From an uncultured Kordiimonas sp. (GTDB lineage Bacteria; Pseudomonadota; Alphaproteobacteria; Sphingomonadales; Kordiimonadaceae): 64,000 bases of DNA. The stretch spans positions 1,116,001 through 1,180,000 of the forward strand of contig CANLMI010000001.1 of assembly GCA_947492375.1 (NCBI GenBank). The letters run 5' to 3'. This document shows positions 1 to 64,000 of the stretch, in pieces. The notes beneath the pieces were generated by a model. The model worked only from the letters and a program-made list of their open reading frames with translations. It was not told where the DNA came from and did not search any database. Each line of letters opens with the position of its first letter. The stretch's first letter is position 1. Made by a program: the position numbers and the translations under genes.

Positions 1-568
1 AAACACTCAGAGGTAATTGTTTCCGGTGAACCATAGGTTCTTTGACCAGATCACTCCCAGCAAATTTATCCAAAACTTTTTTGTACGTATGTTCCGCGAT
101 TTCGGCGCCGTTATTTTCCATGAGTGTGGCAACAACCTGCTCATTGCCCTGTTCTGCAATCGCTTCAGACAATTGAGGGGAAACACTATCACGGCTTGCA
201 ACAGCTTTTTGTATATGCTCGCCTCTTGTGTTTACTATGGCGATCAGATCTTCATCCGTGAGGACATCAGAACTCGTTACAATCGGCATTGCAACTTCAT
301 TGACATCTTCAGCTAACGACAAGGCGACATCATGAGGAACATCAGGGTTATCTTTTAAGCTTTCTGACAATGCTGCACGCACTCGAACAGCCGCATCCTT
401 AAGCATAATGCGGAAGATATCTTCCGCTATTTTCCGCTCCCCATCACTTAACGACACACCTTCAAAGGTTTTTGCTACTTTAACAGCAGCTGCCGCTCTA
501 TTGTCATCATTTGTATCTTGCAATAATTTTGCGACATCTGTGCTGGTCAATATATTTTGGTCGGACAA
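1..568 (-). CDS. DUF2336 domain protein, 3' end beyond the window
   Basis: An uninterrupted leftward frame runs from a TTG codon at 568 to the window edge (189 codons seen). A GGGGA ribosome-binding site lies seven bases before the TTG, and an in-frame TGA sits two codons upstream of it (574-572), so translation cannot begin earlier in this frame. The protein is made of repeated amphipathic helices, including VRVRAALSESLKDNP and EAIAEQGNEQVVATLMEN, which is the HEAT-like pattern of the alphaproteobacterial DUF2336 (COG5330) family. The function of that family is not established. The gene is easy to miss because it lacks an ATG start. Family assignment is by recognition of the helix-repeat pattern, not a search. 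Confidence 0.75.
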   Translation of the reverse strand, partial: MSDQNILTSTDVAKLLQDTNDDNRAAAAVKVAKTFEGVSLSDGERKIAEDIFRIMLKDAAVRVRAALSESLKDNPDVPHDVALSLAEDVNEVAMPIVTSSDVLTDEDLIAIVNTRGEHIQKAVASRDSVSPQLSEAIAEQGNEQVVATLMENNGAEIAEHTYKKVLDKFAGSDLVKEPMVHRKQLPLSV

Positions 569-927
569 GGCTCAATCCCCATGAAAAATACTTTCCTGCA
601 ACCATACTTTGAAACTGTTAATTAGCAGTTAATAGCTAAAGTTTTAGCCAATTTGACACTATAGTATTTAAGTAATCACCTGAGATATAAACAAAAGTTC
701 TCGGTAGAGATGAATATCGATAACATAAAAGTCATGAGGGCTATCCTTATTATTTTATCTTTCCATTGTGATCTTAGGGATTACCCGCTAGCATGACGCC
801 ACTTTTAACTTTAGGGGTTCAACCATTCGTACGATTGGTTGTTGGAACAATTATAAATAATATCTGAAATTGGGATAAACACTTTTAAGAGTTTAGCCCT
901 TTTTTAATATAAAAATTGGGATTTACT
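569..927. other. Divergent intergenic region with an operator-like dyad
   Basis: 359 bases separate the leftward DUF2336 gene from the rightward symporter gene, so both promoters should lie here. The only ordered element I see is a 22-base imperfect palindrome at 820-841, annotated separately. A 28-codon frame starting near 711 has no good ribosome-binding site and is probably not a gene. Confidence 0.5.
820..841. promoter_or_regulatory. 22-bp imperfect palindrome, candidate operator
   Basis: The arms are CAACCATTCGT and ACGATTGGTTG. They are reverse complements except for one symmetric T/T mismatch pair. The site lies about 90 bases before the symporter start, a position suited to a dimeric repressor or activator. 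No regulator gene is adjacent. The dyad is seen in the sequence; the role is inference. Confidence 0.35.
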
Positions 928-2481
928 ATGAATAGACTGCTTGTCTCGCTGGGCATGATATTAAGCTGGACTCAAGTAAGTATGGCACAATCAAATGACC
1001 GTACATTCTCCGATGCCGTCAACGACGTGATGACACCAATCGCTGAAGTGATAGAACATGTTGTATTCTACAAACTAGAGCTTGCGTGGCTTCTTGGTGA
1101 TGGTACACCAGGCATTCCCTTTATCGTTATCTGGCTCCTCGGCGCAGCTATTTTCTTCTCTTTTTATATGGGTTTTCCAAACATTCGTAATTTCAAACAA
1201 TCCATGCAAATTGTCTCGGGTAAATATGACGACCCGAATGACCCCGGCGAAGTTACGCACTTTCAGGCGTTAACAGCAGCCGTTTCAGGCACTGTCGGCC
1301 TTGGCAATATCGCAGGTGTTGCAATTGCAATCTCAATTGGTGGGCCCGGTGCAACCTTCTGGATGATTATGGCGGGCCTCTTTGGCATGACGAGTAAATT
1401 TGTCGAATGTACTCTCGGCGTTAAATACCGCGAAATTGATGAAAACGGTGTCGTATCAGGTGGCCCGATGTATTATCTCTCGAAAGGTATGGCAAAACGT
1501 GGGATGCCGGGGCTTGGTAAAGTCCTCGCAATTGCTGCCGCTATTATTTGTATCGGCGGTGCCTTTGGCGCAGGTGCGATTTTTCAGGTAAACCAGTCTT
1601 CTGCACAATTTACGAACGAGATTGTTGCCCTAACTGGTGGCTCTGATAGTTTCTTTTTCGGACGTCCATGGTTATTTGGTATTCTTTTCTCATTCTTTGT
1701 TGGCCTTGTTATCATTGGCGGCATCAGGAAAATCACTAGTGTTACAGAACTATTGGTTCCTTTCATGGCACTGATTTATATTTCAGCTTCGCTGGTTGTG
1801 ATTTTAAGCAATGCCAGCGAAATCCCGGGCGCTTTTGTCCAGATTTTTGTCGGCGCTTTCTCCCCAGAGGGCGTGCAAGGTGGTATTATCGGCGTATTGG
1901 TTCAAGGTTTGCGTAGGGCAACATTCTCTAACGAGGCCGGCCTTGGTTCTGCTTCAATTGCACACTCGGCCGCGAAAACAAAAGAGCCTGTTTCAGAGGG
2001 CCTTGTTGCGGTATTGGAACCCTTCATCGATACAGTTGTTATCTGTACAATCACGGCTCTTGTTATTATCGTAACAAATTCCGCAGAGCCTGGTGCAACA
2101 GACGGTATCGCCCTTACTTCACGCGCATTTGCAAGCGCTGTTGATTGGTTCCCCAAGGTTCTAACGATTGCCGTTATGCTTTTCGCCTTTTCAACATCGA
2201 TTACTTGGTTTTATTATGGTCAACGCTCTTTCCTTTACCTTTTCGGTAACAACAAGGCGGCTGATTTAGCCTTTAAATTACTCTATATCGCGATGCTTAT
2301 TGTTGGTTCGGCAATGACCCTTGGTTCTGTTGTATCGATCGCTGATGCGCTATTACTTGCCATGGGTGTTCCCAACATTGTTGGCCTCGTTATCATGCGG
2401 AAAGAAGTTAAAGAGATGCTTGATGATTATCTCGCACGGATTAAATCCGGCGAAATTAAGCCGTATGTGGAAGAAGCATAA
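928..2481 (+). CDS. Sodium:alanine/amino-acid symporter, AGCS family
   Basis: A 517-residue polytopic membrane protein that should import a small neutral amino acid such as alanine or glycine with sodium. The family signature GLGNIAGVAIAISIGGPGA lies near residue 125, followed by GGPMYYLSKG, the AGCS segment FSNEAGLGSASIAHSAAKT and further hydrophobic helices to the C terminus. The N terminus (MNRLLVSLGMILSWTQVSMAQ) resembles a cleavable signal, as is common in proteobacterial members. I start at ATG 928, which has GGGA seven bases before it, rather than at an in-frame TTG four codons upstream. Substrate identity is inferred from the family only. A dyad at 820-841 may regulate it. The gene stands alone, with no catabolic partner beside it. 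Confidence 0.92.
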   Translation: MNRLLVSLGMILSWTQVSMAQSNDRTFSDAVNDVMTPIAEVIEHVVFYKLELAWLLGDGTPGIPFIVIWLLGAAIFFSFYMGFPNIRNFKQSMQIVSGKYDDPNDPGEVTHFQALTAAVSGTVGLGNIAGVAIAISIGGPGATFWMIMAGLFGMTSKFVECTLGVKYREIDENGVVSGGPMYYLSKGMAKRGMPGLGKVLAIAAAIICIGGAFGAGAIFQVNQSSAQFTNEIVALTGGSDSFFFGRPWLFGILFSFFVGLVIIGGIRKITSVTELLVPFMALIYISASLVVILSNASEIPGAFVQIFVGAFSPEGVQGGIIGVLVQGLRRATFSNEAGLGSASIAHSAAKTKEPVSEGLVAVLEPFIDTVVICTITALVIIVTNSAEPGATDGIALTSRAFASAVDWFPKVLTIAVMLFAFSTSITWFYYGQRSFLYLFGNNKAADLAFKLLYIAMLIVGSAMTLGSVVSIADALLLAMGVPNIVGLVIMRKEVKEMLDDYLARIKSGEIKPYVEEA

Positions 2482-2563
2482 ACCGATAAAAACTACGTGA
2501 CATTATGGCGCAGCATATATCTATTGCAGCATAATAAGCGTATAAATCATGCTTTAGTATTGT

Positions 2564-2599
2564 GGATGGGGTTACGACCTCATCCTAATTATTTAGGAT
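2564..2599 (+). promoter_or_regulatory. Two mutually exclusive hairpins over the cytochrome c ribosome-binding site
   Basis: Hairpin A pairs GGATGGGGT (2564-2572) with ACCTCATCC (2577-2585) around a TACG loop: nine pairs, one of them G-T. Hairpin B pairs ATCCTAA (2582-2588) with TTAGGAT (2593-2599) around TTAT: seven perfect pairs. The two share 2582-2585, so they cannot form together. The AGGA ribosome-binding site of the next gene is inside the 3' arm of B. B would hide it and A would free it. The pairing is seen; a switching function is inference. Confidence 0.4.
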
Positions 2600-2606
2600 A
2601 ATTGCT

Positions 2607-3035
2607 ATGATAAAAAATATCTTAATTGCTACTTTTCTGGTTTCAGCATCAATAGTTACCCCAGCCATCGCCGCTGATGATGACCCTGAGTCACGTGCGA
2701 TATCATCAGAAGGTGATGTAGCAAAAGGAAAACGTGTCTTTAATCGCTGTAAAGCATGCCATAATCTAACCGCAGCACCTCGCACACGGATAGGCCCAAA
2801 CCTTGATAATATTTTTGGCCGTACAGCAGGTACAAGTGAAACATTTAAACGGTATTCGAAGGCGCTCAAAGGAGCTAGCTTTGTATGGACAGAAGAAAAA
2901 CTGGATCAATGGCTATTGGCCCCTCGCACTTTCTTACCAGGTAATAAAATGGCATTCGCTGGCTTAAAAAAAGCAGAGCAACGTAGAGATTTGATTGCAT
3001 ACTTAAGAACAGCAACAATTGCTGACGCAGAATAA
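2607..3035 (+). CDS. Secreted class I c-type cytochrome
   Basis: A 142-residue soluble electron carrier. A signal peptide spans about residues 1-23 (ending AIAA), so the mature protein is periplasmic. Haem is attached through C48, C51 and H52 in the CKACH motif, and M115 in LPGNKMAF is the expected sixth iron ligand. The mono-haem layout, with GPNLDNIFGR after the haem site, matches the cytochrome c550/c552 type of alphaproteobacteria. ATG 2607 has AGGA at 2595-2598, eight bases upstream, inside a hairpin arm. The next gene (MlaC-like) follows after 52 bases on the same strand. The redox partner cannot be told from context, because no oxidase or dehydrogenase operon is adjacent. Confidence 0.92.
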   Translation: MIKNILIATFLVSASIVTPAIAADDDPESRAISSEGDVAKGKRVFNRCKACHNLTAAPRTRIGPNLDNIFGRTAGTSETFKRYSKALKGASFVWTEEKLDQWLLAPRTFLPGNKMAFAGLKKAEQRRDLIAYLRTATIADAE

Positions 3036-3087
3036 TCGACCTGCATAAGCTTGCATGTTAACGAAATAGATACTTAAGGGTGAATTT

Positions 3088-3717
3088 ATGATTAGAAAAG
3101 CCATAATTCCAGGCCTGTTAGTGGCATTTAGTTTTTTCGCTGTATCACAGCATACATTCGCCCAAAGCAGTGATCGGGCTGTTGACGACATCCAAGGCGC
3201 TATCTCCTTTATCGAAGGATTATCAGACGAAACAAGAGCCGTTTGGAGCGATACAAATATGACAGCGGAAGAACGCTCCAAAGCGTTCCGCGACATATTC
3301 GAACAAGCAACCGATATTGAACTCTTGGCAAAAGGAATGCTCGGACGCCATTACCGGACAGCTTCAACAGAATTACGCAAAGCATATATGACGGCCATGG
3401 CCAACTATATTGTGTATGAATTCGATAAGCGTATGGCGCAAATTGGATTTAAACAGCTTGCCGTAACGGGTACAACACCAGCCTCAGGTAAACGCGGTCA
3501 CTTATTTGTACGCACCCAAGTTGACCGCGAAGATGGTGCTCCATTGCTTGCTGATTGGCGCGTGCGGAAGAAAAATGGCCAATTTCAAATTGTTAACCTT
3601 GAAATTGAAGGCATCAACCTTTTGATAACCAACCGAGAACTATTCTCCTCCCGCATCAAAGACGTTGGCCTTGAAGGACTAATCGAAGAATTAAAAAATG
3701 GCGTTGAAGAGAGCTAA
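3088..3717 (+). CDS. mlaC: MlaC/Ttg2D-family phospholipid-binding protein
   Basis: A 209-residue periplasmic protein with a signal peptide (residues 1-26, ending TFAQ). It has the whole-length MlaC pattern: a helical N-terminal half (SLIEGL-type and EERSKAFRDIFEQ), the LAKGMLGRHYRTAS segment, then TGTTPASGKRGHLFVRTQV and the strand pair LADWRVRKKNGQFQIVNLEI. MlaC shuttles phospholipid across the periplasm between outer- and inner-membrane complexes. The rest of an mla operon (ATPase, permease, MCE protein) is not here, so this is an orphan copy or the system is split. AAGGGTG precedes ATG 3088 at good spacing. It converges on the ACT-domain gene with only six bases between stops. Confidence 0.85.
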   Translation: MIRKAIIPGLLVAFSFFAVSQHTFAQSSDRAVDDIQGAISFIEGLSDETRAVWSDTNMTAEERSKAFRDIFEQATDIELLAKGMLGRHYRTASTELRKAYMTAMANYIVYEFDKRMAQIGFKQLAVTGTTPASGKRGHLFVRTQVDREDGAPLLADWRVRKKNGQFQIVNLEIEGINLLITNRELFSSRIKDVGLEGLIEELKNGVEES

Positions 3718-3734
3718 GGCTACCTAAGCTTTTT
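3712..3734 (+). terminator. Probable intrinsic terminator after mlaC
   Basis: AGCTAAGG and CCTAAGCT pair around CTA with one A-A mismatch, followed by TTTT. The stem begins at the mlaC stop codon and overlaps the 3' end of the convergent ACT-domain gene. Confidence 0.45.
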
Positions 3735-4254
3735 CAACTGCACAATTTAATCGCAGGCTTCCTGCTGTATTATAAAGCGCTGTTTCCAGCGCTTTATATG
3801 TATCTGCCTTGATATTAACTGCAAATCGTGTTCGATAATCATAACCGTTGCCAGCTTCGCTTCGACGGCTACTCATACGAACAATGTTTGCATCATACTT
3901 TCCAAATACTTCGCTCATTCTGGCAACCAACCCTGGCCTGTCGCCTCCTGAAAATTCGACCACATGCGTAATGACACTATCATCTAAACGGTCAAAATTA
4001 TAACTGGCCGGTTGCAGGCTGATTCTAGTATCTTCTGGTAATCCACAAGCCCTCAAGCCTTCCTCAACATCATTTACATCCACATCAGATAGCAATTCTA
4101 CAAGGCTTGAAAACTCAAACCCTGTTCCCAACACAGCAAATGTTGTATCAGCCAAATTAACACCAGTTTCAAAGAGATAGCCGGTAATGTTGGCAATATG
4201 CCCCACATCATCTGAGCCGGTAATGCGTAAAATGTAATTCATATTGTTCGACAT
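3724..4254 (-). CDS. Tandem ACT-domain regulatory protein, GcvR-like
   Basis: 176 residues with two ACT folds. The first begins YILRITGSDDVGHIANITGYL (residues about 7-27), the second at VVEFSGGDRPGLVARMSEVF (about 96-115). The G-DR-PGLV turn is where ACT domains bind amino acids. In enterobacteria GcvR has the same two-ACT layout and represses glycine-cleavage genes by binding GcvA. No gcv genes are nearby, so only the class of function (amino-acid sensing) is supported. AAGGGAA lies about eight bases before ATG 4254. The upstream DUF4170 gene is divergent. Confidence 0.75.
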   Translation of the reverse strand: MSNNMNYILRITGSDDVGHIANITGYLFETGVNLADTTFAVLGTGFEFSSLVELLSDVDVNDVEEGLRACGLPEDTRISLQPASYNFDRLDDSVITHVVEFSGGDRPGLVARMSEVFGKYDANIVRMSSRRSEAGNGYDYRTRFAVNIKADTYKALETALYNTAGSLRLNCAVEKA

Positions 4255-4349
4255 AATAGTTTCCCTTGAAACAAAATAACTGGTGTTTTTATATTATTTT
4301 GATAAACAAACGCTTAGATCAACATATATTTTTATAAAAGGGTATTTTG

Positions 4350-4571
4350 ATGTCCGAAAAACAACTTCCTCACCTTGTATTTGGCGGTCAAGTTAAAGAC
4401 CCACAAACACTAGAGTTTGTCGATTTAAACAAAGTAGATATTGTTGGGATTTTCCCAAGCTATAACGAAGCTGAATGTGCATGGCGCAGTGTCAGTCAGG
4501 CTAACGTTGATGATGCCATGACAAAATATGTTATTGCCCATCTGCATCGCCTGTTGGAACCAGAGGTTTAA
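4350..4571 (+). CDS. DUF4170 family protein
   Basis: 73 residues, soluble. The recognisable DUF4170 pattern is HLVFGGQVKDPQTLEFVDL, then DIVGIFPSYNEAECAWRS and a C-terminal YVIAHLHRLLEPE. The family is almost confined to alphaproteobacteria and has no known function. ATG 4350 has AAAGGG seven bases upstream and is preferred to a TTG one codon earlier. It is a single gene, divergent from the ACT-domain gene; about 85 bases separate it from the convergent small gene at 4656-4832. Confidence 0.85.
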   Translation: MSEKQLPHLVFGGQVKDPQTLEFVDLNKVDIVGIFPSYNEAECAWRSVSQANVDDAMTKYVIAHLHRLLEPEV

Positions 4572-4655
4572 TATCGCTGACAACGCAAGAAAGTCTTGGT
4601 CAAAGGCCAAGACTGGTACAGGGTATAGCTGTTAAAAGTTTTTACGTATAAGTAT

Positions 4656-4832
4656 TTACTGTGATTTAAAGTAGCTGTTGATTCCAAGTTCAATCGTAAT
4701 TCGGGTATCATCATAAGCGCCCATTCGGTCAATTAAGACACGTCGAGCCTCTTCATGGCTTTGGGGGTGTAACCGGTTAAGTTCAAGAGCAACAAGTCGC
4801 CCCAAGCCTTCATTATTCACAGCATCTAACAT
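4656..4832 (-). CDS. Hypothetical 58-residue protein
   Basis: A short leftward frame encodes 58 residues, starting MLDAVNNEGLGRLVALELNR and ending GINSYFKSQ. It is preceded by GGAT about seven bases before ATG 4832. The protein is soluble, charged and helix-like (SHEEARRVLIDRMGAYDD), with codon use like the neighbours and a composition unlike random translation. I do not recognise a family. It may be a conserved small regulator or an adaptor. It converges on DUF4170. Confidence 0.55.
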   Translation of the reverse strand: MLDAVNNEGLGRLVALELNRLHPQSHEEARRVLIDRMGAYDDTRITIELGINSYFKSQ

Positions 4833-5277
4833 TTCATATCCAATTTTAATTCATTTCTGAATTTCTATACTGCAAACAAAAAACAGCTTTCTTTCATTTT
4901 CGTTACAGAAATGTAAAACCCCATCTTATTTTCTATGTAATTTTTAAATTTGAGGGTTATTTTATAGAAAATTACTTAACCTATGATGAAGTTGAACCGA
5001 TTCCCATATTAACATCTACCAAAAACAAGATATTTTCGCCTAATAAAGCAATCACAAAAATATCACTCTAATAAATAACGTGTGATGTAATAAAACCATA
5101 TTCAATTTGATATCGTAATATATTCAAACAGTTAAGTTCAATAGATAGAGCGTTAAATTCTATTTAGGATTTCAACAATAGTCGGATATGACCTCGTTAA
5201 CCGGTGAACAACTGGGCTCTACGTTGACTTTTAGTAAAATCGAGCCTAATCAATTGCGATATTTATGGAGTATATGA
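4833..5277. other. AT-rich intergenic region before hspQ
   Basis: 445 bases, strongly AT-rich. A TTGACT hexamer at 5224-5229 could be a -35 element for hspQ, but the matching -10 (5247-5252) is poor. A 29-codon frame abutting hspQ is annotated separately. An 8-base inverted repeat (GTAATTTT/AAAATTAC, about 4938-4977) is probably chance in such AT-rich DNA. I see no other gene or RNA. Confidence 0.45.
5188..5277 (+). CDS. Possible 29-codon upstream ORF of hspQ
   Basis: ATG 5188 opens 29 codons (MTSLTGEQLGSTLTFSKIEP...) ending in TGA at 5275-5277, which directly abuts the hspQ ATG as TGAATG. The hspQ ribosome-binding site GGAG lies inside its last codons. If translated, it would couple translation to hspQ. 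It has only a weak ribosome-binding site of its own (CGGA immediately before the ATG), so it may be chance. Confidence 0.22.
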   Translation: MTSLTGEQLGSTLTFSKIEPNQLRYLWSI

Positions 5278-5622
5278 ATGGACTATAATCCACATATTAC
5301 CAAGAGAGCTTTGTTTGAACTTGGACAAGTCGTTAAACACAGGTTGTTTTCGTTTCGCGGCGTTATTTTTGATGTTGATCCTGAATTTGCCAATAGCGAA
5401 GAATGGTGGGAGTCTATTCCGGCTGAGATCAGACCTGAAAAAGGCCAACCGTTTTATCATTTACTAGCCGAAAATGAAGAAACAACATACGAAGCATATG
5501 TTTCACAACAGAATCTGATACCCGATGTTAGCGGTGAGCCTGTAAACCATCCTGAAGTTGATGAATTGTTCGGTTCCTTCGATGGTGACAAGTATGAAAT
5601 TACAGGTATCGCCAAGCATTAA
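5278..5622 (+). CDS. hspQ: Heat-shock protein HspQ (YccV-like)
   Basis: 114 residues. The family fold is recognised by FELGQVVKHRLFSFRGVIFDVDPEF near the N terminus, WWESIP, and the conserved QPFYHLLAENEETTYEAYVSQQNL in the middle. HspQ binds hemimethylated oriC DNA in vitro and in enterobacteria enhances Lon-type proteolysis of selected substrates. GGAG lies eight bases before ATG 5278. It is a single rightward gene; its 3' side meets a leftward small gene and its terminator. Confidence 0.93.
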   Translation: MDYNPHITKRALFELGQVVKHRLFSFRGVIFDVDPEFANSEEWWESIPAEIRPEKGQPFYHLLAENEETTYEAYVSQQNLIPDVSGEPVNHPEVDELFGSFDGDKYEITGIAKH

Positions 5623-5642
5623 TTTGTCAAAATACCACCGAT

Positions 5643-5667
5643 ACAAAAAAGACGGCCACTGGCCGCC
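5643..5667 (-). terminator. Intrinsic terminator for the leftward 36-aa gene
   Basis: Read leftward, GGCGGCC and GGCCGTC form a seven-pair stem (one G-T) with an AGT loop, followed by TTTTTTG. It lies 30 bases beyond the stop of the small membrane-protein gene. Rightward it has no T tract, so it serves hspQ poorly. Confidence 0.8.
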
Positions 5668-5696
5668 TGATTTATCTTAGTTATATATTTGGCTGA

Positions 5697-5807
5697 TTAA
5701 GCAACGAAAAGTGCCAACAGACCCAATACAACTATGCACGCGATTGATCCTCTGACCATCCATTTTATAAACCCATCAAATGTATTTTCTTGCTCTTTGA
5801 TTTCCAT
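5697..5807 (-). CDS. aa3-type cytochrome c oxidase subunit IV-like small membrane protein
   Basis: A 36-residue protein beginning MEIKEQENTFDGFIKWM, with a single membrane helix at about residues 17-36 (VRGSIACIVVLGLLALFVA). The charged N terminus, the FxGFIKW segment and one C-terminal helix are the pattern of the bacterial aa3 oxidase subunit IV family, which stabilises the haem-copper oxidase in the inner membrane. AGGGG sits six bases before ATG 5807 and a strong terminator follows, so this is a real monocistronic gene. No other oxidase subunit is in the window; isolated copies are usual in alphaproteobacteria. Confidence 0.7.
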   Translation of the reverse strand: MEIKEQENTFDGFIKWMVRGSIACIVVLGLLALFVA

Positions 5808-5920
5808 TGTTAACCCCTATAGATCAAATTCTTAAATGCATGCCCTTCATGCGCAACATATGGCTTCTATAAACGAATAAAAATAAAACGCCAAGCCCTT
5901 AGATAAGCGAGAATACCAGC

Positions 5921-6919
5921 TTATATTCGTTTTATACAGGCTTGCAACATTGATGGATCAATATTACCACCACTAATAACACAAACACTTACTTTATCAC
6001 GAACATCAACCTTCCCCGTTAAGATAGCAGCTAAAGATACAACGCCCCCTGGTTCGCCAACAAGCTTTAATGTGGTCGCAGCATAACCAACCGTTTCCCT
6101 GACCTCTTCATCGCTAACACTTACCCCCTGAATTCCAAGCGCTTTCAGGACAGAGAATGTTAAAGGCCCAGGGCTATCAGATAATAATGCATCACAAATC
6201 GAGCGTGCGTTGGGGTCGATGAATTTACGCTCACCCGCATCCAAAGATCGTTTGGTATCGTCAAAATCATCAGGTTCAACAATATAACCAGCTACAGTTG
6301 GAAAATGATGCTTAAGCGCAGTGAAAGATCCTGAGCTTAACCCTCCCCCCCCGCAATTAATCAACACCTGATCAGGGGTAACACCCAATCGCTGCATATC
6401 TTCAGCGATTTCAAGGCCAACAGTGCCCTGCCCTGCCATGATATGTACATCATTGTAGGAAGGTACAACAATTGCGCCTGTATCATCCGCAATCTGGCGC
6501 GCGATAGCTTCCCTATCTTCTTTAAAGCGATCATAAAGCCGAACATTGCCACCAAAAGCACGGGTATTATCCACTTTAATTTTAGGCGCATCTTCCGGCA
6601 TAACAATTGTTGCCTTAACATCCAATAACGACGCTGCCTTAGCAACCCCTTGGGCATGATTACCGCTTGAAAACGCAACAACACCTCGCCTTTTCTCGTC
6701 ATCGCCCAGTCTGGAAATACGGTTATAGGCACCGCGAAATTTGAAAGAACCCGTAAGCTGCAAGCATTCTGGTTTTATAAATACACGCCCACCGACCCGC
6801 TCATTCAAAAGCCTGTTTTCAATCAACGGTGTGCGATGCGCCATTTCTTTGATTTGATCCGCAGCATCAAGTACATCTGCATACTGGATAGGCAAATCGG
6901 TTGCGACAGTTTCAATCAT
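5921..6919 (-). CDS. PLP-dependent threonine/serine ammonia-lyase family enzyme
   Basis: 332 residues of the fold-type II PLP family. K60 in TGSFKFRGAYN should form the Schiff base with PLP. The phosphate-binding glycine loop is NCGGGGLSSG, SSGNHAQG binds the substrate carboxylate, and GEPGGVVSLAA follows. There is no C-terminal ACT domain, so it resembles the short catabolic threonine dehydratase or 3-hydroxyaspartate dehydratase rather than biosynthetic IlvA. It should deaminate threonine or serine to the 2-oxo acid. ATG 6919 has AAAGGG eight bases upstream and is preferred to an ATG eight codons earlier. Exact substrate is not decidable from sequence. Confidence 0.85.
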   Translation of the reverse strand: MIETVATDLPIQYADVLDAADQIKEMAHRTPLIENRLLNERVGGRVFIKPECLQLTGSFKFRGAYNRISRLGDDEKRRGVVAFSSGNHAQGVAKAASLLDVKATIVMPEDAPKIKVDNTRAFGGNVRLYDRFKEDREAIARQIADDTGAIVVPSYNDVHIMAGQGTVGLEIAEDMQRLGVTPDQVLINCGGGGLSSGSFTALKHHFPTVAGYIVEPDDFDDTKRSLDAGERKFIDPNARSICDALLSDSPGPLTFSVLKALGIQGVSVSDEEVRETVGYAATTLKLVGEPGGVVSLAAILTGKVDVRDKVSVCVISGGNIDPSMLQACIKRI

Positions 6920-6966
6920 AATACGAACCCTTTGAAGTGTCATAGGTCGCTAGTAGCATATTAATT

Positions 6967-7221
6967 TTATTTCGGATTATTTTTTTCTGCTTTGCGTGCG
7001 CGGCGTTCTTGCCACCATCTGCCCAGTCGCACTTCACTACGCCTTCTAAAGCGCCGGACAACAGGAAAGTCAACAGAGAGGATAATCAGTCCAAGCGGCA
7101 CCATCCAAAAGCCAAGGACGGGTAGAAACCCAAGCAAACCACCAAAAATACAAAGCACACCAACAACCAACCTTCCCGTCCGGCTTGCTGGCGTTACACG
7201 GTCTACATATTTTTTAACCAT
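6967..7221 (-). CDS. Small two-helix membrane protein, PGPGW-like
   Basis: 84 residues with two close hydrophobic segments (LVVGVLCIFGGLLGFLPVLG and MVPLGLIILSVDFPVV) flanked by a basic N terminus and a very basic C-terminal tail (RRFRRRSEVRLGRWWQERRARK). The layout resembles the putative transmembrane PGPGW group, though the exact PGPGW motif is replaced by LPVLGFW. Function unknown. It lies 47 bases upstream of the ammonia-lyase gene on the same strand and may be co-transcribed with it. Confidence 0.55.
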   Translation of the reverse strand: MVKKYVDRVTPASRTGRLVVGVLCIFGGLLGFLPVLGFWMVPLGLIILSVDFPVVRRFRRRSEVRLGRWWQERRARKAEKNNPK

Positions 7222-7308
7222 GAGGGTAATATCTCGCTGTCATTATTTTTTTATGATCTTTCTCATATAGGGATAATAGCCTTCATGTTACAAGGGGTGC
7301 TCTGAACT

Positions 7309-8154
7309 CTATAGCTGTTTTATGAATCGCCTGAAAAAATATGGCGTATGGTGCACAGTTTTTAAAACTGAAAATTTTTGCGCATCCCCCCTTAACGCCT
7401 CACATATTACCTGCGCACAAAAATAGGCATCAACGATGCCATAGCGCCCTAACCCCTGAATGAAATATATTCCTGCCTTGGTTAATCCAGCATGAGGTAA
7501 CGACTGCTTATTAATGGATACATACCCAGCTATCGCTTTATCAGCATCATTTTGGGTTAACTGTGGCCTATGCAAAATGCGCGTTTCCTTAATCAAGTCA
7601 CCTGAATATGCCCCTGCACACATGATCACATGCTTTGCTATCAACTTTCCTGTATCAGTAATAATTTCAAATTCACCTTCACGGCCTAAAATAGTTTTCA
7701 CGCGCGCGTCTTCATATATCCTCACGTCTGCTTCGGCAGAGGCGTTGGCAATTGCTAACAAAAAATCAACCGGGTTCAGCAGAATATATTCGCCCTCAAT
7801 ATGTGATGTTTTGATACTATGCTGATTAGCGAGCCTTAAAACCTGCTCCAATGTCTCACTAGCAAGGTCGCTGAATTTAGGGTGAGTAATCAAAGTAGAT
7901 CTGAGTTTGCAATCTGTGCCGTTTATTCGCCCACTTGCGCCCCACCCCACCTGATTCTGTTCAACAACGGCAACTTTCATGCCTGTGCTTGCCAATTGAT
8001 AAGCACAGGCAATACCGGCAAAGCCCGCACCAATGATGCATACATCACTGTCAATTACCCCCTCAAGGCGCAGGAAAGCTGCCTGATACGCAGTTTCGCG
8101 CCATGCAGGCGTGTCAACTCTGTGGTCATTATGGAGTGCATCACGTAAGCGCAT
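7309..8154 (-). CDS. Internally shortened FAD-dependent (PuuB/DAO-like) oxidoreductase
   Basis: 281 residues; relatives of the gamma-glutamylputrescine oxidase/glycine oxidase type are usually about 420-440. The N-terminal Rossmann motif is intact (IIGAGFAG, residues 40-47; VEQNQVGWGASGR binds FAD). MCAGAYSGDLI and a C-terminal GIYFIQGLGRYGIVDAYFCAQVICEA correspond to the start and end of the second half of the family, but much of the substrate domain between them is missing. The GRNGG motif reads GRING. The frame has no stop, so this is an in-frame internal loss, perhaps a decaying gene. AAAGAGGT precedes ATG 8154. It is divergent from a PuuD-like gene, which fits putrescine breakdown. Confidence 0.7.
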   Translation of the reverse strand: MRLRDALHNDHRVDTPAWRETAYQAAFLRLEGVIDSDVCIIGAGFAGIACAYQLASTGMKVAVVEQNQVGWGASGRINGTDCKLRSTLITHPKFSDLASETLEQVLRLANQHSIKTSHIEGEYILLNPVDFLLAIANASAEADVRIYEDARVKTILGREGEFEIITDTGKLIAKHVIMCAGAYSGDLIKETRILHRPQLTQNDADKAIAGYVSINKQSLPHAGLTKAGIYFIQGLGRYGIVDAYFCAQVICEALRGDAQKFSVLKTVHHTPYFFRRFIKQL

Positions 8155-8258
8155 ATAACCTCTTTAAGTTTATATTCATCATAATAAGGGCATCATACCT
8201 TGATACAAGAATAACTATCTTATATGCGTGGAATATAGTTAATGATAAGGAGTATGCC

Positions 8259-9020
8259 ATGAAACCGGTAATTGGTATTATCTGTGATACAAAAATGGAT
8301 GGTTTACACCGGTACCATCAAGTAGGACATAAATATGTAAAGGCCCTGCAAAAAACAGGTAAATGTGTCCCTCTTCTAATTCCATCAAGTAAAAAAACAA
8401 TCGACCATGATGACTTGTTTCAAATATTCGATGGTTTTCTTATCCCCGGAAGTTACAGCAATATCGAGCCCCACCATTACGGCGCGGCAGAAGCCCCAAC
8501 TGATGAAAACCAAGACCCACTGCGGGATGCCACATCGCTTCCTTTAATACGGTCTATTATAAAAAATAAAACACCTTTTCTTGCCATATGCAGAGGTTTT
8601 CAAGAGGTGAATGTGGCAATGGGCGGCACGCTTCACCAGCGCCTTCATGAAGTCGATGGCCGATTTGACCACCGCGAAAACCTGCATGACCCAATCGACA
8701 AGCAATATGGCCTTAGCCATAGCGTTACACTCGCAGATGATGGGCTGTTGCGCAAACTCACAGCACAAAGCGAAATTATGGTAAACTCGCTGCACGGACA
8801 AGGTGTGAAGGATGTTGCTCCCAGCTTAAAAATCGAAGCAATCGCCGATGATGAGACGATAGAAGCCCTCAGCGTTTATGATACTAATGAAGATTCGCCG
8901 GATTTTGGCCTTGCCGTACAGTGGCATCCCGAATGGCGGGTTAATTCCCACGGTCCGTACAAACAAATTTTCGAAGGCTTCATTAAAGCGTCAAAACGGT
9001 ACAATAAACAACGCAAATAA
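8259..9020 (+). CDS. puuD: Gamma-glutamyl-gamma-aminobutyrate hydrolase (peptidase C26)
   Basis: 253 residues of the class I glutamine amidotransferase fold. The nucleophile is C111 in FLAICRGFQEVNVAMGG; the His-Glu pair is in VQWHPEW near the C terminus. GFLIPGSYSNIEPHHYG is the PuuD-type segment after strand 4. PuuD cleaves gamma-glutamyl-GABA to glutamate and GABA in putrescine degradation. The start is ATG 8259, with AAGGAG six bases upstream; a much longer frame upstream lacks a site. The divergent neighbour is a shortened PuuB-like oxidase, which supports the pathway but suggests it is incomplete here. Confidence 0.88.
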   Translation: MKPVIGIICDTKMDGLHRYHQVGHKYVKALQKTGKCVPLLIPSSKKTIDHDDLFQIFDGFLIPGSYSNIEPHHYGAAEAPTDENQDPLRDATSLPLIRSIIKNKTPFLAICRGFQEVNVAMGGTLHQRLHEVDGRFDHRENLHDPIDKQYGLSHSVTLADDGLLRKLTAQSEIMVNSLHGQGVKDVAPSLKIEAIADDETIEALSVYDTNEDSPDFGLAVQWHPEWRVNSHGPYKQIFEGFIKASKRYNKQRK

Positions 9021-9063
9021 CACGCCTGAATATATTCACATTACTATTATAACGTTGGAAAAG

Positions 9064-9138
9064 TGGTGACCCCTACGGGAATCGAACCCGTGTTTCAGCC
9101 GTGAAAGGGCCGCGTCCTAACCGCTAGACGAAGGGGCC
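9064..9138 (-). tRNA. tRNA-Glu (TTC), second copy in the transcript
   Basis: 75 bases including an encoded 3' CCA. The acceptor stem GGCCCCT pairs with AGGGGTC (one G-T), the anticodon loop is CTTTCAC with anticodon TTC, and the T arm has GGTTCGATTCC. It is identical to the copy at 9171-9245, 32 bases upstream in transcription order. Confidence 0.97.
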
Positions 9139-9170
9139 ATCTTTAAAAGAGGCATTTGACGATACAAGAA

Positions 9171-9245
9171 TGGTGACCCCTACGGGAATCGAACCCGTGT
9201 TTCAGCCGTGAAAGGGCCGCGTCCTAACCGCTAGACGAAGGGGCC
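9171..9245 (-). tRNA. tRNA-Glu (TTC), first copy in the transcript
   Basis: Same 75 bases as the copy at 9064-9138, with encoded CCA and anticodon TTC. A good promoter lies at 9294-9322, so the two are likely made as one precursor and cut apart. Confidence 0.97.
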
Positions 9246-9293
9246 ATCCTAATCTTGATGAATTACCAATCGGTAATGTCGCCAACGGAGGCT

Positions 9294-9322
9294 TAGATAC
9301 CTACCTGCTCCCGCTGGGTCAA
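9294..9322 (-). promoter_or_regulatory. Sigma-70-type promoter of the tRNA-Glu pair
   Basis: Read leftward: TTGACC (9322-9317), a 17-base spacer, then TATCTA (9299-9294). Transcription would start near 9286, about 40 bases before the first tRNA. Confidence 0.65.
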
Positions 9323-9469
9323 CCTCTTTTTATATTTTTATGACATTATCATGGAATATTGATCGTTTTCGTCAGTATAAAGCCAACGTTGCTTACATAT
9401 TACCCTTACAAAAATAGTATTAAATCATTCGAATCTACTACTAAAAGCCACAGCTAATCATTAAAGAAA

Positions 9470-9532
9470 TCAAGCAGGCCTCATCCAATCTAATGTCATT
9501 TCAACCGTTGACATGCCTATCCACATATCCTT
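9470..9532 (-). pseudogene. Decayed duplicate of the recJ 3' end
   Basis: Read leftward this stretch encodes KDMWIGMSTVEMTLDWMRPA and a stop. The true RecJ C terminus, 641 bases away, encodes KDMWTGTPKVEMTLDDASL followed by INPA and a stop. At DNA level 9495-9532 and 10136-10173 align without gaps over 38 bases with 32 identities, including GTCATTTCAACC and TCCACATATCCTT exactly. Homology stops just before KDMW. The copies are in direct orientation and bracket the GNAT gene. Confidence 0.75.
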
Positions 9533-9566
9533 AGCGCAAACTATCTTTAAAATAGACAACTAACTA

Positions 9567-10046
9567 TTACCTAAGCGGTTTTATCATGTGCAGAGTATCC
9601 TCATAAAACCCCACCTTTCGATAAAAGTCCTGAGCACGTCTGTTTGCCGCAAAAACTTCCAAGTGCAAAAGTCGAAAATCATTATTCCGCGCCCACTCTT
9701 CCACAGCCAAAATTAACAAGCTGCCTATACCGGTACCTTGCATACCCTCAACAACCGCCAACAAAGGAACGGTTGCGCATACTTCGGCCGAGATTTCATC
9801 ACTATGCTCTCTGGCGTGAATAAACCCTAAAGGCTCACCATTACACTCTGCCAAAAATGTCGTATGCAGTAAGTTGGTCGCAGTCATCATTTCTTTGATA
9901 TAATTATCCTGAAAAGTCTGAATGACTTTAGCGGAATGCCAATCAAGTTTAGCTTGAACTGCAAGAAGCGGAGAAAGTGATTGCACAAACGGTAAATCCT
10001 CTGGCCGATAGTCACGGATAGTTATCTCAGTAGCAATATCCTCCAT
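9567..10046 (-). CDS. GNAT-family N-acetyltransferase
   Basis: 159 residues. ITIRDYRPEDLPFVQSL opens the GNAT fold; the acetyl-CoA pyrophosphate loop is GMQGTGIGSLLILAVEEWA (motif A, QGTGIG), followed by LLHLEVFAANRRAQDFYRKVGF (motif B). The substrate is unknown; such enzymes acetylate small amines or protein N termini. I prefer ATG 10046; a GTG four codons upstream is an alternative. It sits directly between the intact recJ 3' end and a decayed copy of that end, which suggests the gene arrived with, or caused, the duplication. Confidence 0.88.
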   Translation of the reverse strand: MEDIATEITIRDYRPEDLPFVQSLSPLLAVQAKLDWHSAKVIQTFQDNYIKEMMTATNLLHTTFLAECNGEPLGFIHAREHSDEISAEVCATVPLLAVVEGMQGTGIGSLLILAVEEWARNNDFRLLHLEVFAANRRAQDFYRKVGFYEDTLHMIKPLR

Positions 10047-10101
10047 AATCTTAATCACTCATAGTTTTCTGTTACATGAAGTTTGGACAATTTGCGCAGG
10101 C

Positions 10102-11922
10102 TTAGGCAGGATTGATGAGGCTGGCATCATCAAGGGTCATTTCAACCTTTGGCGTACCGGTCCACATATCCTTCTTGAGCTTACCAGCAATATTAAACTT
10201 ACGTCCAATACCTGTTCGTAGGCTATTGCCAAGCGATTCATCCGCTTGCCTGAACGCCATCACCTTCATAGAGATACCATCCTTGGATTTGAAAATGCAG
10301 CGCAGGTGGTTTTCACCAACCCGGTCTGCCTTAACAAGCACAACTTCCGGCACTACAAACCGTGGCCCCGGATTTCCCATACCAAATGGGCCCACGCGCT
10401 CAATCTCGTCCAAAAGCGCAGGTGTCGCGCCCGACATTGCAATAATACCATCCACTTTAAGCGATTTTGACGAGCTTGCGACCTCTACGTTTTTTGCCAT
10501 ATGCTTTTTAAGGAAACTCTCGAGCTCATCTAATTTATCCGGGGCAACGCTTAACCCTGCTGCCATCGAGTGACCACCGCCTTTCATCAACAGCCCAGCT
10601 TGCACGGCCTCAATTACTGCTGCGCCCATATCAACACCGCTGATAGACCGACCTGACCCTTTTCCTTCGCCGTTTTCAAGCGCAATAACGAAGGTTGGCA
10701 GACCGTATTTATCTTTAAGCCTGCTTGCAACAATACCGATAACACCTGCGTGCCAGCCCTCACCTGCAACAAACACAAGCGTATCATGAACGCCGTCGAT
10801 ACCAATCCTGGCCTCCGCCTGCTCCAACGCCTCTTTTAAGACCTCAGCTTCGATCGCACGGCGTTCATTATTATATGTATCCAGACGGTCAGCGATAGCG
10901 CGGGCTTCAATAGTATCATGCGTTGTAAGCAATTTAGCCCCCAGACTAGATTCGCCGACACGGCCGCCTGCATTGACACGTGGTCCAAGGATAAAACCAG
11001 CATGATACGTGTTAGGCGCTTCTGAAACCCGGCCAACATCCGATAGTGCTGTAAGGCCAATATTGCGCCGCGCAGCCATCACCTTGAGCCCCTGTGTCAC
11101 ATATGCGCGGTTAAGACCTGTTAAGGGCACCACGTCGCATATGGTGCCGAGAGCTACAATATCCAATAGGCTAACAAGGTTTGGTTCTTTAACCGTATCA
11201 CCGAAATATCCTGCCGCCCTAAGCGCGCGGTTGATTGCCACTAAAAACAGGAATGTTACACCGACGGCGGCAAGCTGACCAAGATCGCTTTCATCATCAA
11301 GGCGATTTGGATTAATTACAGCAACAGCTTCCGGCAGTTCTGGCTCAGCTTTGTGATGATCGACAACAATTACCTCAAGCCCAGCGTCTTTCGCGGCCTT
11401 TAAAGGCTCAAAGGATAACGTGCCACAGTCAACCGTAACAACAAGATCAATCCCTCTATCCCTAAGGCCAACCATAGCGGGCGCATTGGGCCCGTACCCT
11501 TCTGCCATGCGGTCAGGAATATAAATATGAATGGGTACACCGATCGCTTCAAAAAAGCGGCAAAAGATCGCGCTTGATGTTGCACCGTCTACATCATAAT
11601 CGCCGTAAACAGCAATCTTCTCACCCTGTTGAAGCGCACGAACAATCCGCTCAACCCCTTTATCCATATCGAGGATAACCGAGGGATCAGGCATCATCTC
11701 CTTTAGCGACGGGGTGAAAAAGGTTGCTGCTTCATCAATACCGATACCGCGCGCATTAATAAGCTGCCCAATGATTGGCGATACACCGAGGTTATCAGCG
11801 ATAGCACGCGCAATACGCTCTGAATATGGCCGAAGGGTCCAACTTTGCCCCAAAAGCGAATGGCGCACCCCAAGAACAGGGTCCGCCATTATAGTATCAG
11901 TATTTACAGGTATATCTGTCAC
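10102..11922 (-). CDS. recJ: Single-stranded-DNA-specific exonuclease RecJ
   Basis: 606 residues of the DHH phosphoesterase family. Motif I is VYGDYDVDGATS (about residue 105-116), the DHH motif is VVDHHKAE (about 190), and the DHHA1 motif is KGGGHSMAAGLS, followed by an OB-fold domain near the C terminus. RecJ degrades single-stranded DNA 5' to 3' in recombination and mismatch repair. The start is GTG 11922, two bases after the glpX stop, so translation is probably coupled. The C-terminal 20 codons recur, damaged, at 9470-9532. Confidence 0.95.
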   Translation of the reverse strand: MTDIPVNTDTIMADPVLGVRHSLLGQSWTLRPYSERIARAIADNLGVSPIIGQLINARGIGIDEAATFFTPSLKEMMPDPSVILDMDKGVERIVRALQQGEKIAVYGDYDVDGATSSAIFCRFFEAIGVPIHIYIPDRMAEGYGPNAPAMVGLRDRGIDLVVTVDCGTLSFEPLKAAKDAGLEVIVVDHHKAEPELPEAVAVINPNRLDDESDLGQLAAVGVTFLFLVAINRALRAAGYFGDTVKEPNLVSLLDIVALGTICDVVPLTGLNRAYVTQGLKVMAARRNIGLTALSDVGRVSEAPNTYHAGFILGPRVNAGGRVGESSLGAKLLTTHDTIEARAIADRLDTYNNERRAIEAEVLKEALEQAEARIGIDGVHDTLVFVAGEGWHAGVIGIVASRLKDKYGLPTFVIALENGEGKGSGRSISGVDMGAAVIEAVQAGLLMKGGGHSMAAGLSVAPDKLDELESFLKKHMAKNVEVASSSKSLKVDGIIAMSGATPALLDEIERVGPFGMGNPGPRFVVPEVVLVKADRVGENHLRCIFKSKDGISMKVMAFRQADESLGNSLRTGIGRKFNIAGKLKKDMWTGTPKVEMTLDDASLINPA

Positions 11923-11924
11923 GG

Positions 11925-12890
11925 TTAACCGATTTTATCTTTATGCCCGTGAACCGTGTGCACACGGCGCACTGTTTTTGTTGCAGAGCGCATCACAAGC
12001 GTTTCCGTTGTAATACCGTTTGGTGTGTAATGAACACCTTCAAGCAGTGAACCATCTGTTACACCTGTTGCAGAGAAAATAATATCGCCAGACGCCATTT
12101 CCATCATGTCATACTTACGATCTAAATCCTCAATACCCCATTTACGTGCGCGCGCTTTCTCGTCGTCATTTCTGAATAACAAACGCCCCTGCATCTGACC
12201 GCCAATACAACGAAGCGCCGCTGACGCTAAAACGCCCTCTGGTGCGCCGCCAGCACCAACATACATATCAATGCCAGTCTTAGGGTCAGTTGTTGCAATA
12301 ACACCTGCGATATCGCCGTCACCAATGAGCGTCACACCGCAACCAAGCTCGCGAAGCTCGCTTATCAATTTGCTATGGCGTGGCCGGTCAAGAACACAAA
12401 CCATAATGTCCTTCGCCTCTTTGCCTTTTGCCTCAGCAAGACTTTTCACATTATCAGTGATTGATTTATCAAGATCAACAACGCCTTCTGGTAGGCCACC
12501 ACCAACAGCGATTTTATCCATATACACATCAGGCGCGTTCAAAAGCCCACCTTCGACGGATATAGCAACAACAGCAAGCGAATTTGGCATAGCCTTCGCG
12601 CACAAGGTTGTTCCCTCAAGCGGGTCAAGCGCGATATCTGCCGTGCGGCCACCGCTACCAACTTTTTCACCGATAAAGAGCATCGGTGCTTCATCACGTT
12701 CGCCCTCACCGATAACCACTGTACCATCGATTGGTAAATGATTTAACGCCTTCCTGATTGCCTTGACGGCTGCTGCATCAGCCGCCTTTTCATCACCCCG
12801 GCCTGTCCACTCGTTAGAAGCGATTGCACCCGCTTCTGTAACGCGAACCATCTCGATCACTAATTGACGGTCTAGATCGTTTGACGCCAT
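11925..12890 (-). CDS. glpX: Class II fructose-1,6-bisphosphatase GlpX
   Basis: 321 residues. VVIGEGERDEAPMLFIGE and LDPLEGTTLCAK are the metal-binding signatures of the lithium-sensitive phosphatase fold; GDGDIAGVIAT and GAGGAPEGVLASAAL are typical of GlpX. It hydrolyses fructose-1,6-bisphosphate in gluconeogenesis. ATG 12890 has AAGGGAG eight bases before it and leaves a 17-base gap to hom; an in-frame TTG eight codons upstream is less likely. The hom-glpX-recJ order is common in alphaproteobacteria. Confidence 0.95.
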   Translation of the reverse strand: MASNDLDRQLVIEMVRVTEAGAIASNEWTGRGDEKAADAAAVKAIRKALNHLPIDGTVVIGEGERDEAPMLFIGEKVGSGGRTADIALDPLEGTTLCAKAMPNSLAVVAISVEGGLLNAPDVYMDKIAVGGGLPEGVVDLDKSITDNVKSLAEAKGKEAKDIMVCVLDRPRHSKLISELRELGCGVTLIGDGDIAGVIATTDPKTGIDMYVGAGGAPEGVLASAALRCIGGQMQGRLLFRNDDEKARARKWGIEDLDRKYDMMEMASGDIIFSATGVTDGSLLEGVHYTPNGITTETLVMRSATKTVRRVHTVHGHKDKIG

Positions 12891-12907
12891 CTCGTTTGCT
12901 CCCTTAA

Positions 12908-14209
12908 TCAACAAGCCTCAATTCTAAGCATTGTTGGGGTCTCTAGCACACATTCGAGCTTAGTGAAATGCCTGAGTGCAGCTAAAACCGAGTCTTCTGA
13001 TGTCACATGTGTTGTCATGACAATATAGACACCTCCATTGACAGCGCTGCCAAGCTGGAGAAGGCTTCCGATCGAGACTTTTTCCTCTGCCAGACTTGCG
13101 GTAATATGCGCCATCACCCCCGGTTCATCATCTACACGAAGTCGGACATAATATGTACCACTATACGCATTTTCCGGCAGCGAATCTGCAGACCCGAGCA
13201 TATTTGAAGGCAAGCCAAAAACAGGCCCCGCGTTACCGCGCACGACATCCATAATATCGGCAACCACTGCGGAGGCTGTTGGCCCCTCGCCCGCGCCAGC
13301 GCCTTCATAGACGGTTTGGCCAACATAACTACCCTCAACAACAACCGCATTCGTCGCTCCTGCTACCTTAGCGATCGCACTATCTAAAGGCACCATTGCC
13401 GGGTACACACGAGTTTCAACACCGTGCCTAGACTTACGGGCTATACCCAAAAGCTTGATACGGTAGCCAAGCTTGCGGGCATAATCGATATCAACCGTGC
13501 CTATATTGGTTATGCCTTCTGTCGGCAGGTTTGAAATATCTGGCGCATGACCATAGGCAAGCGCAGCCAAAATAGCCGTTTTATGTGCTGTATCAATGCC
13601 TTCAATATCAAATGTTGGATCAGCTTCCGCATATCCAATTTTTTGGGCTTCTTCGAGAATGACATCAAAGTTGAGGCCTTCATTTTCCATTCGGGTCAAA
13701 ATGTAATTACAGGTTCCATTTAAAATACCCTGTACGCTTGAGATTTCATTCCCGATCAAGCCTTCTCTGAGGGCTTTAATGATTGGAATACCGCCAGCAA
13801 CAGCAGCTTCAAATCGTAGATAAGCGTTATTGACTTCCGCAAGTTCCGCGAGTTCTCTGCCATGAACAGCGATAAGCGCCTTATTTGCTGTAACGAAAGC
13901 CTTGCCGCGCTTCAGTGTTTCTTTTGCCAAGGCATATGCAGGGCCGTCGCTACCACCAATTAGCTCCACAACCATGTCAACATTGTCGTTTGATGCCAAC
14001 TCAACTGTGTTATCACACCAATCATAAGAGCGTAAATCAATGCCCCTGTCACGGCGTCTATCCCGCGCTGACACTGCTGTAATTTCAATATTTTGCCCGG
14101 TATGGGCTGTTAGTATTTTACCTCGTTCTTCAAGGATTTTGATAACCCCAACACCTACTGTTCCAAGGCCTGCAATACCCACTCTTAACGTAGAAGATGA
14201 ATCGCTCAT
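12908..14209 (-). CDS. hom: Homoserine dehydrogenase
   Basis: 433 residues in three parts: an NAD(P)-binding N terminus (VGIAGLGTVGVGVIKIL), a catalytic dimerisation domain (EAAVAGGIPIIKALREGL; EADPTFDIEGIDTAHKTAIL), and a C-terminal ACT domain (DEPGVMAHITASLAEEKVS) expected to give feedback inhibition by threonine. It makes homoserine for threonine and methionine. ATG 14209 follows AGGAA; an in-frame TTG lies one codon upstream. It lies 31 bases after the aminotransferase gene, likely one transcript. Confidence 0.95.
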   Translation of the reverse strand: MSDSSSTLRVGIAGLGTVGVGVIKILEERGKILTAHTGQNIEITAVSARDRRRDRGIDLRSYDWCDNTVELASNDNVDMVVELIGGSDGPAYALAKETLKRGKAFVTANKALIAVHGRELAELAEVNNAYLRFEAAVAGGIPIIKALREGLIGNEISSVQGILNGTCNYILTRMENEGLNFDVILEEAQKIGYAEADPTFDIEGIDTAHKTAILAALAYGHAPDISNLPTEGITNIGTVDIDYARKLGYRIKLLGIARKSRHGVETRVYPAMVPLDSAIAKVAGATNAVVVEGSYVGQTVYEGAGAGEGPTASAVVADIMDVVRGNAGPVFGLPSNMLGSADSLPENAYSGTYYVRLRVDDEPGVMAHITASLAEEKVSIGSLLQLGSAVNGGVYIVMTTHVTSEDSVLAALRHFTKLECVLETPTMLRIEAC

Positions 14210-14240
14210 CAACCATTCCTATCTTATTGTATGTGTAATT

Positions 14241-15470
14241 CTATTTTTGTCTGCTTTGCCATCCAGCAATATGCACGTCTTTATTGGCCATGAACTTTTT
14301 AATATTACGGATCGCTTGCCTGATACGCTGCTCGTTTTCCACCAGTGCAATACGAACAAAACCTTCGCCGTATTCACCAAAGCCTACGCCCGGTGATACG
14401 GCAACTTCGGCATGTTCAAGAAGAAGCTTTGAAAATTCCATTGAACCCATTTCCTTAAATTCATCAGGGATAGGCGCCCATGCAAACATTGTTGCTTTCG
14501 GGCTTGGCACATCCCACCCGGCAGCAGCTAAGCCTTCGATTAAAACATCACGGCGAGCCTGATAAATCTTCCGGTGCTCTTCGACACAATCCTGCGGGCC
14601 GTTTAGAGCAGCGGCGGCTGCTACCTGAATTGGTGTAAAAGCACCGTAATCCAAATAACTTTTAACACGGGTTAACGCCTCAATAAGGACCTTGTTACCA
14701 ACAGCAAAACCAACGCGCCAACCCGCCATTGAATATGTTTTGGACATAGATGTAAATTCAACGGCAATATCACGCGCTTCCGGTATTTCAAGGATTGAAG
14801 GTGGCGGACAATCATCAAAATAAATCTCGGCATATGCCAAATCAGACAATATCCAGATGCCTTTTTTACGGCAAAAATCAACGATTTCCCGGTAAAAATC
14901 CAAATCTACAACTTCAGCAGTTGGATTTGACGGATAATTTAAAATAACAGCGCTCGGCGTCGGCACACTATGCTGTACTGCATGGGCCAACTCTTTCATA
15001 AAATCACTGCCCGGCCCCATTGGCATGTGCCGTACTGAGGCGCCTGCTATCATAAAACCATAAGGATGAATAGGATAGCTGGGATTAGGAGAGAGAATAA
15101 CATCGCCCGGTGCTGTAATTGCCTGCGCGAGGTTTGCCAATCCTTCTTTTGACCCCAACGTTACAACTGCCTCACTATCCGGATCAATATTCACATTGAA
15201 GCGACGTTCATAATAACCAGCAAGCGCCTTCCTGAGGCCCGGTATTCCTTTCGACATCGAGTATCGATGCGTGCGCTTATCATCAACGGTTTCCTTTAAC
15301 TTATCAATTATATGCTGAGGTGTTGGTAAATCCGGGTTTCCCATTCCCAGGTCGATTATGTCTTCGCCGCGTGCCCGGGCCGCTGCCTTAATTTGATTGA
15401 CTTCGGCAAACAAATATGGCGGCAAACGCCGAATACGATAAAACTCATTTTGAGAGTCATTTTTAGACAT
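14241..15470 (-). CDS. AlaC-like class I/II aminotransferase
   Basis: 409 residues of fold-type I PLP aminotransferase. The PLP lysine is in MSKTYSMAGWRVGFA; LNYPSNPTAEVVD and SDLAYAEIYFDD bind cofactor; the C-terminal arginine in GEGFVRIALVE binds the substrate carboxylate. Close relatives are annotated as glutamate-pyruvate transaminase AlaC or, loosely, LL-diaminopimelate aminotransferase. Placement before hom fits aspartate-family amino-acid metabolism, but the substrate is unproven. An inverted repeat lies just upstream. Confidence 0.88.
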   Translation of the reverse strand: MSKNDSQNEFYRIRRLPPYLFAEVNQIKAAARARGEDIIDLGMGNPDLPTPQHIIDKLKETVDDKRTHRYSMSKGIPGLRKALAGYYERRFNVNIDPDSEAVVTLGSKEGLANLAQAITAPGDVILSPNPSYPIHPYGFMIAGASVRHMPMGPGSDFMKELAHAVQHSVPTPSAVILNYPSNPTAEVVDLDFYREIVDFCRKKGIWILSDLAYAEIYFDDCPPPSILEIPEARDIAVEFTSMSKTYSMAGWRVGFAVGNKVLIEALTRVKSYLDYGAFTPIQVAAAAALNGPQDCVEEHRKIYQARRDVLIEGLAAAGWDVPSPKATMFAWAPIPDEFKEMGSMEFSKLLLEHAEVAVSPGVGFGEYGEGFVRIALVENEQRIRQAIRNIKKFMANKDVHIAGWQSRQK

Positions 15471-15492
15471 AGTTAGAAACCTTGAGTGATAA

Positions 15493-15519
15493 AAGTGTAG
15501 TTTTCAATGCAATACACTT
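15493..15519. promoter_or_regulatory. Inverted repeat before the aminotransferase gene
   Basis: AAGTGTA and TACACTT are perfect 7-base arms separated by 13 bases, 23 bases before the ATG. This could be an operator or a leader hairpin. Function is inference. Confidence 0.3.
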
Positions 15520-15669
15520 AATAGAATTACAATAAAAGAGTGTTTTTTGAAATTTTATTTATTATTTACTGTTTAGACTGAATAGGAATCTAATATCAAT
15601 AGACCATTCACAACAAACGCCTCAGCTAAAACAAAGCCAGCCCAAAATAAAATTAAATTGTAAGAGAGA

Positions 15670-16227
15670 TTATTTGCCGCCAATTGCGGCACGTGCAGCG
15701 GCGAGTGCTTGTTCAGCATTTTCAATCGCCTGCATTGCTTCTGTATCTTTTGTAGAATTGTCTTTTACAAAAGTTTGCGTCGCTTGTAGTTCGCTCAAAC
15801 GCGCTCTTAAGTCTGCATTTTCAGCGTCTAACACTGCAATTTGTTGCTGAAGCTGTGCAGCAAATTTATACTCAATTGACGAAATTTGCTGTGACATATT
15901 TTGATCACGTGTAACAAATTCATCAACAAGTTTCTTACCGTCTATTGCAGGTAATTGATCCTGAACATTATCCAGAAACATACCCACCCCAGCAACACGA
16001 GCCTCTAGCGCCTTCGGCGATAAAAAGTTACATGCACTATCATCATCAGATGCGTTAGCTGCATTAAATTCAGTAATGTCGTTATTTGCTGAAGTGGCGT
16101 TACGGCCAATTTCAAGAACAATAGAAGAAAACCCATCAAGCGGCGCTATATCATCATCAGCGTACACAGAAGACACAGCAAAAACACCTGCTGTAACCAT
16201 CAATATATGCCGAATTGATTTTTTCAT
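15670..16227 (-). CDS. Hypothetical periplasmic coiled-coil protein
   Basis: 185 residues with a signal peptide (about 1-23, ending SVYA). An acidic, asparagine-rich segment (SANNDITEFNAANASDDD) precedes a long predicted coiled coil (AAQLQQQIAVLDAENADLRARL and onward to the C terminus, alanine-rich). One cysteine sits in SACNFLSP. The pattern is of a structural or adaptor envelope protein. I recognise no family. It is on the same strand as, and downstream of, the repeat-containing lipoprotein-like gene (164 bases between them). Confidence 0.65.
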   Translation of the reverse strand: MKKSIRHILMVTAGVFAVSSVYADDDIAPLDGFSSIVLEIGRNATSANNDITEFNAANASDDDSACNFLSPKALEARVAGVGMFLDNVQDQLPAIDGKKLVDEFVTRDQNMSQQISSIEYKFAAQLQQQIAVLDAENADLRARLSELQATQTFVKDNSTKDTEAMQAIENAEQALAAARAAIGGK

Positions 16228-16352
16228 TACTCGCCCCAGTTTCCTCGCTTAAGTGCTCGGGATGCTTTTAACGATGTTATAATGCAACAAAACCATCAAA
16301 TTCGCAAGTAAACTTTTGTTATTTAAGTTTTTGATACGTTAATTCACACTAT

Positions 16353-16380
16353 ATGAAGGCACGAAACTTCATGCCTTCAT
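16353..16380. other. Perfect 9-bp hairpin after the 16.4-17.4 kb gene
   Basis: ATGAAGGCA and TGCCTTCAT pair around a 10-base loop, 12 bases beyond the stop of the leftward gene. There is no T tract, so it could stabilise the mRNA end or act as a poor terminator. Confidence 0.35.
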
Positions 16381-16391
16381 GAAGGAAAATG

Positions 16392-17429
16392 TTATTTTTG
16401 ATTATTTTCAAAATCTTCTTCTGCTTTTTCCTGATCAGCAATTTTCTTTTCTAAAGCTTCACGCTCCTTCCGCAAGGCTTCTTCTCGCGCTTTGCTATGC
16501 TCAAGTTCACGCGCCAAACGGTCTTGCTGTTTTTTAAGGCGCTCTTCGGATCGTTTTAATTGCTTCAAGTGCCGCTCTTCGAGATTATCAAGATTATCAC
16601 GTGCCTGTTTAATCGCGCGTATTCTGACCTTTTCAACATCCTTCAGGTCGCTCTCATCGATGATGTGAATATCAATATCGTCGAAATCAAAATCGAAATC
16701 GAAATCAAAGTCCATCTCCTCGAATGCTTCTTCAATATCAATACGGGCTTCAGCAAGCTCCTCAAGCATAATCACTCGTGCGTGGCCAAGCTCTTTCTCG
16801 TTTTCTTTGAGTTGCTTCAGCGCCTCTTTCAGGGCCGCTTTACGGTCTTGCTCCCATTCAAACACATCCGCTCTAAATTCTACGATATTCTCGCGGCGTT
16901 CCTCCATATCCTGGATTGCATCTTCAAGGCCATCACGTGCACTTTCCAAGGCTTCACGCTCTATTTCATTATCAGCTTTTTTAAGTTTCTTCTCAACACG
17001 CTTTAATTCACGTTTAACTTCCTTAAGCGCACGCTCATTTGCCTTTGCGACGTTGATAAGAACATGTTTGTTATGGCCAACTTCCTGACCATTAATAATG
17101 ATTTTGTGCCCGTCTTTAACTTCAAAAGCAAAGGCATTGCCTATGTTAATAGCTTCGCCGTCTACAACTATTCTTGCTTCATCACTATCCCCGTTTTCAA
17201 TAACTAAAACATTGTCATCGGCTTCGATGATGTTTTTGCCATTACTGATAACTTTAATACCGCGTTTTTTTGGGGTGCCTTTTTGTTCTATTATTGGTTT
17301 GGCGTCAGTATCCTGAAATCCACTATAAACTGAGGCGCCGGGGCTGGCGCATGCCGCGCTTGTTAGAGCAAGCATGGAAACACTCGCAGCTAAGATGGTT
17401 TTCTTCAGGATATTATCAAACTTTATCAT
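16392..17429 (-). CDS. Hypothetical envelope protein with coiled coils and a (DF)n strip
   Basis: 345 residues. The N terminus is a secretion signal with a possible lipobox (LALTSAAC, cysteine at about 27). Residues about 55-130 look beta-rich (KVISNGKNIIEADDNVLVIE). Then comes a very charged helical region with heptad-like Lys/Glu patterns (KEVKRELKRVEKKLKKAD), interrupted near residue 235 by alternating Asp-Phe (FDFDFDFDFDD) and IDIHIIDE, then another long coiled coil. AGGAG lies seven bases before ATG 17429; an earlier in-frame start is less likely. I recognise no family. Its length and layout suggest a periplasmic spacer or metal/cation-binding protein, which is inference. Confidence 0.65.
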   Translation of the reverse strand: MIKFDNILKKTILAASVSMLALTSAACASPGASVYSGFQDTDAKPIIEQKGTPKKRGIKVISNGKNIIEADDNVLVIENGDSDEARIVVDGEAINIGNAFAFEVKDGHKIIINGQEVGHNKHVLINVAKANERALKEVKRELKRVEKKLKKADNEIEREALESARDGLEDAIQDMEERRENIVEFRADVFEWEQDRKAALKEALKQLKENEKELGHARVIMLEELAEARIDIEEAFEEMDFDFDFDFDFDDIDIHIIDESDLKDVEKVRIRAIKQARDNLDNLEERHLKQLKRSEERLKKQQDRLARELEHSKAREEALRKEREALEKKIADQEKAEEDFENNQK

Positions 17430-17754
17430 TTTCGCTCTCCTGCCCCTTTTGCATATTACCATAATATGTCGTTATTTCTTATCAGGCAAATACGCATGCA
17501 CTTTATATGCGAGGCTTCATTTATTTTTTCACTGTCGGCTCGGGCCAGAATTATTCTTTCAAACATTTATTGTATGAATTTTCCGTCCGGCTAAGGCTTA
17601 TATTGCCATCAAATATCCCAATAAAAAGCGTTCATCGACAATATGATAAAAGTTCGCGGTAAAATGCTATAAAGCCAGACAGAATGAAGATAAACTGCGG
17701 CAAACGGTTCACCGTACAAGCGGTAACGCGTTGTTTTATCGACAAATAGAGCGT
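17430..17754. other. Intergenic region, no gene seen
   Basis: 325 bases between two leftward genes. It should hold the promoter of the (DF)n protein gene; a CATATTATG stretch about 30 bases before its ATG is a possible -10 region. I see no convincing ORF, RNA or strong hairpin. Confidence 0.4.
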
Positions 17755-18159
17755 TTACTCAACAGGTAACAAGAGCGCAGAAACCCTTCGGTTTTCCATC
17801 ATCAGGACATTATAGGTGCGCGCAGCCGCACCTGTATCCATAATATCAAAACCAAGGCCCTTTTCAGCTAAATGCTCTTTAATATGCTTTGGTAAAAGCT
17901 GCATGGATTGCCCCGTACCGATCAAAATCAATTCAGGTTTTTCTTCTGCATTAAACGCACGAGCAAAATCATCTTCACCCAAAGTCCCGATCGATTTTGC
18001 ATCAATCGGATAAACCCCCGATGGCAGCAAAATAACGCCGCCATCGAACTTACGGCCCATCAGGCGAAACCCACCGCCACCATATCCATCAACAAGCAAC
18101 AAGTCTTCGCTGGATTGTTGCTCGATTGTAATACCGCCAGAGTGGATTTTCTCGCCCAT
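17755..18159 (-). CDS. Mth938-like domain protein (DUF498)
   Basis: 134 residues, a single Mth938-like beta/alpha domain: ITIEQQSSEDLLLVDGYGGGGFR, then LPSGVYPID, LILIGTGQSMQLLPKHI and DIMDTGAAARTYNVLMMENR. The human relative NDUFAF3 is a complex I assembly factor; the bacterial function is unknown. Its place 21 bases after secF is conserved in alphaproteobacteria and suggests a link to membrane-protein biogenesis. GGAAGG precedes ATG 18159. Confidence 0.88.
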   Translation of the reverse strand: MGEKIHSGGITIEQQSSEDLLLVDGYGGGGFRLMGRKFDGGVILLPSGVYPIDAKSIGTLGEDDFARAFNAEEKPELILIGTGQSMQLLPKHIKEHLAEKGLGFDIMDTGAAARTYNVLMMENRRVSALLLPVE

Positions 18160-18180
18160 ATTTATACGCCTTCCAAATAC

Positions 18181-19158
18181 TTACATTTGATCAAAAGGTG
18201 TAGGGCGTGACTTGTCCACGGTGGGGTCATTATCATCGCTTTCATCACGCAAGAGCGCTTCAGGGCGTAATTTAAAGATCAACAAGACAGGTGACGCGAT
18301 AAAGATCGAACTATATGTACCAATAACAACCCCCCAGATCATTGCAGCGGTAAAGCCTTGAATAACCGGCCCACCAAACACATAAAGCGCCACAAGAGCA
18401 AGCAATGTTGTAACCGATGTCATAACTGTGCGGCTAAGGGTTTGGTTAAGCGAGAAGTTCAATACCTCTTCCATCGGCTTCTTGCGGTATTTTCGAATAT
18501 TTTCACGTACACGGTCATAAACAACAACCGTATCGTTCAAGGAGTATCCAACAATTGTTAGAAGTGCAGCAATAATTGAAAGATTAAATTCCAGACGAGT
18601 GATAGCGAAAAAACCAACAGTTAACAAAACATCATGCACAAGCGCAATCACAGCACCCAAGCCAAACTGCCACTCAAAACGGAACCATATGTATACCAAT
18701 ACCAAAAGAACAGCGACGCTGACCGCAATTATACCATCTTGCTTAAGTTCACCAGATACTTTCGGTCCAATAACCGCTTGATCCCGAAACTCTACGTCTT
18801 CAATAATTTCAGACAACTTTTGGCGAACTTGTTCCATAGCGGCGTTTTGCTCTTCGTTGCCGCCAGGTTGGCGTTCAACACGAATAAGAGCCTTATCAGG
18901 GCCACCATATCCTTGCACAGCAATTTCGCCAAGTTTCAGAGAATTTAGCGAACTACGCACGACATCAAAATCAACTGGTTCCCCTTGAGTACCAATCTCA
19001 AGCTTAATTCCCCCTTTAAAGTCAATACCGTAATTCAAGCTATTAATCGCAAACAACGACATACTAGCCACAATCAATAAAGCAGATACAACAATCGCTA
19101 TCTTACGAGCACCGAGGAAATTAATATCAGTCGTTTGCGGGACGAGACGTAACAACAT
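18181..19158 (-). CDS. secF: Protein translocase subunit SecF
   Basis: 325 residues with six expected membrane helices. The signature GIDFKGGIKLEIGTQG follows the first helix; the periplasmic domain comes next, then the export domain with YSLNDTVVVYDRVRENIRK. SecF works with SecD and YajC to pull proteins out of the SecYEG channel using the proton gradient. It begins 14 bases after secD on the same strand. Confidence 0.97.
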   Translation of the reverse strand: MLLRLVPQTTDINFLGARKIAIVVSALLIVASMSLFAINSLNYGIDFKGGIKLEIGTQGEPVDFDVVRSSLNSLKLGEIAVQGYGGPDKALIRVERQPGGNEEQNAAMEQVRQKLSEIIEDVEFRDQAVIGPKVSGELKQDGIIAVSVAVLLVLVYIWFRFEWQFGLGAVIALVHDVLLTVGFFAITRLEFNLSIIAALLTIVGYSLNDTVVVYDRVRENIRKYRKKPMEEVLNFSLNQTLSRTVMTSVTTLLALVALYVFGGPVIQGFTAAMIWGVVIGTYSSIFIASPVLLIFKLRPEALLRDESDDNDPTVDKSRPTPFDQM

Positions 19159-19172
19159 AATCCTTGCCCTCC

Positions 19173-20771
19173 TTATATCGGTAATACATCAGGCTTCGCC
19201 CGACGTAACCAGCTTGAAAGAATAAGGCGTGTTAAAACAACAGCCGTGAACATGGATGTTAAAATTCCGATAGCGAGCGTAACAGCAAAACCTTGTACCG
19301 GGCCTGACCCTAGTAAATAAAGTACCGCTGCGGCTATAAACGTTGTAATATTGGCATCCATAATTGTTGAAAATGCCTGACCATAGCCCTCTTCCATAGC
19401 ACGGAACGGGTTTCTTCCGTTCCTTTGTTCTTCACGGATACGCTCAAAAATCAATACGTTTGCATCAACCGCCATACCAATCGTTAACACAATACCAGCA
19501 ATACCCGGTAAAGTGAGCGTCGCCTGAAACAAACTAAGTGCGCCCATAATCAGAACAAGATTAGTAATAAGCGCAATATTTGCGGCCAAACCAAAACGAC
19601 CATAGCTCGCAATCATATATATAATAACAGCAACAAACCCAATAACCGCGGCAAGTTCACCTGCGGCAACCGAGTCCGCGCCAAGGTCTGCACTCACTGC
19701 TCCGTAAGACGCTACAGTTAGCTTAACTGGCAATGCACCAGATTTAAGAAGTGTTGCCAACTCTTGAGCATCTGAAGTAGTACCCATGTTAGTTATCTGG
19801 CCCGAGCCACCTAAAATTGGGCTAATAATGCGCGGCGCACTAATAATGATTTCATCGAGGACAATCGCAAACGGACGGCCTACATTATTTCTGGTGAAAT
19901 CACCAAAAACTTTCGACGCACGCGTATTAAACGTAAACGAAACAGATGGTTGGCCACGCTCATCAAATGATGGTTTAGCATCCAAAAGGTCTTCACCAGA
20001 TATTAATGGACGCTTGTTTACAACCATCTGACCACCTTCTTTAAGGGGATAGATTGCTTGGCGAGAACTTACACGCCCCTTAGCAATATCTTCAGGTGAA
20101 ACATTTAAATCAACTTCATGAAAACCAAGCTTTGCAGTTTTATTAATGACGCCCAAATATTCCTCAGGGTTATTAGCCCCGGGGATTTGAAGAATAAACC
20201 TGTCTGCGCCTTCAGCCTGTAAGGTAATTTCCTTTACACCGTCAGGATCAACCCGCTTTCTAATCACTTCCATAGAGCGAGCAATTGCTTCCTGTTGCTG
20301 TTTCCTAATGCCTTGCTCTGTTAACGTAAGACGAAACTCGGTGCCATCACGTTCCAAGGTAAATTCCTGAATACCTCCGGTCGCAAGAGGATTAACCCCG
20401 CTCGGTTCCGTGATAGCCTTCAACTCGGTCTGAGCCAATTCAACCATATCAGCGCTCGTTACTTCAAAAACAACCGAATTTTCACTCGGTCTGATATTCC
20501 TGAAGTTTAATCCGCGCACTTCACGGCGAATACCATTGACCTGATCAATCAAGTTGTTCAAACGTGCTTCAATAACTTCTGCTGTTTCAGCCTCGATCAG
20601 CATGTGAAGGCCACCACGAAGGTCAAGCCCAAGGCTTAAAGACTGACTAGGCAAAAAAACCGGCAGGCTATTTCGCTGTTCTTCGCTCAAAAAATTGGGC
20701 ATGGCCGTCAGAATGCCCATCAGACAAACAAACGCGACCATCAATTTCTTCCATGTCGGGAAGTTTAACAT
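19173..20771 (-). CDS. secD: Protein translocase subunit SecD
   Basis: 532 residues. After the first helix comes LGLDLRGGLHMLIEAE, then the large periplasmic P1 region (residues about 60-340), and the C-terminal five-helix export domain with GIVLTIGMAVDANVLIFERIREE. The D-A-N-V-L-I-F-E-R-I-R-E-E segment is the SecD hallmark tied to proton coupling. It lies 79 bases after yajC in the same direction. Confidence 0.97.
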   Translation of the reverse strand: MLNFPTWKKLMVAFVCLMGILTAMPNFLSEEQRNSLPVFLPSQSLSLGLDLRGGLHMLIEAETAEVIEARLNNLIDQVNGIRREVRGLNFRNIRPSENSVVFEVTSADMVELAQTELKAITEPSGVNPLATGGIQEFTLERDGTEFRLTLTEQGIRKQQQEAIARSMEVIRKRVDPDGVKEITLQAEGADRFILQIPGANNPEEYLGVINKTAKLGFHEVDLNVSPEDIAKGRVSSRQAIYPLKEGGQMVVNKRPLISGEDLLDAKPSFDERGQPSVSFTFNTRASKVFGDFTRNNVGRPFAIVLDEIIISAPRIISPILGGSGQITNMGTTSDAQELATLLKSGALPVKLTVASYGAVSADLGADSVAAGELAAVIGFVAVIIYMIASYGRFGLAANIALITNLVLIMGALSLFQATLTLPGIAGIVLTIGMAVDANVLIFERIREEQRNGRNPFRAMEEGYGQAFSTIMDANITTFIAAAVLYLLGSGPVQGFAVTLAIGILTSMFTAVVLTRLILSSWLRRAKPDVLPI

Positions 20772-20850
20772 GCCATTCCCCTTGAATAAGGTTCTGAAAC
20801 AGATATGCCGCCCTTAAATATTTGGCGGCACATATATATTTCTATTTAAC

Positions 20851-21195
20851 TTACTTACTATCGTCAGCCTTAACTGGCTCACCCTTCACGCGCACATCAG
20901 AAAGCATGGTTTTAATCACTTTCACCCGTACACCCTCTGCAAGGTCGATCTCGATTTCGTTACTGTCTTCTTTAACCTTGGCAACTTTACCCACAAGGCC
21001 ACCGTTTGTCACAACAGTGTCGCCTCGGCGTACATTGCCAACCATTTCTTTATGTTCTTTCATTTTCTTTGATTGTGGACGAATAATCAAAAACCAAAAA
21101 ACCACAACAATGAGAACGATCGGCAGAAAGTCTAGAAGTCCGCCACCCGCTGGGGCTGCACCTGCTGCTTGCGCATAAACTGGTGAAGAAAACAT
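20851..21195 (-). CDS. yajC: Preprotein translocase subunit YajC
   Basis: 114 residues with one N-terminal membrane helix (FLPIVLIVVVFWFLIIRPQ) and a small cytosolic domain (GDTVVTNGGLVGKVAKVKED). It is an accessory of SecDF. I choose ATG 21195, ten bases after AAGGA; an in-frame TTG three codons earlier would leave almost no spacing. First gene of the yajC-secD-secF-Mth938 set. Confidence 0.95.
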   Translation of the reverse strand: MFSSPVYAQAAGAAPAGGGLLDFLPIVLIVVVFWFLIIRPQSKKMKEHKEMVGNVRRGDTVVTNGGLVGKVAKVKEDSNEIEIDLAEGVRVKVIKTMLSDVRVKGEPVKADDSK

Positions 21196-21396
21196 AATGG
21201 TCAAATCCTTATAATTTCACATGCGCCCACATTAATTGGCACACACATATCATTTCTTTGCCGGGACTATAGCTGTATTGCCCTTAATTGCAACCAAGCT
21301 TAGCGAAAATCTAGGCCCAATATTACCCTTAAGCCTTCAATTATTTTTTCGGCATGAAACGCAGTTCCATGATAAACTCTAAATAGGGAATATATT

Positions 21397-22332
21397 GTGA
21401 GGTTACAAGTGACAGAAACCGATGAAAGCATAAACAAAAGTTTGGCTGCAAATTTGGCCAAAAACATGGAACGCATTGCTGACAGCCTTGAAAAAATCAC
21501 GCAGCTTGGGTCGCTTACACAAGGGCAAAAATCGCAGAGCAATAATTCCCTCCAAACATACAGCCCGTCGAACTGTTTTGTTTTTGATGCGGCTCACATC
21601 ACATTATCACCTGTTACAAAACTAACCTGCCCCAGCCTCACACTTTTAAAAGGTATCGACCGCGCACGCGATACACTCCTCGACAACACAAAACGATTCG
21701 CTGATGGTTATAGTGCAAACAACGCCCTTCTTTGGGGGGCACGAGGCATGGGAAAAAGCACGCTCGTTAAATCGGTTTTCAACGATCTGTTCCAGTCAGG
21801 TACAAAAGATTTAAATCTGATAGAAATCCACCGTGAGGATATTGCAAGCCTACCAAGCCTCCTTAAACTCATTAAAAAGTCACCAGAGCGCTTCATCATC
21901 TTTTGCGATGACCTTTCCTTCAATCAGCCTGACCGTGATTTCAAGGCCCTGAAATCGGTATTGGAAGGTGGGCTTGAAGGCAGGCCCGAAAATGTCATTT
22001 TTTACGCAACCTCCAATCGCAGGCACCTGTTACCGCGCGCCGCTGTCGATCAGGAAACCGCAACAGGCCTGCACCCCAATGAAGCGATGGATGAAGTTAT
22101 CGCACTATCAGATAGGTTTGGATTGTGGCTTGGGTTTTATCCGTGTGATCAAGCCGACTATCTCACGATCATTGAAGGCTATTTAGCAGCTCTTAAGATT
22201 GATAAAAAGGTTGGTGACTGGCAACCAGAAGCGCTTGAATGGGCAAAAGCACGCGGATCGAGATCAGGCCGCGCGGCATGGCAGTTTGTAACTGACTTAG
22301 CTGGAAATAAGTCTTTAAAAATCAGCCTTTAA
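21397..22332 (+). CDS. DUF815-family AAA ATPase
   Basis: 311 residues. Walker A is GARGMGKSTLVKSVF and Walker B FIIFCDDLSF; NVIFYATSNRRHLLPR is sensor I, and the C-terminal GSRSGRAAWQF fits the DUF815 (COG2607) ATPase family. These proteins are poorly understood AAA+ ATPases, usually next to yajC/nlpD in alphaproteobacteria. The N-terminal 75 residues are low in sequence features. The start is GTG 21397 with AGGGA upstream; a second GTG at 21409 is possible. Its last 11 bases overlap the convergent NlpD-like gene. Confidence 0.88.
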   Translation: MRLQVTETDESINKSLAANLAKNMERIADSLEKITQLGSLTQGQKSQSNNSLQTYSPSNCFVFDAAHITLSPVTKLTCPSLTLLKGIDRARDTLLDNTKRFADGYSANNALLWGARGMGKSTLVKSVFNDLFQSGTKDLNLIEIHREDIASLPSLLKLIKKSPERFIIFCDDLSFNQPDRDFKALKSVLEGGLEGRPENVIFYATSNRRHLLPRAAVDQETATGLHPNEAMDEVIALSDRFGLWLGFYPCDQADYLTIIEGYLAALKIDKKVGDWQPEALEWAKARGSRSGRAAWQFVTDLAGNKSLKISL

Positions 22333-23431
22333 CATTATTTACTTTAAGTAATACATCAGTACGGTTGCGCGACAAATATTGTAACGGATCAAGGGCACGG
22401 CGGCCTTTTCTAATTTCAAAATGTAACTGTGGCCGCTTAACACCTCCGGTTGCTCCAACACGGGCAATAACCTGCCCTTCCTTGATTTTATCACCAGCAC
22501 GCACGAGCAGTCGTTCATTATGGGCATAGGCCGTTACCCAGCCGCCGCTGTGTTTAATCAATAGCAGGTTTCCATACCCTTCAAGCGCATTTGATGCATA
22601 AGCCACAACACCGTCTTCTGCTGCTTTTACAGGCGTGCCCTGCCTTGCAAGAATATTAATCCCATCATTGTGCAAGCCACCTTCCTTGGGGCCAAAGCGC
22701 GACGCCAATTGCCCCTGAATAGGCCATGTAAATCGATTAATTGTTTTTCTAGGGGGCTGGGCAACCCTTGTTACCCGTTCTGTTGAAGGCGCAGTATTTG
22801 GTCGCGTATTTGGTTTTGGCGCAACCTTTCGGCTTGTCGCACCGGGCTTGATAACATCTTTTGTCCCGTTAACTACATTTTGTGCTGTGTTGGAGGCCTG
22901 CCGCGCGGTCGTCGTCACAAGCTGCCCCGGCAAGCGCAGGCTTTGGCCAACCGTGAGGGTAAATGGCGCTTTGATATTATTCAATGCCATCAAGCGATCA
23001 ACGCGTACATTATATTTACGCGATATGCTGTAACCAGTCTCACCGCGCTTGACCAAATGCCTCGTTAATGACGGAAGAGCAAGCACCTGACCCACTCGAA
23101 GTGCATAAGGCGACCGTAAGTTGTTTGCTGCCACAAGGTCTTGTACAGGAACACCATACCGTCTTGAAATTGCATAAAGCGTGTCGCCGCGGTTTACAAC
23201 TGCCTGCCCACCTGCTGCATTCAACGCCTTCGTCTGGTCATTCGCACGCGAACGAGCTGGCTTTTTATTGGGATATGGCACAGGAACCGGTGCATTCCTG
23301 ATATCGTAAACAGGCTTAATATCCGCGGGTGCTACATAAGAACTACCCACACATGCTGACAAAACCAACAATCCAGTAAAGGTGATTGCGGTCCGTATAG
23401 GCAAAAACTGAAAACGTTTGGTCACATGCAT
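22322..23431 (-). CDS. nlpD: NlpD-like lipoprotein: two LysM domains and a degenerate M23 domain
   Basis: 369 residues. The signal ends at a lipobox (VLSAC, cysteine about 27). Two LysM repeats follow (VVNRGDTLYAISRRYGVPV, about 75; LVKRGETGYSISRKYNV, about 127), then a Pro/Thr-rich linker and a C-terminal LytM/M23 domain (from about 250). In active M23 enzymes zinc is held by HxxxD and HxH. Here the first reads HNDGIN and the second PQLHFE, so a zinc-ligand Asp and the catalytic His are lost. That fits a non-catalytic activator of cell-wall amidases at the division site, as with E. coli NlpD or Caulobacter DipM. The surE-nlpD order supports the assignment. Confidence 0.9.
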   Translation of the reverse strand: MHVTKRFQFLPIRTAITFTGLLVLSACVGSSYVAPADIKPVYDIRNAPVPVPYPNKKPARSRANDQTKALNAAGGQAVVNRGDTLYAISRRYGVPVQDLVAANNLRSPYALRVGQVLALPSLTRHLVKRGETGYSISRKYNVRVDRLMALNNIKAPFTLTVGQSLRLPGQLVTTTARQASNTAQNVVNGTKDVIKPGATSRKVAPKPNTRPNTAPSTERVTRVAQPPRKTINRFTWPIQGQLASRFGPKEGGLHNDGINILARQGTPVKAAEDGVVAYASNALEGYGNLLLIKHSGGWVTAYAHNERLLVRAGDKIKEGQVIARVGATGGVKRPQLHFEIRKGRRALDPLQYLSRNRTDVLLKVNNVKG

Positions 23432-23494
23432 ATGCTAGAAGATAACCAACATTTCTTTATGCAGCAAGACAGAGTTACACAATTGCCATGAAAC

Positions 23495-24277
23495 TTATTT
23501 AAACGCTGTGTTAATCGACCCTGATAGTTCTTCACGGGTTTGATGGTGCGTCAAATCAAGGTGCAAAGGCGTTACTGATATCCATTTTTCACGTACAGTT
23601 TTAATATCAGTTTCATGACCTGGCAGGCCTATTTCGCGGCCAAGACCAAACCAAAAATAATGAAAACCGCGCGGATCAACCCGTTCTTCGATATTGTTTC
23701 CAACCATCTCGCGGCGGCCTTGTTCGGTAATTTTAATACCTTGGATATCATCAGGGTCAAAAGCAGGAAAGTTGATATTCATTAAAACATCTTTATCCCA
23801 GCCCTCATTGATCAGCCTTTCCAGAACGATAGGGGCAAATTTCTCTGCTGTTTCCCACTTCACGCGTTCCTGCGGGCGCAGGCACTGGCTCATTGCAATT
23901 GAAGGAATACCCATAAGCGTTCCTTCCATCGCAACGGAAACAGTTCCTGAATAGGTAATATCCTCAGCCAAGTTACCACCCCGGTTAATACCGGAAAGGA
24001 TAAGAGTTGGCAGATTATCTTTCATAATATGATTAACAGCCATCATCACACAGTCAGTCGGCGTACCGGATACAGCCCAGCGTTTTTCGCCAAGTTCGCG
24101 GATACGAAGCGGTTTGGTTAGTGTAAGTGAATGGCCGGCACCCGATTGTTCTTCTTCGGGTGCGATGATCCAGACATCATCACTTAGCGCGCGGGCAATA
24201 CGCTCCAGCACTTCAATGCCCGGAGCGTTAATACCATCATCGTTTGAAACCAGAATACGCGCTGTTGAAATTGCCAT
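23495..24277 (-). CDS. surE: 5'/3'-nucleotidase SurE
   Basis: 260 residues. ILVSNDDGINAPGIEVL carries the metal-binding D-D pair; GTPTDCVMMAVNHIM and LSGINRGGNLAEDITYSGTV are SurE signatures. It dephosphorylates nucleoside monophosphates and helps stationary-phase survival in other bacteria. ATG 24277 begins one base after the serS stop; an in-frame GTG four codons earlier would overlap serS. Confidence 0.96.
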   Translation of the reverse strand: MAISTARILVSNDDGINAPGIEVLERIARALSDDVWIIAPEEEQSGAGHSLTLTKPLRIRELGEKRWAVSGTPTDCVMMAVNHIMKDNLPTLILSGINRGGNLAEDITYSGTVSVAMEGTLMGIPSIAMSQCLRPQERVKWETAEKFAPIVLERLINEGWDKDVLMNINFPAFDPDDIQGIKITEQGRREMVGNNIEERVDPRGFHYFWFGLGREIGLPGHETDIKTVREKWISVTPLHLDLTHHQTREELSGSINTAFK

Positions 24278-24278
24278 C

Positions 24279-25559
24279 TTATTTTCCACCGATCACTTCG
24301 ATACCGCCCATGTATGGCTTTAAGGCGTCAGGCACACGAATAGTGCCGTCTTCTTGTTGATAATTTTCAATAACAGCAATCAATGTTCGTCCAACCGCAA
24401 GGCCTGAGCCATTCAGGGTATGAACAAACTTTGTCTGTTTTTCACCCTTTGGCCGGCAACGGGCTTTCATCCGCCGCGCTTGAAAATCACCGCATACACT
24501 ACAGCTTGATATCTCACGGAAACGCGCCTGCCCCGGCAGCCATACCTCGATATCATATGTCCGGCGTGCACCAAACCCGATATCCCCTGTGCAAAGCTTA
24601 ACAGTTCTGAAGGCAATACCAAGACGCTTGAGCACCTCTTCTGCACAGCCAACCATCCGCTCCAGTTCGTCATCAGACTGTTCTGGCGCTGTAAAGCAAA
24701 CCATCTCAACCTTTTCAAATTGGTGCTGGCGGATCATACCGCGTGTATCACGGCCCGCAGCCCCTGCTTCTGAACGGAAACACTGTGAATGCGCTGTATA
24801 CCGGATTGGCAGATCAGCTTCATCAAGGATTTCATTCGCATGCAAGTTCGTAAGCGTTACTTCCGCAGTTGGAATTAACCAATGGTCCTCGGTTGTTTTA
24901 AAGAGATCTTCCGCGAACTTAGGCAACTGCCCTGTACCATAAAGCGCGTTATCACGCACAAGCGCGGGCGTAAGAACCTCGGTATAACCATGCTCGCTTG
25001 TATGCAAGTCAAGCATAAACTGCCCAAGCGCACGTTCAAGCCGCGCCAAGCCTTTGCTTAAGACAACAAAGCGTGAGCCAGATAACTTGGCGCCGCGTTC
25101 AAAATCCATCAGGCCAAGTGCTTCACCAAGCTCGAAATGCTCTTTAGCATCAAAATCAAATGTTTTAGGTGCACCCCATGTGCGAACCTCAACGTTATCA
25201 TCTTCATCAGCACCTTGCGGTACATCATCATAAACCATATTCGGCAGGCTCATGAGAATACCATTTAATTTTCCGCCTAAAGCACGTTCTTCATCAGCCA
25301 GATTTGCAAGCTTGTCCTTCAAGCCCGCAACTTCTGTCATTAAGGCCTGTGCCTCTTCTTCGTTGCCTTCGGATTTCGCTTTTCCGATCAGTTTGGACGC
25401 TTCGTTACGGCGCGCTTGCGCTTCTTGCGCTTCCGTCGATTTTGCACGGTGGTCGCTATCTAACGTCAAAATTTCCTGCGCTATTGCATCAACACCGCGA
25501 CGCGCTAACGCTTGATCGAATGCATCCGGATTTTCACGGATAAACCTAAGGTCAAACAT
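24279..25559 (-). CDS. serS: Seryl-tRNA synthetase
   Basis: 426 residues. The N-terminal tRNA-binding arm is a long antiparallel coiled coil (about 30-105). Class II motifs follow: motif 2 [21 protein letters not shown] and motif 3 [17 protein letters not shown]. It charges tRNA-Ser and tRNA-Sec. It lies 40 bases after tatC in the same direction. Confidence 0.97.
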
Positions 25560-25599
25560 AATCTGATCCTGAATATTGTGTTATGAGTGGGCACCAGAC

Positions 25600-26439
25600 C
25601 TACTCGGCTTCAAGTTCTTCCTGACGTTTCTTTTCAAACGTTTGAATAAGGAGAATGGACACCTCATATAGCAGGAGGATAGGAATGCCAAGTGCGATCT
25701 GACTTACGGGGTCTGGCGGCGTTAAAAAAGCAGCGGCAGCGAAAGTCATAACAATCGCGTAACGCCGTTTGGATCGCAGGCCGTCTGCGGTCAAAATACC
25801 GGCACGCCCTAATAATGTAAGCGCTACAGGCAACAGGAACGCAAGGCCAAAGCCAAAAATCATCTGCATGATCAGCGATAGATATTCATTGATCTTCGCT
25901 TCGGCAACAATATCAATCGCACCTGCCTGACCGACCTGTTCAAAACTCAACAAAAACTCCCATGCCCACGGAATAACAAGGAAATAGGCAAGCGACGCCC
26001 CCATAGTGAACAAAATTGGCGTTGCTATCAAAAACGGCAAGAACGCCCGTTGCTCGTTTTTATAAAGGCCCGGTGCAACAAATTTCCAGATTTGAACTGC
26101 TAGCAACGGAAAAGTGACAATAAAGGCGGCATACAGTGACACCTTAATACGCACAACGAAGGGCTCCATCAGGCCTGTAAAGATCATACGCGCTTGCTCA
26201 TTACCTTCTTGCGCGTTCATGTATGGGGCTGCGAGAACATTAAAGATTATATCAGAAAAATAGAGTGCAACACCAAAGGTTGCTAACATACCAAGCATCA
26301 CCTTGATCAAGCGAGACCTGAGCTCGGTTAAATGCTCCAACAGTGGGGCGCGGCTTGCCTCTACCTCGTCAAGGTCTTCATCGTCGTCAATTATGTCAGG
26401 TTTTTTCACGCCAGCATCATCAAGCTCTTCAGGAAGCAT
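25600..26439 (-). CDS. tatC: Twin-arginine translocase subunit TatC
   Basis: 279 residues with six membrane helices. The N-terminal LLEHLTELRSRLIKVM includes the conserved signal-peptide-binding glutamates; FLLSFE and the late TPPDPVSQIALGIPILLLYE segment are typical. ATG 26439 has GGAGG five bases upstream, inside the tatB coding sequence, so tatB and tatC overlap by 11 bases and are translationally coupled. Earlier in-frame ATGs at 26454 and 26451 lack a site. Confidence 0.97.
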   Translation of the reverse strand: MLPEELDDAGVKKPDIIDDDEDLDEVEASRAPLLEHLTELRSRLIKVMLGMLATFGVALYFSDIIFNVLAAPYMNAQEGNEQARMIFTGLMEPFVVRIKVSLYAAFIVTFPLLAVQIWKFVAPGLYKNEQRAFLPFLIATPILFTMGASLAYFLVIPWAWEFLLSFEQVGQAGAIDIVAEAKINEYLSLIMQMIFGFGLAFLLPVALTLLGRAGILTADGLRSKRRYAIVMTFAAAAFLTPPDPVSQIALGIPILLLYEVSILLIQTFEKKRQEELEAE

Positions 26440-26830
26440 CTTTGCCTCCATCATTTTCTACTGGTTTCTTATTGTCTTGCTTAGAGTTTTCAACAGAGTC
26501 AGTCTTGGATGACGACCCACTCTCTTTTTCACCACTTCCTTGTTCTTCAATCTCGGAAGCGCGGTTGCCCATGATATGATTGGTGATATCTTCGGCAGTC
26601 ATTTCAGGCGTAATACCCTCTTGCTTTTTCAAATCATGGAAAGGATCAACCTCGCGCTCAACTTCGTCCGCAAGCGTTTCAACACCTGCCCGAAATTCAG
26701 CCGCCATATCACGGGCCTTGCGTACAAATCCACCAACTGTTTTCAAAAGGCGCGGTAAATCCTTGGGCCCAACCACAATAAGGGCCACAATCGCGATAAT
26801 GAAAAGCTCCATAGCCCCGATATCAAACAT
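26429..26830 (-). CDS. tatB: Twin-arginine translocase subunit TatB
   Basis: 133 residues. One N-terminal helix (MELFIIAIVALIVVGPKDLP) with the conserved Glu and Gly-Pro, an amphipathic helix (LLKTVGGFVRKARDMAAEFR), then a charged, unstructured tail rich in Lys, Asp and Ser. It forms the Tat substrate receptor with TatC. AGGAA precedes ATG 26830. Confidence 0.95.
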   Translation of the reverse strand: MFDIGAMELFIIAIVALIVVGPKDLPRLLKTVGGFVRKARDMAAEFRAGVETLADEVEREVDPFHDLKKQEGITPEMTAEDITNHIMGNRASEIEEQGSGEKESGSSSKTDSVENSKQDNKKPVENDGGKDAS

Positions 26831-26862
26831 GAAACCGGTTTCCTATTTGTGAGAGTAAGGCT

Positions 26863-27105
26863 TTATACGTCTGCTTTATCAGAAGTTTTCTCTTCTGATT
26901 TCACAACTTCGCCGTCAATAGTTGAACCATTGCTTAGGTTTTTTTGCTCTTCAGAAAGCTCGTCCGCGCCTTCTTTCATACCTTTCCTAAAGCTTGTAAT
27001 GCCCTTGGCAACATCCCCCATAAGGTGAGAGATTTTACCCCGACCAAATAAAAGAATAACCAAAACAGCAACAATAATAATCTGCCAGGGTCCGATACCG
27101 CCCAT
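26863..27105 (-). CDS. tatA: Twin-arginine translocase subunit TatA
   Basis: 80 residues: [20 protein letters not shown] is the membrane helix, [20 protein letters not shown] the hinge and amphipathic helix (here FGRGK rather than FGxxK), followed by an acidic tail. TatA oligomers open the folded-protein pore. ATG 27105 has AGGAG eight bases upstream; the frame extends 18 codons further but without support. The promoter candidate at 27179-27206 would start tatABC. Confidence 0.95.
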
Positions 27106-27178
27106 GTCGTCTACTCCTTTGATCTGATCAATATACACCATGCACTTCAGAAGCGCCAACTGATCAAATGTTTATCCC

Positions 27179-27206
27179 TATATATAGATGTTATTCAATC
27201 TATCAA
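27179..27206 (-). promoter_or_regulatory. Candidate promoter for tatABC
   Basis: Read leftward: TTGATA (27206-27201), a 16-base spacer, TATATA (27184-27179), in the 125-base gap between scpB and tatA. Readthrough from scpB is also possible. Confidence 0.4.
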
Positions 27207-27230
27207 TGTTTGAGCGTTATTAATTGACGA

Positions 27231-28043
27231 TTAAGTGATTTCTTCATCATCAAGCAGTAATTCCTGCTGTTCATGAACAATAACAGTATCCTTACTTTCT
27301 GATGGCAAATTGTTGCCTTCAATGGCTTCCCGTTCGGACCTTGCGATCGCGTCCTCAAGGTCGATTTGATCACCGTCATCATCTGCCTCGGATTTAACCG
27401 ACAATTCCATTTTATCAAGCGCAACATCAACACTGTCCAGCAACCCTGATGCCTTAAGTTCCTTGATACCCGGCAGGTCTTTCGTGCTTTCAATGCCAAA
27501 ATGAACAAGGAAATCATCGGTAATTCCATATGTTACAGGACGGCCCGGTGTTTGCCTGCGTCCCTTTACCCGTATCCACCCCACTTCCATCAAAACATCA
27601 AGCGTGCCTTTGGATATGGAAACACCGCGAATTTCTTCGATCTCGGTACGCGTAACAGGCTGATGATATGCGATAATAGCTAATGTTTCGATACCTGCCC
27701 GTGAGAGTTTACGAGTTTCGTCCACATCTTTGCGCAATAAGAACGCAAGATCATCCGCCGTGCGAAACATATATTTACCCGCAACCTTGATAAGGGAAAA
27801 TCCGCGCGTCTTATAATGCTCTGTCAGGTTCTCAAGATGACTTTCAATCTCGATACCATCAGGTACGCGCTCTGCAATATCTGCAACCGATAACGGCGTA
27901 TCACTGGCAAACAGGATTGCCTCGATCATACGCTCATGCTCAAGTTTTCTTGGTTCAAACTTTCTCGGCTCAGGGTTTACTGCGTCAACCACCTGCGCCT
28001 CAGCTTCATCTAAATCTTGTTGTATTTCTTGTTCTGAATTCAT
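27231..28043 (-). CDS. scpB: Segregation and condensation protein ScpB
   Basis: 270 residues. After a charged N-terminal tail come two winged-helix domains: MIEAILFASDTPLSVADIAERV (about 40) and ETLAIIAYHQPVTRTEIEEIRG (about 125), with GRPVTYGITDDFLVHFGIES before a long acidic C-terminal tail. ScpB dimers bind ScpA-kleisin in the SMC condensin that compacts the chromosome. It lies 21 bases after scpA. Confidence 0.95.
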   Translation of the reverse strand: MNSEQEIQQDLDEAEAQVVDAVNPEPRKFEPRKLEHERMIEAILFASDTPLSVADIAERVPDGIEIESHLENLTEHYKTRGFSLIKVAGKYMFRTADDLAFLLRKDVDETRKLSRAGIETLAIIAYHQPVTRTEIEEIRGVSISKGTLDVLMEVGWIRVKGRRQTPGRPVTYGITDDFLVHFGIESTKDLPGIKELKASGLLDSVDVALDKMELSVKSEADDDGDQIDLEDAIARSEREAIEGNNLPSESKDTVIVHEQQELLLDDEEIT

Positions 28044-28064
28044 TGTATTTTATTATTTTATGGT

Positions 28065-28862
28065 TTAGTCCGTCCCATCTGAACGCGTTTTACCTCGCAG
28101 GTAAATCGGTCCAAACGTCTCCATTTGCCTTAATTCCGCTTGCCCTTGTCGCGCAAGCTCAAGGCTTGCGGCAAACATGCTTGCAAGTGCTGATTTTCGC
28201 AAGCCCTTATCTTTCAAATTATCAGGCAGAAAATTTGAAAGCTGCCCCCATGTAAACTGATCACCGATTAATCCTGATAGGCGCTCCAGCGCATCTTCGA
28301 GCGCGTAAACAGGTCGCCGTTCGATCTTGATCTCGGTAATTGCATGTTTTTGCCGGTTATCCGCATACGCACGCAATAATTCATAAAGCGTTGTATCATA
28401 CTGCGCGTGTTTCAGTATTTTCAAGCCCTCAGGCATACCGCGTGCAAATACATCACGGCCCATCCGATCACGCGCCATCAGGCTTGCACCCGCGTCTCTC
28501 ATAGCTTCAAGCCGTTGCAGGCGAAGTTGAAGCTTGAACGCCAGTTCTTCAGCGCTTGGTTCATCGCCTTCGCCTTCTTTCGGCAGTAAAAGACGTGACT
28601 TCAGGTACGCGAGCCACGCAGCCATAACAAGATAATCAGCCGCCAACTCAAGCCGAAGCTTTTTGGCCGCCGCCACAAATTCAAGATATTGTTCGACAAG
28701 TTCAAGGATAGAAATTTGTGTGATATCAACCTTCTGCGCGCGTGCGAGTGTCAAGAGCACATCAAGCGGCCCCTCAAAACCCTCAACTTGCAAGACAAGC
28801 TGATCAGGATCAGCGCTTGCATCACTCGGGCGGACAGGATCGATATCTTCTTCAAATTCCAT
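28065..28862 (-). CDS. scpA: Segregation and condensation protein ScpA
   Basis: 265 residues. LQVEGFEGPLDVLLTLARAQKVD is the kleisin N-terminal SMC-neck motif; YLVMAAWLAYLKSRLLLP follows; the C-terminal winged helix (ALASMFAASLELARQGQAEL) contacts the SMC head. It works with ScpB and SMC. Coupled in one run with the M50-like gene upstream (11-base gap). Confidence 0.95.
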   Translation of the reverse strand: MEFEEDIDPVRPSDASADPDQLVLQVEGFEGPLDVLLTLARAQKVDITQISILELVEQYLEFVAAAKKLRLELAADYLVMAAWLAYLKSRLLLPKEGEGDEPSAEELAFKLQLRLQRLEAMRDAGASLMARDRMGRDVFARGMPEGLKILKHAQYDTTLYELLRAYADNRQKHAITEIKIERRPVYALEDALERLSGLIGDQFTWGQLSNFLPDNLKDKGLRKSALASMFAASLELARQGQAELRQMETFGPIYLRGKTRSDGTD

Positions 28863-28873
28863 ATATCAACATT

Positions 28874-29527
28874 CTATAGTGGCACGCCCGCAAGCGCCAT
28901 AATCAAAGCCGTTAAAAATGAGCTAGGTACGGTCACAATCTGTGGTGCAAGAAGGATAATACCAATGATAATGAAAAAACCGAATGGCGCAATAGACCGA
29001 TAGCTTTGAAGCATGTCATATGGCAAGAATTGTTCGACCACCTTTGATCCATCAGACGGTGGGATTGGTAACAATGAGAAGATTATAAAAATACAGTTCA
29101 GATAAACACCGAAATACATTGCATTTAATATCCAATCCTCTCCTGTAGCACCAAAAATTACTGCAATTCTCATCACATAAGCGCAAAAGATAGCCATGAC
29201 CAGATTACCAAAAACACCCGCAAGCGCCGCAATTACATTATCGCGGCGAATATTTTTAAAGCCACGCGTTTGGATATGGACAAGCTTGCCGTGTCCAATC
29301 AAAAATGGCACGCCCAAGAAAAATATAATCAGTGGAATAACTATCGTACCCGCAGGATCAACATGTGAAAGTGGGTTCAAGGAAAGCCTACCCGACGCCT
29401 TTTGACTGGTATCACCAAGCCAATGAGCGACATACGCTTTCGCCGCTTCCCGCATTGTTACCGCCAGTAAAAATGGCAAAGCCATTATACTGAGAAGAAA
29501 CAATTTTTCCTGAATAAAACCACCCAC
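28874..29527 (-). CDS. Site-2-protease (M50) family membrane protein lacking the HExxH zinc site
   Basis: 217 residues with about six hydrophobic segments. The fold is recognised by GRLSLNPLSHVDPAGTIVIP after helix 2 and LLPIPPSDGSKVVEQFLP late in the protein. In active members helix 2 has HExxH; here it reads MREAAKAYVAHWLGD, so both zinc histidines are Arg and Lys. The later aspartate (in PSDGS) remains, but the usual DGGR is DGSK. It is therefore probably not a protease. The start is GTG 29527 with GAGGT upstream. Its place between nagZ and scpA is the usual one for the active S2P homologue. Confidence 0.82.
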   Translation of the reverse strand: MGGFIQEKLFLLSIMALPFLLAVTMREAAKAYVAHWLGDTSQKASGRLSLNPLSHVDPAGTIVIPLIIFFLGVPFLIGHGKLVHIQTRGFKNIRRDNVIAALAGVFGNLVMAIFCAYVMRIAVIFGATGEDWILNAMYFGVYLNCIFIIFSLLPIPPSDGSKVVEQFLPYDMLQSYRSIAPFGFFIIIGIILLAPQIVTVPSSFLTALIMALAGVPL

Positions 29528-29547
29528 TTCATTACCTCGCGTCTATT

Positions 29548-30576
29548 TTATAAGCTATCGATTATAGTGTTATATTTCTGGCGTACTGTTTGAATATCAA
29601 TATCAGCATCAACCCGCGTTTGTTTTATCATTGCACCAAGTTTCTGCTTCACTTCATCGCTGATAGTGCCTGAATTTAAAGCCACCTCCTGCATTTCAGC
29701 CATATCACCGTTACAGTGAAGCGCAAGATCACAGCCTGCCTCGAATGTTCGTTTTGTTCGCTCGCCCAGCCCCCCTGAAAGCGCCTGCATCGAGAGGTCA
29801 TCAGACATCAAAACACCCTTAAAACCAATTTCGCCGCGAATAATCTCTTTAATCATCCGCTCTGATTGTGTCGCAGGCGCTGACGCGTCAATATCGCCAA
29901 AGACAATATGGGCGGTCATCGCAAGCGGCATATTTGACAGTGCTTTAAATGGGAGAAAGTCAAATAATGACAAGTCACTATGCGTTATATCGACTGTTGG
30001 AAGCGACAAATGGCTATCAACATCCGCACGGCCATGACCGGGAATATGTTTAATAACAGGCAATACACCAGCCGCCAATAATGCCTTAGCCGCAACACTG
30101 CCAAGATCAGAGACGATTTCAGGTGTAAGGCCGTAAGCACGATCACCGATAATAGGATCAGCCCCTTCAGTTGGAATATCGAGAACAGGCAGACAATCCA
30201 CGTTAACACCAACACCCTGAAGGTCATACGCGATCATCTGAGTATTTAAAGCGAGCGCAGAACGGGCCGCCTCTTGGTCTTTTAAATATATATCGCCAAA
30301 AAATTGTGCCGTCGGGTAATTGGGCCAATGCGGTGGTTTCATCCGCTGAACCCTGCCGCCTTCCTGATCGATTAAAATCAGAGTATCATCACCTGATATA
30401 GTGCGAAAACTATCTGTCAGTGCTCTAACCTGATCAGGTGTATCGATATTGCGGGCAAAAAGGATATAGCCTACCGGCTGAACAGATTTGAAAAAATCTA
30501 CTTCCGCGCCTGTCAGGCTCAATCCTTCGCAACCAAATATTATCGGGCTAGCGCTTGCGCCTTTATCCGGCGACAT
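29548..30576 (-). CDS. nagZ: Beta-N-acetylhexosaminidase NagZ
   Basis: 342 residues of glycoside hydrolase family 3. ILIDQEGGRVQRMKPP is the substrate loop, PVIKHIPGHGRADVDSHLSLP the catalytic loop with the GH3-type His-Asp pair, and GVLMSDDLSMQAL holds the nucleophile Asp. NagZ removes N-acetylglucosamine from anhydro-muropeptides in the cytoplasm during cell-wall recycling. It starts one base after the SPOR gene stop. Confidence 0.96.
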   Translation of the reverse strand: MSPDKGASASPIIFGCEGLSLTGAEVDFFKSVQPVGYILFARNIDTPDQVRALTDSFRTISGDDTLILIDQEGGRVQRMKPPHWPNYPTAQFFGDIYLKDQEAARSALALNTQMIAYDLQGVGVNVDCLPVLDIPTEGADPIIGDRAYGLTPEIVSDLGSVAAKALLAAGVLPVIKHIPGHGRADVDSHLSLPTVDITHSDLSLFDFLPFKALSNMPLAMTAHIVFGDIDASAPATQSERMIKEIIRGEIGFKGVLMSDDLSMQALSGGLGERTKRTFEAGCDLALHCNGDMAEMQEVALNSGTISDEVKQKLGAMIKQTRVDADIDIQTVRQKYNTIIDSL

Positions 30577-30577
30577 T

Positions 30578-31414
30578 TTATGGCTTCACCACAATACAGG
30601 CTTGCCCCTTAGCCTTTAATGCCAAACATAGTTTGTCGCTATCAGCGCGTGTTGCAACCCAGCCTGCCCGTAAACGATAAAGCGTGCGTCCGCCAGACTG
30701 AACAGGCTCGTAAATGGGTGACAAGTCACCAAGTTGCGGCCGATATTTTTGGCGCAGCCCTGGCCATGCCCGCTCTGCCCGCGCACGCGTTCCATATGCG
30801 CCAAGCTGAATGACAAATTCACCAGCCTTTGCAACAGCCGCCTCATTCGTCACACTTTTAGGCAGCGTAATCTTAGGTATCGTTGGCTTTGGCGTAGCAG
30901 GTTCAGGGGCAGTTACTGTTGACTGGGCAGTCGTATTTGATTGCACCGCCCGAACAGGGTTATCTTTGGTGGTAGTGTCTTGCACATCAGCCAGAACATC
31001 ATTTAATGCCTGTTGGGCATCTGTTGTAACTTGGCCCTCTGTAATACCACTAACCTCTACACTTGATTGCGGAAGTTCGTCCATCGGCTGCTCAGGTTGT
31101 TCGCCGAGCTGTGCGTTCGTATTATTCGGATTACCCGCACCTTGCTCAAAAACCTGCTTATCTTGATGGGGAATATTCATTCCCCCTTGATCTTGAGGGC
31201 GTTCCTTGATTGGATCTGCTGAAGCCGTAATGATTTTAGGGCCGTTAGTCGCCTGATCGGAAGTACCAAACACATAAATCGCTGCAATAAACAAAACTAC
31301 CAATAAACTAGCAGCTCCAGCGACAACAAAAACCAATTTACCCCCAAAAAGGCCTTCACTACCCTCTTCCTCTGGTACGGGTTGTAACCAAGGCGGTGTT
31401 TCCCGATCTGACAT
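30578..31414 (-). CDS. SPOR domain-containing division protein
   Basis: 278 residues. A short cytosolic N terminus (PPWLQPVPEEEGSEGLFG), one membrane helix (LVFVVAGAASLLVVLFIAAI, about 27-46), a long low-complexity periplasmic linker rich in Gln, Thr and Pro, and a C-terminal SPOR domain (about 200-278; FVIQLGAYGTRARAERAWPG, GRTLYRLRAGWVATR). SPOR domains bind glycan strands stripped of peptides at the septum, so it should localise to the division site. It lies 74 bases after argS in the same direction. Confidence 0.92.
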   Translation of the reverse strand: MSDRETPPWLQPVPEEEGSEGLFGGKLVFVVAGAASLLVVLFIAAIYVFGTSDQATNGPKIITASADPIKERPQDQGGMNIPHQDKQVFEQGAGNPNNTNAQLGEQPEQPMDELPQSSVEVSGITEGQVTTDAQQALNDVLADVQDTTTKDNPVRAVQSNTTAQSTVTAPEPATPKPTIPKITLPKSVTNEAAVAKAGEFVIQLGAYGTRARAERAWPGLRQKYRPQLGDLSPIYEPVQSGGRTLYRLRAGWVATRADSDKLCLALKAKGQACIVVKP

Positions 31415-31488
31415 ATTCCCAAATTCCCCTATTCGCCTTCTAATCTGTTTTTATGAAGAGCGTCTCAAGCCCTTTATAGTCATAAAAA

Positions 31489-33240
31489 CTATCGCATTTC
31501 CTTTAGTGGCTCGACACCTAGAATAGCAAGTCCACTTGCAATGACAAGAGCTACTGACCGAATAAGCGCAAGCCTCGCTTTTGTCACTTCGATATCACCG
31601 TCAATAATAAACCTGAGTGATGGATTATCATTGCCTTTATTCCAGAATGCATGAAATTCAGACGCTAGATCATAAAGGAAAAAGGCAATACGGTGCGGCT
31701 CGTGTGCTTCGGCGGCGGCTTCTACCATTCGAGGCCATGCACAGCACTGCTTTATCATCATAAGTTCGCCGTCGCTTACAAGCCTCGACAAATCAGCATT
31801 CTGAAGCGATCCATCAGCAGTATCAATATTTGCAAACGTATCTTTTGCACGATTGAGAACCGAACAAATCCGTGCGTGAGCATACTGAACATAAAACACC
31901 GGATTGTCTTTTGATTGCTCCATAACCTTGGAGAAATCAAAATCAAGCGGCGCATCATTTTTACGTGTCAACATAATGAAACGCGTTACATCTCGCCCTA
32001 CTTCATCAACTACTTCACGCAAGGTTATAAAAGTACCAGCACGCTTTGACATTTTTACAGGTTCACCGTCTCTGAGCAAATGCACAAGCTGGCATACCTT
32101 CACATCCAGACTGCCATCACCAGAAAGCGCTTTAATCGCCGATTGGACACGCTTGATATACCCTTGATGGTCAGCCCCCCAAACATTGATCATGTCCTTA
32201 AAGCCACGCTGATATTTATCATAGTGATAGGCGATATCAGCGCCAAAATAGGTATAATCACCATTGGATTTTTTCAGTGCCCTGTCCACATCATCACCGA
32301 AATCAGTAGACCGGAACAGCGTTTGCTCCCGTTCTTCCCAGTCATCAGGTAATTTGCCTTTTGGTGGCTCTAAAACCCCTTCGTATATATGGCCGCGCTC
32401 GCGTAGCACATCGATAGCTTCATCAATCCGGCCACTTTCGTGCAATGTCTTCTCAGAGAAAAAGACATCATGTTCGATACCAAGGGCTTTCAGATCATCC
32501 TTGATCATATCCATCATTGCATCAACAGCATCGAGCTTAATAATAGACAGCCACTCAGCTTCATCAGCATTCAGAAACTTATCGCCGTATTTATCCTTGA
32601 GGCGCTCACCAACCGGGATCATATAATCACCGGGATAAAGACCTTCTGGAATCTTACCGATATCTTCACCAAATGCTTCGCGGTAACGTAAGTAAGCAGA
32701 TTTCGCCAACACATCTATCTGGCTACCTGCATCATTGATCACATATTCCTTGGTAACCTTAAAGCCTGCTTTATCCAAAAGATTAGCAAGCGCATCACCA
32801 AATACAGCGCCTCGAACATGCCCTACGTGCATCGGGCCCGTTGGGTTGGCGGATACATATTCCACATTAATCGGCGTATCAGCACCCGTATCGGAATTAC
32901 CAAAATCTGTTCCTGACGCCAAAATTGAGCGGATCTGCTCTTGCCAGAAACCAGCGGATAATCTCATGTTAATGAAACCCGGCCCGGCAATTTCAACCAT
33001 TTCAATAGCGTCAACCATTTCCAGTTTTGGTTTCAGCATTTCAGCGATATCGCGCGGCTTGCGCTTTGCCTGCTTTGATAAAACAAGCGCCGCGTTAGTT
33101 GCAATATCACCGTGGCTTGCATCACGTGGCGGCTCTACTGAAACATTTTTCAAGTCGATATCAACAGGCAAATCACCATTTGTCGCCAACTCGTTCAGCC
33201 GTTCGTCGATCACACCGCGAAAGTGAGTAAAAACATTCAT
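31489..33240 (-). CDS. argS: Arginyl-tRNA synthetase
   Basis: 583 residues. An N-terminal Add-1 domain (about 1-85), the class I HIGH motif as [14 protein letters not shown] within [12 protein letters not shown] (about 125), a KMSKRAGTF motif (KMSK, about 390) and the C-terminal DALR anticodon-binding domain. Its ATG overlaps the dgt stop as ATGA, so the two are translationally coupled. Confidence 0.97.
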
Positions 33241-34448
33241 AAAGATACTCTTGATAAATCAAATAGTTTTCCGTGTTCCCTGAAAGCAAAACGGTCTGTC
33301 ATTCCAGCGATAAAATCCGCTACAACCCTTGCTGTTTCCGGTGAGTGCGCATCACCAGCTTTTGCACTCCATTCGGTAGGTAAACATTCTGGCTCGGAGA
33401 TATACAGATCAAAAAGGTCTTTGACTACCCTTTTAGCCTTACTCGCCATCCTATTAACCAGATAATGCCTGTACATTTTCTCGAATAGAAAAGCCTTAAG
33501 CGCGATAACCGCATCATGCATATCTTTACCAAACGCTATAACAGGCTGGTCCGCATTTCTAATATCGTCAGGGCTTTTAGGGTTTAACGCCTCAATACGG
33601 CTGTTACTTTCCACCATCAAGTCACCAACCATTCGGTTAATCATGCGGCGGACAAGCTCGTGAATAGTAACATCGAGCGGGGCATCAGGGTATGTCCATT
33701 TTACTTCATCAATTAATTTAGCAACAACCGGAATGGACTTTAATTCATCCAACGTGAAGATATTAGCCCGAAGTCCATCATCAAGGTCATGGCTTGAATA
33801 AGCAATATCATCAGCAATTGCGGCCACTTGTGCTTCAGCACTTGCAAACGTGTGCAATTCCAAATCATTATCCAGCAAATAATCCCTTAGCCCAAAAGGT
33901 AAATCAGACGGCGGGTTCTTATGATCAATCTTTTCCTTAACAAGCGGGCCATTATGTTTTGCAAGCCCTTCGAGGGTTTCCCAAGTTAAATTCAAACCCT
34001 GAAAAGCGGCATACCGATGCTCTGCTCGTGTAAGAAGACGGATTGCCTGCGCGTTATGATCAAAACCTTCATACTTTGCCATACATTGATTGAGAATTTC
34101 CTCACCCGCATGCCCAAAGGGTGGATGACCAAGATCATGCGCAAGCGCCAAAGCTTCGCCCAAGTCTTCATTCAGATGCATTGAACGGCATATGGAACGC
34201 GCAATCTGCGCAACCTCTAGTGAGTGTGTGAGGCGCGTTCTGTAGTGATCCCCTTCATGATACACAAACACCTGTGTTTTATGTTTCAGACGCCGGAAAC
34301 TGGAAGAATGGATCACTCGGTCACGGTCTCGCTGGTAACAGCTCCTGCCAACGCCTTCAGGCTCTGGCGATACTCTCCCACGTGTCTTCGATGGTTTACA
34401 AGCATAAGACGCTAAAGTGTCCTCATATGACATGCCCGCTTCAACCAT
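33237..34448 (-). CDS. dgt: dGTPase-like deoxynucleotide triphosphohydrolase
   Basis: 403 residues of the HD superfamily. [20 protein letters not shown] contains the first metal His, [17 protein letters not shown] the HD pair, and [17 protein letters not shown] the distal Asp. It converts dGTP, or dNTPs more broadly, to deoxynucleoside and triphosphate. ATG 34448 has GGGAG seven bases upstream; a 23-codon N-terminal extension of the frame lacks support. The gene order dgt-argS-SPOR-nagZ is conserved in alphaproteobacteria. Confidence 0.94.
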
Positions 34449-34729
34449 TACATTCTCCCGATATCTGTATATTTTTGAGGCTCTATCAATATGAAAAGAG
34501 CATAATAAATTCACCACTTATCCATAGCGAATCAAGACCACTGCACATTATCTACAGACAGCTATAAGGGCAATAGCTAGTCGAAGATATTTACTATCAA
34601 AAGACTGCGGATACGCATGCACCTAAAGATTAGAAAATCAGAGCACCTGCATCACAAATTTGCCACACTCATTAACAAAAGATTAATTTATATTTGTATA
34701 TACATAAAAATTTCACTATACACAGGTAC

Positions 34730-35278
34730 ATGTTTGAAATCATTGACATACATGATGTTCGCACCACAAAGGCTTGCGCTCCTTTTCAAGAACGTGTTCT
34801 CGCCCATTGGCTTGAGATATCACGTGAACGACAGTATCCATTAAAGAAACATTTCAGACCGCAATTATTCCCCAATTTCCTCCCACAATTTTCTATTATT
34901 CAACTTGGTGACAGCATCGAAAAACACCAAACTCGATTGATGGGTACGGCCGTTATGGAAGTGTTGGGCATTACGAATAGTAAGAACCATATTCTGGCTA
35001 CACAAAATCCATACTTAAGCGACATTTTAAAACAAATGCTTGAAAATGCGGTTATCAGTTCAAAGCCCGGCTTTTACCGAATGACCCATGATTTTGATCA
35101 ACGACTTACCACATTCGATTTTACAGCTTTATCACTTCCCTTTTCCTTAAAAGAGGAAGACGATAGATGCGAAATTATCATTTTAGCTTTCGATTTCAGC
35201 GAATCAAACGATATCAGGCGGCTTGATAGCATGTCGCACCCACTTTATAAGCCTTCCAACAGGCCGACGATGATATAA
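34730..35278 (+). CDS. PAS_5-family protein
   Basis: 182 residues, soluble. FQERVLAHWLEISRERQYPLK, then LPQFSIIQLGDS and RLMGTAVMEVLGITNSKNHIL match the alphaproteobacterial PAS_5 family, where a PAS-like fold is predicted to bind a small molecule or act in regulation. There is no output domain. The C terminus (EIIILAFDFSES) completes the sheet. ATG 34730 has AGGT just upstream at short spacing; an ATG 12 codons earlier has none. It is inserted between the normally adjacent divergent dgt and erpA genes. Confidence 0.75.
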   Translation: MFEIIDIHDVRTTKACAPFQERVLAHWLEISRERQYPLKKHFRPQLFPNFLPQFSIIQLGDSIEKHQTRLMGTAVMEVLGITNSKNHILATQNPYLSDILKQMLENAVISSKPGFYRMTHDFDQRLTTFDFTALSLPFSLKEEDDRCEIIILAFDFSESNDIRRLDSMSHPLYKPSNRPTMI

Positions 35279-35283
35279 TGACA

Positions 35284-35328
35284 TTTGCATACCATATCGC
35301 ACATAGTTACCGCGATAAAATATGCAAA
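35284..35328. repeat. Inverted repeat between PAS_5 gene and erpA
   Basis: TTTGCATA (35284-35291) and TATGCAAA (35321-35328) are perfect arms 29 bases apart, starting six bases after the PAS_5 stop and ending six bases before a TTGACC at 35334-35339 that could be the erpA -35. The -10 (TATACT, 35359-35364) is 19 bases away, longer than ideal. Possible paired operator sites. Confidence 0.25.
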
Positions 35329-35392
35329 CCCTCTTGACCGCACCATAGTTAGATACGATATACTCATATTGTATAGATAGAGAGTACATGAC

Positions 35393-35734
35393 ATGTCTGA
35401 ACAACCAGCACCAATATCCCTCAGCTCAAATGCAGCCAAAAGAGTAGCTGCGCTTATTCAGCAGCAAGGTAACGATGCCTTAAAGCTTCGTCTGACAGTT
35501 TCTGGCGGTGGTTGTAGCGGTTTTCAGTATGGCTTTGGGTTTGACGAGGAACAAAAGGCTGATGATATCGTCGTAACCCGAGACGGCGTTACCATGCTTG
35601 TGGATAATACCTCGCTCCTATATCTTTTTGGTTCCGAAGTAGACTTCGTTGAAGATTTGGTAGGCGCCTCGTTTCAGGTTATTAATCCTAATGCTAGTTC
35701 GTCCTGTGGCTGTGGTTCTTCTTTCGCCATATAA
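35393..35734 (+). CDS. erpA: Iron-sulfur cluster insertion protein ErpA
   Basis: 113 residues of the A-type carrier (HesB/IscA) family. The three cluster cysteines are in SGGGCSGFQYGF and the C-terminal SCGCGSSF. Such carriers hand 4Fe-4S clusters to apo-enzymes. Here possible clients in the window include IlvD. ErpA rather than IscA is inferred from the context with dgt and xthA. Confidence 0.92.
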   Translation: MSEQPAPISLSSNAAKRVAALIQQQGNDALKLRLTVSGGGCSGFQYGFGFDEEQKADDIVVTRDGVTMLVDNTSLLYLFGSEVDFVEDLVGASFQVINPNASSSCGCGSSFAI

Positions 35735-35757
35735 ATACTTTTCCAAGAGTTGACTTT

Positions 35758-36543
35758 ATGAAAATTGCAACCTTTAACATCAACGGCATCAAAGCAAGAT
35801 TGCCGAGACTTTTAGAGTGGCTGGATGAATTTTCCCCTGATGTTGCCTGCCTTCAGGAAATCAAAAACATTGATGAGAATTTTCCCCGGCTGGAATTTGA
35901 GGAAAAGGGTTGGTTTGTCGAAACCCATGGCCAAAAATCTTTCAACGGGGTTGCTCTAATTTCAAAGCACCCGATTGAAAATATTATGCGCGGTCTACCT
36001 AACCACGACGGCAAACCGTATGATGTGGATGAACAAGCTCGCTATATTGAAGCAACGATCAAGGGCATAAGGGTAGCATCCATTTACCTTCCAAACGGAA
36101 ACCCCAGACCAGGCCCAAAGTTCGACTATAAACTAGAATGGATGGACCGCCTTATAAGTCACGCTAATCGCCTACTGAAGAGCGAGCAACCTGTCGTTCT
36201 AGCGGGGGACTATAACGTTATCCCGTTTGATGAAGATTGTTATAATCCTGCGGCATGGACAGAAGACGCCCTAACCCAACCAGAAAGCCGAGCACGGCTT
36301 CGTTCCATACAGAACCTTGGGTACCTGGATGCAATCCGGCAAATAAACCCTGTAGGGCCAATGTATAGTTATTGGGATTTCCAGCGTGGTGCATGGCAAA
36401 AAGATAATGGTATCAGGATTGACCACCTCCTTCTATCACCACAAGCGGCAGATATCCTGAAAGATAGCGGGATAGATAGAGTGCCTCGCGGCAAAGAAAA
36501 ACCAAGCGATCATACCCCTGCGTGGATTGAACTCGTCGATTAG
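35758..36543 (+). CDS. xthA: Exodeoxyribonuclease III / AP endonuclease
   Basis: 261 residues of the exonuclease-endonuclease-phosphatase fold. MKIATFNINGIKARLPRL (Asn), CLQEIK (metal Glu), YLPNGNPR, LAGDYNVIP (Asp/Asn) and PSDHTPAWI (catalytic His) are all present. It nicks DNA at abasic sites and removes blocked 3' ends in base-excision repair. It lies 23 bases after erpA. Confidence 0.96.
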   Translation: MKIATFNINGIKARLPRLLEWLDEFSPDVACLQEIKNIDENFPRLEFEEKGWFVETHGQKSFNGVALISKHPIENIMRGLPNHDGKPYDVDEQARYIEATIKGIRVASIYLPNGNPRPGPKFDYKLEWMDRLISHANRLLKSEQPVVLAGDYNVIPFDEDCYNPAAWTEDALTQPESRARLRSIQNLGYLDAIRQINPVGPMYSYWDFQRGAWQKDNGIRIDHLLLSPQAADILKDSGIDRVPRGKEKPSDHTPAWIELVD

Positions 36544-36561
36544 GGAACGCCAAGGACATCA

Positions 36562-37368
36562 ATGAATAGTTTCCCGTCAGATGTAACAAAATGCGCAAAC
36601 TGCGGCGCTATTCTGGGCGGCAAATACTGTAAAGACTGTGGGCAAAAGGCCAACACTATTCGTCTCGAACTAAAGGCCTTACTCAATAGTATCTTTAAAT
36701 CATTTGTAGAGTTCGACGCGAGTATTTTTAAAACAGTTCGTGAGTTGACCTTTAACCCCGGGCAAGTGTCTCTGAATTATATTCACGGCGCACGTATCGC
36801 CTATATAAATCCTATCAAATACTGCCTAACAATTTTTGCGATAACACTGGCAATTATGCATATTACAGGTCAAATCGACAAAACAATTGAGCGTATTGAT
36901 GCACAAAACACTGCCAGTTTAGAACTCAATAAAAGCCTAAATACTGAAACTACCTCACTTAGACGCATGTATCAAAAGGCAAACTTAGAAGTTTATGCAG
37001 AGTATCTGCAACCAATGCAGCTAATACTTATACCAATTGCAGGATTATTTTTAAGAATTCAGCATGCGAGACGACGCCGAAATTATGCCGAAACAATCAG
37101 TTTTTTATGCTTTGTTTTCGGCCATACTGCTCTAATTAATATACCAATTATTTTAGGGATGAGCCTACTTGGCTTGATCGCTTATTATAACCTTCTGGTA
37201 TATTCAGGTTTTTTGCTTTTTATCTTCTGGTACGGGTCAAAAGTATTCTTTGAACTATCCTGGGCTCGTTCTTTTGTCTCACTCTTGATATCAGCAGCAC
37301 TATATTTTGTATTAGCGGGAACAATAATGATGATTGCAGCCGAGTTAAGAGTAAAAGGAATTATTTAA
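36562..37368 (+). CDS. DUF3667 zinc-ribbon membrane protein
   Basis: 268 residues. An N-terminal four-cysteine zinc ribbon (KCANCGAILGGKYCKDCGQ), an amphipathic stretch, then the DUF3667 pattern KTVRELTFNPGQVSLNYIHG with ARIAYINPIKYCLTIFAITL as the first membrane helix. About four more helices follow in the C-terminal half. Function unknown. It starts 18 bases after xthA with AAGGA upstream, so it shares the erpA-xthA transcript. Confidence 0.82.
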   Translation: MNSFPSDVTKCANCGAILGGKYCKDCGQKANTIRLELKALLNSIFKSFVEFDASIFKTVRELTFNPGQVSLNYIHGARIAYINPIKYCLTIFAITLAIMHITGQIDKTIERIDAQNTASLELNKSLNTETTSLRRMYQKANLEVYAEYLQPMQLILIPIAGLFLRIQHARRRRNYAETISFLCFVFGHTALINIPIILGMSLLGLIAYYNLLVYSGFLLFIFWYGSKVFFELSWARSFVSLLISAALYFVLAGTIMMIAAELRVKGII

Positions 37369-37403
37369 CACTGAGACGGGTCACGGTTAAAAAATATAAA
37401 CAA

Positions 37404-37856
37404 CTACGCATCAACTGTAGAATATTGCTCACCTTCACGGTTTGCCGCCGGATTTCCAAGTTCACTAAGAGACGGCGTTATGTGCTCATCAATGCTAACA
37501 ATTTTATTTTTCGTATTCACATGAACGGCACGTGAAACCCGCCCCGGCAAATCGCACGCAGGAACACTTTCATATCCCATAATAATAGCAAGGTCACCTT
37601 TGGTGAACTGATGCGCAGCCGCGCCGTTCAGGCAAATCACGCCGCTATTTTCAGTTCCTTCAATGACATATGTCTGGATGCGCTCTCCATTAGTGATATT
37701 AACCACATCAACAAGCGTATGAGGTAGAATACCGGAAGCACGCAGAAGCGCCGGATCAACAGTGATAGAGCCTACATAGTGTAATTCGGCCCCCGTTACT
37801 GTTACCCGGTGAAGTTTCCCATACATAAATTGCCTAAGGGCACCGTCTAATCTCAT
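37404..37856 (-). CDS. panD: Aspartate 1-decarboxylase with a C-terminal extension
   Basis: 150 residues with the chosen start. The proenzyme cleavage site is HYVGSITVD, where the Gly-Ser bond breaks and Ser becomes the pyruvoyl group; YGKLHRVTVT, NGERIQTYVIEG (Arg, Tyr) and LNGAAAHQFTKGD are the active-site signatures. It makes beta-alanine for pantothenate. About 30 residues (TPSLSELGNPAANREGEQYS and neighbours) extend past the usual end near 120. The start could also be an ATG ten codons later; no other pan gene is adjacent. Confidence 0.93.
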   Translation of the reverse strand: MRLDGALRQFMYGKLHRVTVTGAELHYVGSITVDPALLRASGILPHTLVDVVNITNGERIQTYVIEGTENSGVICLNGAAAHQFTKGDLAIIMGYESVPACDLPGRVSRAVHVNTKNKIVSIDEHITPSLSELGNPAANREGEQYSTVDA

Positions 37857-37999
37857 ATGAATATCCAAACCATTTGATAGAAACCGAGGCAGGCGTATAT
37901 CGTTAATCAACCTAACTGGTCAAGGGAATTTGTCCGAGCTTATCTAATCGCTAGCACGTTTCATCATCTTTTTGCATTATCATACTAGCCTCAATTACC

Positions 38000-38024
38000 A
38001 TCAGCCCGTCTAAAACGGGCTGAT
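38000..38024. other. Perfect 10-bp stem-loop between panD and the membrane-protein gene
   Basis: ATCAGCCCGT and ACGGGCTGAT pair fully around CTAAA. It is GC-rich but neither strand has a following T tract. It could be a transcript end stabiliser or factor-dependent terminator of the leftward gene ending at 38124. Confidence 0.45.
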
Positions 38025-38123
38025 CCAAATGCTTGCTATATCGGTATTGCTTTTCTTGATGATATCAGCGTTATTGACGCTCGCATCTTACATAAGAAAA
38101 CTGGTAAATTAGGCTCACGAAGC

Positions 38124-38951
38124 CTATTCGAATATTTCTTCTTCGCTCGGAACACAAATACGATACCTGATACCATGAGCCACAGCGACACTGAACCCAA
38201 TATATAATCCTAAAACATAATTAATAATCGTTGCTCCCCAAAAACTTCCGATCAGGCCTGCTATTGAAGAAGGGATAAAAACGATCGCGTACAAAAGAAA
38301 TAAAACGATTGCAAAATCGATTGTGTGCGGATGCTCCATTCCTTCTTTATCCGATTTTAGTGCCGTCTGGGTCAAGTTGGCTGAAAACAGTGAATAAACA
38401 ACACATATAATGACTAAATAGATCACACTAGTCAGAAGTGTCGCTCTGGTCGTGGCTGCTATATCATTTTGAGCAGCTAGCTGTGCCAAATCCTCAAGGT
38501 TAGGGCCAAGTCCCGTCGCATTCATTATAAAAAGAGCAACAAAGATAGCGATACCAAGTAAAATAATAATCAAGATAAACTTGAGCATATTGACCAAAGT
38601 GGCAGAAACCATTTCACCAACACTATTAAAGCCCGCACCTTTTTCACCGAATGCACCAAACCGGACCCAATAGTTGAACAAATAAGCTAATACAGGACCA
38701 ACGACAATTAACCCTAAAATATATGCCAAACCAATCGGCGCTGCATATTCTGCAACCAATTCTGCATTGTTAGCAGGGTCCGATACAGCAGTAATAATTT
38801 CAGGTGTAATGCCCTGCGAAATCCCATAAAACACAGGCACCGCAATGGCTATCGCCATTATAACAACTGATTTCACAAGTGATAATGGCGCAGATAAAGG
38901 CGCAGAAAGTGCAGCTTTAAATACAGTTAGCGTTGGAAATTTTTGATCCAT
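38124..38951 (-). CDS. Hypothetical six-helix membrane protein
   Basis: 275 residues with about six hydrophobic helices (SVVIMAIAIAVPVFYGISQG, AYILGLIVVGPVLAYLFNYW, FILIIILLGIAIFVALFIM, SVIYLVIICVVYSLFSANLT, FAIVLFLLYAIVFIPSSIAG and the last near NYVLGLYIGFSVAVAHG). The N terminus has repeated ALSAPLSAPLSLVKS, an amphipathic lead-in. I do not recognise a family. The ribosome-binding site GAGGG (eight bases before ATG 38951) lies inside a 24-base perfect palindrome, so expression is probably controlled there. Confidence 0.7.
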   Translation of the reverse strand: MDQKFPTLTVFKAALSAPLSAPLSLVKSVVIMAIAIAVPVFYGISQGITPEIITAVSDPANNAELVAEYAAPIGLAYILGLIVVGPVLAYLFNYWVRFGAFGEKGAGFNSVGEMVSATLVNMLKFILIIILLGIAIFVALFIMNATGLGPNLEDLAQLAAQNDIAATTRATLLTSVIYLVIICVVYSLFSANLTQTALKSDKEGMEHPHTIDFAIVLFLLYAIVFIPSSIAGLIGSFWGATIINYVLGLYIGFSVAVAHGIRYRICVPSEEEIFE

Positions 38952-38957
38952 GTAAAT

Positions 38958-38981
38958 GTCCCTCAATATATATTGAGGGAC
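38958..38981 (-). promoter_or_regulatory. 24-bp perfect palindrome covering a ribosome-binding site
   Basis: The arms are GTCCCTCAATAT and ATATTGAGGGAC with no spacer. On the leftward mRNA the second arm contains the GAGGG of the next gene, six bases (ATTTAC) before its ATG. It could be a DNA operator for a dimer, or an RNA hairpin that hides the ribosome-binding site; a tighter loop would leave about 9-10 pairs. Confidence 0.5.
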
Positions 38982-39010
38982 CGTAGCGAATAATATTTAT
39001 GGCGACAATC

Positions 39011-39027
39011 CGTTTTATTATAAAACG
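39011..39027. other. AT-rich hairpin after ilvD
   Basis: CGTTTTA and TAAAACG pair around TTA, 13 bases beyond the ilvD stop. Weak as a terminator; it may cooperate with the palindrome at 38958-38981. Confidence 0.3.
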
Positions 39028-39040
39028 AACCATAACTGCC

Positions 39041-40885
39041 CTATAGCTTTCTCACAGCTCCCTCACTCGCGGATGTGGTCAATAAGGCATAAGCCTTAAG
39101 TGCTTTTGAAACTTTTCTTTTACGCTCCTCGCTCGGTTGCCACGCCTTATCGCCCAGCGCATCCATTCTATCGCGGCGTGCCTTTAGGGTTTCAGCATTA
39201 ACGTCAACATTAATGCTTCGGTTAGGAATATCAATTTTGATGACATCCCCCTCTTCAATCAAGGCAATTGCGCCGCCTTCAGCAGCCTCGGGGCTAACAT
39301 GACCAATTGAAAGACCACTTGTACCACCACTAAAGCGACCATCAGTTAAAAGCGCACACTCTTTGCCCAGCCCTATCGATTTCAGATAACTGGTTGGGTA
39401 CAACATTTCCTGCATGCCGGGCCCACCGCGCGGGCCTTCGTACCTGATAACAACAACATCACCCGCATCAATTTTGCCGCCGAGGATCGCCTCAACCGAG
39501 CTATCCTGACTTTCAAACACACGCGCTCGGCCCGTAAATTTCAAGATACTTTCATCGACACCCGCTGTTTTAACAACACAGCCATCTTCAGCAATATTAC
39601 CAAACAAAACAGCAAGGCCGCCGTCTTGACTATAGGCATTTTCCTTTGTGCGGATACAACCATTTTCCCGATCAAGGTCGAGGCTGTCATATCGCTTACT
39701 TTGGCTGAAGGCCACCTGTGTAGGCACACGGCCGGGTGCCGCCATATAAAAGCGATGAATATCAGTATCATTGGTTTTCATCACATCAAAATGGTCGATT
39801 GCATCGCCAATTGTAGGGGTATGCACTGTCCTGCAATCACGGTTCAATAACCCTGCTCGGTCTAGTTCACCGAGGATCGCCATGATTCCACCGGCCCTGT
39901 GAACATCCTGAATATGGAAATCATTGGTCGCGGGTGCTACTTTACATAAATTAGGTACCTTACGGGACATGCGATCAATATCATTAACCGTAAAGTCTAT
40001 TTCACCCTCCTGCGCCGCTGCGAGTAAATGCAAAATCGTATTTGTGGACCCACCCATTGCAATATCAAGCGCAATTGCATTTTCAAATGCCCCGAAGTTC
40101 GCGATGGAGCGCGGTAGCACGTTTTCATCATCATGCTCGTAATATTGCTTGGCAATTGATACAATCTGCCGACCAGCGGTTAAAAACAATTCGCGCCGGT
40201 CTGCGTGGGTCGCAAGCGTTGTACCATTGCCGGGCAGCGCAAGCCCCAATGCCTCGGTCAGGCAATTCATGCTATTTGCGGTAAACATACCACTGCATGA
40301 CCCACATGTTGGGCAGGCGGAGCGCTCTATTCGCGCTACTTCCTCATCAGAAATATCAGGATTTGCCGCATCAACCATAGCATCTACGAGGTCAAGCTTT
40401 CTAATTTCACCATCTTCGCCGTAGTCAGCTTCTCCTGCTTCCATCGGGCCACCAGAGACAAAAATAGCAGGGATATTGAGCCGCATCGTCGCCATCAACA
40501 TACCCGGTGTAATTTTATCGCAATTGGAAATACAAATAAGGGCATCAGCGCAGTGTGCATTCGCCATATATTCAACGCTGTCGGCGATGATTTCACGGCT
40601 TGGCAGGCTATAAAGCATGCCATCATGGCCCATCGCGATCCCATCATCAACAGCGATTGTATTAAATTCTTTCGCAACACCGCCCGCGTGCTCTATCTCG
40701 CGCGCAACCAGTTGCCCCATATCTTTGAGGTGCACATGCCCTGGCACAAATTGGGTAAAACTATTAGCAACTGCAATGATGGGTTTATGAAAATCATCAT
40801 CTTTCATGCCCGTTGCGCGCCACAAGGCACGCGCACCCGCCATATTGCGGCCATGAGTTGATGTTCTGGATCGATAATGCGGCAT
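39041..40885 (-). CDS. ilvD: Dihydroxy-acid dehydratase
   Basis: 614 residues. Iron-sulfur ligands are in [12 protein letters not shown] and [34 protein letters not shown]-type ([14 protein letters not shown]) and [17 protein letters not shown] complete the signature. It makes the 2-oxo acid precursors of valine, leucine and isoleucine. ATG 40885 has GGGAA six bases upstream; a longer frame begins 24 codons earlier without support. Its cluster could be delivered by ErpA (35393-35734). Confidence 0.97.
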
Positions 40886-41109
40886 TTTAGTTTCCCGTAA
40901 GTAAAGCCTTTTCTCTGCCCGCACCTTATAAATACAAAACTCAAATGTCGATAACAATATTAAAGGTATTTACTATTTTTTATATTTATATTTCCGAAAA
41001 AACATATATTTTACATATTTATTACGTAATAAGCACAAATAAAGCGACTATTGCACAATCATGATAATCCAATATTATCAAAACCTGATTTGAAACAACA
41101 AAGTACGAG

Positions 41110-41943
41110 ATGACAATGCGTAAACCATTTATTTTTGTTTTAACTGCCTTTGTAATGCCCCAAACGGCTTGGACAGAAAATAACAACAAGCTCTGTCACA
41201 TCGCAAACGCGGGTTTCTTTATTGAAAACAATGGAAATGGCGTATTTATTGATACAGTTATAGATCAAGGCCTAAAAGGGTATGTTCAGCCCTCTAAACC
41301 GCTTCTGGCGAAAATAGAGAAAGGCCTGGAACCGTTCAACAATATCAAATTGGTTTTAATCACACATTATCATGCTGATCATTTTGATCCAGTATCCACA
41401 CTGCGGCATCTCAGGCACAATCCAGACACGCAATATATTATGCCACCACAAGCCTATGAAATGATCAAAAAGGCTGGAATAACTGATCATGAAACAACAA
41501 GAATACACACCCCTTTACCTGATATGGACGGCAAGCATCAAACATTTGAAATCGCCAATATTAAAACAGACGTTTATCGCATAAGCCACGGTGCAAATCG
41601 CCCTATTGAAAATCTCGGTTACAAAGTGACATTTCCAGACTTATCCAGTATTTTCCATCCTGGTGATATGTCGACAACTAAAGAACAGCTAAACTCAGTC
41701 GGTTTAAAAGTATTACCTGTTGATTATTTATTGCTTCCCTTCTGGTCAGGGCTAAATAAAGACACCAAATCAATAGTTGATAGTGGATGGAAATCTAAAC
41801 ACACTATCCCAATGCACTTTCAGGAAGAAAACAGCGAATGGATGCAACAATACGGCGGCCCTTTAGGTGTACAAAAAGCCGCGAGAGCAGCCTGGGATAA
41901 CGCAGTATCATTAACTGGTGAAATGACCTGCTTACCACTCTGA
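41110..41943 (+). CDS. Secreted MBL-fold metallo-hydrolase
   Basis: 277 residues with a signal peptide (about 1-21, ending QTAWT). LITHYHADHFDPV is the HxHxDH zinc motif; further ligands are likely His in YRISHGANR, Asp in FHPGDMS and His in IPMHFQEE. The layout is of the UlaG/RomA-like branch. Substrate unknown. ATG 41110 or the next ATG at 41116 may be the start. It has no co-directional neighbour within 220 bases upstream. Confidence 0.82.
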   Translation: MTMRKPFIFVLTAFVMPQTAWTENNNKLCHIANAGFFIENNGNGVFIDTVIDQGLKGYVQPSKPLLAKIEKGLEPFNNIKLVLITHYHADHFDPVSTLRHLRHNPDTQYIMPPQAYEMIKKAGITDHETTRIHTPLPDMDGKHQTFEIANIKTDVYRISHGANRPIENLGYKVTFPDLSSIFHPGDMSTTKEQLNSVGLKVLPVDYLLLPFWSGLNKDTKSIVDSGWKSKHTIPMHFQEENSEWMQQYGGPLGVQKAARAAWDNAVSLTGEMTCLPL

Positions 41944-41970
41944 TAATAACAGCAATACCAAGTAAAGAGA

Positions 41971-42771
41971 TTAACGAGTAAACCCTTCGATTACAGGTTC
42001 ACTCGCCAGAATATCATTGACGATCGTGATTACCTTTTGGCCAACCTCCGAATTTCGACAAACAACAGATTCATTATTTGCAAGCAAATTAAATGTTGAT
42101 GACCTATATCTTACCTTTAAATTTTGGTTCGCTTTTATAAATATATGCATATCAAGATCAAAAGAAACAATCACATCTGCGCGTTTGCTTTCCACCAGAT
42201 TTATTGCATTTTGGAGGGTTTCAACCTGAAGGATCGAGGACGAACCACTGATTGCAGGGTACTCTCGGATAAAGGCCTGAACAGCACCCACTTCGCCAGT
42301 AATGATGCGCCCTTGCATTTGCTCAATATTTTGAACAACAGGTAAGGTATCAGGGGTATAGGCCTTAATTTTAAGTTTGTTAATATGATCTGAGGCTATA
42401 AAACTTCCCTCAGGCATTCCGGCCTCTAAATAGGGCTGCTTATCTTGTGTACCAACAAACACACAATCATATAAGCCCTTATAGAAGTTACTTTGTGCCC
42501 GGCGTATCGGCATTATTGAAAGCGTAATTTCTTGCTCTGCTTTGGCCTTAATCCTTTCAAAAAGTTGCAGATATAAACCATCTTTATGGGTATCATCCAA
42601 CAACACAGGAACATAGGTGCCTGCAAATCTGATAGGCGTTTTTTCATCATCGCCATAGGCTGGACTCTGGAATAAAAGAGCAAATAAAAAAAACACAGAT
42701 AGAAAATAAATAAACCAATATTTATTTATATTGATATGATCAAATTCATTATTTTTATTGTCAAAATACAT
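41971..42771 (-). CDS. Periplasmic solute-binding protein, family 3 type
   Basis: 266 residues. A signal peptide follows a hydrophilic lead-in (YFLSVFFLFALLFQSPAYG, about residues 22-40). RFAGTYVPVLLDD and LYLQLFERIKAKAEQEIT, then SIMPIRRAQSNFYKGLYDCV fit the two-lobed SBP_bac_3 fold without a transporter gene nearby. Such orphan proteins may sense rather than import. ATG 42771 is chosen because the longer upstream frame runs through the gatB terminator. Confidence 0.65.
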   Translation of the reverse strand: MYFDNKNNEFDHININKYWFIYFLSVFFLFALLFQSPAYGDDEKTPIRFAGTYVPVLLDDTHKDGLYLQLFERIKAKAEQEITLSIMPIRRAQSNFYKGLYDCVFVGTQDKQPYLEAGMPEGSFIASDHINKLKIKAYTPDTLPVVQNIEQMQGRIITGEVGAVQAFIREYPAISGSSSILQVETLQNAINLVESKRADVIVSFDLDMHIFIKANQNLKVRYRSSTFNLLANNESVVCRNSEVGQKVITIVNDILASEPVIEGFTR

Positions 42772-42851
42772 ATCAAATCCATAGCTCGGTCTTTGTTTTA
42801 CCGTAACGAAGTAAACAAACAATAAAACACCTATGCCCTCGTTAAAAACCA

Positions 42852-42883
42852 TAAAAAAAGAGGCACCCACCGGCACCTCCTTT
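42852..42883 (-). terminator. Intrinsic terminator of gatCAB
   Basis: Read leftward, AAAGGAGGTGCC pairs with GGTGCCTCTTTT (12 pairs, three of them G-T) around GGTG, running into a T7 tract, 24 bases past the gatB stop. Confidence 0.8.
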
Positions 42884-42907
42884 CCCATTATATCTTACCG
42901 CGATTAT

Positions 42908-44395
42908 CTAGCCATCGAGCTTCGGTTTAAGAAGCTTATTCACAACACCTGGGTTCGCTTTCCCGCCAGTTGCTTTCATCACCTGACCAACAAAGAAACC
43001 GATCAGCTTATCTTTACCGCCTCGATATTGTTCAAGCTGGCCCGGGTTTGCAGCAATCACTTCATCAATGATTTTCTCGATCTCGCCCGTATCAGAAACC
43101 TGCTTAAGACCTTTTTCTTCAACAATGGCTTCTGCATCCTTTCCTGTTTCGAACATCACTTCGAAAACATCCTTGGCAATACGACCAGAGATTGTACCAT
43201 CTTCCACAAGAGCCAAGAGATCAGCCCCTTGTGCAGCTGATACAGGGCTTTCAGTTATTGTTTTTCCAGCTTTGTTCAAAGCACCAAACAAATCACCCAT
43301 CACCCAGTTTGCAGCTTTTGATGCCACCTTTGCAGCAGCAGCCTTACTTTTACTACTGAGCGCTTCAAGAAGTGCCTCAAAATAATCAGACGATTCTTTC
43401 TCCGCAACCAAAACGCCAGCGTTATAATCACTAAGGCCGAGAACATCGACAAACCGCGTGCGTTTCTCATCCGGTAATTCTGGTAAACTAACGCGTGCTG
43501 CATCAATGAAAGCATCATCAAATTCAAGTGGCAACAGATCAGGGTCAGGGAAGTAACGATAATCGTGTGCCTCTTCCTTAGACCGCATCGAGCGTGTCTC
43601 AAGCTTCACAGGGTCAAACAAGCGTGTTTCCTGATCAATTTCTCCGCCGTCTTCGATAATATCAACCTGACGGCGTGCTTCCACTTCAATGGCCTGGCGG
43701 ACAAAACGGATTGAGTTGACATTCTTGATCTCGCAGCGTGTGCCAAGTGGCTCACCAGCGCGGCGAACAGAAACGTTCACATCCGCCCGCATACTACCCT
43801 GCTCCATGTTGCCATCACAGGTGCCAATATAGCGCAGGATCGTGCGAAGTTTGGTTAAATAGGCACCAGCTTCCTCAGGGCTCGTCATATCAGGCTTTGA
43901 TACGATCTCCATCAAGGCAACGCCCGAGCGGTTCAAATCCACATACGTAAACTGTGGGTGTTGGTCATGCATGGATTTACCCGCATCCTGCTCAAGGTGG
44001 ATACGCTCCACACCAACGTCCTTTGTACGGCCTTCCCCCAGATCAAGCGTCACTATTCCCTCACCAACAATCGGATGCTTGAACTGTGAAATCTGATACC
44101 CTTGCGGCAGATCAGCATAAAAATAGTTCTTACGATCAAACACAGAGTATTTGTTGATCTCGGCACCGATCGCGAGGCCAGTACGAACAGCTTGGCGAAT
44201 ACATTCCGCATTAATTGTCGGAAGCATGCCCGGCATTGCGGCATCCACAAGTGATACCTGCGCATTTGGCTCCGCACCAAATTCGGTTGATGCACCAGAG
44301 AATAATTTAGCGTTAGAGATAACCTGCGCATGCACCTCAAGGCCGATCACAACCTCAAAATCATCCTTGGCGCCCTGAATAATATATTTAGACAT
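42908..44395 (-). CDS. gatB: Asp-tRNA(Asn)/Glu-tRNA(Gln) amidotransferase subunit B
   Basis: 495 residues. [20 protein letters not shown] and [15 protein letters not shown] lie in the cradle domain; [13 protein letters not shown] and [19 protein letters not shown] bind the tRNA acceptor; the YqeY tail is at the C terminus. GatB phosphorylates the misacylated aminoacyl-tRNA. ATG 44395 has GGAGG eight bases upstream, overlapping the gatA stop region, with only five bases between the genes. Confidence 0.97.
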
Positions 44396-44400
44396 GGGTC

Positions 44401-45876
44401 TTACCTCCACCAAATCTTAGGTTCATGCGTGAAGCCAGCGGCTTCCTCAAGAACAGCTGATACTTTTAAAACTGTTGCCTCATCCCATGCCTTTCCAAGC
44501 ACCTGAAGCCCAAGCGGCAAGCCATTTTTATCAAGGCCCGCAGGAACACTTGACCCCGGAATACCAGCAAGTGATGCAGGAACCGTGAACACATCATTCA
44601 AATACATCGCGAGCGGATCATCTGATTTCTCACCGAACGCGAACGCCGCCGAAGGCGCAGTTGGTGTGAGGATCACATCAACTTGCTTATAGGCTTCTGC
44701 GAAATCATTCGCGATCAACTGGCGAACTTTCTGCGCCTTAATGTAATAGGCATCATAATAGCCCGCAGACAGCACATAGGTCCCGATCATGACCCGGCGT
44801 TTAACCTCGTCACCGAAGCCTTCACCGCGCGTTGTATAATACATATCATCCAAGCTGCCACCCTCAGGAACATTGCGAAGGCCGTAGCGAACACCGTCAT
44901 AACGTGCCAAGTTTGATGAAGCTTCTGCTGGTGCTACAATATAATATGTCGGCAATGCATATTTTGTATGCGGTAGGCTGATATCAACGATCTCTGCACC
45001 TGCCGCTTTCATCCATTCAATGCCTTGCTGCCACAAAGTTTCCAACTCTGGTGACATGCCATCAAGATAATATTCCTTTGGAATACCAACCTTAAGACCG
45101 CGAATATCGCCTGTAAGCGCGGCCTCAAAATTAGGCACGTCGATATCAACCGATGTACTGTCCTTTGCGTCAAAGCCCGAGATGCTCTCTAGCATAATCG
45201 CACCATCACGCACCGTGCGCGTGACTGTGCCCGCCTGATCGAGCGAACTTGCAAAAGCAACCATACCATAACGGCTACAGCGGCCATATGTTGGCTTGAT
45301 ACCAAACGTGCCCGTAAAGGCCGCTGGCTGACGGATCGAGCCACCTGTATCAGACGCTGTTGCACCCATCGCAGCAAAACCAGCAACAGAAGCAACTGAC
45401 CCGCCGGATGAACCACCTGGTACCGTCTCGGTTTCACCGCGGCGCCAAGGATTTTTCACAGGACCATAAAAACTTGTCTCATTCGATGAGCCCATCGCAA
45501 ACTCATCCATATTGAGCTTGCCAAGCATAACCGCACCATCATCCCATAAATTTTGGGTGACTGTAGATTCGTACTCAGGCTTGAATTCATTAAGAATGTG
45601 CGAGCATGCGGCCGTATGAACACCCTTTGTCGCGAACAAATCTTTAATGCCGACAGGAATACCCGTCATGCCCGTCGCATCACCCGCCTTAATTTTCGCA
45701 TCCGCAGCATCGGCCATTGCAAGTGCCTGATCCGGCGTTTTCGCTATATAGGCGTTTAAGGGATCAGCGCCGTTCACTGCATCGATATGCGCTTCGGTAA
45801 GTTCACGCGAGGATAATTCACCTTTAGCCATCAAATCACGGGCTTCGGCGATTGTTAATTTAATCAAATCACTCAT
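44401..45876 (-). CDS. gatA: Asp-tRNA(Asn)/Glu-tRNA(Gln) amidotransferase subunit A
   Basis: 491 residues of the amidase-signature family. [17 protein letters not shown] carries the Lys of the Ser-Ser-Lys triad; [17 protein letters not shown] and [16 protein letters not shown] carry the serines. GatA releases ammonia from glutamine. Nine bases separate it from gatC. Confidence 0.97.
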
Positions 45877-45885
45877 TACAGCCCC

Positions 45886-46176
45886 CTATTCGATCACTTT
45901 AGGTACAGTGAAAAAGCTGTACTCAGCCTTTGGCGCATTTTTAAGAACGCTTTCAGCCTTATCGCCGTCATTCACGACATCATCGCGCCAACGAAGCTTT
46001 GCGTTTACAACGCTTGCCATTGGTTCGACATTATCCGTATCGACCTCAGAGAGCTGCTCGACCCAGCCAAGAATATTATTCAATTCACCAGCAAGGGGCT
46101 CTAATTTGTCATCTTCTATTTTTATTCGGGCCAATCGTGCGATTTTAGCCACAGTCGCCTTATCAATATCCGACAT
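45886..46176 (-). CDS. gatC: Asp-tRNA(Asn)/Glu-tRNA(Gln) amidotransferase subunit C
   Basis: 96 residues. MSDIDKATVAKIARLARIKI, LAGELNNILGWVEQLSEVDT and LRWRDDVV are the GatC pattern. It is the small clamp holding GatA and GatB. ATG 46176 has AGGA upstream; a 39-codon longer frame lacks support. It is divergent from the GNAT-ruvX set. Confidence 0.95.
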   Translation of the reverse strand: MSDIDKATVAKIARLARIKIEDDKLEPLAGELNNILGWVEQLSEVDTDNVEPMASVVNAKLRWRDDVVNDGDKAESVLKNAPKAEYSFFTVPKVIE

Positions 46177-46350
46177 GGGAATTCCTATGAAACGTTCGGA
46201 AGTACAGTTGAAATTAAGCGCGCAACTTAAGGCGAAAGACAGGCTTGAGCAAGGAAAAATACACGGCTCACATTCAATTTTTACCAATTTCAATCAAATT
46301 TAAAATGAAAAAGCATTTGTAAACTATTTGTTCTGTGGCAAACCAAGGCC

Positions 46351-46899
46351 ATGACGTTGAAATCGATCAAAATCCGTGAAGCTATTCCAAAAGACGCAAA
46401 GGCACTCAATGCCTATGTCCAGATGGTCTTCAACACATCAAAACATCTGATCACAAGCCCGGATGAATTTCGGCTAACGCCGTGGAAACAAAGATTCTGG
46501 ATTGCCCGTAAACTTAACAGCAAAAGCGAAACATGCCTTCTCGCCTGCAAAAACGGTGACATTATTGGCATGTTGGATAATTGGACTGACCGGCGCGCAA
46601 GGGTCCGCCATGTAACTACTTTCGCAATGTCAGTTCATCCTGAAATGCGTGGTCAGGGGGTTGCAAAACGCCTGTTGTCTGATTTTATAGGTTTCGTGAA
46701 CGAGCACCCGACACTTCAGAAAATAGAATTACATGTTCATGCTGACAACAAAGCAGCGATTGGTTTATATGAGGGCATGGGGTTTACGCGTGAAGGCATT
46801 AGGGAAAGATCCATCCGGTATCAAGATGGTCGTGTAGTCGACGATATATTGATGGCCCTGTGGCCTGATGACAAAACTTCTGAACGCAACAGGACATGA
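46351..46899 (+). CDS. GNAT-family N-acetyltransferase
   Basis: 182 residues. IKIREAIPKDAKALNAYVQM opens the fold; VHPEMRGQGVAKRLLSDFIG is the acetyl-CoA loop; KIELHVHADNKAAIGLYEGMGF is motif B. It resembles the group that acetylates small molecules or ribosomal proteins; substrate unknown. The ribosome-binding AAGG lies unusually close to ATG 46351. It heads a rightward group with the DUF3089 gene 13 bases later. Confidence 0.82.
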   Translation: MTLKSIKIREAIPKDAKALNAYVQMVFNTSKHLITSPDEFRLTPWKQRFWIARKLNSKSETCLLACKNGDIIGMLDNWTDRRARVRHVTTFAMSVHPEMRGQGVAKRLLSDFIGFVNEHPTLQKIELHVHADNKAAIGLYEGMGFTREGIRERSIRYQDGRVVDDILMALWPDDKTSERNRT

Positions 46900-46912
46900 A
46901 TACAGGTAGATT

Positions 46913-48067
46913 ATGACAGCTAAAACACGACGTTTTCACCCGGCAGGTATATTTCTGATAATATTTGCTACACTCATCGTTCTTGTTGTTGGCGGTTTTT
47001 TATGGGCCTCAGCAAACCCTATAAAAGTATTGAGGCTTTCCTTCACCCCGTCAACCGCCGTAGCAGATGAAGAATTTGCAACGGCACCCGATTATAGCGA
47101 TCAGGGAATGTGGGCCGCCTATCCCGGCAAGACAAGCACCGCCAGTGACAATCCCGACGCCATTCAACTTTCCAGCCGTCTTGAGGGCGCTGATGTTTTT
47201 TATATTTATCCGACAACATACCTCAACCGTACGAGCTGGAATGCGCCGCTTGATGACGCAGAAGCAAACCGCGTTGTTGATCAGACCGTGATAAAAAATC
47301 AAGGGAGCATTTTCTACCCGTCCGGTAACATTTATGCCCCTAAATACAGACAAGCGACCTTTGGTGCCTTCTTCGATGATACAGGGCAAGGAGAAATCGC
47401 GATTGAGCGTGCTCGAAGCGACGTTTATGCCGCGTTTGACCATTACATAAACAATATAAACAATGGCCGCCCTTTCATTATCGCGGGCCATAGTCAGGGG
47501 GCGCTGCATACGCTGCACCTCCTCAAAGACCGCATCAACAATAGCGACCTCCACAAACAATTGATTGCTGCCTATGTGGTAGGCTGGCCTGTCAGCCTTC
47601 AGGAAGATTTAAGCACGCTTGAGAATATCCATGCCTGTCAAAACCCAATCGACACTGGTTGTGTCATTTCCTACCAAAGCTTTGATGCAGGTGGTGATAC
47701 CGAAGTATTCGCTGAACTATATGAAGCGTCAATTGGGTTTTCCGGCAACCCACGCGGTAGAAGCCAAATGTTGTGTACAAATCCCCTCAATTGGAAAGTT
47801 GGTGGAAAAGGTAACAAAGAAGATAACTTGGGCGGCGTCGCCCTCGCGCGTTTTGAAGCCGAACTTGGAGCGCCGACACCAGAGTTAACAGGCGCGAAAT
47901 GCGATGACCTTGGTCTTCTTTTAATCACTGAGCCACCACAAGGCGATTGGACCGAATACGTTATGGCTGGCGGCAACTACCATGTATATGACTATAATCT
48001 TTTTTATATGAATATTCGCGAAAATGCTGTCATACGAACAATGACTTTCATGGATAAAAACCAATGA
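46913..48067 (+). CDS. DUF3089 alpha/beta-hydrolase-like protein, membrane-anchored
   Basis: 384 residues. One N-terminal helix (GIFLIIFATLIVLVVGGFLW) anchors a periplasmic domain. VFYIYPTTYLNRTSWNAP is the DUF3089 start; FIIAGHSQGALHTLHLL holds the nucleophile elbow (GHSQG). The likely acid and His lie in the C-terminal half (AGGNYHVYDYNLFYMNIREN). Probably an esterase or lipase of unknown substrate. Its last four bases overlap ruvX as ATGA. Confidence 0.82.
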   Translation: MTAKTRRFHPAGIFLIIFATLIVLVVGGFLWASANPIKVLRLSFTPSTAVADEEFATAPDYSDQGMWAAYPGKTSTASDNPDAIQLSSRLEGADVFYIYPTTYLNRTSWNAPLDDAEANRVVDQTVIKNQGSIFYPSGNIYAPKYRQATFGAFFDDTGQGEIAIERARSDVYAAFDHYINNINNGRPFIIAGHSQGALHTLHLLKDRINNSDLHKQLIAAYVVGWPVSLQEDLSTLENIHACQNPIDTGCVISYQSFDAGGDTEVFAELYEASIGFSGNPRGRSQMLCTNPLNWKVGGKGNKEDNLGGVALARFEAELGAPTPELTGAKCDDLGLLLITEPPQGDWTEYVMAGGNYHVYDYNLFYMNIRENAVIRTMTFMDKNQ

Positions 48068-48531
48068 GCCAGAATAGCCATGTTCTATCAATCCAGGAAT
48101 TAAAAGATGCGATCCCCAAACGTAAACGACTGCTTGGGCTTGATATCGGCAGCAAAACCATAGGGCTCGCGTTATCAGACATAATGCTCATGATCGCAAC
48201 GCCGATGGAAATCATCCGGCGCAAGCGTTTCAAGGATGATGTGGCGAGACTACAGGAAATCGTCAAATCAGAGGATATTGGCGGCTTTGTCCTCGGCTGG
48301 CCCGTTAATATGGACGGGTCTGAGGGGCCACGGTGCCAATCAACCCGGGCGTTTTCAGAAAATCTGTATGAAAAAATTGCCCTGCCGCAAGCCTTCTGGG
48401 ACGAGCGCTTATCAACGGCGGCCGTAGAGCGCACGCTGATTGAAGCCGACAGTAGTAGAGCACGCAGAAAAGAAGTCGTCGACAAGCTTGCAGCGAGTTA
48501 TATTCTTCAGGGCGCTTTACATGCGCTTTAA
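48064..48531 (+). CDS. ruvX: Putative Holliday junction resolvase RuvX (YqgF)
   Basis: 155 residues, RNase H fold. LLGLDIGSKTIGLALSD (Asp), FVLGWPVNMDGSEGPR (YqgF loop), WDERLSTAAVERTLIEAD and KEVVDKLAASYILQGAL (Asp) are all present. It processes the 5' end of pre-16S rRNA and is also proposed as a resolvase. It is translationally coupled to the DUF3089 gene. Confidence 0.94.
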   Translation: MSQNSHVLSIQELKDAIPKRKRLLGLDIGSKTIGLALSDIMLMIATPMEIIRRKRFKDDVARLQEIVKSEDIGGFVLGWPVNMDGSEGPRCQSTRAFSENLYEKIALPQAFWDERLSTAAVERTLIEADSSRARRKEVVDKLAASYILQGALHAL

Positions 48532-48597
48532 TTTATTGGATACATTGAGCAAGTTTCCGATTGATAAAGTTTCGTTAGACGTCACAAAGCGGATTTC

Positions 48598-49617
48598 ATG
48601 ACTACAGACAATACGACATCAAACCTGTATGCGCGCGCCGAGGTTTCGCCGCCTTCAGGAAGCCTTTTCCCACACGATCATATTCTTGGCATTTGGGAAA
48701 TGGATCCAACAACCATCAAATTTATTCTTGATACTGCTGATGAATATGCTGACGCAAACAGAGCCCCTCGCCACTCAGGTGATCCAGGCTCTGCTGGTAA
48801 ATGCAATGGCCTCACGCAAATCAATCTGTTCTTTGAAAACTCGACCCGGACCTTGATGAGTTTTGAAATCGCAGGCAAACGCCTCGGCATGGATACAATT
48901 TCCATGTCAACCGGTACGTCATCAATTAAAAAGGGTGAAACCCTTTTGGATACAGCTGCGACACTAAACGCCATGCGCCCTGATGTTCTTGTCATGCGCC
49001 ACGGCGACAGTGGGGCGGTAAAGCTATTATCTGAAAAAATGGAATGCGCAGTTATTAACGCTGGCGACGGCCGCAACGAACATCCTACACAAGCGTTTCT
49101 TGATGCCCTAACAATCCGCAGACGCAAGGGCCAAATTCACGGCCAAACAATTGTAATTTCCGGCGATATTACACACAGCCGCGTCGCACGCTCCAACATA
49201 TATTTATTGAATGCGATGGGCGCACGTGTTCGTCTTGTGGCCCCACCTACTCTATTACCCAAAGATATTGGTGAATTAGGTGTCGAAGTTTTCACCGACA
49301 TGAACGAAGGCCTAAAAGGCGCCGATGTTGTTATGATGCTAAGATTACAGCAAGAACGGATGAAAGGCGCATTCCTGCCGTCACTTCGCGAGTATTATCG
49401 CTTCTGGGGGCTGACCCGCGAAAAACTTGAGATCGCTAACGATGATGTTCTTGTTATGCATCCAGGGCCAATGAACCGCGGCGTCGAAATTGCATCTGAC
49501 GTCGCTGATGACCTGGATCGATCTGCGATCGAAGAGCAGGTTGAAATGGGGGTTGCTGTCAGAATGGCATGCCTTGATATTCTAACGCGCAAAATTCGCG
49601 GGGAGGAAATGGTATGA
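48598..49617 (+). CDS. pyrB: Aspartate carbamoyltransferase catalytic subunit
   Basis: 339 residues. [21 protein letters not shown] is the carbamoyl-phosphate loop (STRT), [20 protein letters not shown] and [13 protein letters not shown] complete the signature. It makes carbamoyl-aspartate in pyrimidine synthesis. The N terminus is about 25 residues longer than in many members ([16 protein letters not shown]). It overlaps the pyrC-like gene by four bases (ATGA), consistent with a PyrB-PyrC complex. Confidence 0.95.
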
Positions 49618-50861
49618 TTTTCACTGCTTTCATCAATGCCCGCATTATTGACCCTGCAACTGGCATGAACGAGCTTGGCGATGTTTTTGTCAAAGACGGT
49701 AAAATTGTTGACTTGGGTGCCGGTAAGAACATGATGGCTGATGCCAATGTGATTGATTGCGGTGGCCGTATACTCTGCCCTGGGTTTATCGACATGCGCG
49801 CCCATGCGGTTGATACCGAAGCGGCTGCTGCCGGCGGTATTACAACAGTAATCCTTCAGCCTGACCAAAAAACCACTCTCGATAATGATGCAGCGATCGA
49901 GCGGATTATTAAACGCTCGCACGATCATGGTGGCATTCGTGTTTACCCGATGGGCGCTGCCACTAAACGCCTCGAAGGCGAAGAGATTGCTGAAATTGGC
50001 CAGATGCAGGCATCCGGCGCCGTCGCCTTTACCGATTGCAGACAATCAATTGATAATGCGCAGGTTATGCGCCGCCTGATGGAATACGCAAAATATTTCA
50101 ACGCACCGATTATACAGTTCGCGGAAGAACAATCTCTGGCAAAGGATGGATTTGCCCACGAAGGGGAAATTGCAACACGTCTGGGCCTAAACCCGATTCC
50201 CGCCGCCGCAGAAGCAATCCAGATCGAGCGCGATATTCGTCTCGCGGAATTAACGGGGGCAAAGCTTCACATCGCACTTGTTTCAACAAAAGAAGGTGTT
50301 CAAATTATCCGGCGCGCAAAACAGCGCAAAAGCTTGCAGCTAACTTGCTCGGTCTCACCGCACCATCTCTATCTAAATGACAATGCGCTAGAGGGATATC
50401 GTACCTTCGCAAAAGTAAGCCCCCCACTTAGGGGCGAACAAGACCGATTAGCTCTTATCAAGGGCCTTTCTGACGGCGTTATTGATACTGTAGTCAGTGA
50501 TCATGATCCACGTAGCGAAGATGTGAAACGATTACCACTGGCACAAGCTGCCGTGGGCGTTGCAGGTTTTGAAACCATGTTGCCAATTTTGCTTACACTT
50601 GTTCACAGTGGCCAGTTAGATATGATATCTGCCATCAGAACACTTACCGAAGCACCTGCCAAAATTCTTGATTTAAATAGTGGCACGATTGCCAAAGGAA
50701 GTGCCGCAGACATTACTATTTTTGACCCCGACAAGCCATGGCGTATTGATAACAGCAAGCTAAAATCAAGTGCCAAGAACACCCCGTTTGACACGCTACC
50801 AACACAAGGTAAAGTATGGAAAACAATTGTCGCTGGCGAAACTGTCTATTCTGCTGAATGA
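49614..50861 (+). CDS. pyrC: Dihydroorotase homologue, probably non-catalytic
   Basis: 415 residues of the amidohydrolase superfamily. The TIM-barrel start is [12 protein letters not shown]: in active type I enzymes this is DxHxH, so the first zinc His is Arg. The usual HxED-type His is absent ([12 protein letters not shown]). [10 protein letters not shown] keeps its His and [10 protein letters not shown] keeps the Asp but loses the following His. It looks like the PyrC-like partner that stabilises aspartate carbamoyltransferase in some bacteria. A working dihydroorotase should then be encoded elsewhere. plsY follows after 27 bases. Confidence 0.85.
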
Positions 50862-50888
50862 ACAGCACAGCGTTTATGAAAGAAATCA

Positions 50889-51533
50889 ATGCCGACATCT
50901 ATTGAAACAGCCATTATTGTTATTTTAAGCTACCTTTTGGGTTCCATCCCGTTTGGATTAGTTCTAACGAAAATGGCTGGCCTCGGTGATGTACGCGAAA
51001 TTGGTTCTGGCAATATCGGCGCAACAAACGTTCTCCGGACCGGACGCAAAGACCTCGCCCTTGCAACTCTTTTGCTAGATGCTGGCAAAGGCGCAATTGC
51101 CGTATTGGTTTGTGCCTATTTTATTTCAGCTGAACTAGCGCCGCTTGCAGGTAGCGCGGCCTTTATCGGGCACTGTTTCCCTATTTATTTAAAATTCAAA
51201 GGCGGCAAAGGGGTTGCAACCTTTTTCGGTACATTGCTTGCGATCAATCCACTCGTTGCCGCGCTTAGCATGATGTCATGGCTACTCAGTGCGCTCATAT
51301 TTCGCATGTCATCCTTTTCCGCCCTTATTGCATCCATTGCCGCACCAATTCTGGCCTTTGTGCTTATCCCGAATTTAACGTGGCTTTACACGCTCTTCAT
51401 GACGTTGGTTATCTTCATCCGCCACAAAGATAATATTAGCAGAATCCTGAAAGGCACTGAGCCTAAAATCGGTAAAAAATCAGATGAGGATACAAACGCC
51501 GGAGGGGGCGAGGATAAAGGCAGTGCCGAATAA
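50889..51533 (+). CDS. plsY: Glycerol-3-phosphate acyltransferase PlsY
   Basis: 214 residues, five expected membrane helices. SYLLGSIPFGLVLTKMAGLGD, GSGNIGATNVLRTGRK and FKGGKGVATFFGTLLA are the three conserved loops. It uses acyl-phosphate to acylate glycerol-3-phosphate, the first step of phospholipid synthesis. Its C terminus is hydrophilic (DEDTNAGGGEDKGSAE) and overlaps dprA. Confidence 0.96.
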   Translation: MPTSIETAIIVILSYLLGSIPFGLVLTKMAGLGDVREIGSGNIGATNVLRTGRKDLALATLLLDAGKGAIAVLVCAYFISAELAPLAGSAAFIGHCFPIYLKFKGGKGVATFFGTLLAINPLVAALSMMSWLLSALIFRMSSFSALIASIAAPILAFVLIPNLTWLYTLFMTLVIFIRHKDNISRILKGTEPKIGKKSDEDTNAGGGEDKGSAE

Positions 51534-52704
51534 TCCAATAGACACATTTAATACCCTGCCCGACTTATCACGCAGCGAGAAAATTTACCGCATACAATTA
51601 GCACGTATCTCAGGTATTGGGCCTGTTACTTTTCAAAAGCTCCTCGAAGAATATGGAACAGCGGATCAAGCGCTAAAAAATCATAACTTCAAGAATAAAA
51701 AAGTCATTGATACCAATGAAGTAGAGCTCTTACTTAAACAAACACAAAAGTTTGGTGCGCATACCTTAATATGGGGTGACAGCGCCTATCCTCGTTATCT
51801 TTACGAACTGCCTGACGCACCGCCCATTTTGTACGCAAAAGGCAATATTGCGCTTTTACAGGCGCCAACAATTGGTGCTGTCGGGGCACGAAATGCAAGC
51901 GCTGTAGGTGTGAAACTTACCAAAACGCTTACCTCAGAACTAGGAAATAAAGGATATATTATTGCGTCAGGCTTAGCACGTGGTATTGACACGGCAGCCC
52001 ATCAAGCAAGCCTGAAATCAGGCACAATTGCCTGTATTGCCGGTGGCCTGGATATCCCTTACCCCCCAGAAAATGAAGACCTTTATAAAGAGATCATCAA
52101 GAATGGTGTCGCTATCACTGAAATGCCCCTTGGTATCCAGCCCCAAGCACGCCATTTCCCAAGGCGCAATCGCTTGATCGCAGGATTAAGCGAAGGTGTA
52201 ATTGTGATTGAGGCTGCTAAAAAATCAGGATCGCTTATCACTGCGCGCCTTGCAGGTGAATATGGACGCGAGGTTTTTGCGGTACCCGGTTCACCGATGG
52301 ACCCAAGATCATATGGCACTAATCAACTAATCAAGGACGGAGCTATATTAACACGTGATGTTGATGACATACTAGAAGCCCTTTCTAACGCACCTTTAAG
52401 GTCAAGAATTACTCCACAGCTTGAGCCTGCTATAACAGAGCCAAACCCAATCGCTTCAGCCGCTTCAGTCGCTTCACCTCAAGATAATGAGAACATAAAG
52501 CCGTCGCCATCTAGCTCGAAAGCGCCCATAAATCAGGAGGACCGTATTCTTGAACTCCTGAGCCCACACCCTGTTCATATCGATGAAATTATCCGCCAAT
52601 CCGGTATTAAAACAAGTGATGCTTCAACTATTTTAACAACGCTTGAAATTACAGGCCGCATCATAAAACACAGCGGCGGGCGCATAAGTTTATTGCCTTC
52701 ATAG
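51523..52704 (+). CDS. dprA: DNA-processing protein DprA
   Basis: 393 residues. An N-terminal helix-hairpin region (LARISGIGPVTFQKLLEEYG), the Rossmann-type core (TIGAVGARNASAVGVKLT; IASGLARGIDTAAHQASL; FPRRNRLIAGLSEGVIVIEA; SGSLITARLAGEYGREVFAV), a linker, and a C-terminal winged helix (HIDEIIRQSGIKTSDASTIL). It loads RecA on incoming single strands in transformation. I prefer GTG 51523, with GAGGA upstream, to ATG 51484; it overlaps plsY by 11 bases. Confidence 0.92.
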   Translation: MPNNPIDTFNTLPDLSRSEKIYRIQLARISGIGPVTFQKLLEEYGTADQALKNHNFKNKKVIDTNEVELLLKQTQKFGAHTLIWGDSAYPRYLYELPDAPPILYAKGNIALLQAPTIGAVGARNASAVGVKLTKTLTSELGNKGYIIASGLARGIDTAAHQASLKSGTIACIAGGLDIPYPPENEDLYKEIIKNGVAITEMPLGIQPQARHFPRRNRLIAGLSEGVIVIEAAKKSGSLITARLAGEYGREVFAVPGSPMDPRSYGTNQLIKDGAILTRDVDDILEALSNAPLRSRITPQLEPAITEPNPIASAASVASPQDNENIKPSPSSSKAPINQEDRILELLSPHPVHIDEIIRQSGIKTSDASTILTTLEITGRIIKHSGGRISLLPS

Positions 52705-52826
52705 TCAAGTTTCGATTGCATTCTGTCGCAGTTCGAACTAGGTGAGTCTTAAATCAACAAGTATTTAGTACTTCAAAAGTCATAGTTATAACCGCAATTT
52801 GCGCTTCTAGGGGATAAGTAAGACGT

Positions 52827-55457
52827 ATGAACGTCGTTATAGTAGAATCGCCTTCAAAGGCAAAAACAATCAATAAATATCTAGGCAAAGACTATACAGT
52901 TCTTGCGAGTTTTGGCCATGTTCGTGACCTTCCTGCCAAGGATGGCTCGGTAAAACCTGACGAAGATTTTGCAATGGACTGGGTCGTTGACCGCGATTCA
53001 AACAAGCGCCTTACCGAAATTGCCAAGGCAGTTAAAGACTCAGACAATCTTTATCTCGCAACTGACCCCGACCGCGAAGGGGAAGCGATTTCATGGCACG
53101 TTCTTGAGGTGCTCGCGAAAAAACGTGCGCTCAAGGATGTTGATGTTAAGCGTGTTGTCTTTAACGAGATTACTAAATCAGCAATTTTAAAGGCGATGGC
53201 CGCACCGCGCGAACTTGATCAGGAAATGGTCAATGCGTATCTCGCGCGCCGTGCGCTTGATTACCTTGTGGGCTTCACTCTGTCCCCTGTTTTGTGGCGC
53301 AAGCTTCCGGGAGCGCGCTCAGCGGGCCGCGTACAATCGGTCGCTCTTCGTCTTGTGTGTGAGCGCGAATCTGAAATCGAAATTTTCAAACCACGTGAAT
53401 ACTGGAGCGTAACAGCCGCAACCAGCGCTGACGGCGGCAAGGCATTCGATAGCCGTCTTTTTGCACTAAACGGCAAGAAGCTCGGCAAATATGATCTTGA
53501 TAACGAAGCTACAGCAACATCTGCTGCTGAAACGGTAAAGAACACGCCTCTTAAAGTTCAAACAGTTGAACGCAAACCTGCGCGCAGGCATCCGCAGCCG
53601 CCGTTCACGACTTCCACGCTTCAACAGGAAGCAGCCAGAAAACTAGGTTTTCCTGCAAACCGCACTATGCGCGTTGCCCAAAGCCTCTATGAAGGTAAAA
53701 CACTTGGCGGTGAAGTAACCGGTTTAATCACCTATATGCGTACAGATGGTGTCACAATTGCACAGGAAGCAATGAACGCCACCCGCAATACAATTGGTTC
53801 GCGTTACGGTGATAAGTTCCTACCGGAAAAACCGCGCTTTTATAAAACAAAGGCGAAAAACGCACAGGAAGCGCACGAAGCGATCCGTCCAACCGATCCG
53901 TCACGCCACCCATCAGAGGTTGCGCACGCACTCGACGCTGACGAACTTAGGCTTTACGAGCTTATCTGGCGCCGGACGATCGCAAGCCAAATGGAAAGCG
54001 CCCAGATGGAGCGCACAACGGTTACAATCTTTAACGCTGATCAAAGTGCAGAGCTACGCGCGAACGGCACTGTTGTAACCTTTGAAGGGTTCCTTTCTGT
54101 GTATCAGGAAGGCCGCGATGATGATGGTGATGATGACGAACGCCGCTTACCACCGCTTAAGGAAGGTGACGAGCTTGCCCTTGCCAAGGTTGAGCCAAAA
54201 CAGCACTTCACAGAACCGCCACCACGTTTTACAGAAGCAAGCCTCGTTAAAAAGCTTGAAGAGCTTGGCATTGGTCGTCCGTCAACATACGCATCGATCC
54301 TGACGGTTCTAAGAGAACGCAATTATGTTCACATGGAGCGCAATCGCTTTATCCCTGAAGATAAAGGGCGTTTGGTGACCGCATTCCTTGAGAAGTTTTT
54401 TGAACGGTATGTTCAATATGACTTTACAGCAAACCTTGAAGAACAGCTTGATAATGTTTCCGCTGGTGAAATGGAATGGAAAAAAGTTATTGGTGATTTT
54501 TGGGCAGACTTTAAGCCCAAGACAGAGGAAATCATCGGCGTTCGAAACGCAGTTGTTATTGATGCGCTTGATGAATTCCTGGCATCCATGCTCTTTAGCG
54601 ATGACCCTGAGGAAGAAGCAAAATTACGCAAATGCCCGTCATGCGATGATGGCCGCTTGGGCCTTAAGACCAGCCGGTACGGCGCCTTTGTTGGGTGCTC
54701 GAACTATCCTGAATGCGGATACACGCGCCAGTTTGGCGGCGGTGACGATGCTGATAAGGAAGCAAACGAGCCAACCATTTTCGGCGAAGACCCTGAAAGC
54801 GGTGAACCAGTTGCACTGAAAAACGGGCGCTTTGGCCTATATCTTCAAATAGGCGAAGCGCAAAAAGGTGAAAAACCTAAACGCGCCAGCATTCCAAAGG
54901 ATATGGACCCAGCAAACCTTGACCTTGAAAAGGCGCTTGCACTTTTGGCATTACCGCGAGAAATCGGTGCGCACCCTGAAACAGGCAAAATGATAACGTC
55001 TGCGATCGGTCGCTACGGCCCCTATGTCGCACATGACGGTGTTTATGCAAAACTGCCATCTTCTGACGATGTGTTCACAGTTGGCCTTAATCACGCTGTA
55101 TCGCTTGTCGCTGATGCAGCAGCGAAAAAAGGCGGTAGCAGCAAAACTGTTCTTAAGGAACTCGGCGATCACCCGGATGACGGCGAAGCGATTAAGGTTC
55201 TTGATGGCAGATACGGCCCTTATGTTAATCATAAGCGCACAAATGCAACCCTGCCAAAAGACGTAGAGCCAGAGAGTGTTACGCTAGAGCAAGCGCTGGA
55301 ATGGCTAGCCGCCAAAGCATCTAAGAAAAAACCTGCCCGCAAGACCGCAGCCAAGAAAAAAACAGCGCCAAAGAAAGCGGCTACAAAGAAAACAGCCACG
55401 AAGAAAACGGCGGCCAAAAAAACCACAACGAAAAAAGCTGCAACGAAGGCATCATAA
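52827..55457 (+). CDS. topA: DNA topoisomerase I with a basic repeat tail
   Basis: 876 residues, type IA. TOPRIM start MNVVIVESPSKAKTINKYLG and DPDREGEAISWHV; active Tyr in GLITYMRTDG (about residue 305); zinc-ribbon cysteines in CPSCDD...CSNYPEC (about 605-640), followed by two zinc-less topoisomerase repeats. The last 45 residues are a Lys/Ala/Thr repeat (KKTAAKKTTTKKAATKAS), like a histone-H1-type tail, which should grip DNA. It relaxes negative supercoils. A terminator follows. Confidence 0.96.
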   Translation: MNVVIVESPSKAKTINKYLGKDYTVLASFGHVRDLPAKDGSVKPDEDFAMDWVVDRDSNKRLTEIAKAVKDSDNLYLATDPDREGEAISWHVLEVLAKKRALKDVDVKRVVFNEITKSAILKAMAAPRELDQEMVNAYLARRALDYLVGFTLSPVLWRKLPGARSAGRVQSVALRLVCERESEIEIFKPREYWSVTAATSADGGKAFDSRLFALNGKKLGKYDLDNEATATSAAETVKNTPLKVQTVERKPARRHPQPPFTTSTLQQEAARKLGFPANRTMRVAQSLYEGKTLGGEVTGLITYMRTDGVTIAQEAMNATRNTIGSRYGDKFLPEKPRFYKTKAKNAQEAHEAIRPTDPSRHPSEVAHALDADELRLYELIWRRTIASQMESAQMERTTVTIFNADQSAELRANGTVVTFEGFLSVYQEGRDDDGDDDERRLPPLKEGDELALAKVEPKQHFTEPPPRFTEASLVKKLEELGIGRPSTYASILTVLRERNYVHMERNRFIPEDKGRLVTAFLEKFFERYVQYDFTANLEEQLDNVSAGEMEWKKVIGDFWADFKPKTEEIIGVRNAVVIDALDEFLASMLFSDDPEEEAKLRKCPSCDDGRLGLKTSRYGAFVGCSNYPECGYTRQFGGGDDADKEANEPTIFGEDPESGEPVALKNGRFGLYLQIGEAQKGEKPKRASIPKDMDPANLDLEKALALLALPREIGAHPETGKMITSAIGRYGPYVAHDGVYAKLPSSDDVFTVGLNHAVSLVADAAAKKGGSSKTVLKELGDHPDDGEAIKVLDGRYGPYVNHKRTNATLPKDVEPESVTLEQALEWLAAKASKKKPARKTAAKKKTAPKKAATKKTATKKTAAKKTTTKKAATKAS

Positions 55458-55470
55458 CCGCAGAATACTA

Positions 55471-55497
55471 AAAGCTCCCTTTTCGGGAGCTTTTTTA
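55471..55497 (+). terminator. Strong intrinsic terminator after topA
   Basis: AAAGCTCCC pairs with GGGAGCTTT around TTTTC, followed by more T, starting 13 bases after the topA stop. Confidence 0.93.
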
Positions 55498-55549
55498 TAA
55501 GAATCTATGTTATAGACTGCATAAATTTATATATGAGAGGAAACGTCGC

Positions 55550-57919
55550 TTGGCATCAAGACGGCAAAATAGAAAAATAAAAGTAACCCAACACCAAATG
55601 GCAGACGATAAACAAAATAAAAGCCAAAACGGCAAAGGTACGGTTAAAACCCCAATCAGGCCGGATTATTTCCCAACCGCTGAAGATATCATTAAATTTA
55701 TCAAGGATACGCCCGGCAAAATCACCAAACGGGATATCGCACGCGCTTTCGGGATTAAAGGCCCTGACAAGGTTCAACTTAAAAAACTTCTGCGCGAAAT
55801 GGGCGAAGACGGTATTCTCACAAAAGATAATACGCGTGCATTCAGACCCGCCGATCAATTGCAAGCGGTTCAGGTTGTCGAGTTTTCAGGCCTGAATGAT
55901 CAAGGCGAAGCGCTTGTGCGCCCTGTTAACTGGGAAAGCGATGAACGCCCACCCAAGATATTTGTCGGTGAAGACAAACGCGGTAAAAAAAGCCGCAACA
56001 CCCCTGCCCTTGGGAAAGGTGACCGGGCGCTTGCAAAACTTACACTGGTCAAAGAAAAACCCGCAATATACCGCGCCAGTATTTTAAAGGTGCTTAAAAA
56101 TGTACCCAACACAACTATGGGCGTTTTTCATGGCGGTGAAAATGGCGGCAAGGTATTGCCTGTTAACAAGAAAGACCGCGACGAATACTGGATTGACCGC
56201 GACGATGTAAGAGGCGCTGTTGAAGGTGAGCTTGTGTTGATAGAACCTGTTAAATCATCACGCAACCGAATGGGGCCAAAGCGCGCGCGCATCAAAGAAA
56301 AAATTGGTGATGTATCATCCGCGCATTCAATAAGCTTGATCGCAATTCACGCGCATGAAATACCAAACGAGTTTCCCAGCCATGTTTTAAAGGCTGCGGA
56401 CCGTGCCCTTGAACCAACACTTAACGGCCGGGTGGACCTTCGCGGTATACCACTGATTACGATCGATCCAGTTGATGCCCGTGATCATGACGATGCCATC
56501 TGGGCCGAAAGCGACCCATCAGAGGATAACAAAGGCGGGTGGCATGTGATTGTCGCCATTGCCGATGTCGCCCATTATGTAACACCTGATAGCCCCCTTG
56601 ATAAAGAGGCCCGTAAGCGCGGCAATAGCTGTTATTTCCCGGACCGCGTTGTCCCTATGTTGCCTGAGGCGTTATCAGCGGGATTATGCAGCCTGCAACC
56701 ACACCAAGATCGTGCATCAATGGCGGTCCATATGTGGTTTGACGCAAGTGGTAAAAAACTCCGCCACAGATTCGAGCGTATATTAATGCGCTCGCACGCC
56801 AATATTAATTACCGACAGGCGCAGGACGCGATTGACGGTGATACGGATGAGTTAACAGCCCCTCTTCTTGAGCCTGTTTTAAAACCGCTGTGGGGCGCCT
56901 TTGCCGCCTTAACTAACGCACGGCAAAAACGAGCACCACTCGATCTTGATATGCCTGAGCGTAAAATCATCATTGGTGAGGATGGCCATATCGCCTCAAT
57001 CACTCTCAGGGAACGATTTGACGCCCATAAACTTGTTGAGGAGTTTATGATCATGGCAAATGTTTGCGCAGCGGAAGAATTAGAAAAACATCAAACACCG
57101 TGTATGTACCGTGTTCATGAGGAACCGCCGCTTGATAAACTAGAGAGCCTACGTGACTTTCTGAAAAGCATGGATATCAACCTCGTTAAGGGTGCTGTGA
57201 TGAAACCGCAGCTTTTCAATGGCATCTTACGCCAAGTTAAAGGCGAAGCGACCGAAGCGCTGGTTAATCAAGTGGTTCTTAGAAGCCAAACACAGGCATA
57301 TTACTCGCCAGAAAATATGGGGCATTTTGGACTTTCGCTTCCCCGGTACGGGCATTTTACCTCACCTATTCGACGTTATTCAGACCTTGTCGTTCACCGA
57401 GGGCTTATTCGTGCGCTTGGTTTCGGCGATGATGGCTTGTCGAATGACGATATGAATGACATGGATGAAACCGCGCAGCATATATCTGGCACTGAACGCC
57501 GTGCCATGCTCGCGGAACGCGATTCTGTCGATCGATATATGGCGCTTTATCTGTCTGAGCATGTTGGTGATGAATTCACAGGTCGGATTTCCGGCGTCTC
57601 CCGCTTTGGTATGTTTGTGACCCTTGAGCCATCAGGCGGCGACGGCTTAATCCCTATATCGAGTATCGGGAATGATTATTACGTTCTGGATGAAGAGCGC
57701 AGAGCACTAGTGGGCGAGCGATCAAAAATTGAATACCGACTTGGTGATATGCTTGAAGTCCGTTTGAAAGAAGCAAATAAATTCACAGGCGGCTTAAGAT
57801 TAGAGCTAATTGCGGACGAGGATATACCCTCTTTCACCCGTAAACCGCGTAAGGACCAACCCAAGCGCCCCTTGAATTCACGGTCAAAAAAGGCCCGCAC
57901 GCGTAGTCGTAAAAAATAA
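55550..57919 (+). CDS. rnr: Ribonuclease R
   Basis: 789 residues. An N-terminal winged helix (TKRDIARAFGIKGPDKVQLK), cold-shock domains, the RNB catalytic core (ITIDPVDARDHDDAIWA, catalytic Asp cluster, about 300), and an S1 domain (DEFTGRISGVSRFGMFVTLE, about 680), then a Lys/Arg-rich tail. It degrades structured RNA 3' to 5'. The start is TTG 55550 with AGAGG nine bases upstream; ATG 55598 has no site. It begins 52 bases after the topA terminator, with its own promoter. Confidence 0.95.
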   Translation: MASRRQNRKIKVTQHQMADDKQNKSQNGKGTVKTPIRPDYFPTAEDIIKFIKDTPGKITKRDIARAFGIKGPDKVQLKKLLREMGEDGILTKDNTRAFRPADQLQAVQVVEFSGLNDQGEALVRPVNWESDERPPKIFVGEDKRGKKSRNTPALGKGDRALAKLTLVKEKPAIYRASILKVLKNVPNTTMGVFHGGENGGKVLPVNKKDRDEYWIDRDDVRGAVEGELVLIEPVKSSRNRMGPKRARIKEKIGDVSSAHSISLIAIHAHEIPNEFPSHVLKAADRALEPTLNGRVDLRGIPLITIDPVDARDHDDAIWAESDPSEDNKGGWHVIVAIADVAHYVTPDSPLDKEARKRGNSCYFPDRVVPMLPEALSAGLCSLQPHQDRASMAVHMWFDASGKKLRHRFERILMRSHANINYRQAQDAIDGDTDELTAPLLEPVLKPLWGAFAALTNARQKRAPLDLDMPERKIIIGEDGHIASITLRERFDAHKLVEEFMIMANVCAAEELEKHQTPCMYRVHEEPPLDKLESLRDFLKSMDINLVKGAVMKPQLFNGILRQVKGEATEALVNQVVLRSQTQAYYSPENMGHFGLSLPRYGHFTSPIRRYSDLVVHRGLIRALGFGDDGLSNDDMNDMDETAQHISGTERRAMLAERDSVDRYMALYLSEHVGDEFTGRISGVSRFGMFVTLEPSGGDGLIPISSIGNDYYVLDEERRALVGERSKIEYRLGDMLEVRLKEANKFTGGLRLELIADEDIPSFTRKPRKDQPKRPLNSRSKKARTRSRKK

Positions 57920-58266
57920 ATGGTATCACGAGGCTGAATATCAAATAGATAAGTTCTAATGCTTGAACAAACCTCTCTAGACGAAACAGACCAAGATCGC
58001 TGACGGTATTATCCGTCAGCAATTCTTGCTCAGAAGGTTGCCCGATAATCGGCGCCAAGTCACACCACTAATCATTAACTGAAAATGGAATAGCAAGCGT
58101 TGCGCATATACAGCGCTTTTTTCAAAAGAATCAATTTTCAAAATTAATTCGAAGGACACACCGAAGGGCCTGCGTATCACGCTTTAGTAACGAGCATGTG
58201 AATATAGCTAGGCCGGTCAATTTTTCACCATTTGTATCTGACCAGCCTAAATTTAGGATACGTAGA
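57920..58266. other. Intergenic region after rnr with a terminator-like hairpin
   Basis: 347 bases. The only strong structure is GCTGACGG/CCGTCAGC at 57999-58020, annotated separately. I see no gene; a 14-codon frame at 57959 and a leftward frame overlapping rnr are not convincing. The DUF983 and Nudix genes that I would expect near here in relatives are absent. Confidence 0.4.
57999..58020 (+). terminator. Hairpin, possible terminator of rnr
   Basis: GCTGACGG and CCGTCAGC pair perfectly around TATTAT, but only AATTCTTG follows, so termination may be partial. Confidence 0.4.
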
Positions 58267-59970
58267 ATGAAAAAATTAACAATAACAGCAATCGTATTAT
58301 CAATATCAGTAAGCGCTATTGCAATTTCAACTTACGCTGGCCCCTTTCAAAATAAAAATACGCCGCAGGTTTCACCTGTGCGGCAAATAAACCGTGACAT
58401 ATCAAAAAATAGCGCACGCCCCCGTGGCCCAATTCGCGGTACAGAAGATGATCGCCGCTCTATAGATGGTTCAGGAAACAATCCGCAAAATACTGAATTT
58501 GGATCAACGTTTGAACATTTATTAAGACTCGCTCCAGCAGCATATACCGATGGTATATCGTCACTTGCAGGTGAAACCCGGAAGTCCGCTCGTGAAATTA
58601 GTAACCTGGTTGTATCGCAGGAAACCAGTATACCTAATAAAAGTCTCTTAAGCGACTATCTCTGGCAATGGGGTCAGTTTCTGGATCATGATATCGATCT
58701 GACTGAAGGTATTGACCCACCTGAACCTGCAAATATACCAGTTCCCGCGGGTGATCCGTTTTTTGACCCAAACAATACAGGCGCAATTGAAATCGCCTTC
58801 AATCGATCATTATATGATCTCAATACAGGAACAGATTTTAATACCCCGCGCGAGCAAGAGAATGAAATTACCGCATGGATTGACGCGTCCAATGTATATG
58901 GTTCAGACCAAGCCCGCGCCAATGCGTTGAGAACGCTTGATGGAACCGGGCGGCTGAAAGTCAGCGCAGGCGACCTGCTCCCCTTTAACACAGGTGGCTT
59001 TGCGAACGCGGGCGGCGATAGCCCTGATTTATTCTTGGCCGGTGATCCACGAGCCAATGAACAAATTGGCTTAACAGTTATGCACACGCTTTTTGTACGA
59101 GAACATAATAGACTTGCTGCTGCAATTGGCAATGATCCAACGTTGAGCGGCGATGAAATATACGAACAGGCACGTGCCATTGTGGGGGCACAAATACAAG
59201 TTATTACATACGAAGAATTCCTCCCTGCTCTTATCGGTAAGCGCTCAATGCGCCCTTACAAAGGATATTTCCCAACAATCAACCCTGACATAGCAAATGA
59301 GTTCTCAACTGCTGCTTATCGATTTGGCCATAGCGCCCTAAGCGAGACCATATTGCGTCTCGACGCTAACGGTAATGAGATCACTAGCGGTCATATCGCT
59401 CTAAAAGATGCATTTTTTGCAGGCAGACGGTTATCAAGCGAAGGCGGTATCGCCCCTGTTCTTAGAGGATTGGCAGCGCAACCTTCGCAACAGATCGATC
59501 CATTTGTAATTGACGCCCTGAGGAACTTTCTATTCGGCCCACCAGGCGCGGGTGGTTTCGATCTCGCCTCTCTCAATATCCAGCGTGGCCGCGATCATGG
59601 CCTTGCAAGTTATAATGATGTCCGCCGTGCATTAGGGCTTAGACCGGCTCGTAATTTCAGGGATATCTCACGTAATCCGGAAATTCGCGAACGCCTGCAA
59701 AACGCCTATGATAGCGTGGATGATATCGATCTCTGGATTGGCGGTTTATCAGAGGCCCCATACAGAGGCGGCCAACTGGGCGAACTTTTCAACAAAATCA
59801 TTACAGATCAATTTACTGCTCTTAGAGACGGCGACAGGTTTTGGTATGAGCGCACTTTTAGTGGCCCTGAACTTGCTGAATTAAAAAGAACCAGGCTGTC
59901 CGATATTATTAAGCGCAACACCGAAATCGGGGATGAGGTCCAACGAAACGTATTTGTCGTTCGTCGCTGA
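58267..59970 (+). CDS. Secreted animal-type haem peroxidase
   Basis: 567 residues with a signal peptide (about 1-25). The distal haem His is in WGQFLDHDIDLTE (about 140), calcium-site residues follow, AYRFGHSALSETI contains the proximal His (about 365), and LNIQRGRDHGLASYND is the family hallmark. The fold is that of myeloperoxidase and peroxinectin; bacterial secreted forms oxidise halides or phenolics. ATG 58267 has AGGA eight bases upstream; the frame runs 23 codons further without support. It sits alone between rnr and the rpmG region, probably a later arrival. Confidence 0.92.
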   Translation: MKKLTITAIVLSISVSAIAISTYAGPFQNKNTPQVSPVRQINRDISKNSARPRGPIRGTEDDRRSIDGSGNNPQNTEFGSTFEHLLRLAPAAYTDGISSLAGETRKSAREISNLVVSQETSIPNKSLLSDYLWQWGQFLDHDIDLTEGIDPPEPANIPVPAGDPFFDPNNTGAIEIAFNRSLYDLNTGTDFNTPREQENEITAWIDASNVYGSDQARANALRTLDGTGRLKVSAGDLLPFNTGGFANAGGDSPDLFLAGDPRANEQIGLTVMHTLFVREHNRLAAAIGNDPTLSGDEIYEQARAIVGAQIQVITYEEFLPALIGKRSMRPYKGYFPTINPDIANEFSTAAYRFGHSALSETILRLDANGNEITSGHIALKDAFFAGRRLSSEGGIAPVLRGLAAQPSQQIDPFVIDALRNFLFGPPGAGGFDLASLNIQRGRDHGLASYNDVRRALGLRPARNFRDISRNPEIRERLQNAYDSVDDIDLWIGGLSEAPYRGGQLGELFNKIITDQFTALRDGDRFWYERTFSGPELAELKRTRLSDIIKRNTEIGDEVQRNVFVVRR

Positions 59971-59990
59971 TAAATATTGTATTTAAAGCA

Positions 59991-60025
59991 AAAGCCACCT
60001 TTGCACATAAGACAAAGGTGGCTTT
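59991..60025. terminator. Bidirectional intrinsic terminator
   Basis: AAAGCCACCTTTG and CAAAGGTGGCTTT pair over 13 bases around a 9-base loop, with T runs on both sides. It ends the peroxidase gene and, in the other direction, the Hpt gene. Confidence 0.93.
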
Positions 60026-60047
60026 TTATAATGCGTATACTTGATTC

Positions 60048-60812
60048 TTATAAAATACCTAATTTTGTAAAAACATCCGCTACATCATCAGCAAAGTTTG
60101 ATCCTTTACGCAGTAAAGGAACGGAATCAGGTAGTCGCTTCATATCATCGCTATTTGGGTCCACAGAGGCAATCAGAGCAACAGGGATACTGGATGTGGA
60201 AGGCATTGCCTTAAGCGCGCACGCCAGATCAATTCCAGTCAATTCCGGCATTACCCGTGAACAGATAACCGCATCTGGCCGCATCGAAGGGATCAGTTGG
60301 ATAGCATCCAGTGTTGACGCCACATTTACCATTCTATACCCGCATTCAAGCAACTCACGTGTTACAATCTTGGTGGCAGTGCCCGGCTCCATTACAAGCA
60401 TAACTTCAATATCAGAAACGGTAATATCACCAACCTCAAAACCGCCTTTGGCTGGCAGCGCTCGCATCATCTGCGAAATATCAATCTCTTTATCTTGAAC
60501 AAAAGCATCCAAACAATCGGCCATTCGGTCAGAAAAGAACTGACAGCCATCAAGATATTTTGCTTCAAGCTCATTCAAGTTAAAAATATAATCTTCAAAA
60601 CGATGGCATAAAACCTTAAGTGCCTTCATTTCAAAACTGGCGGCAACAGACTTTAACGAATGCGCTTCCAAACGAACGGCTGCCAGAGCATCACTGCCAT
60701 TTATTCGTTTATCAGCAACAGCTTTAAGTGTTTCATTAAGGTTTTTCAGGCGATCTTCAACGGTATCAATTGCTTCGGTGCGCAATTCTTCCATTAAATC
60801 CATTTCGAGCAT
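60048..60812 (-). CDS. Hpt domain fused to a degenerate receiver
   Basis: 254 residues. The N-terminal half is an Hpt helical bundle with the phospho-His in RLEAHSLKSVAASFEM (about residue 51). The C-terminal half (from about 135) has the receiver fold (VMPELTGIDLACALKAMP, IPVALIASVD) but lacks the acidic pair at the start (VMLVMEPGT) and has Ser in place of the phospho-Asp (DAVICSRVMPEL). It should pass or hold phosphate by the Hpt and use the pseudoreceiver as a binding surface. ATG 60812 has GGA upstream; a TTG four codons earlier is possible. Near pleD and divK, which suggests one phosphorelay. Confidence 0.8.
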   Translation of the reverse strand: MLEMDLMEELRTEAIDTVEDRLKNLNETLKAVADKRINGSDALAAVRLEAHSLKSVAASFEMKALKVLCHRFEDYIFNLNELEAKYLDGCQFFSDRMADCLDAFVQDKEIDISQMMRALPAKGGFEVGDITVSDIEVMLVMEPGTATKIVTRELLECGYRMVNVASTLDAIQLIPSMRPDAVICSRVMPELTGIDLACALKAMPSTSSIPVALIASVDPNSDDMKRLPDSVPLLRKGSNFADDVADVFTKLGIL

Positions 60813-60941
60813 GTTTTTATCCAAATACTAAAGGTACATTCATATATACTTATGTCATACCCTGATTTAGTTACCTGAGTGTTATCAAAATGCGAATAAA
60901 TAAGGATTTATTGTTTTTTTAACGAAAGCGATGATTCAGGC

Positions 60942-60969
60942 TTGACTTATAGACTTTGATCGCTATTTT
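60942..60969 (+). promoter_or_regulatory. Candidate rpmG promoter
   Basis: TTGACT (60942-60947), 16-base spacer, TATTTT (60964-60969). Transcription would start about 50 bases before the rpmG ATG. Confidence 0.5.
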
Positions 60970-61027
60970 TGCGGCCTCAATGCGGTCGCATGGTGCGGCC
61001 TTTAAATATGCTCTCGGAGTTAGACAA

Positions 61028-61195
61028 ATGGCAAAGCCAACCGGTATCAAGATCAAGCTTGTGAGCACAGCGGACACTGGTTACTATTATGTAACAAAGA
61101 AAAACCCGCGCACAATGACCGAAAAAATGGTTAAACGTAAGTATGACCCGGTTGTTCGCAAGCACGTAGAATTCAAGGAAGCTAAAATCAAATAA
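61028..61195 (+). CDS. rpmG: Large-subunit ribosomal protein bL33
   Basis: 55 residues: [20 protein letters not shown], then [20 protein letters not shown]. It has no cysteines, so this is the zinc-free form, suited to zinc limitation. CGGAG lies eight bases before ATG 61028. Single gene with its own promoter and a strong terminator. Confidence 0.97.
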
Positions 61196-61220
61196 TATAT
61201 TTGATATTATGGCTTACACA

Positions 61221-61249
61221 AAAACACCATTCTTTTGAATGGTGTTTTT
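61221..61249. terminator. Terminator between rpmG and pleD
   Basis: AAAACACCATTC and GAATGGTGTTTT pair over 12 bases around TTTT, with T tract rightward and A run upstream. It serves rpmG and could also end leftward pleD. Confidence 0.92.
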
Positions 61250-61304
61250 TTATACCCTATCAAGATCAAAGGTAAGCGTATTAAATCAGTTAATAATGCG
61301 CATT

Positions 61305-62690
61305 TTAGACAGTTGCGACAACAACCTTGTTACGACCAGTTTCTTTTGCCTTATAAAGCGCCTTATCAGCCGCATCGAGCAAGTGTGCTGGCGTCATACC
61401 ATCATCTTCATCGAAGCTTGTAGCTACACCAATCGAAACTGTAATCGTAATCGGGTCATGGTCTCTGCCAATATCAAAGGGATAATCGCCAACTTCCTGA
61501 CGCAAACGATCACCAATCATGGTTGCCCAATCAGTTGCTGTTTCAGGCATCATAACGACAAACTCTTCGCCGCCGTATCGTGCTGCTAAATCAACCCCCC
61601 GGATATTCTTGGCGATACGATTCGCGAACTCTTTCAAGACCATGTCACCCGCAGCATGACCATATGTATCATTAACCGTCTTGAAATGGTCGATATCCAT
61701 CATCATAACCGATAATGGCTTTCCTGCGACACTTGACGTATTCAACCGCGTTTCCATATGACTGGTCAGATAATGGCGGTTATAAAGGCCCGTCACCGCA
61801 TCAGTTGTCGCCAACTGCATACTGACATGGAATTTTTCCCATAGCTTGTCAGAATATTGCTTACGCTTTAGCTGAGTTTTTACCCGTGCAAGAAATTCCA
61901 TTCTATCGACAGGCCGAACCACATAATCATTAACCCCCATCTCCAAAGCCCGCACCAACATTTTACTGTTACCATCATCGACCATAACCAGAATGGGGAC
62001 ATGGCGGGTTTCTTCAAAGGTTCTTAATTTTGAACAGACCCTGAGGCCATCGGTGTTTCGCATGGTGAGAGAGACAATAATCAGATCAAAGTTTTTCTCT
62101 CTGGCACGGTCTGCAACGTCATCTCCTCCGTTTAAAAATGTAAGCGCGCCAACGCCGCCGAGGGCACGGGCGATACGTTCCATCACCCGCTCTTGCTCAT
62201 CCACAACAAGAATAGAGGCGTCTGACGGTAAGGATTGCTCAAACGGTGTATTATCTTCTGGATTGTCCCAGCCAAGGTTTGCGCCAGTAGCCTCGCGGTT
62301 TCGAAGTTCATCCAGCATAACCTTCAAGCGAACCAACGATTTCACGCGGGCAAAAAGAGCCAAATCCTGAACAGGTTTCGTCAAAAAGTCATCAGCCCCT
62401 GCCTCAAGGCCTGCGACACGGTCTGACGGCTGATCAAGAGCTGTTACCATAATAACAGGGATATGCGCTGTCATGCCGTCACTTTTGATTCTGCGACAAA
62501 CTTCAAAGCCGTCCATGCCCGGCATCATAACGTCAAGTAAGACAATATCAGGATGCTCACGACTAATAACATCGAGCGCTTCCGGGCCACTATACGCGGT
62601 TAGAACGTCAAAATATTCACTGTTTAATTTGGCTTCCAGTAATTTGACGTTAGGAGGAACGTCATCAACTACCAGCACTCTTGCTGTCAT
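61305..62690 (-). CDS. pleD: PleD-like diguanylate cyclase response regulator
   Basis: 461 residues: receiver 1 (VLVVDDVPPN; phospho-Asp in IVLLDVMMPGMDG, about 53), receiver 2 (about 155-270, where the phospho-Asp position is Ser: DLIIVSLTMRNTDG), and GGDEF (from about 300; ARYGGEEFVVMMPE). The I-site R-x-x-D is RGVD just before the GGEEF, so c-di-GMP should inhibit it. This is the PleD architecture that drives the swarmer-to-stalked switch in Caulobacter. It starts six bases after divK. Confidence 0.95.
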   Translation of the reverse strand: MTARVLVVDDVPPNVKLLEAKLNSEYFDVLTAYSGPEALDVISREHPDIVLLDVMMPGMDGFEVCRRIKSDGMTAHIPVIMVTALDQPSDRVAGLEAGADDFLTKPVQDLALFARVKSLVRLKVMLDELRNREATGANLGWDNPEDNTPFEQSLPSDASILVVDEQERVMERIARALGGVGALTFLNGGDDVADRAREKNFDLIIVSLTMRNTDGLRVCSKLRTFEETRHVPILVMVDDGNSKMLVRALEMGVNDYVVRPVDRMEFLARVKTQLKRKQYSDKLWEKFHVSMQLATTDAVTGLYNRHYLTSHMETRLNTSSVAGKPLSVMMMDIDHFKTVNDTYGHAAGDMVLKEFANRIAKNIRGVDLAARYGGEEFVVMMPETATDWATMIGDRLRQEVGDYPFDIGRDHDPITITVSIGVATSFDEDDGMTPAHLLDAADKALYKAKETGRNKVVVATV

Positions 62691-62696
62691 GAGTGA

Positions 62697-63062
62697 TTAT
62701 CCTGCAAACTTTTTAACTGTTTCAAGAAAGTGTCCAACCGAGATAGGCTTTGCAATATATGCTTCGCATCCACCTTCTCTAATTTTCTCTTCATCACCCT
62801 TCATCGCGAAGGCTGTTACAGCAACCACCGGTATTTTACGAAGATCTTCGTCTTCCTTAAGCCATTTCGTAACTTCCAGTCCAGAAACCTCTGGTAACTG
62901 AATATCCATAAGAATTAAATTGGGGCTGTGTTCACGCGCCAAATCAAGAGCAGACATACCATCGCGTGTCTGTATAGTCTGATAACTATGCGCTTCTAAC
63001 AAATCACAGAACAACTTCATGTTCAATTCGTTATCTTCAACAATAAGGATCTTCTTACTCAT
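62697..63062 (-). CDS. divK: Single-domain response regulator DivK
   Basis: 121 residues. [16 protein letters not shown] has the acidic pocket, [16 protein letters not shown] the phospho-Asp (about 53), [13 protein letters not shown] and AYIAKPISV the Thr and Lys. No output domain. It controls cell-cycle kinases and, by position, PleD. ATG 63062 follows CGGATCAG; a longer frame exists without support. Confidence 0.95.
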
Positions 63063-63249
63063 CTGATCCGTCGGCCCCCTTAGCCAATATGACAACTAAA
63101 CAATTCTAGAAGTCGTTATATGATGTTTCCTATGTATTTAATCTACTAGTTTGTTTTATAAATGCCAATTATTAACATAAAGTAGCCAGAAATTACATTA
63201 TTACAATATTGTTTATATATAAGTTTACAACAGATTATATGGATTTTTT

Positions 63250-63525
63250 ATGCAGATAGACACTGCAAAACTAACAGCGATTGGTGCCATAACCTTTCTT
63301 TTTGGCAATGATGAGCTTCGAGATCGGTTTTTATCCCTTAGCGGTTTAAGCCCTGACGATATTAGAAATAATATAGAAAAAGTTGATTTTCTTGAGAGTG
63401 TTCTTGATTTTTTCATACAGTTCGAGCCAGATTTAATCGCGCTTGCTGAACATCAAAACATTCCACCAGAAGATATAATCCTTGCATGGAGAGCCCTCGG
63501 CGGCGGCAAAGGTCAGGAATGGTGA
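63250..63525 (+). CDS. DUF3572 family protein
   Basis: 91 residues, helical: AIGAITFLFGNDELRDRFLS, GLSPDDIRNN and DIILAWRALGGGKG. DUF3572 is an alphaproteobacterial family, found next to divK, of unknown function. GGA lies about six bases before ATG 63250. Divergent from divK. Confidence 0.88.
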   Translation: MQIDTAKLTAIGAITFLFGNDELRDRFLSLSGLSPDDIRNNIEKVDFLESVLDFFIQFEPDLIALAEHQNIPPEDIILAWRALGGGKGQEW

Positions 63526-63585
63526 CCGCACAAATCAGCCCTCAATTTCTACCTTAAACACTTTTACATATTATAGATATAAAAC

Positions 63586-64000
63586 ATGACCAGACCGAAT
63601 AACTCAACACAATCATTAGCCCCTCATAAAACATACGAACTGATCATACCCGGTCAGCCTTTGTTAATTGTCGACGCTGATGAAGTACTATTACAGTTTG
63701 TAAAAGCACTGGAAAACTTTCTGCTGCAAAACGGCTATTATATCCAATTTGATAGCTTCCAATTGAGTGGAAATATTAGGGATAAAAAACAAAACAAGCC
63801 TATTAACCAAGCACAAACCAGCGAATTGATCGCAGATTTCTTTACTCATGATGTAGAAAAAGTAGAAGCTGTTTCAGGGGCACAAAAAGCACTTATGGAA
63901 CTCAGCAGCTTTTATCAAATAGTCATCTTATCCAATGTACCAAGCCATGTTGAAGAACGACGCAAAAACCATCTTAAATCGCTCGGAATGGATTATCCGC
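63586..64000 (+). CDS. HAD-like protein, 3' end beyond the window
   Basis: 138 codons are visible from ATG 63586 (MTRPNNSTQSLAPHKTYELI). LLIVDADEVLLQFVKALENFL carries a DxD like the HAD nucleophile motif, and VILSNVPSHVEERR is a HAD motif II (Ser/Thr then Asn). The rest is cut off. Family is recognised by pattern only; it may be a phosphatase. There is no clear ribosome-binding site. Confidence 0.6.
   Translation, partial: MTRPNNSTQSLAPHKTYELIIPGQPLLIVDADEVLLQFVKALENFLLQNGYYIQFDSFQLSGNIRDKKQNKPINQAQTSELIADFFTHDVEKVEAVSGAQKALMELSSFYQIVILSNVPSHVEERRKNHLKSLGMDYP

Follow-up and report, generated by a model that had tools for sequence, protein, structure and literature searches.

Some integrative elements insert in the 3′ ends of genes and restore those ends. 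The recJ locus described here is similar to such insertions in that the gene end is repeated, in direct orientation, on either side of an insert while recJ itself is kept intact, and different from them in that no recombinase and no recurrence were found and the cargo is a single gene.

Gene ends have also been proposed to be displaced by recombination between homologous sequences. In type VI secretion system (T6SS) effector-immunity modules, a homology-based displacement that moves the old 3′ end downstream has been proposed (excerpt of PMC5361080), and for rhs tips a displacement via homologous recombination with a small circle has been suggested (excerpt of PMC2935791). Homology-facilitated illegitimate recombination (HFIR), as described in an excerpt of PMC3240628, involves insertions of approximately 1 kb, mostly with 3-10 bp of microhomology, and is generally accompanied by a deletion.

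Compared with T6SS effector-immunity loci and rhs tips as portrayed in these excerpts (PMC5361080, PMC2935791), the recJ locus has in common a piece attached behind a conserved part and an old 3′ end orphaned downstream, but here the gene, which encodes a housekeeping nuclease, remains whole, a single event is seen and GNAT forms the cargo. Its likeness to HFIR, within the excerpted account (PMC3240628), lies in approximately 1 kb of foreign DNA beside a presumed homologous anchor without a site-specific recombinase; the differences are that the locus has no evident deletion, that the joint and donor are unseen and that a duplicate of the end of the anchor remains.

The decayed recJ end and its surroundings

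The window analyzed here, a stretch of 64,000 nucleotides from an uncultured Kordiimonas sp., carries the locus on its minus strand. The recJ gene (10102..11922) is intact, with its stop codon at 10104-10102, and encodes 606 aa with DHH, DHHA1 and RecJ_OB domains; its last 72 bases (10173-10102) served as the reference for the repeat. After 43 bases, a gene in the same direction (9567..10058, 163 aa from a mechanically called GTG start) encodes a GNAT acetyltransferase that scores 61.4 bits with PF00583, for which the cut-off is 20.7. A joint of 34 bases (9533..9566) separates the GNAT stop from a decayed copy of the recJ 3′ end (9467..9532); GNAT is the sole gene seen between recJ and this copy, and no recombinase open reading frame (ORF) is present in the interval. 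Further downstream are an AT-rich spacer (9346..9466, 31% G+C), for which no relative was detected by the family search or in the neighbourhood, a conserved tRNA-Glu leader (9246..9345) common to the sister species and partly to other family members, and a tandem pair of tRNA-Glu (TTC) genes (9171..9245 and 9064..9138), the first of which is the usual direct neighbour of recJ. ARAGORN gives both tRNA-Glu genes a length of 75 nt and places their anticodon at position 34, and in the tRNA-Glu genes near recJ in other family loci it is at 35 (those of the sister species are outside its locus). Elsewhere in the window, a gene for a FAD-dependent oxidoreductase (7309-8154) that adjoins a C26 peptidase gene has 49.5% aa identity to its sister-species counterpart, far below the 84-94% of three other genes compared with that species.

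The repeat is a genuine decayed copy of the recJ tail. Positions 9532-9495 match the recJ tail at 10173-10136, both on the minus strand, at 32 of 38 bases without a gap (score 46), exactly as the initial annotation had described, and the repeat begins with 13 identical bases; extension to 9488 and 10129 gives 36 identities in 45 bases. No dinucleotide shuffle among 500 reached the score (best 28), and the next best unrelated place in a stepwise scan of the window scored 29. The copy begins 34 bases beyond the GNAT stop, and it probably does not stop where it had been thought to: after an indel of 2-5 nt it reads DEACLIS against DDASLIN in recJ and appears to continue to approximately 9467, an extension that is supported by a 64-nt gapped match between the copy and the recJ tail of the sister species. 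With such a continuation, the shared Pro-Ala-stop to which the frame had been reported as kept, present in the unshifted reading, would lie out of frame and is likely a coincidence. Upstream of 10173, an extension anchored at the repeat edge scores 0 for recJ likeness, and lenient scoring stretches the alignment there, but only with gaps. The 34-base joint likewise has no anchored similarity to upstream recJ. A resemblance of this joint to the inter-tRNA spacer, matched by 3 of 300 shuffles against that one chosen target, was equalled by 64 of 500 once the entire neighbourhood served as target, and was rejected.

With regard to origin and age, the copy reads KDMW, and a methionine before this tryptophan occurs in recJ of both genus members and is absent from the other 24 family loci in which the recJ tail can be read. 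Over 45 bases, the copy differs from the recJ of the window at 2, 3 and 4 sites in codon positions 1, 2 and 3, respectively, versus 0, 1 and 6 between the window and sister-species recJ in the same bases and 81, 42 and 338 over the whole gene. The spread in this short stretch is more like the decay of a free copy than functional divergence, but only suggestively so (Fisher p = 0.067 against the whole-recJ species difference). Fewer third positions have changed in the copy (4/15) than between the species (338/606, p = 0.034), and when all copy sites are assumed free, the difference (9/45 versus 338/606) has p = 3e-6, which tentatively suggests that the copy is younger than the split from the sister species. 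This date rests on the assumed free change, since the recJ genes of the two species differ in that stretch at 7 sites (6/15 third positions), less than the copy does (9 sites, 4/15 third positions).

The recJ-tRNA-Glu gap and the GNAT gene in relatives

A recJ match was present in 383 of 396 genomes of the order, and the family set comprised 29 genomes, including that of the window. Among the 28 others, two were cut before the recJ end (G007 and G016) and two had no recJ match (G013 and G019); many family loci extend just 1.5 kb downstream of recJ. In 22 of the 24 evaluable members, tRNA-Glu lies 67-163 bases after recJ. The two exceptions are G002, with no tRNA-Glu within 1.5 kb of recJ, and the sister species (G001, the only other genus member in the set), where the distance is 1651 bases. 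The adjacency extends as far as Azospirillum. The gap was measurable in 87 of the 104 loci with a recJ C-terminus (the downstream tRNA-Glu was not found in the other 17), with 80 at no more than 300 bases and seven at 856-1658, the window having 856. Given the short gap elsewhere, the best reading is that GNAT and the copy were inserted between recJ and tRNA-Glu, and this comparison supports both insertion and subsequent decay.

Other cargo occupies the gap in six of the 86 other measurable loci. In the sister species, it is a T4 RNA-ligase-1-like gene (PF09511, L029 394-1566) that is present in one of the 29 family genomes. Among the ORFs examined, those in the remaining five encode a DUF1194/VWA protein, a sulphur transporter, a phosphofructokinase, a Mutator-family transposase and an Asp/Glu racemase, the last accompanied by a second ORF of 195 aa. 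In distant lineages, these genes may be old neighbours rather than inserts. The initial annotation had proposed looking for other cargo between recJ-end repeats; in none of the six long gaps was a recJ-tail repeat clearly above its controls. The window and the sister species align on either side of the gap, and the sole match of the window within it is that of the copy to the sister recJ tail. One multiple alignment hinted at a decayed recJ tail in the sister gap, which shuffles did not support; its absence is weak evidence, because third positions are just 44% identical between the species and an old remnant may be unrecognisable.

The uniqueness of the repeat was assessed at three levels. 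For recJ loci, 105 were given, of which 104 had the recJ C-terminus (L027 did not) and 94 had enough sequence; the set was compiled in part from 40 loci hand-picked near the top of the order-level list (one of these, L150, is among those removed). Four duplicate or superseded loci (L003, L006, L019 and L150) were removed before the count, which was also made without L001, L029, L030, L101 (Bacillota) and the group of short loci L102-L131. An echo of the recJ tail stands out in one of the 94, the window itself (46 against controls of 18 and 19), and the second highest, in L084, scores 33, under its own control of 39. Within the host genome, 740 ORF tails (860 kb) were compared with their downstream 2 kb: four scored at least 36, three of which match inside ORFs of apparently related tandem genes, leaving the recJ echo as the only non-coding one, and the strand-reversed control never exceeded 30. 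A family-wide search with 221 bases around the copy returned, at E < 0.01, only the copy itself and the recJ of the window, with the sister recJ at E 0.36 among chance-level matches; it found no third recJ tail in the host genome.

The GNAT gene has a patchy distribution, with relatives at 1e-20 in 15 of the 396 order genomes, a count that includes the host genome. No other case of GNAT beside recJ was seen where the place of recJ was listed, the two being apart in all nine such genomes among the 14 others that bear GNAT. A pattern-based scan of genome contigs returned no relative, and such a scan has limits given that the homologues in order genomes are 47-57% identical. Plasmid and phage matches were at most 36% identical among the matches listed, which held all but 2 of the 14 plasmid records, and support in the GNAT tree was too low to place the gene. 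Its G+C content is 43%, versus 50% for recJ and 45% for the window. No sigma-70-like promoter was found ahead of it and no terminator-like site in 9250-10250; one promoter-like match lies inside GNAT, below the shuffle mean of 2.4. GNAT may be read together with recJ.

The possibility that GNAT moves as a cassette was considered by comparing the flanks of 14 homologues with those in the window, and was rejected: most scores were near those of reversed controls, and the best, downstream in L054, was 24 against 17. Separately, two distant homologues (L057 and L059) have clear flanking direct repeats of their own (scores 91 and 55; approximately 78 and 62 nt), which by eye resemble dispersed intergenic repeats, and a third (L033) has a weak one (28 versus 20).

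Possible origins of the arrangement

The most likely account, to which we give an even chance of being correct, is that GNAT reached its place behind recJ in a single recombination event, which left a recJ 3′ end stranded that has since decayed. In its favour are the short recJ-tRNA-Glu gap of other loci, the genus-specific methionine of the copy, the spread of its differences over all codon positions, its apparent youth, the alignment of the two species on either side of the gap, the patchy distribution of GNAT and the precedents for displaced 3′ ends. The incoming DNA would have consisted of a recJ tail followed by GNAT, from a presumed donor belonging to the host species or to one very closely related. 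This DNA might have entered by homologous recombination within recJ combined with illegitimate joining, as in HFIR, or alternatively as a small circle through a single cross-over located upstream of the resident recJ end. Either way, the resident end would have been shifted approximately 600 bases downstream, where it would have decayed, and recJ would have stayed intact because the incoming piece brought a working end. We infer the donor, both joints, and when and in what order the events took place. Against this account are approximately 121 unexplained bases that separate the copy from the conserved tRNA leader and, for HFIR in particular, that no accompanying deletion is evident at the locus. 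A donor with recJ beside GNAT was not found among the order genomes with the place of recJ listed or in genome contigs. The duplicated recJ tail may mark a homologous anchor; no import tract was recognised in recJ by comparison with the sister species, whose third positions are just 44% identical.

A local tandem duplication of the recJ tail, with GNAT arriving as part of the duplicated stretch or together with it and the second copy then decaying, ranks next, as an unlikely but serious contender. The genus-specific methionine in the copy is expected here too, and the differences between copy and recJ, which fall at all codon positions, fit its decay equally well; the adjacent tandem tRNA-Glu genes could also favour duplications. 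However, no further repetition was seen around the copy: the bases that follow it resemble neither GNAT nor the junction of recJ with GNAT, although decay might conceal such a repeat, and the 34-base joint is only weakly like the inter-tRNA spacer, at a level that the neighbourhood as a whole makes non-significant.

The initial annotation had favoured integration into the recJ 3′ end by an element supplying a replacement end. Such a site-specific event ranks third and appears improbable, although the direct repeat has the right orientation, the supplied end is intact and the 13 identical bases that open the repeat could be a core. If a site-specific element were at work, one would expect to see a recombinase, other occurrences that share the repeat edge, and mobile DNA carrying recJ tails; a homology-based displacement needs none of these. 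In a search covering the phage-integrase (PF00589) and resolvase (PF00239) families, no gene of either kind lies within approximately 95 kb; on the same contig, the nearest resolvase-family gene is approximately 96 kb off and the nearest phage-integrase-family gene approximately 259 kb. The repeat occurs in one of the 94 usable recJ loci (with one other genus member in the set), the six other long gaps lack it, one exact genus-specific recJ-tail pattern had 0 matches in viral contigs (a narrow test) and the family search gave no third recJ tail in the host genome. Of the suggestion that the locus is a very small mobile unit or the scar of one, the scar is retained and the mobile unit is not supported, as neither a recombinase of the two families nearby nor recurrence was found.

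Chance similarity, which had been dismissed from the start, has a negligible probability, as 0 of 500 shuffles reach the score and the strand control attains at most 30 in 740 tails versus 46.

Implications for the recJ junction

Displacement by recombination heads the three accounts, and the recJ scar is best read as one of an ordinary kind and a one-off rather than a novel type of mobile element. A broader reading, which we consider a long shot, is that the recJ-tRNA-Glu junction of the genus is a small insertion spot that single genes enter, GNAT here and the RNA ligase in the sister species, with the recJ tail serving as homology arm or attachment site, none of them bringing its own recombinase, and each event stranding the previous recJ end.

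At present, the value of the locus is mainly that of a worked case. It shows legibly how one gene may become joined to the end of a housekeeping gene, with a scar left behind, and it advises caution, since a repeated gene end need not imply an integrase. If the junction were a recurrent spot, it would provide a natural test of recombinase-free gene capture.
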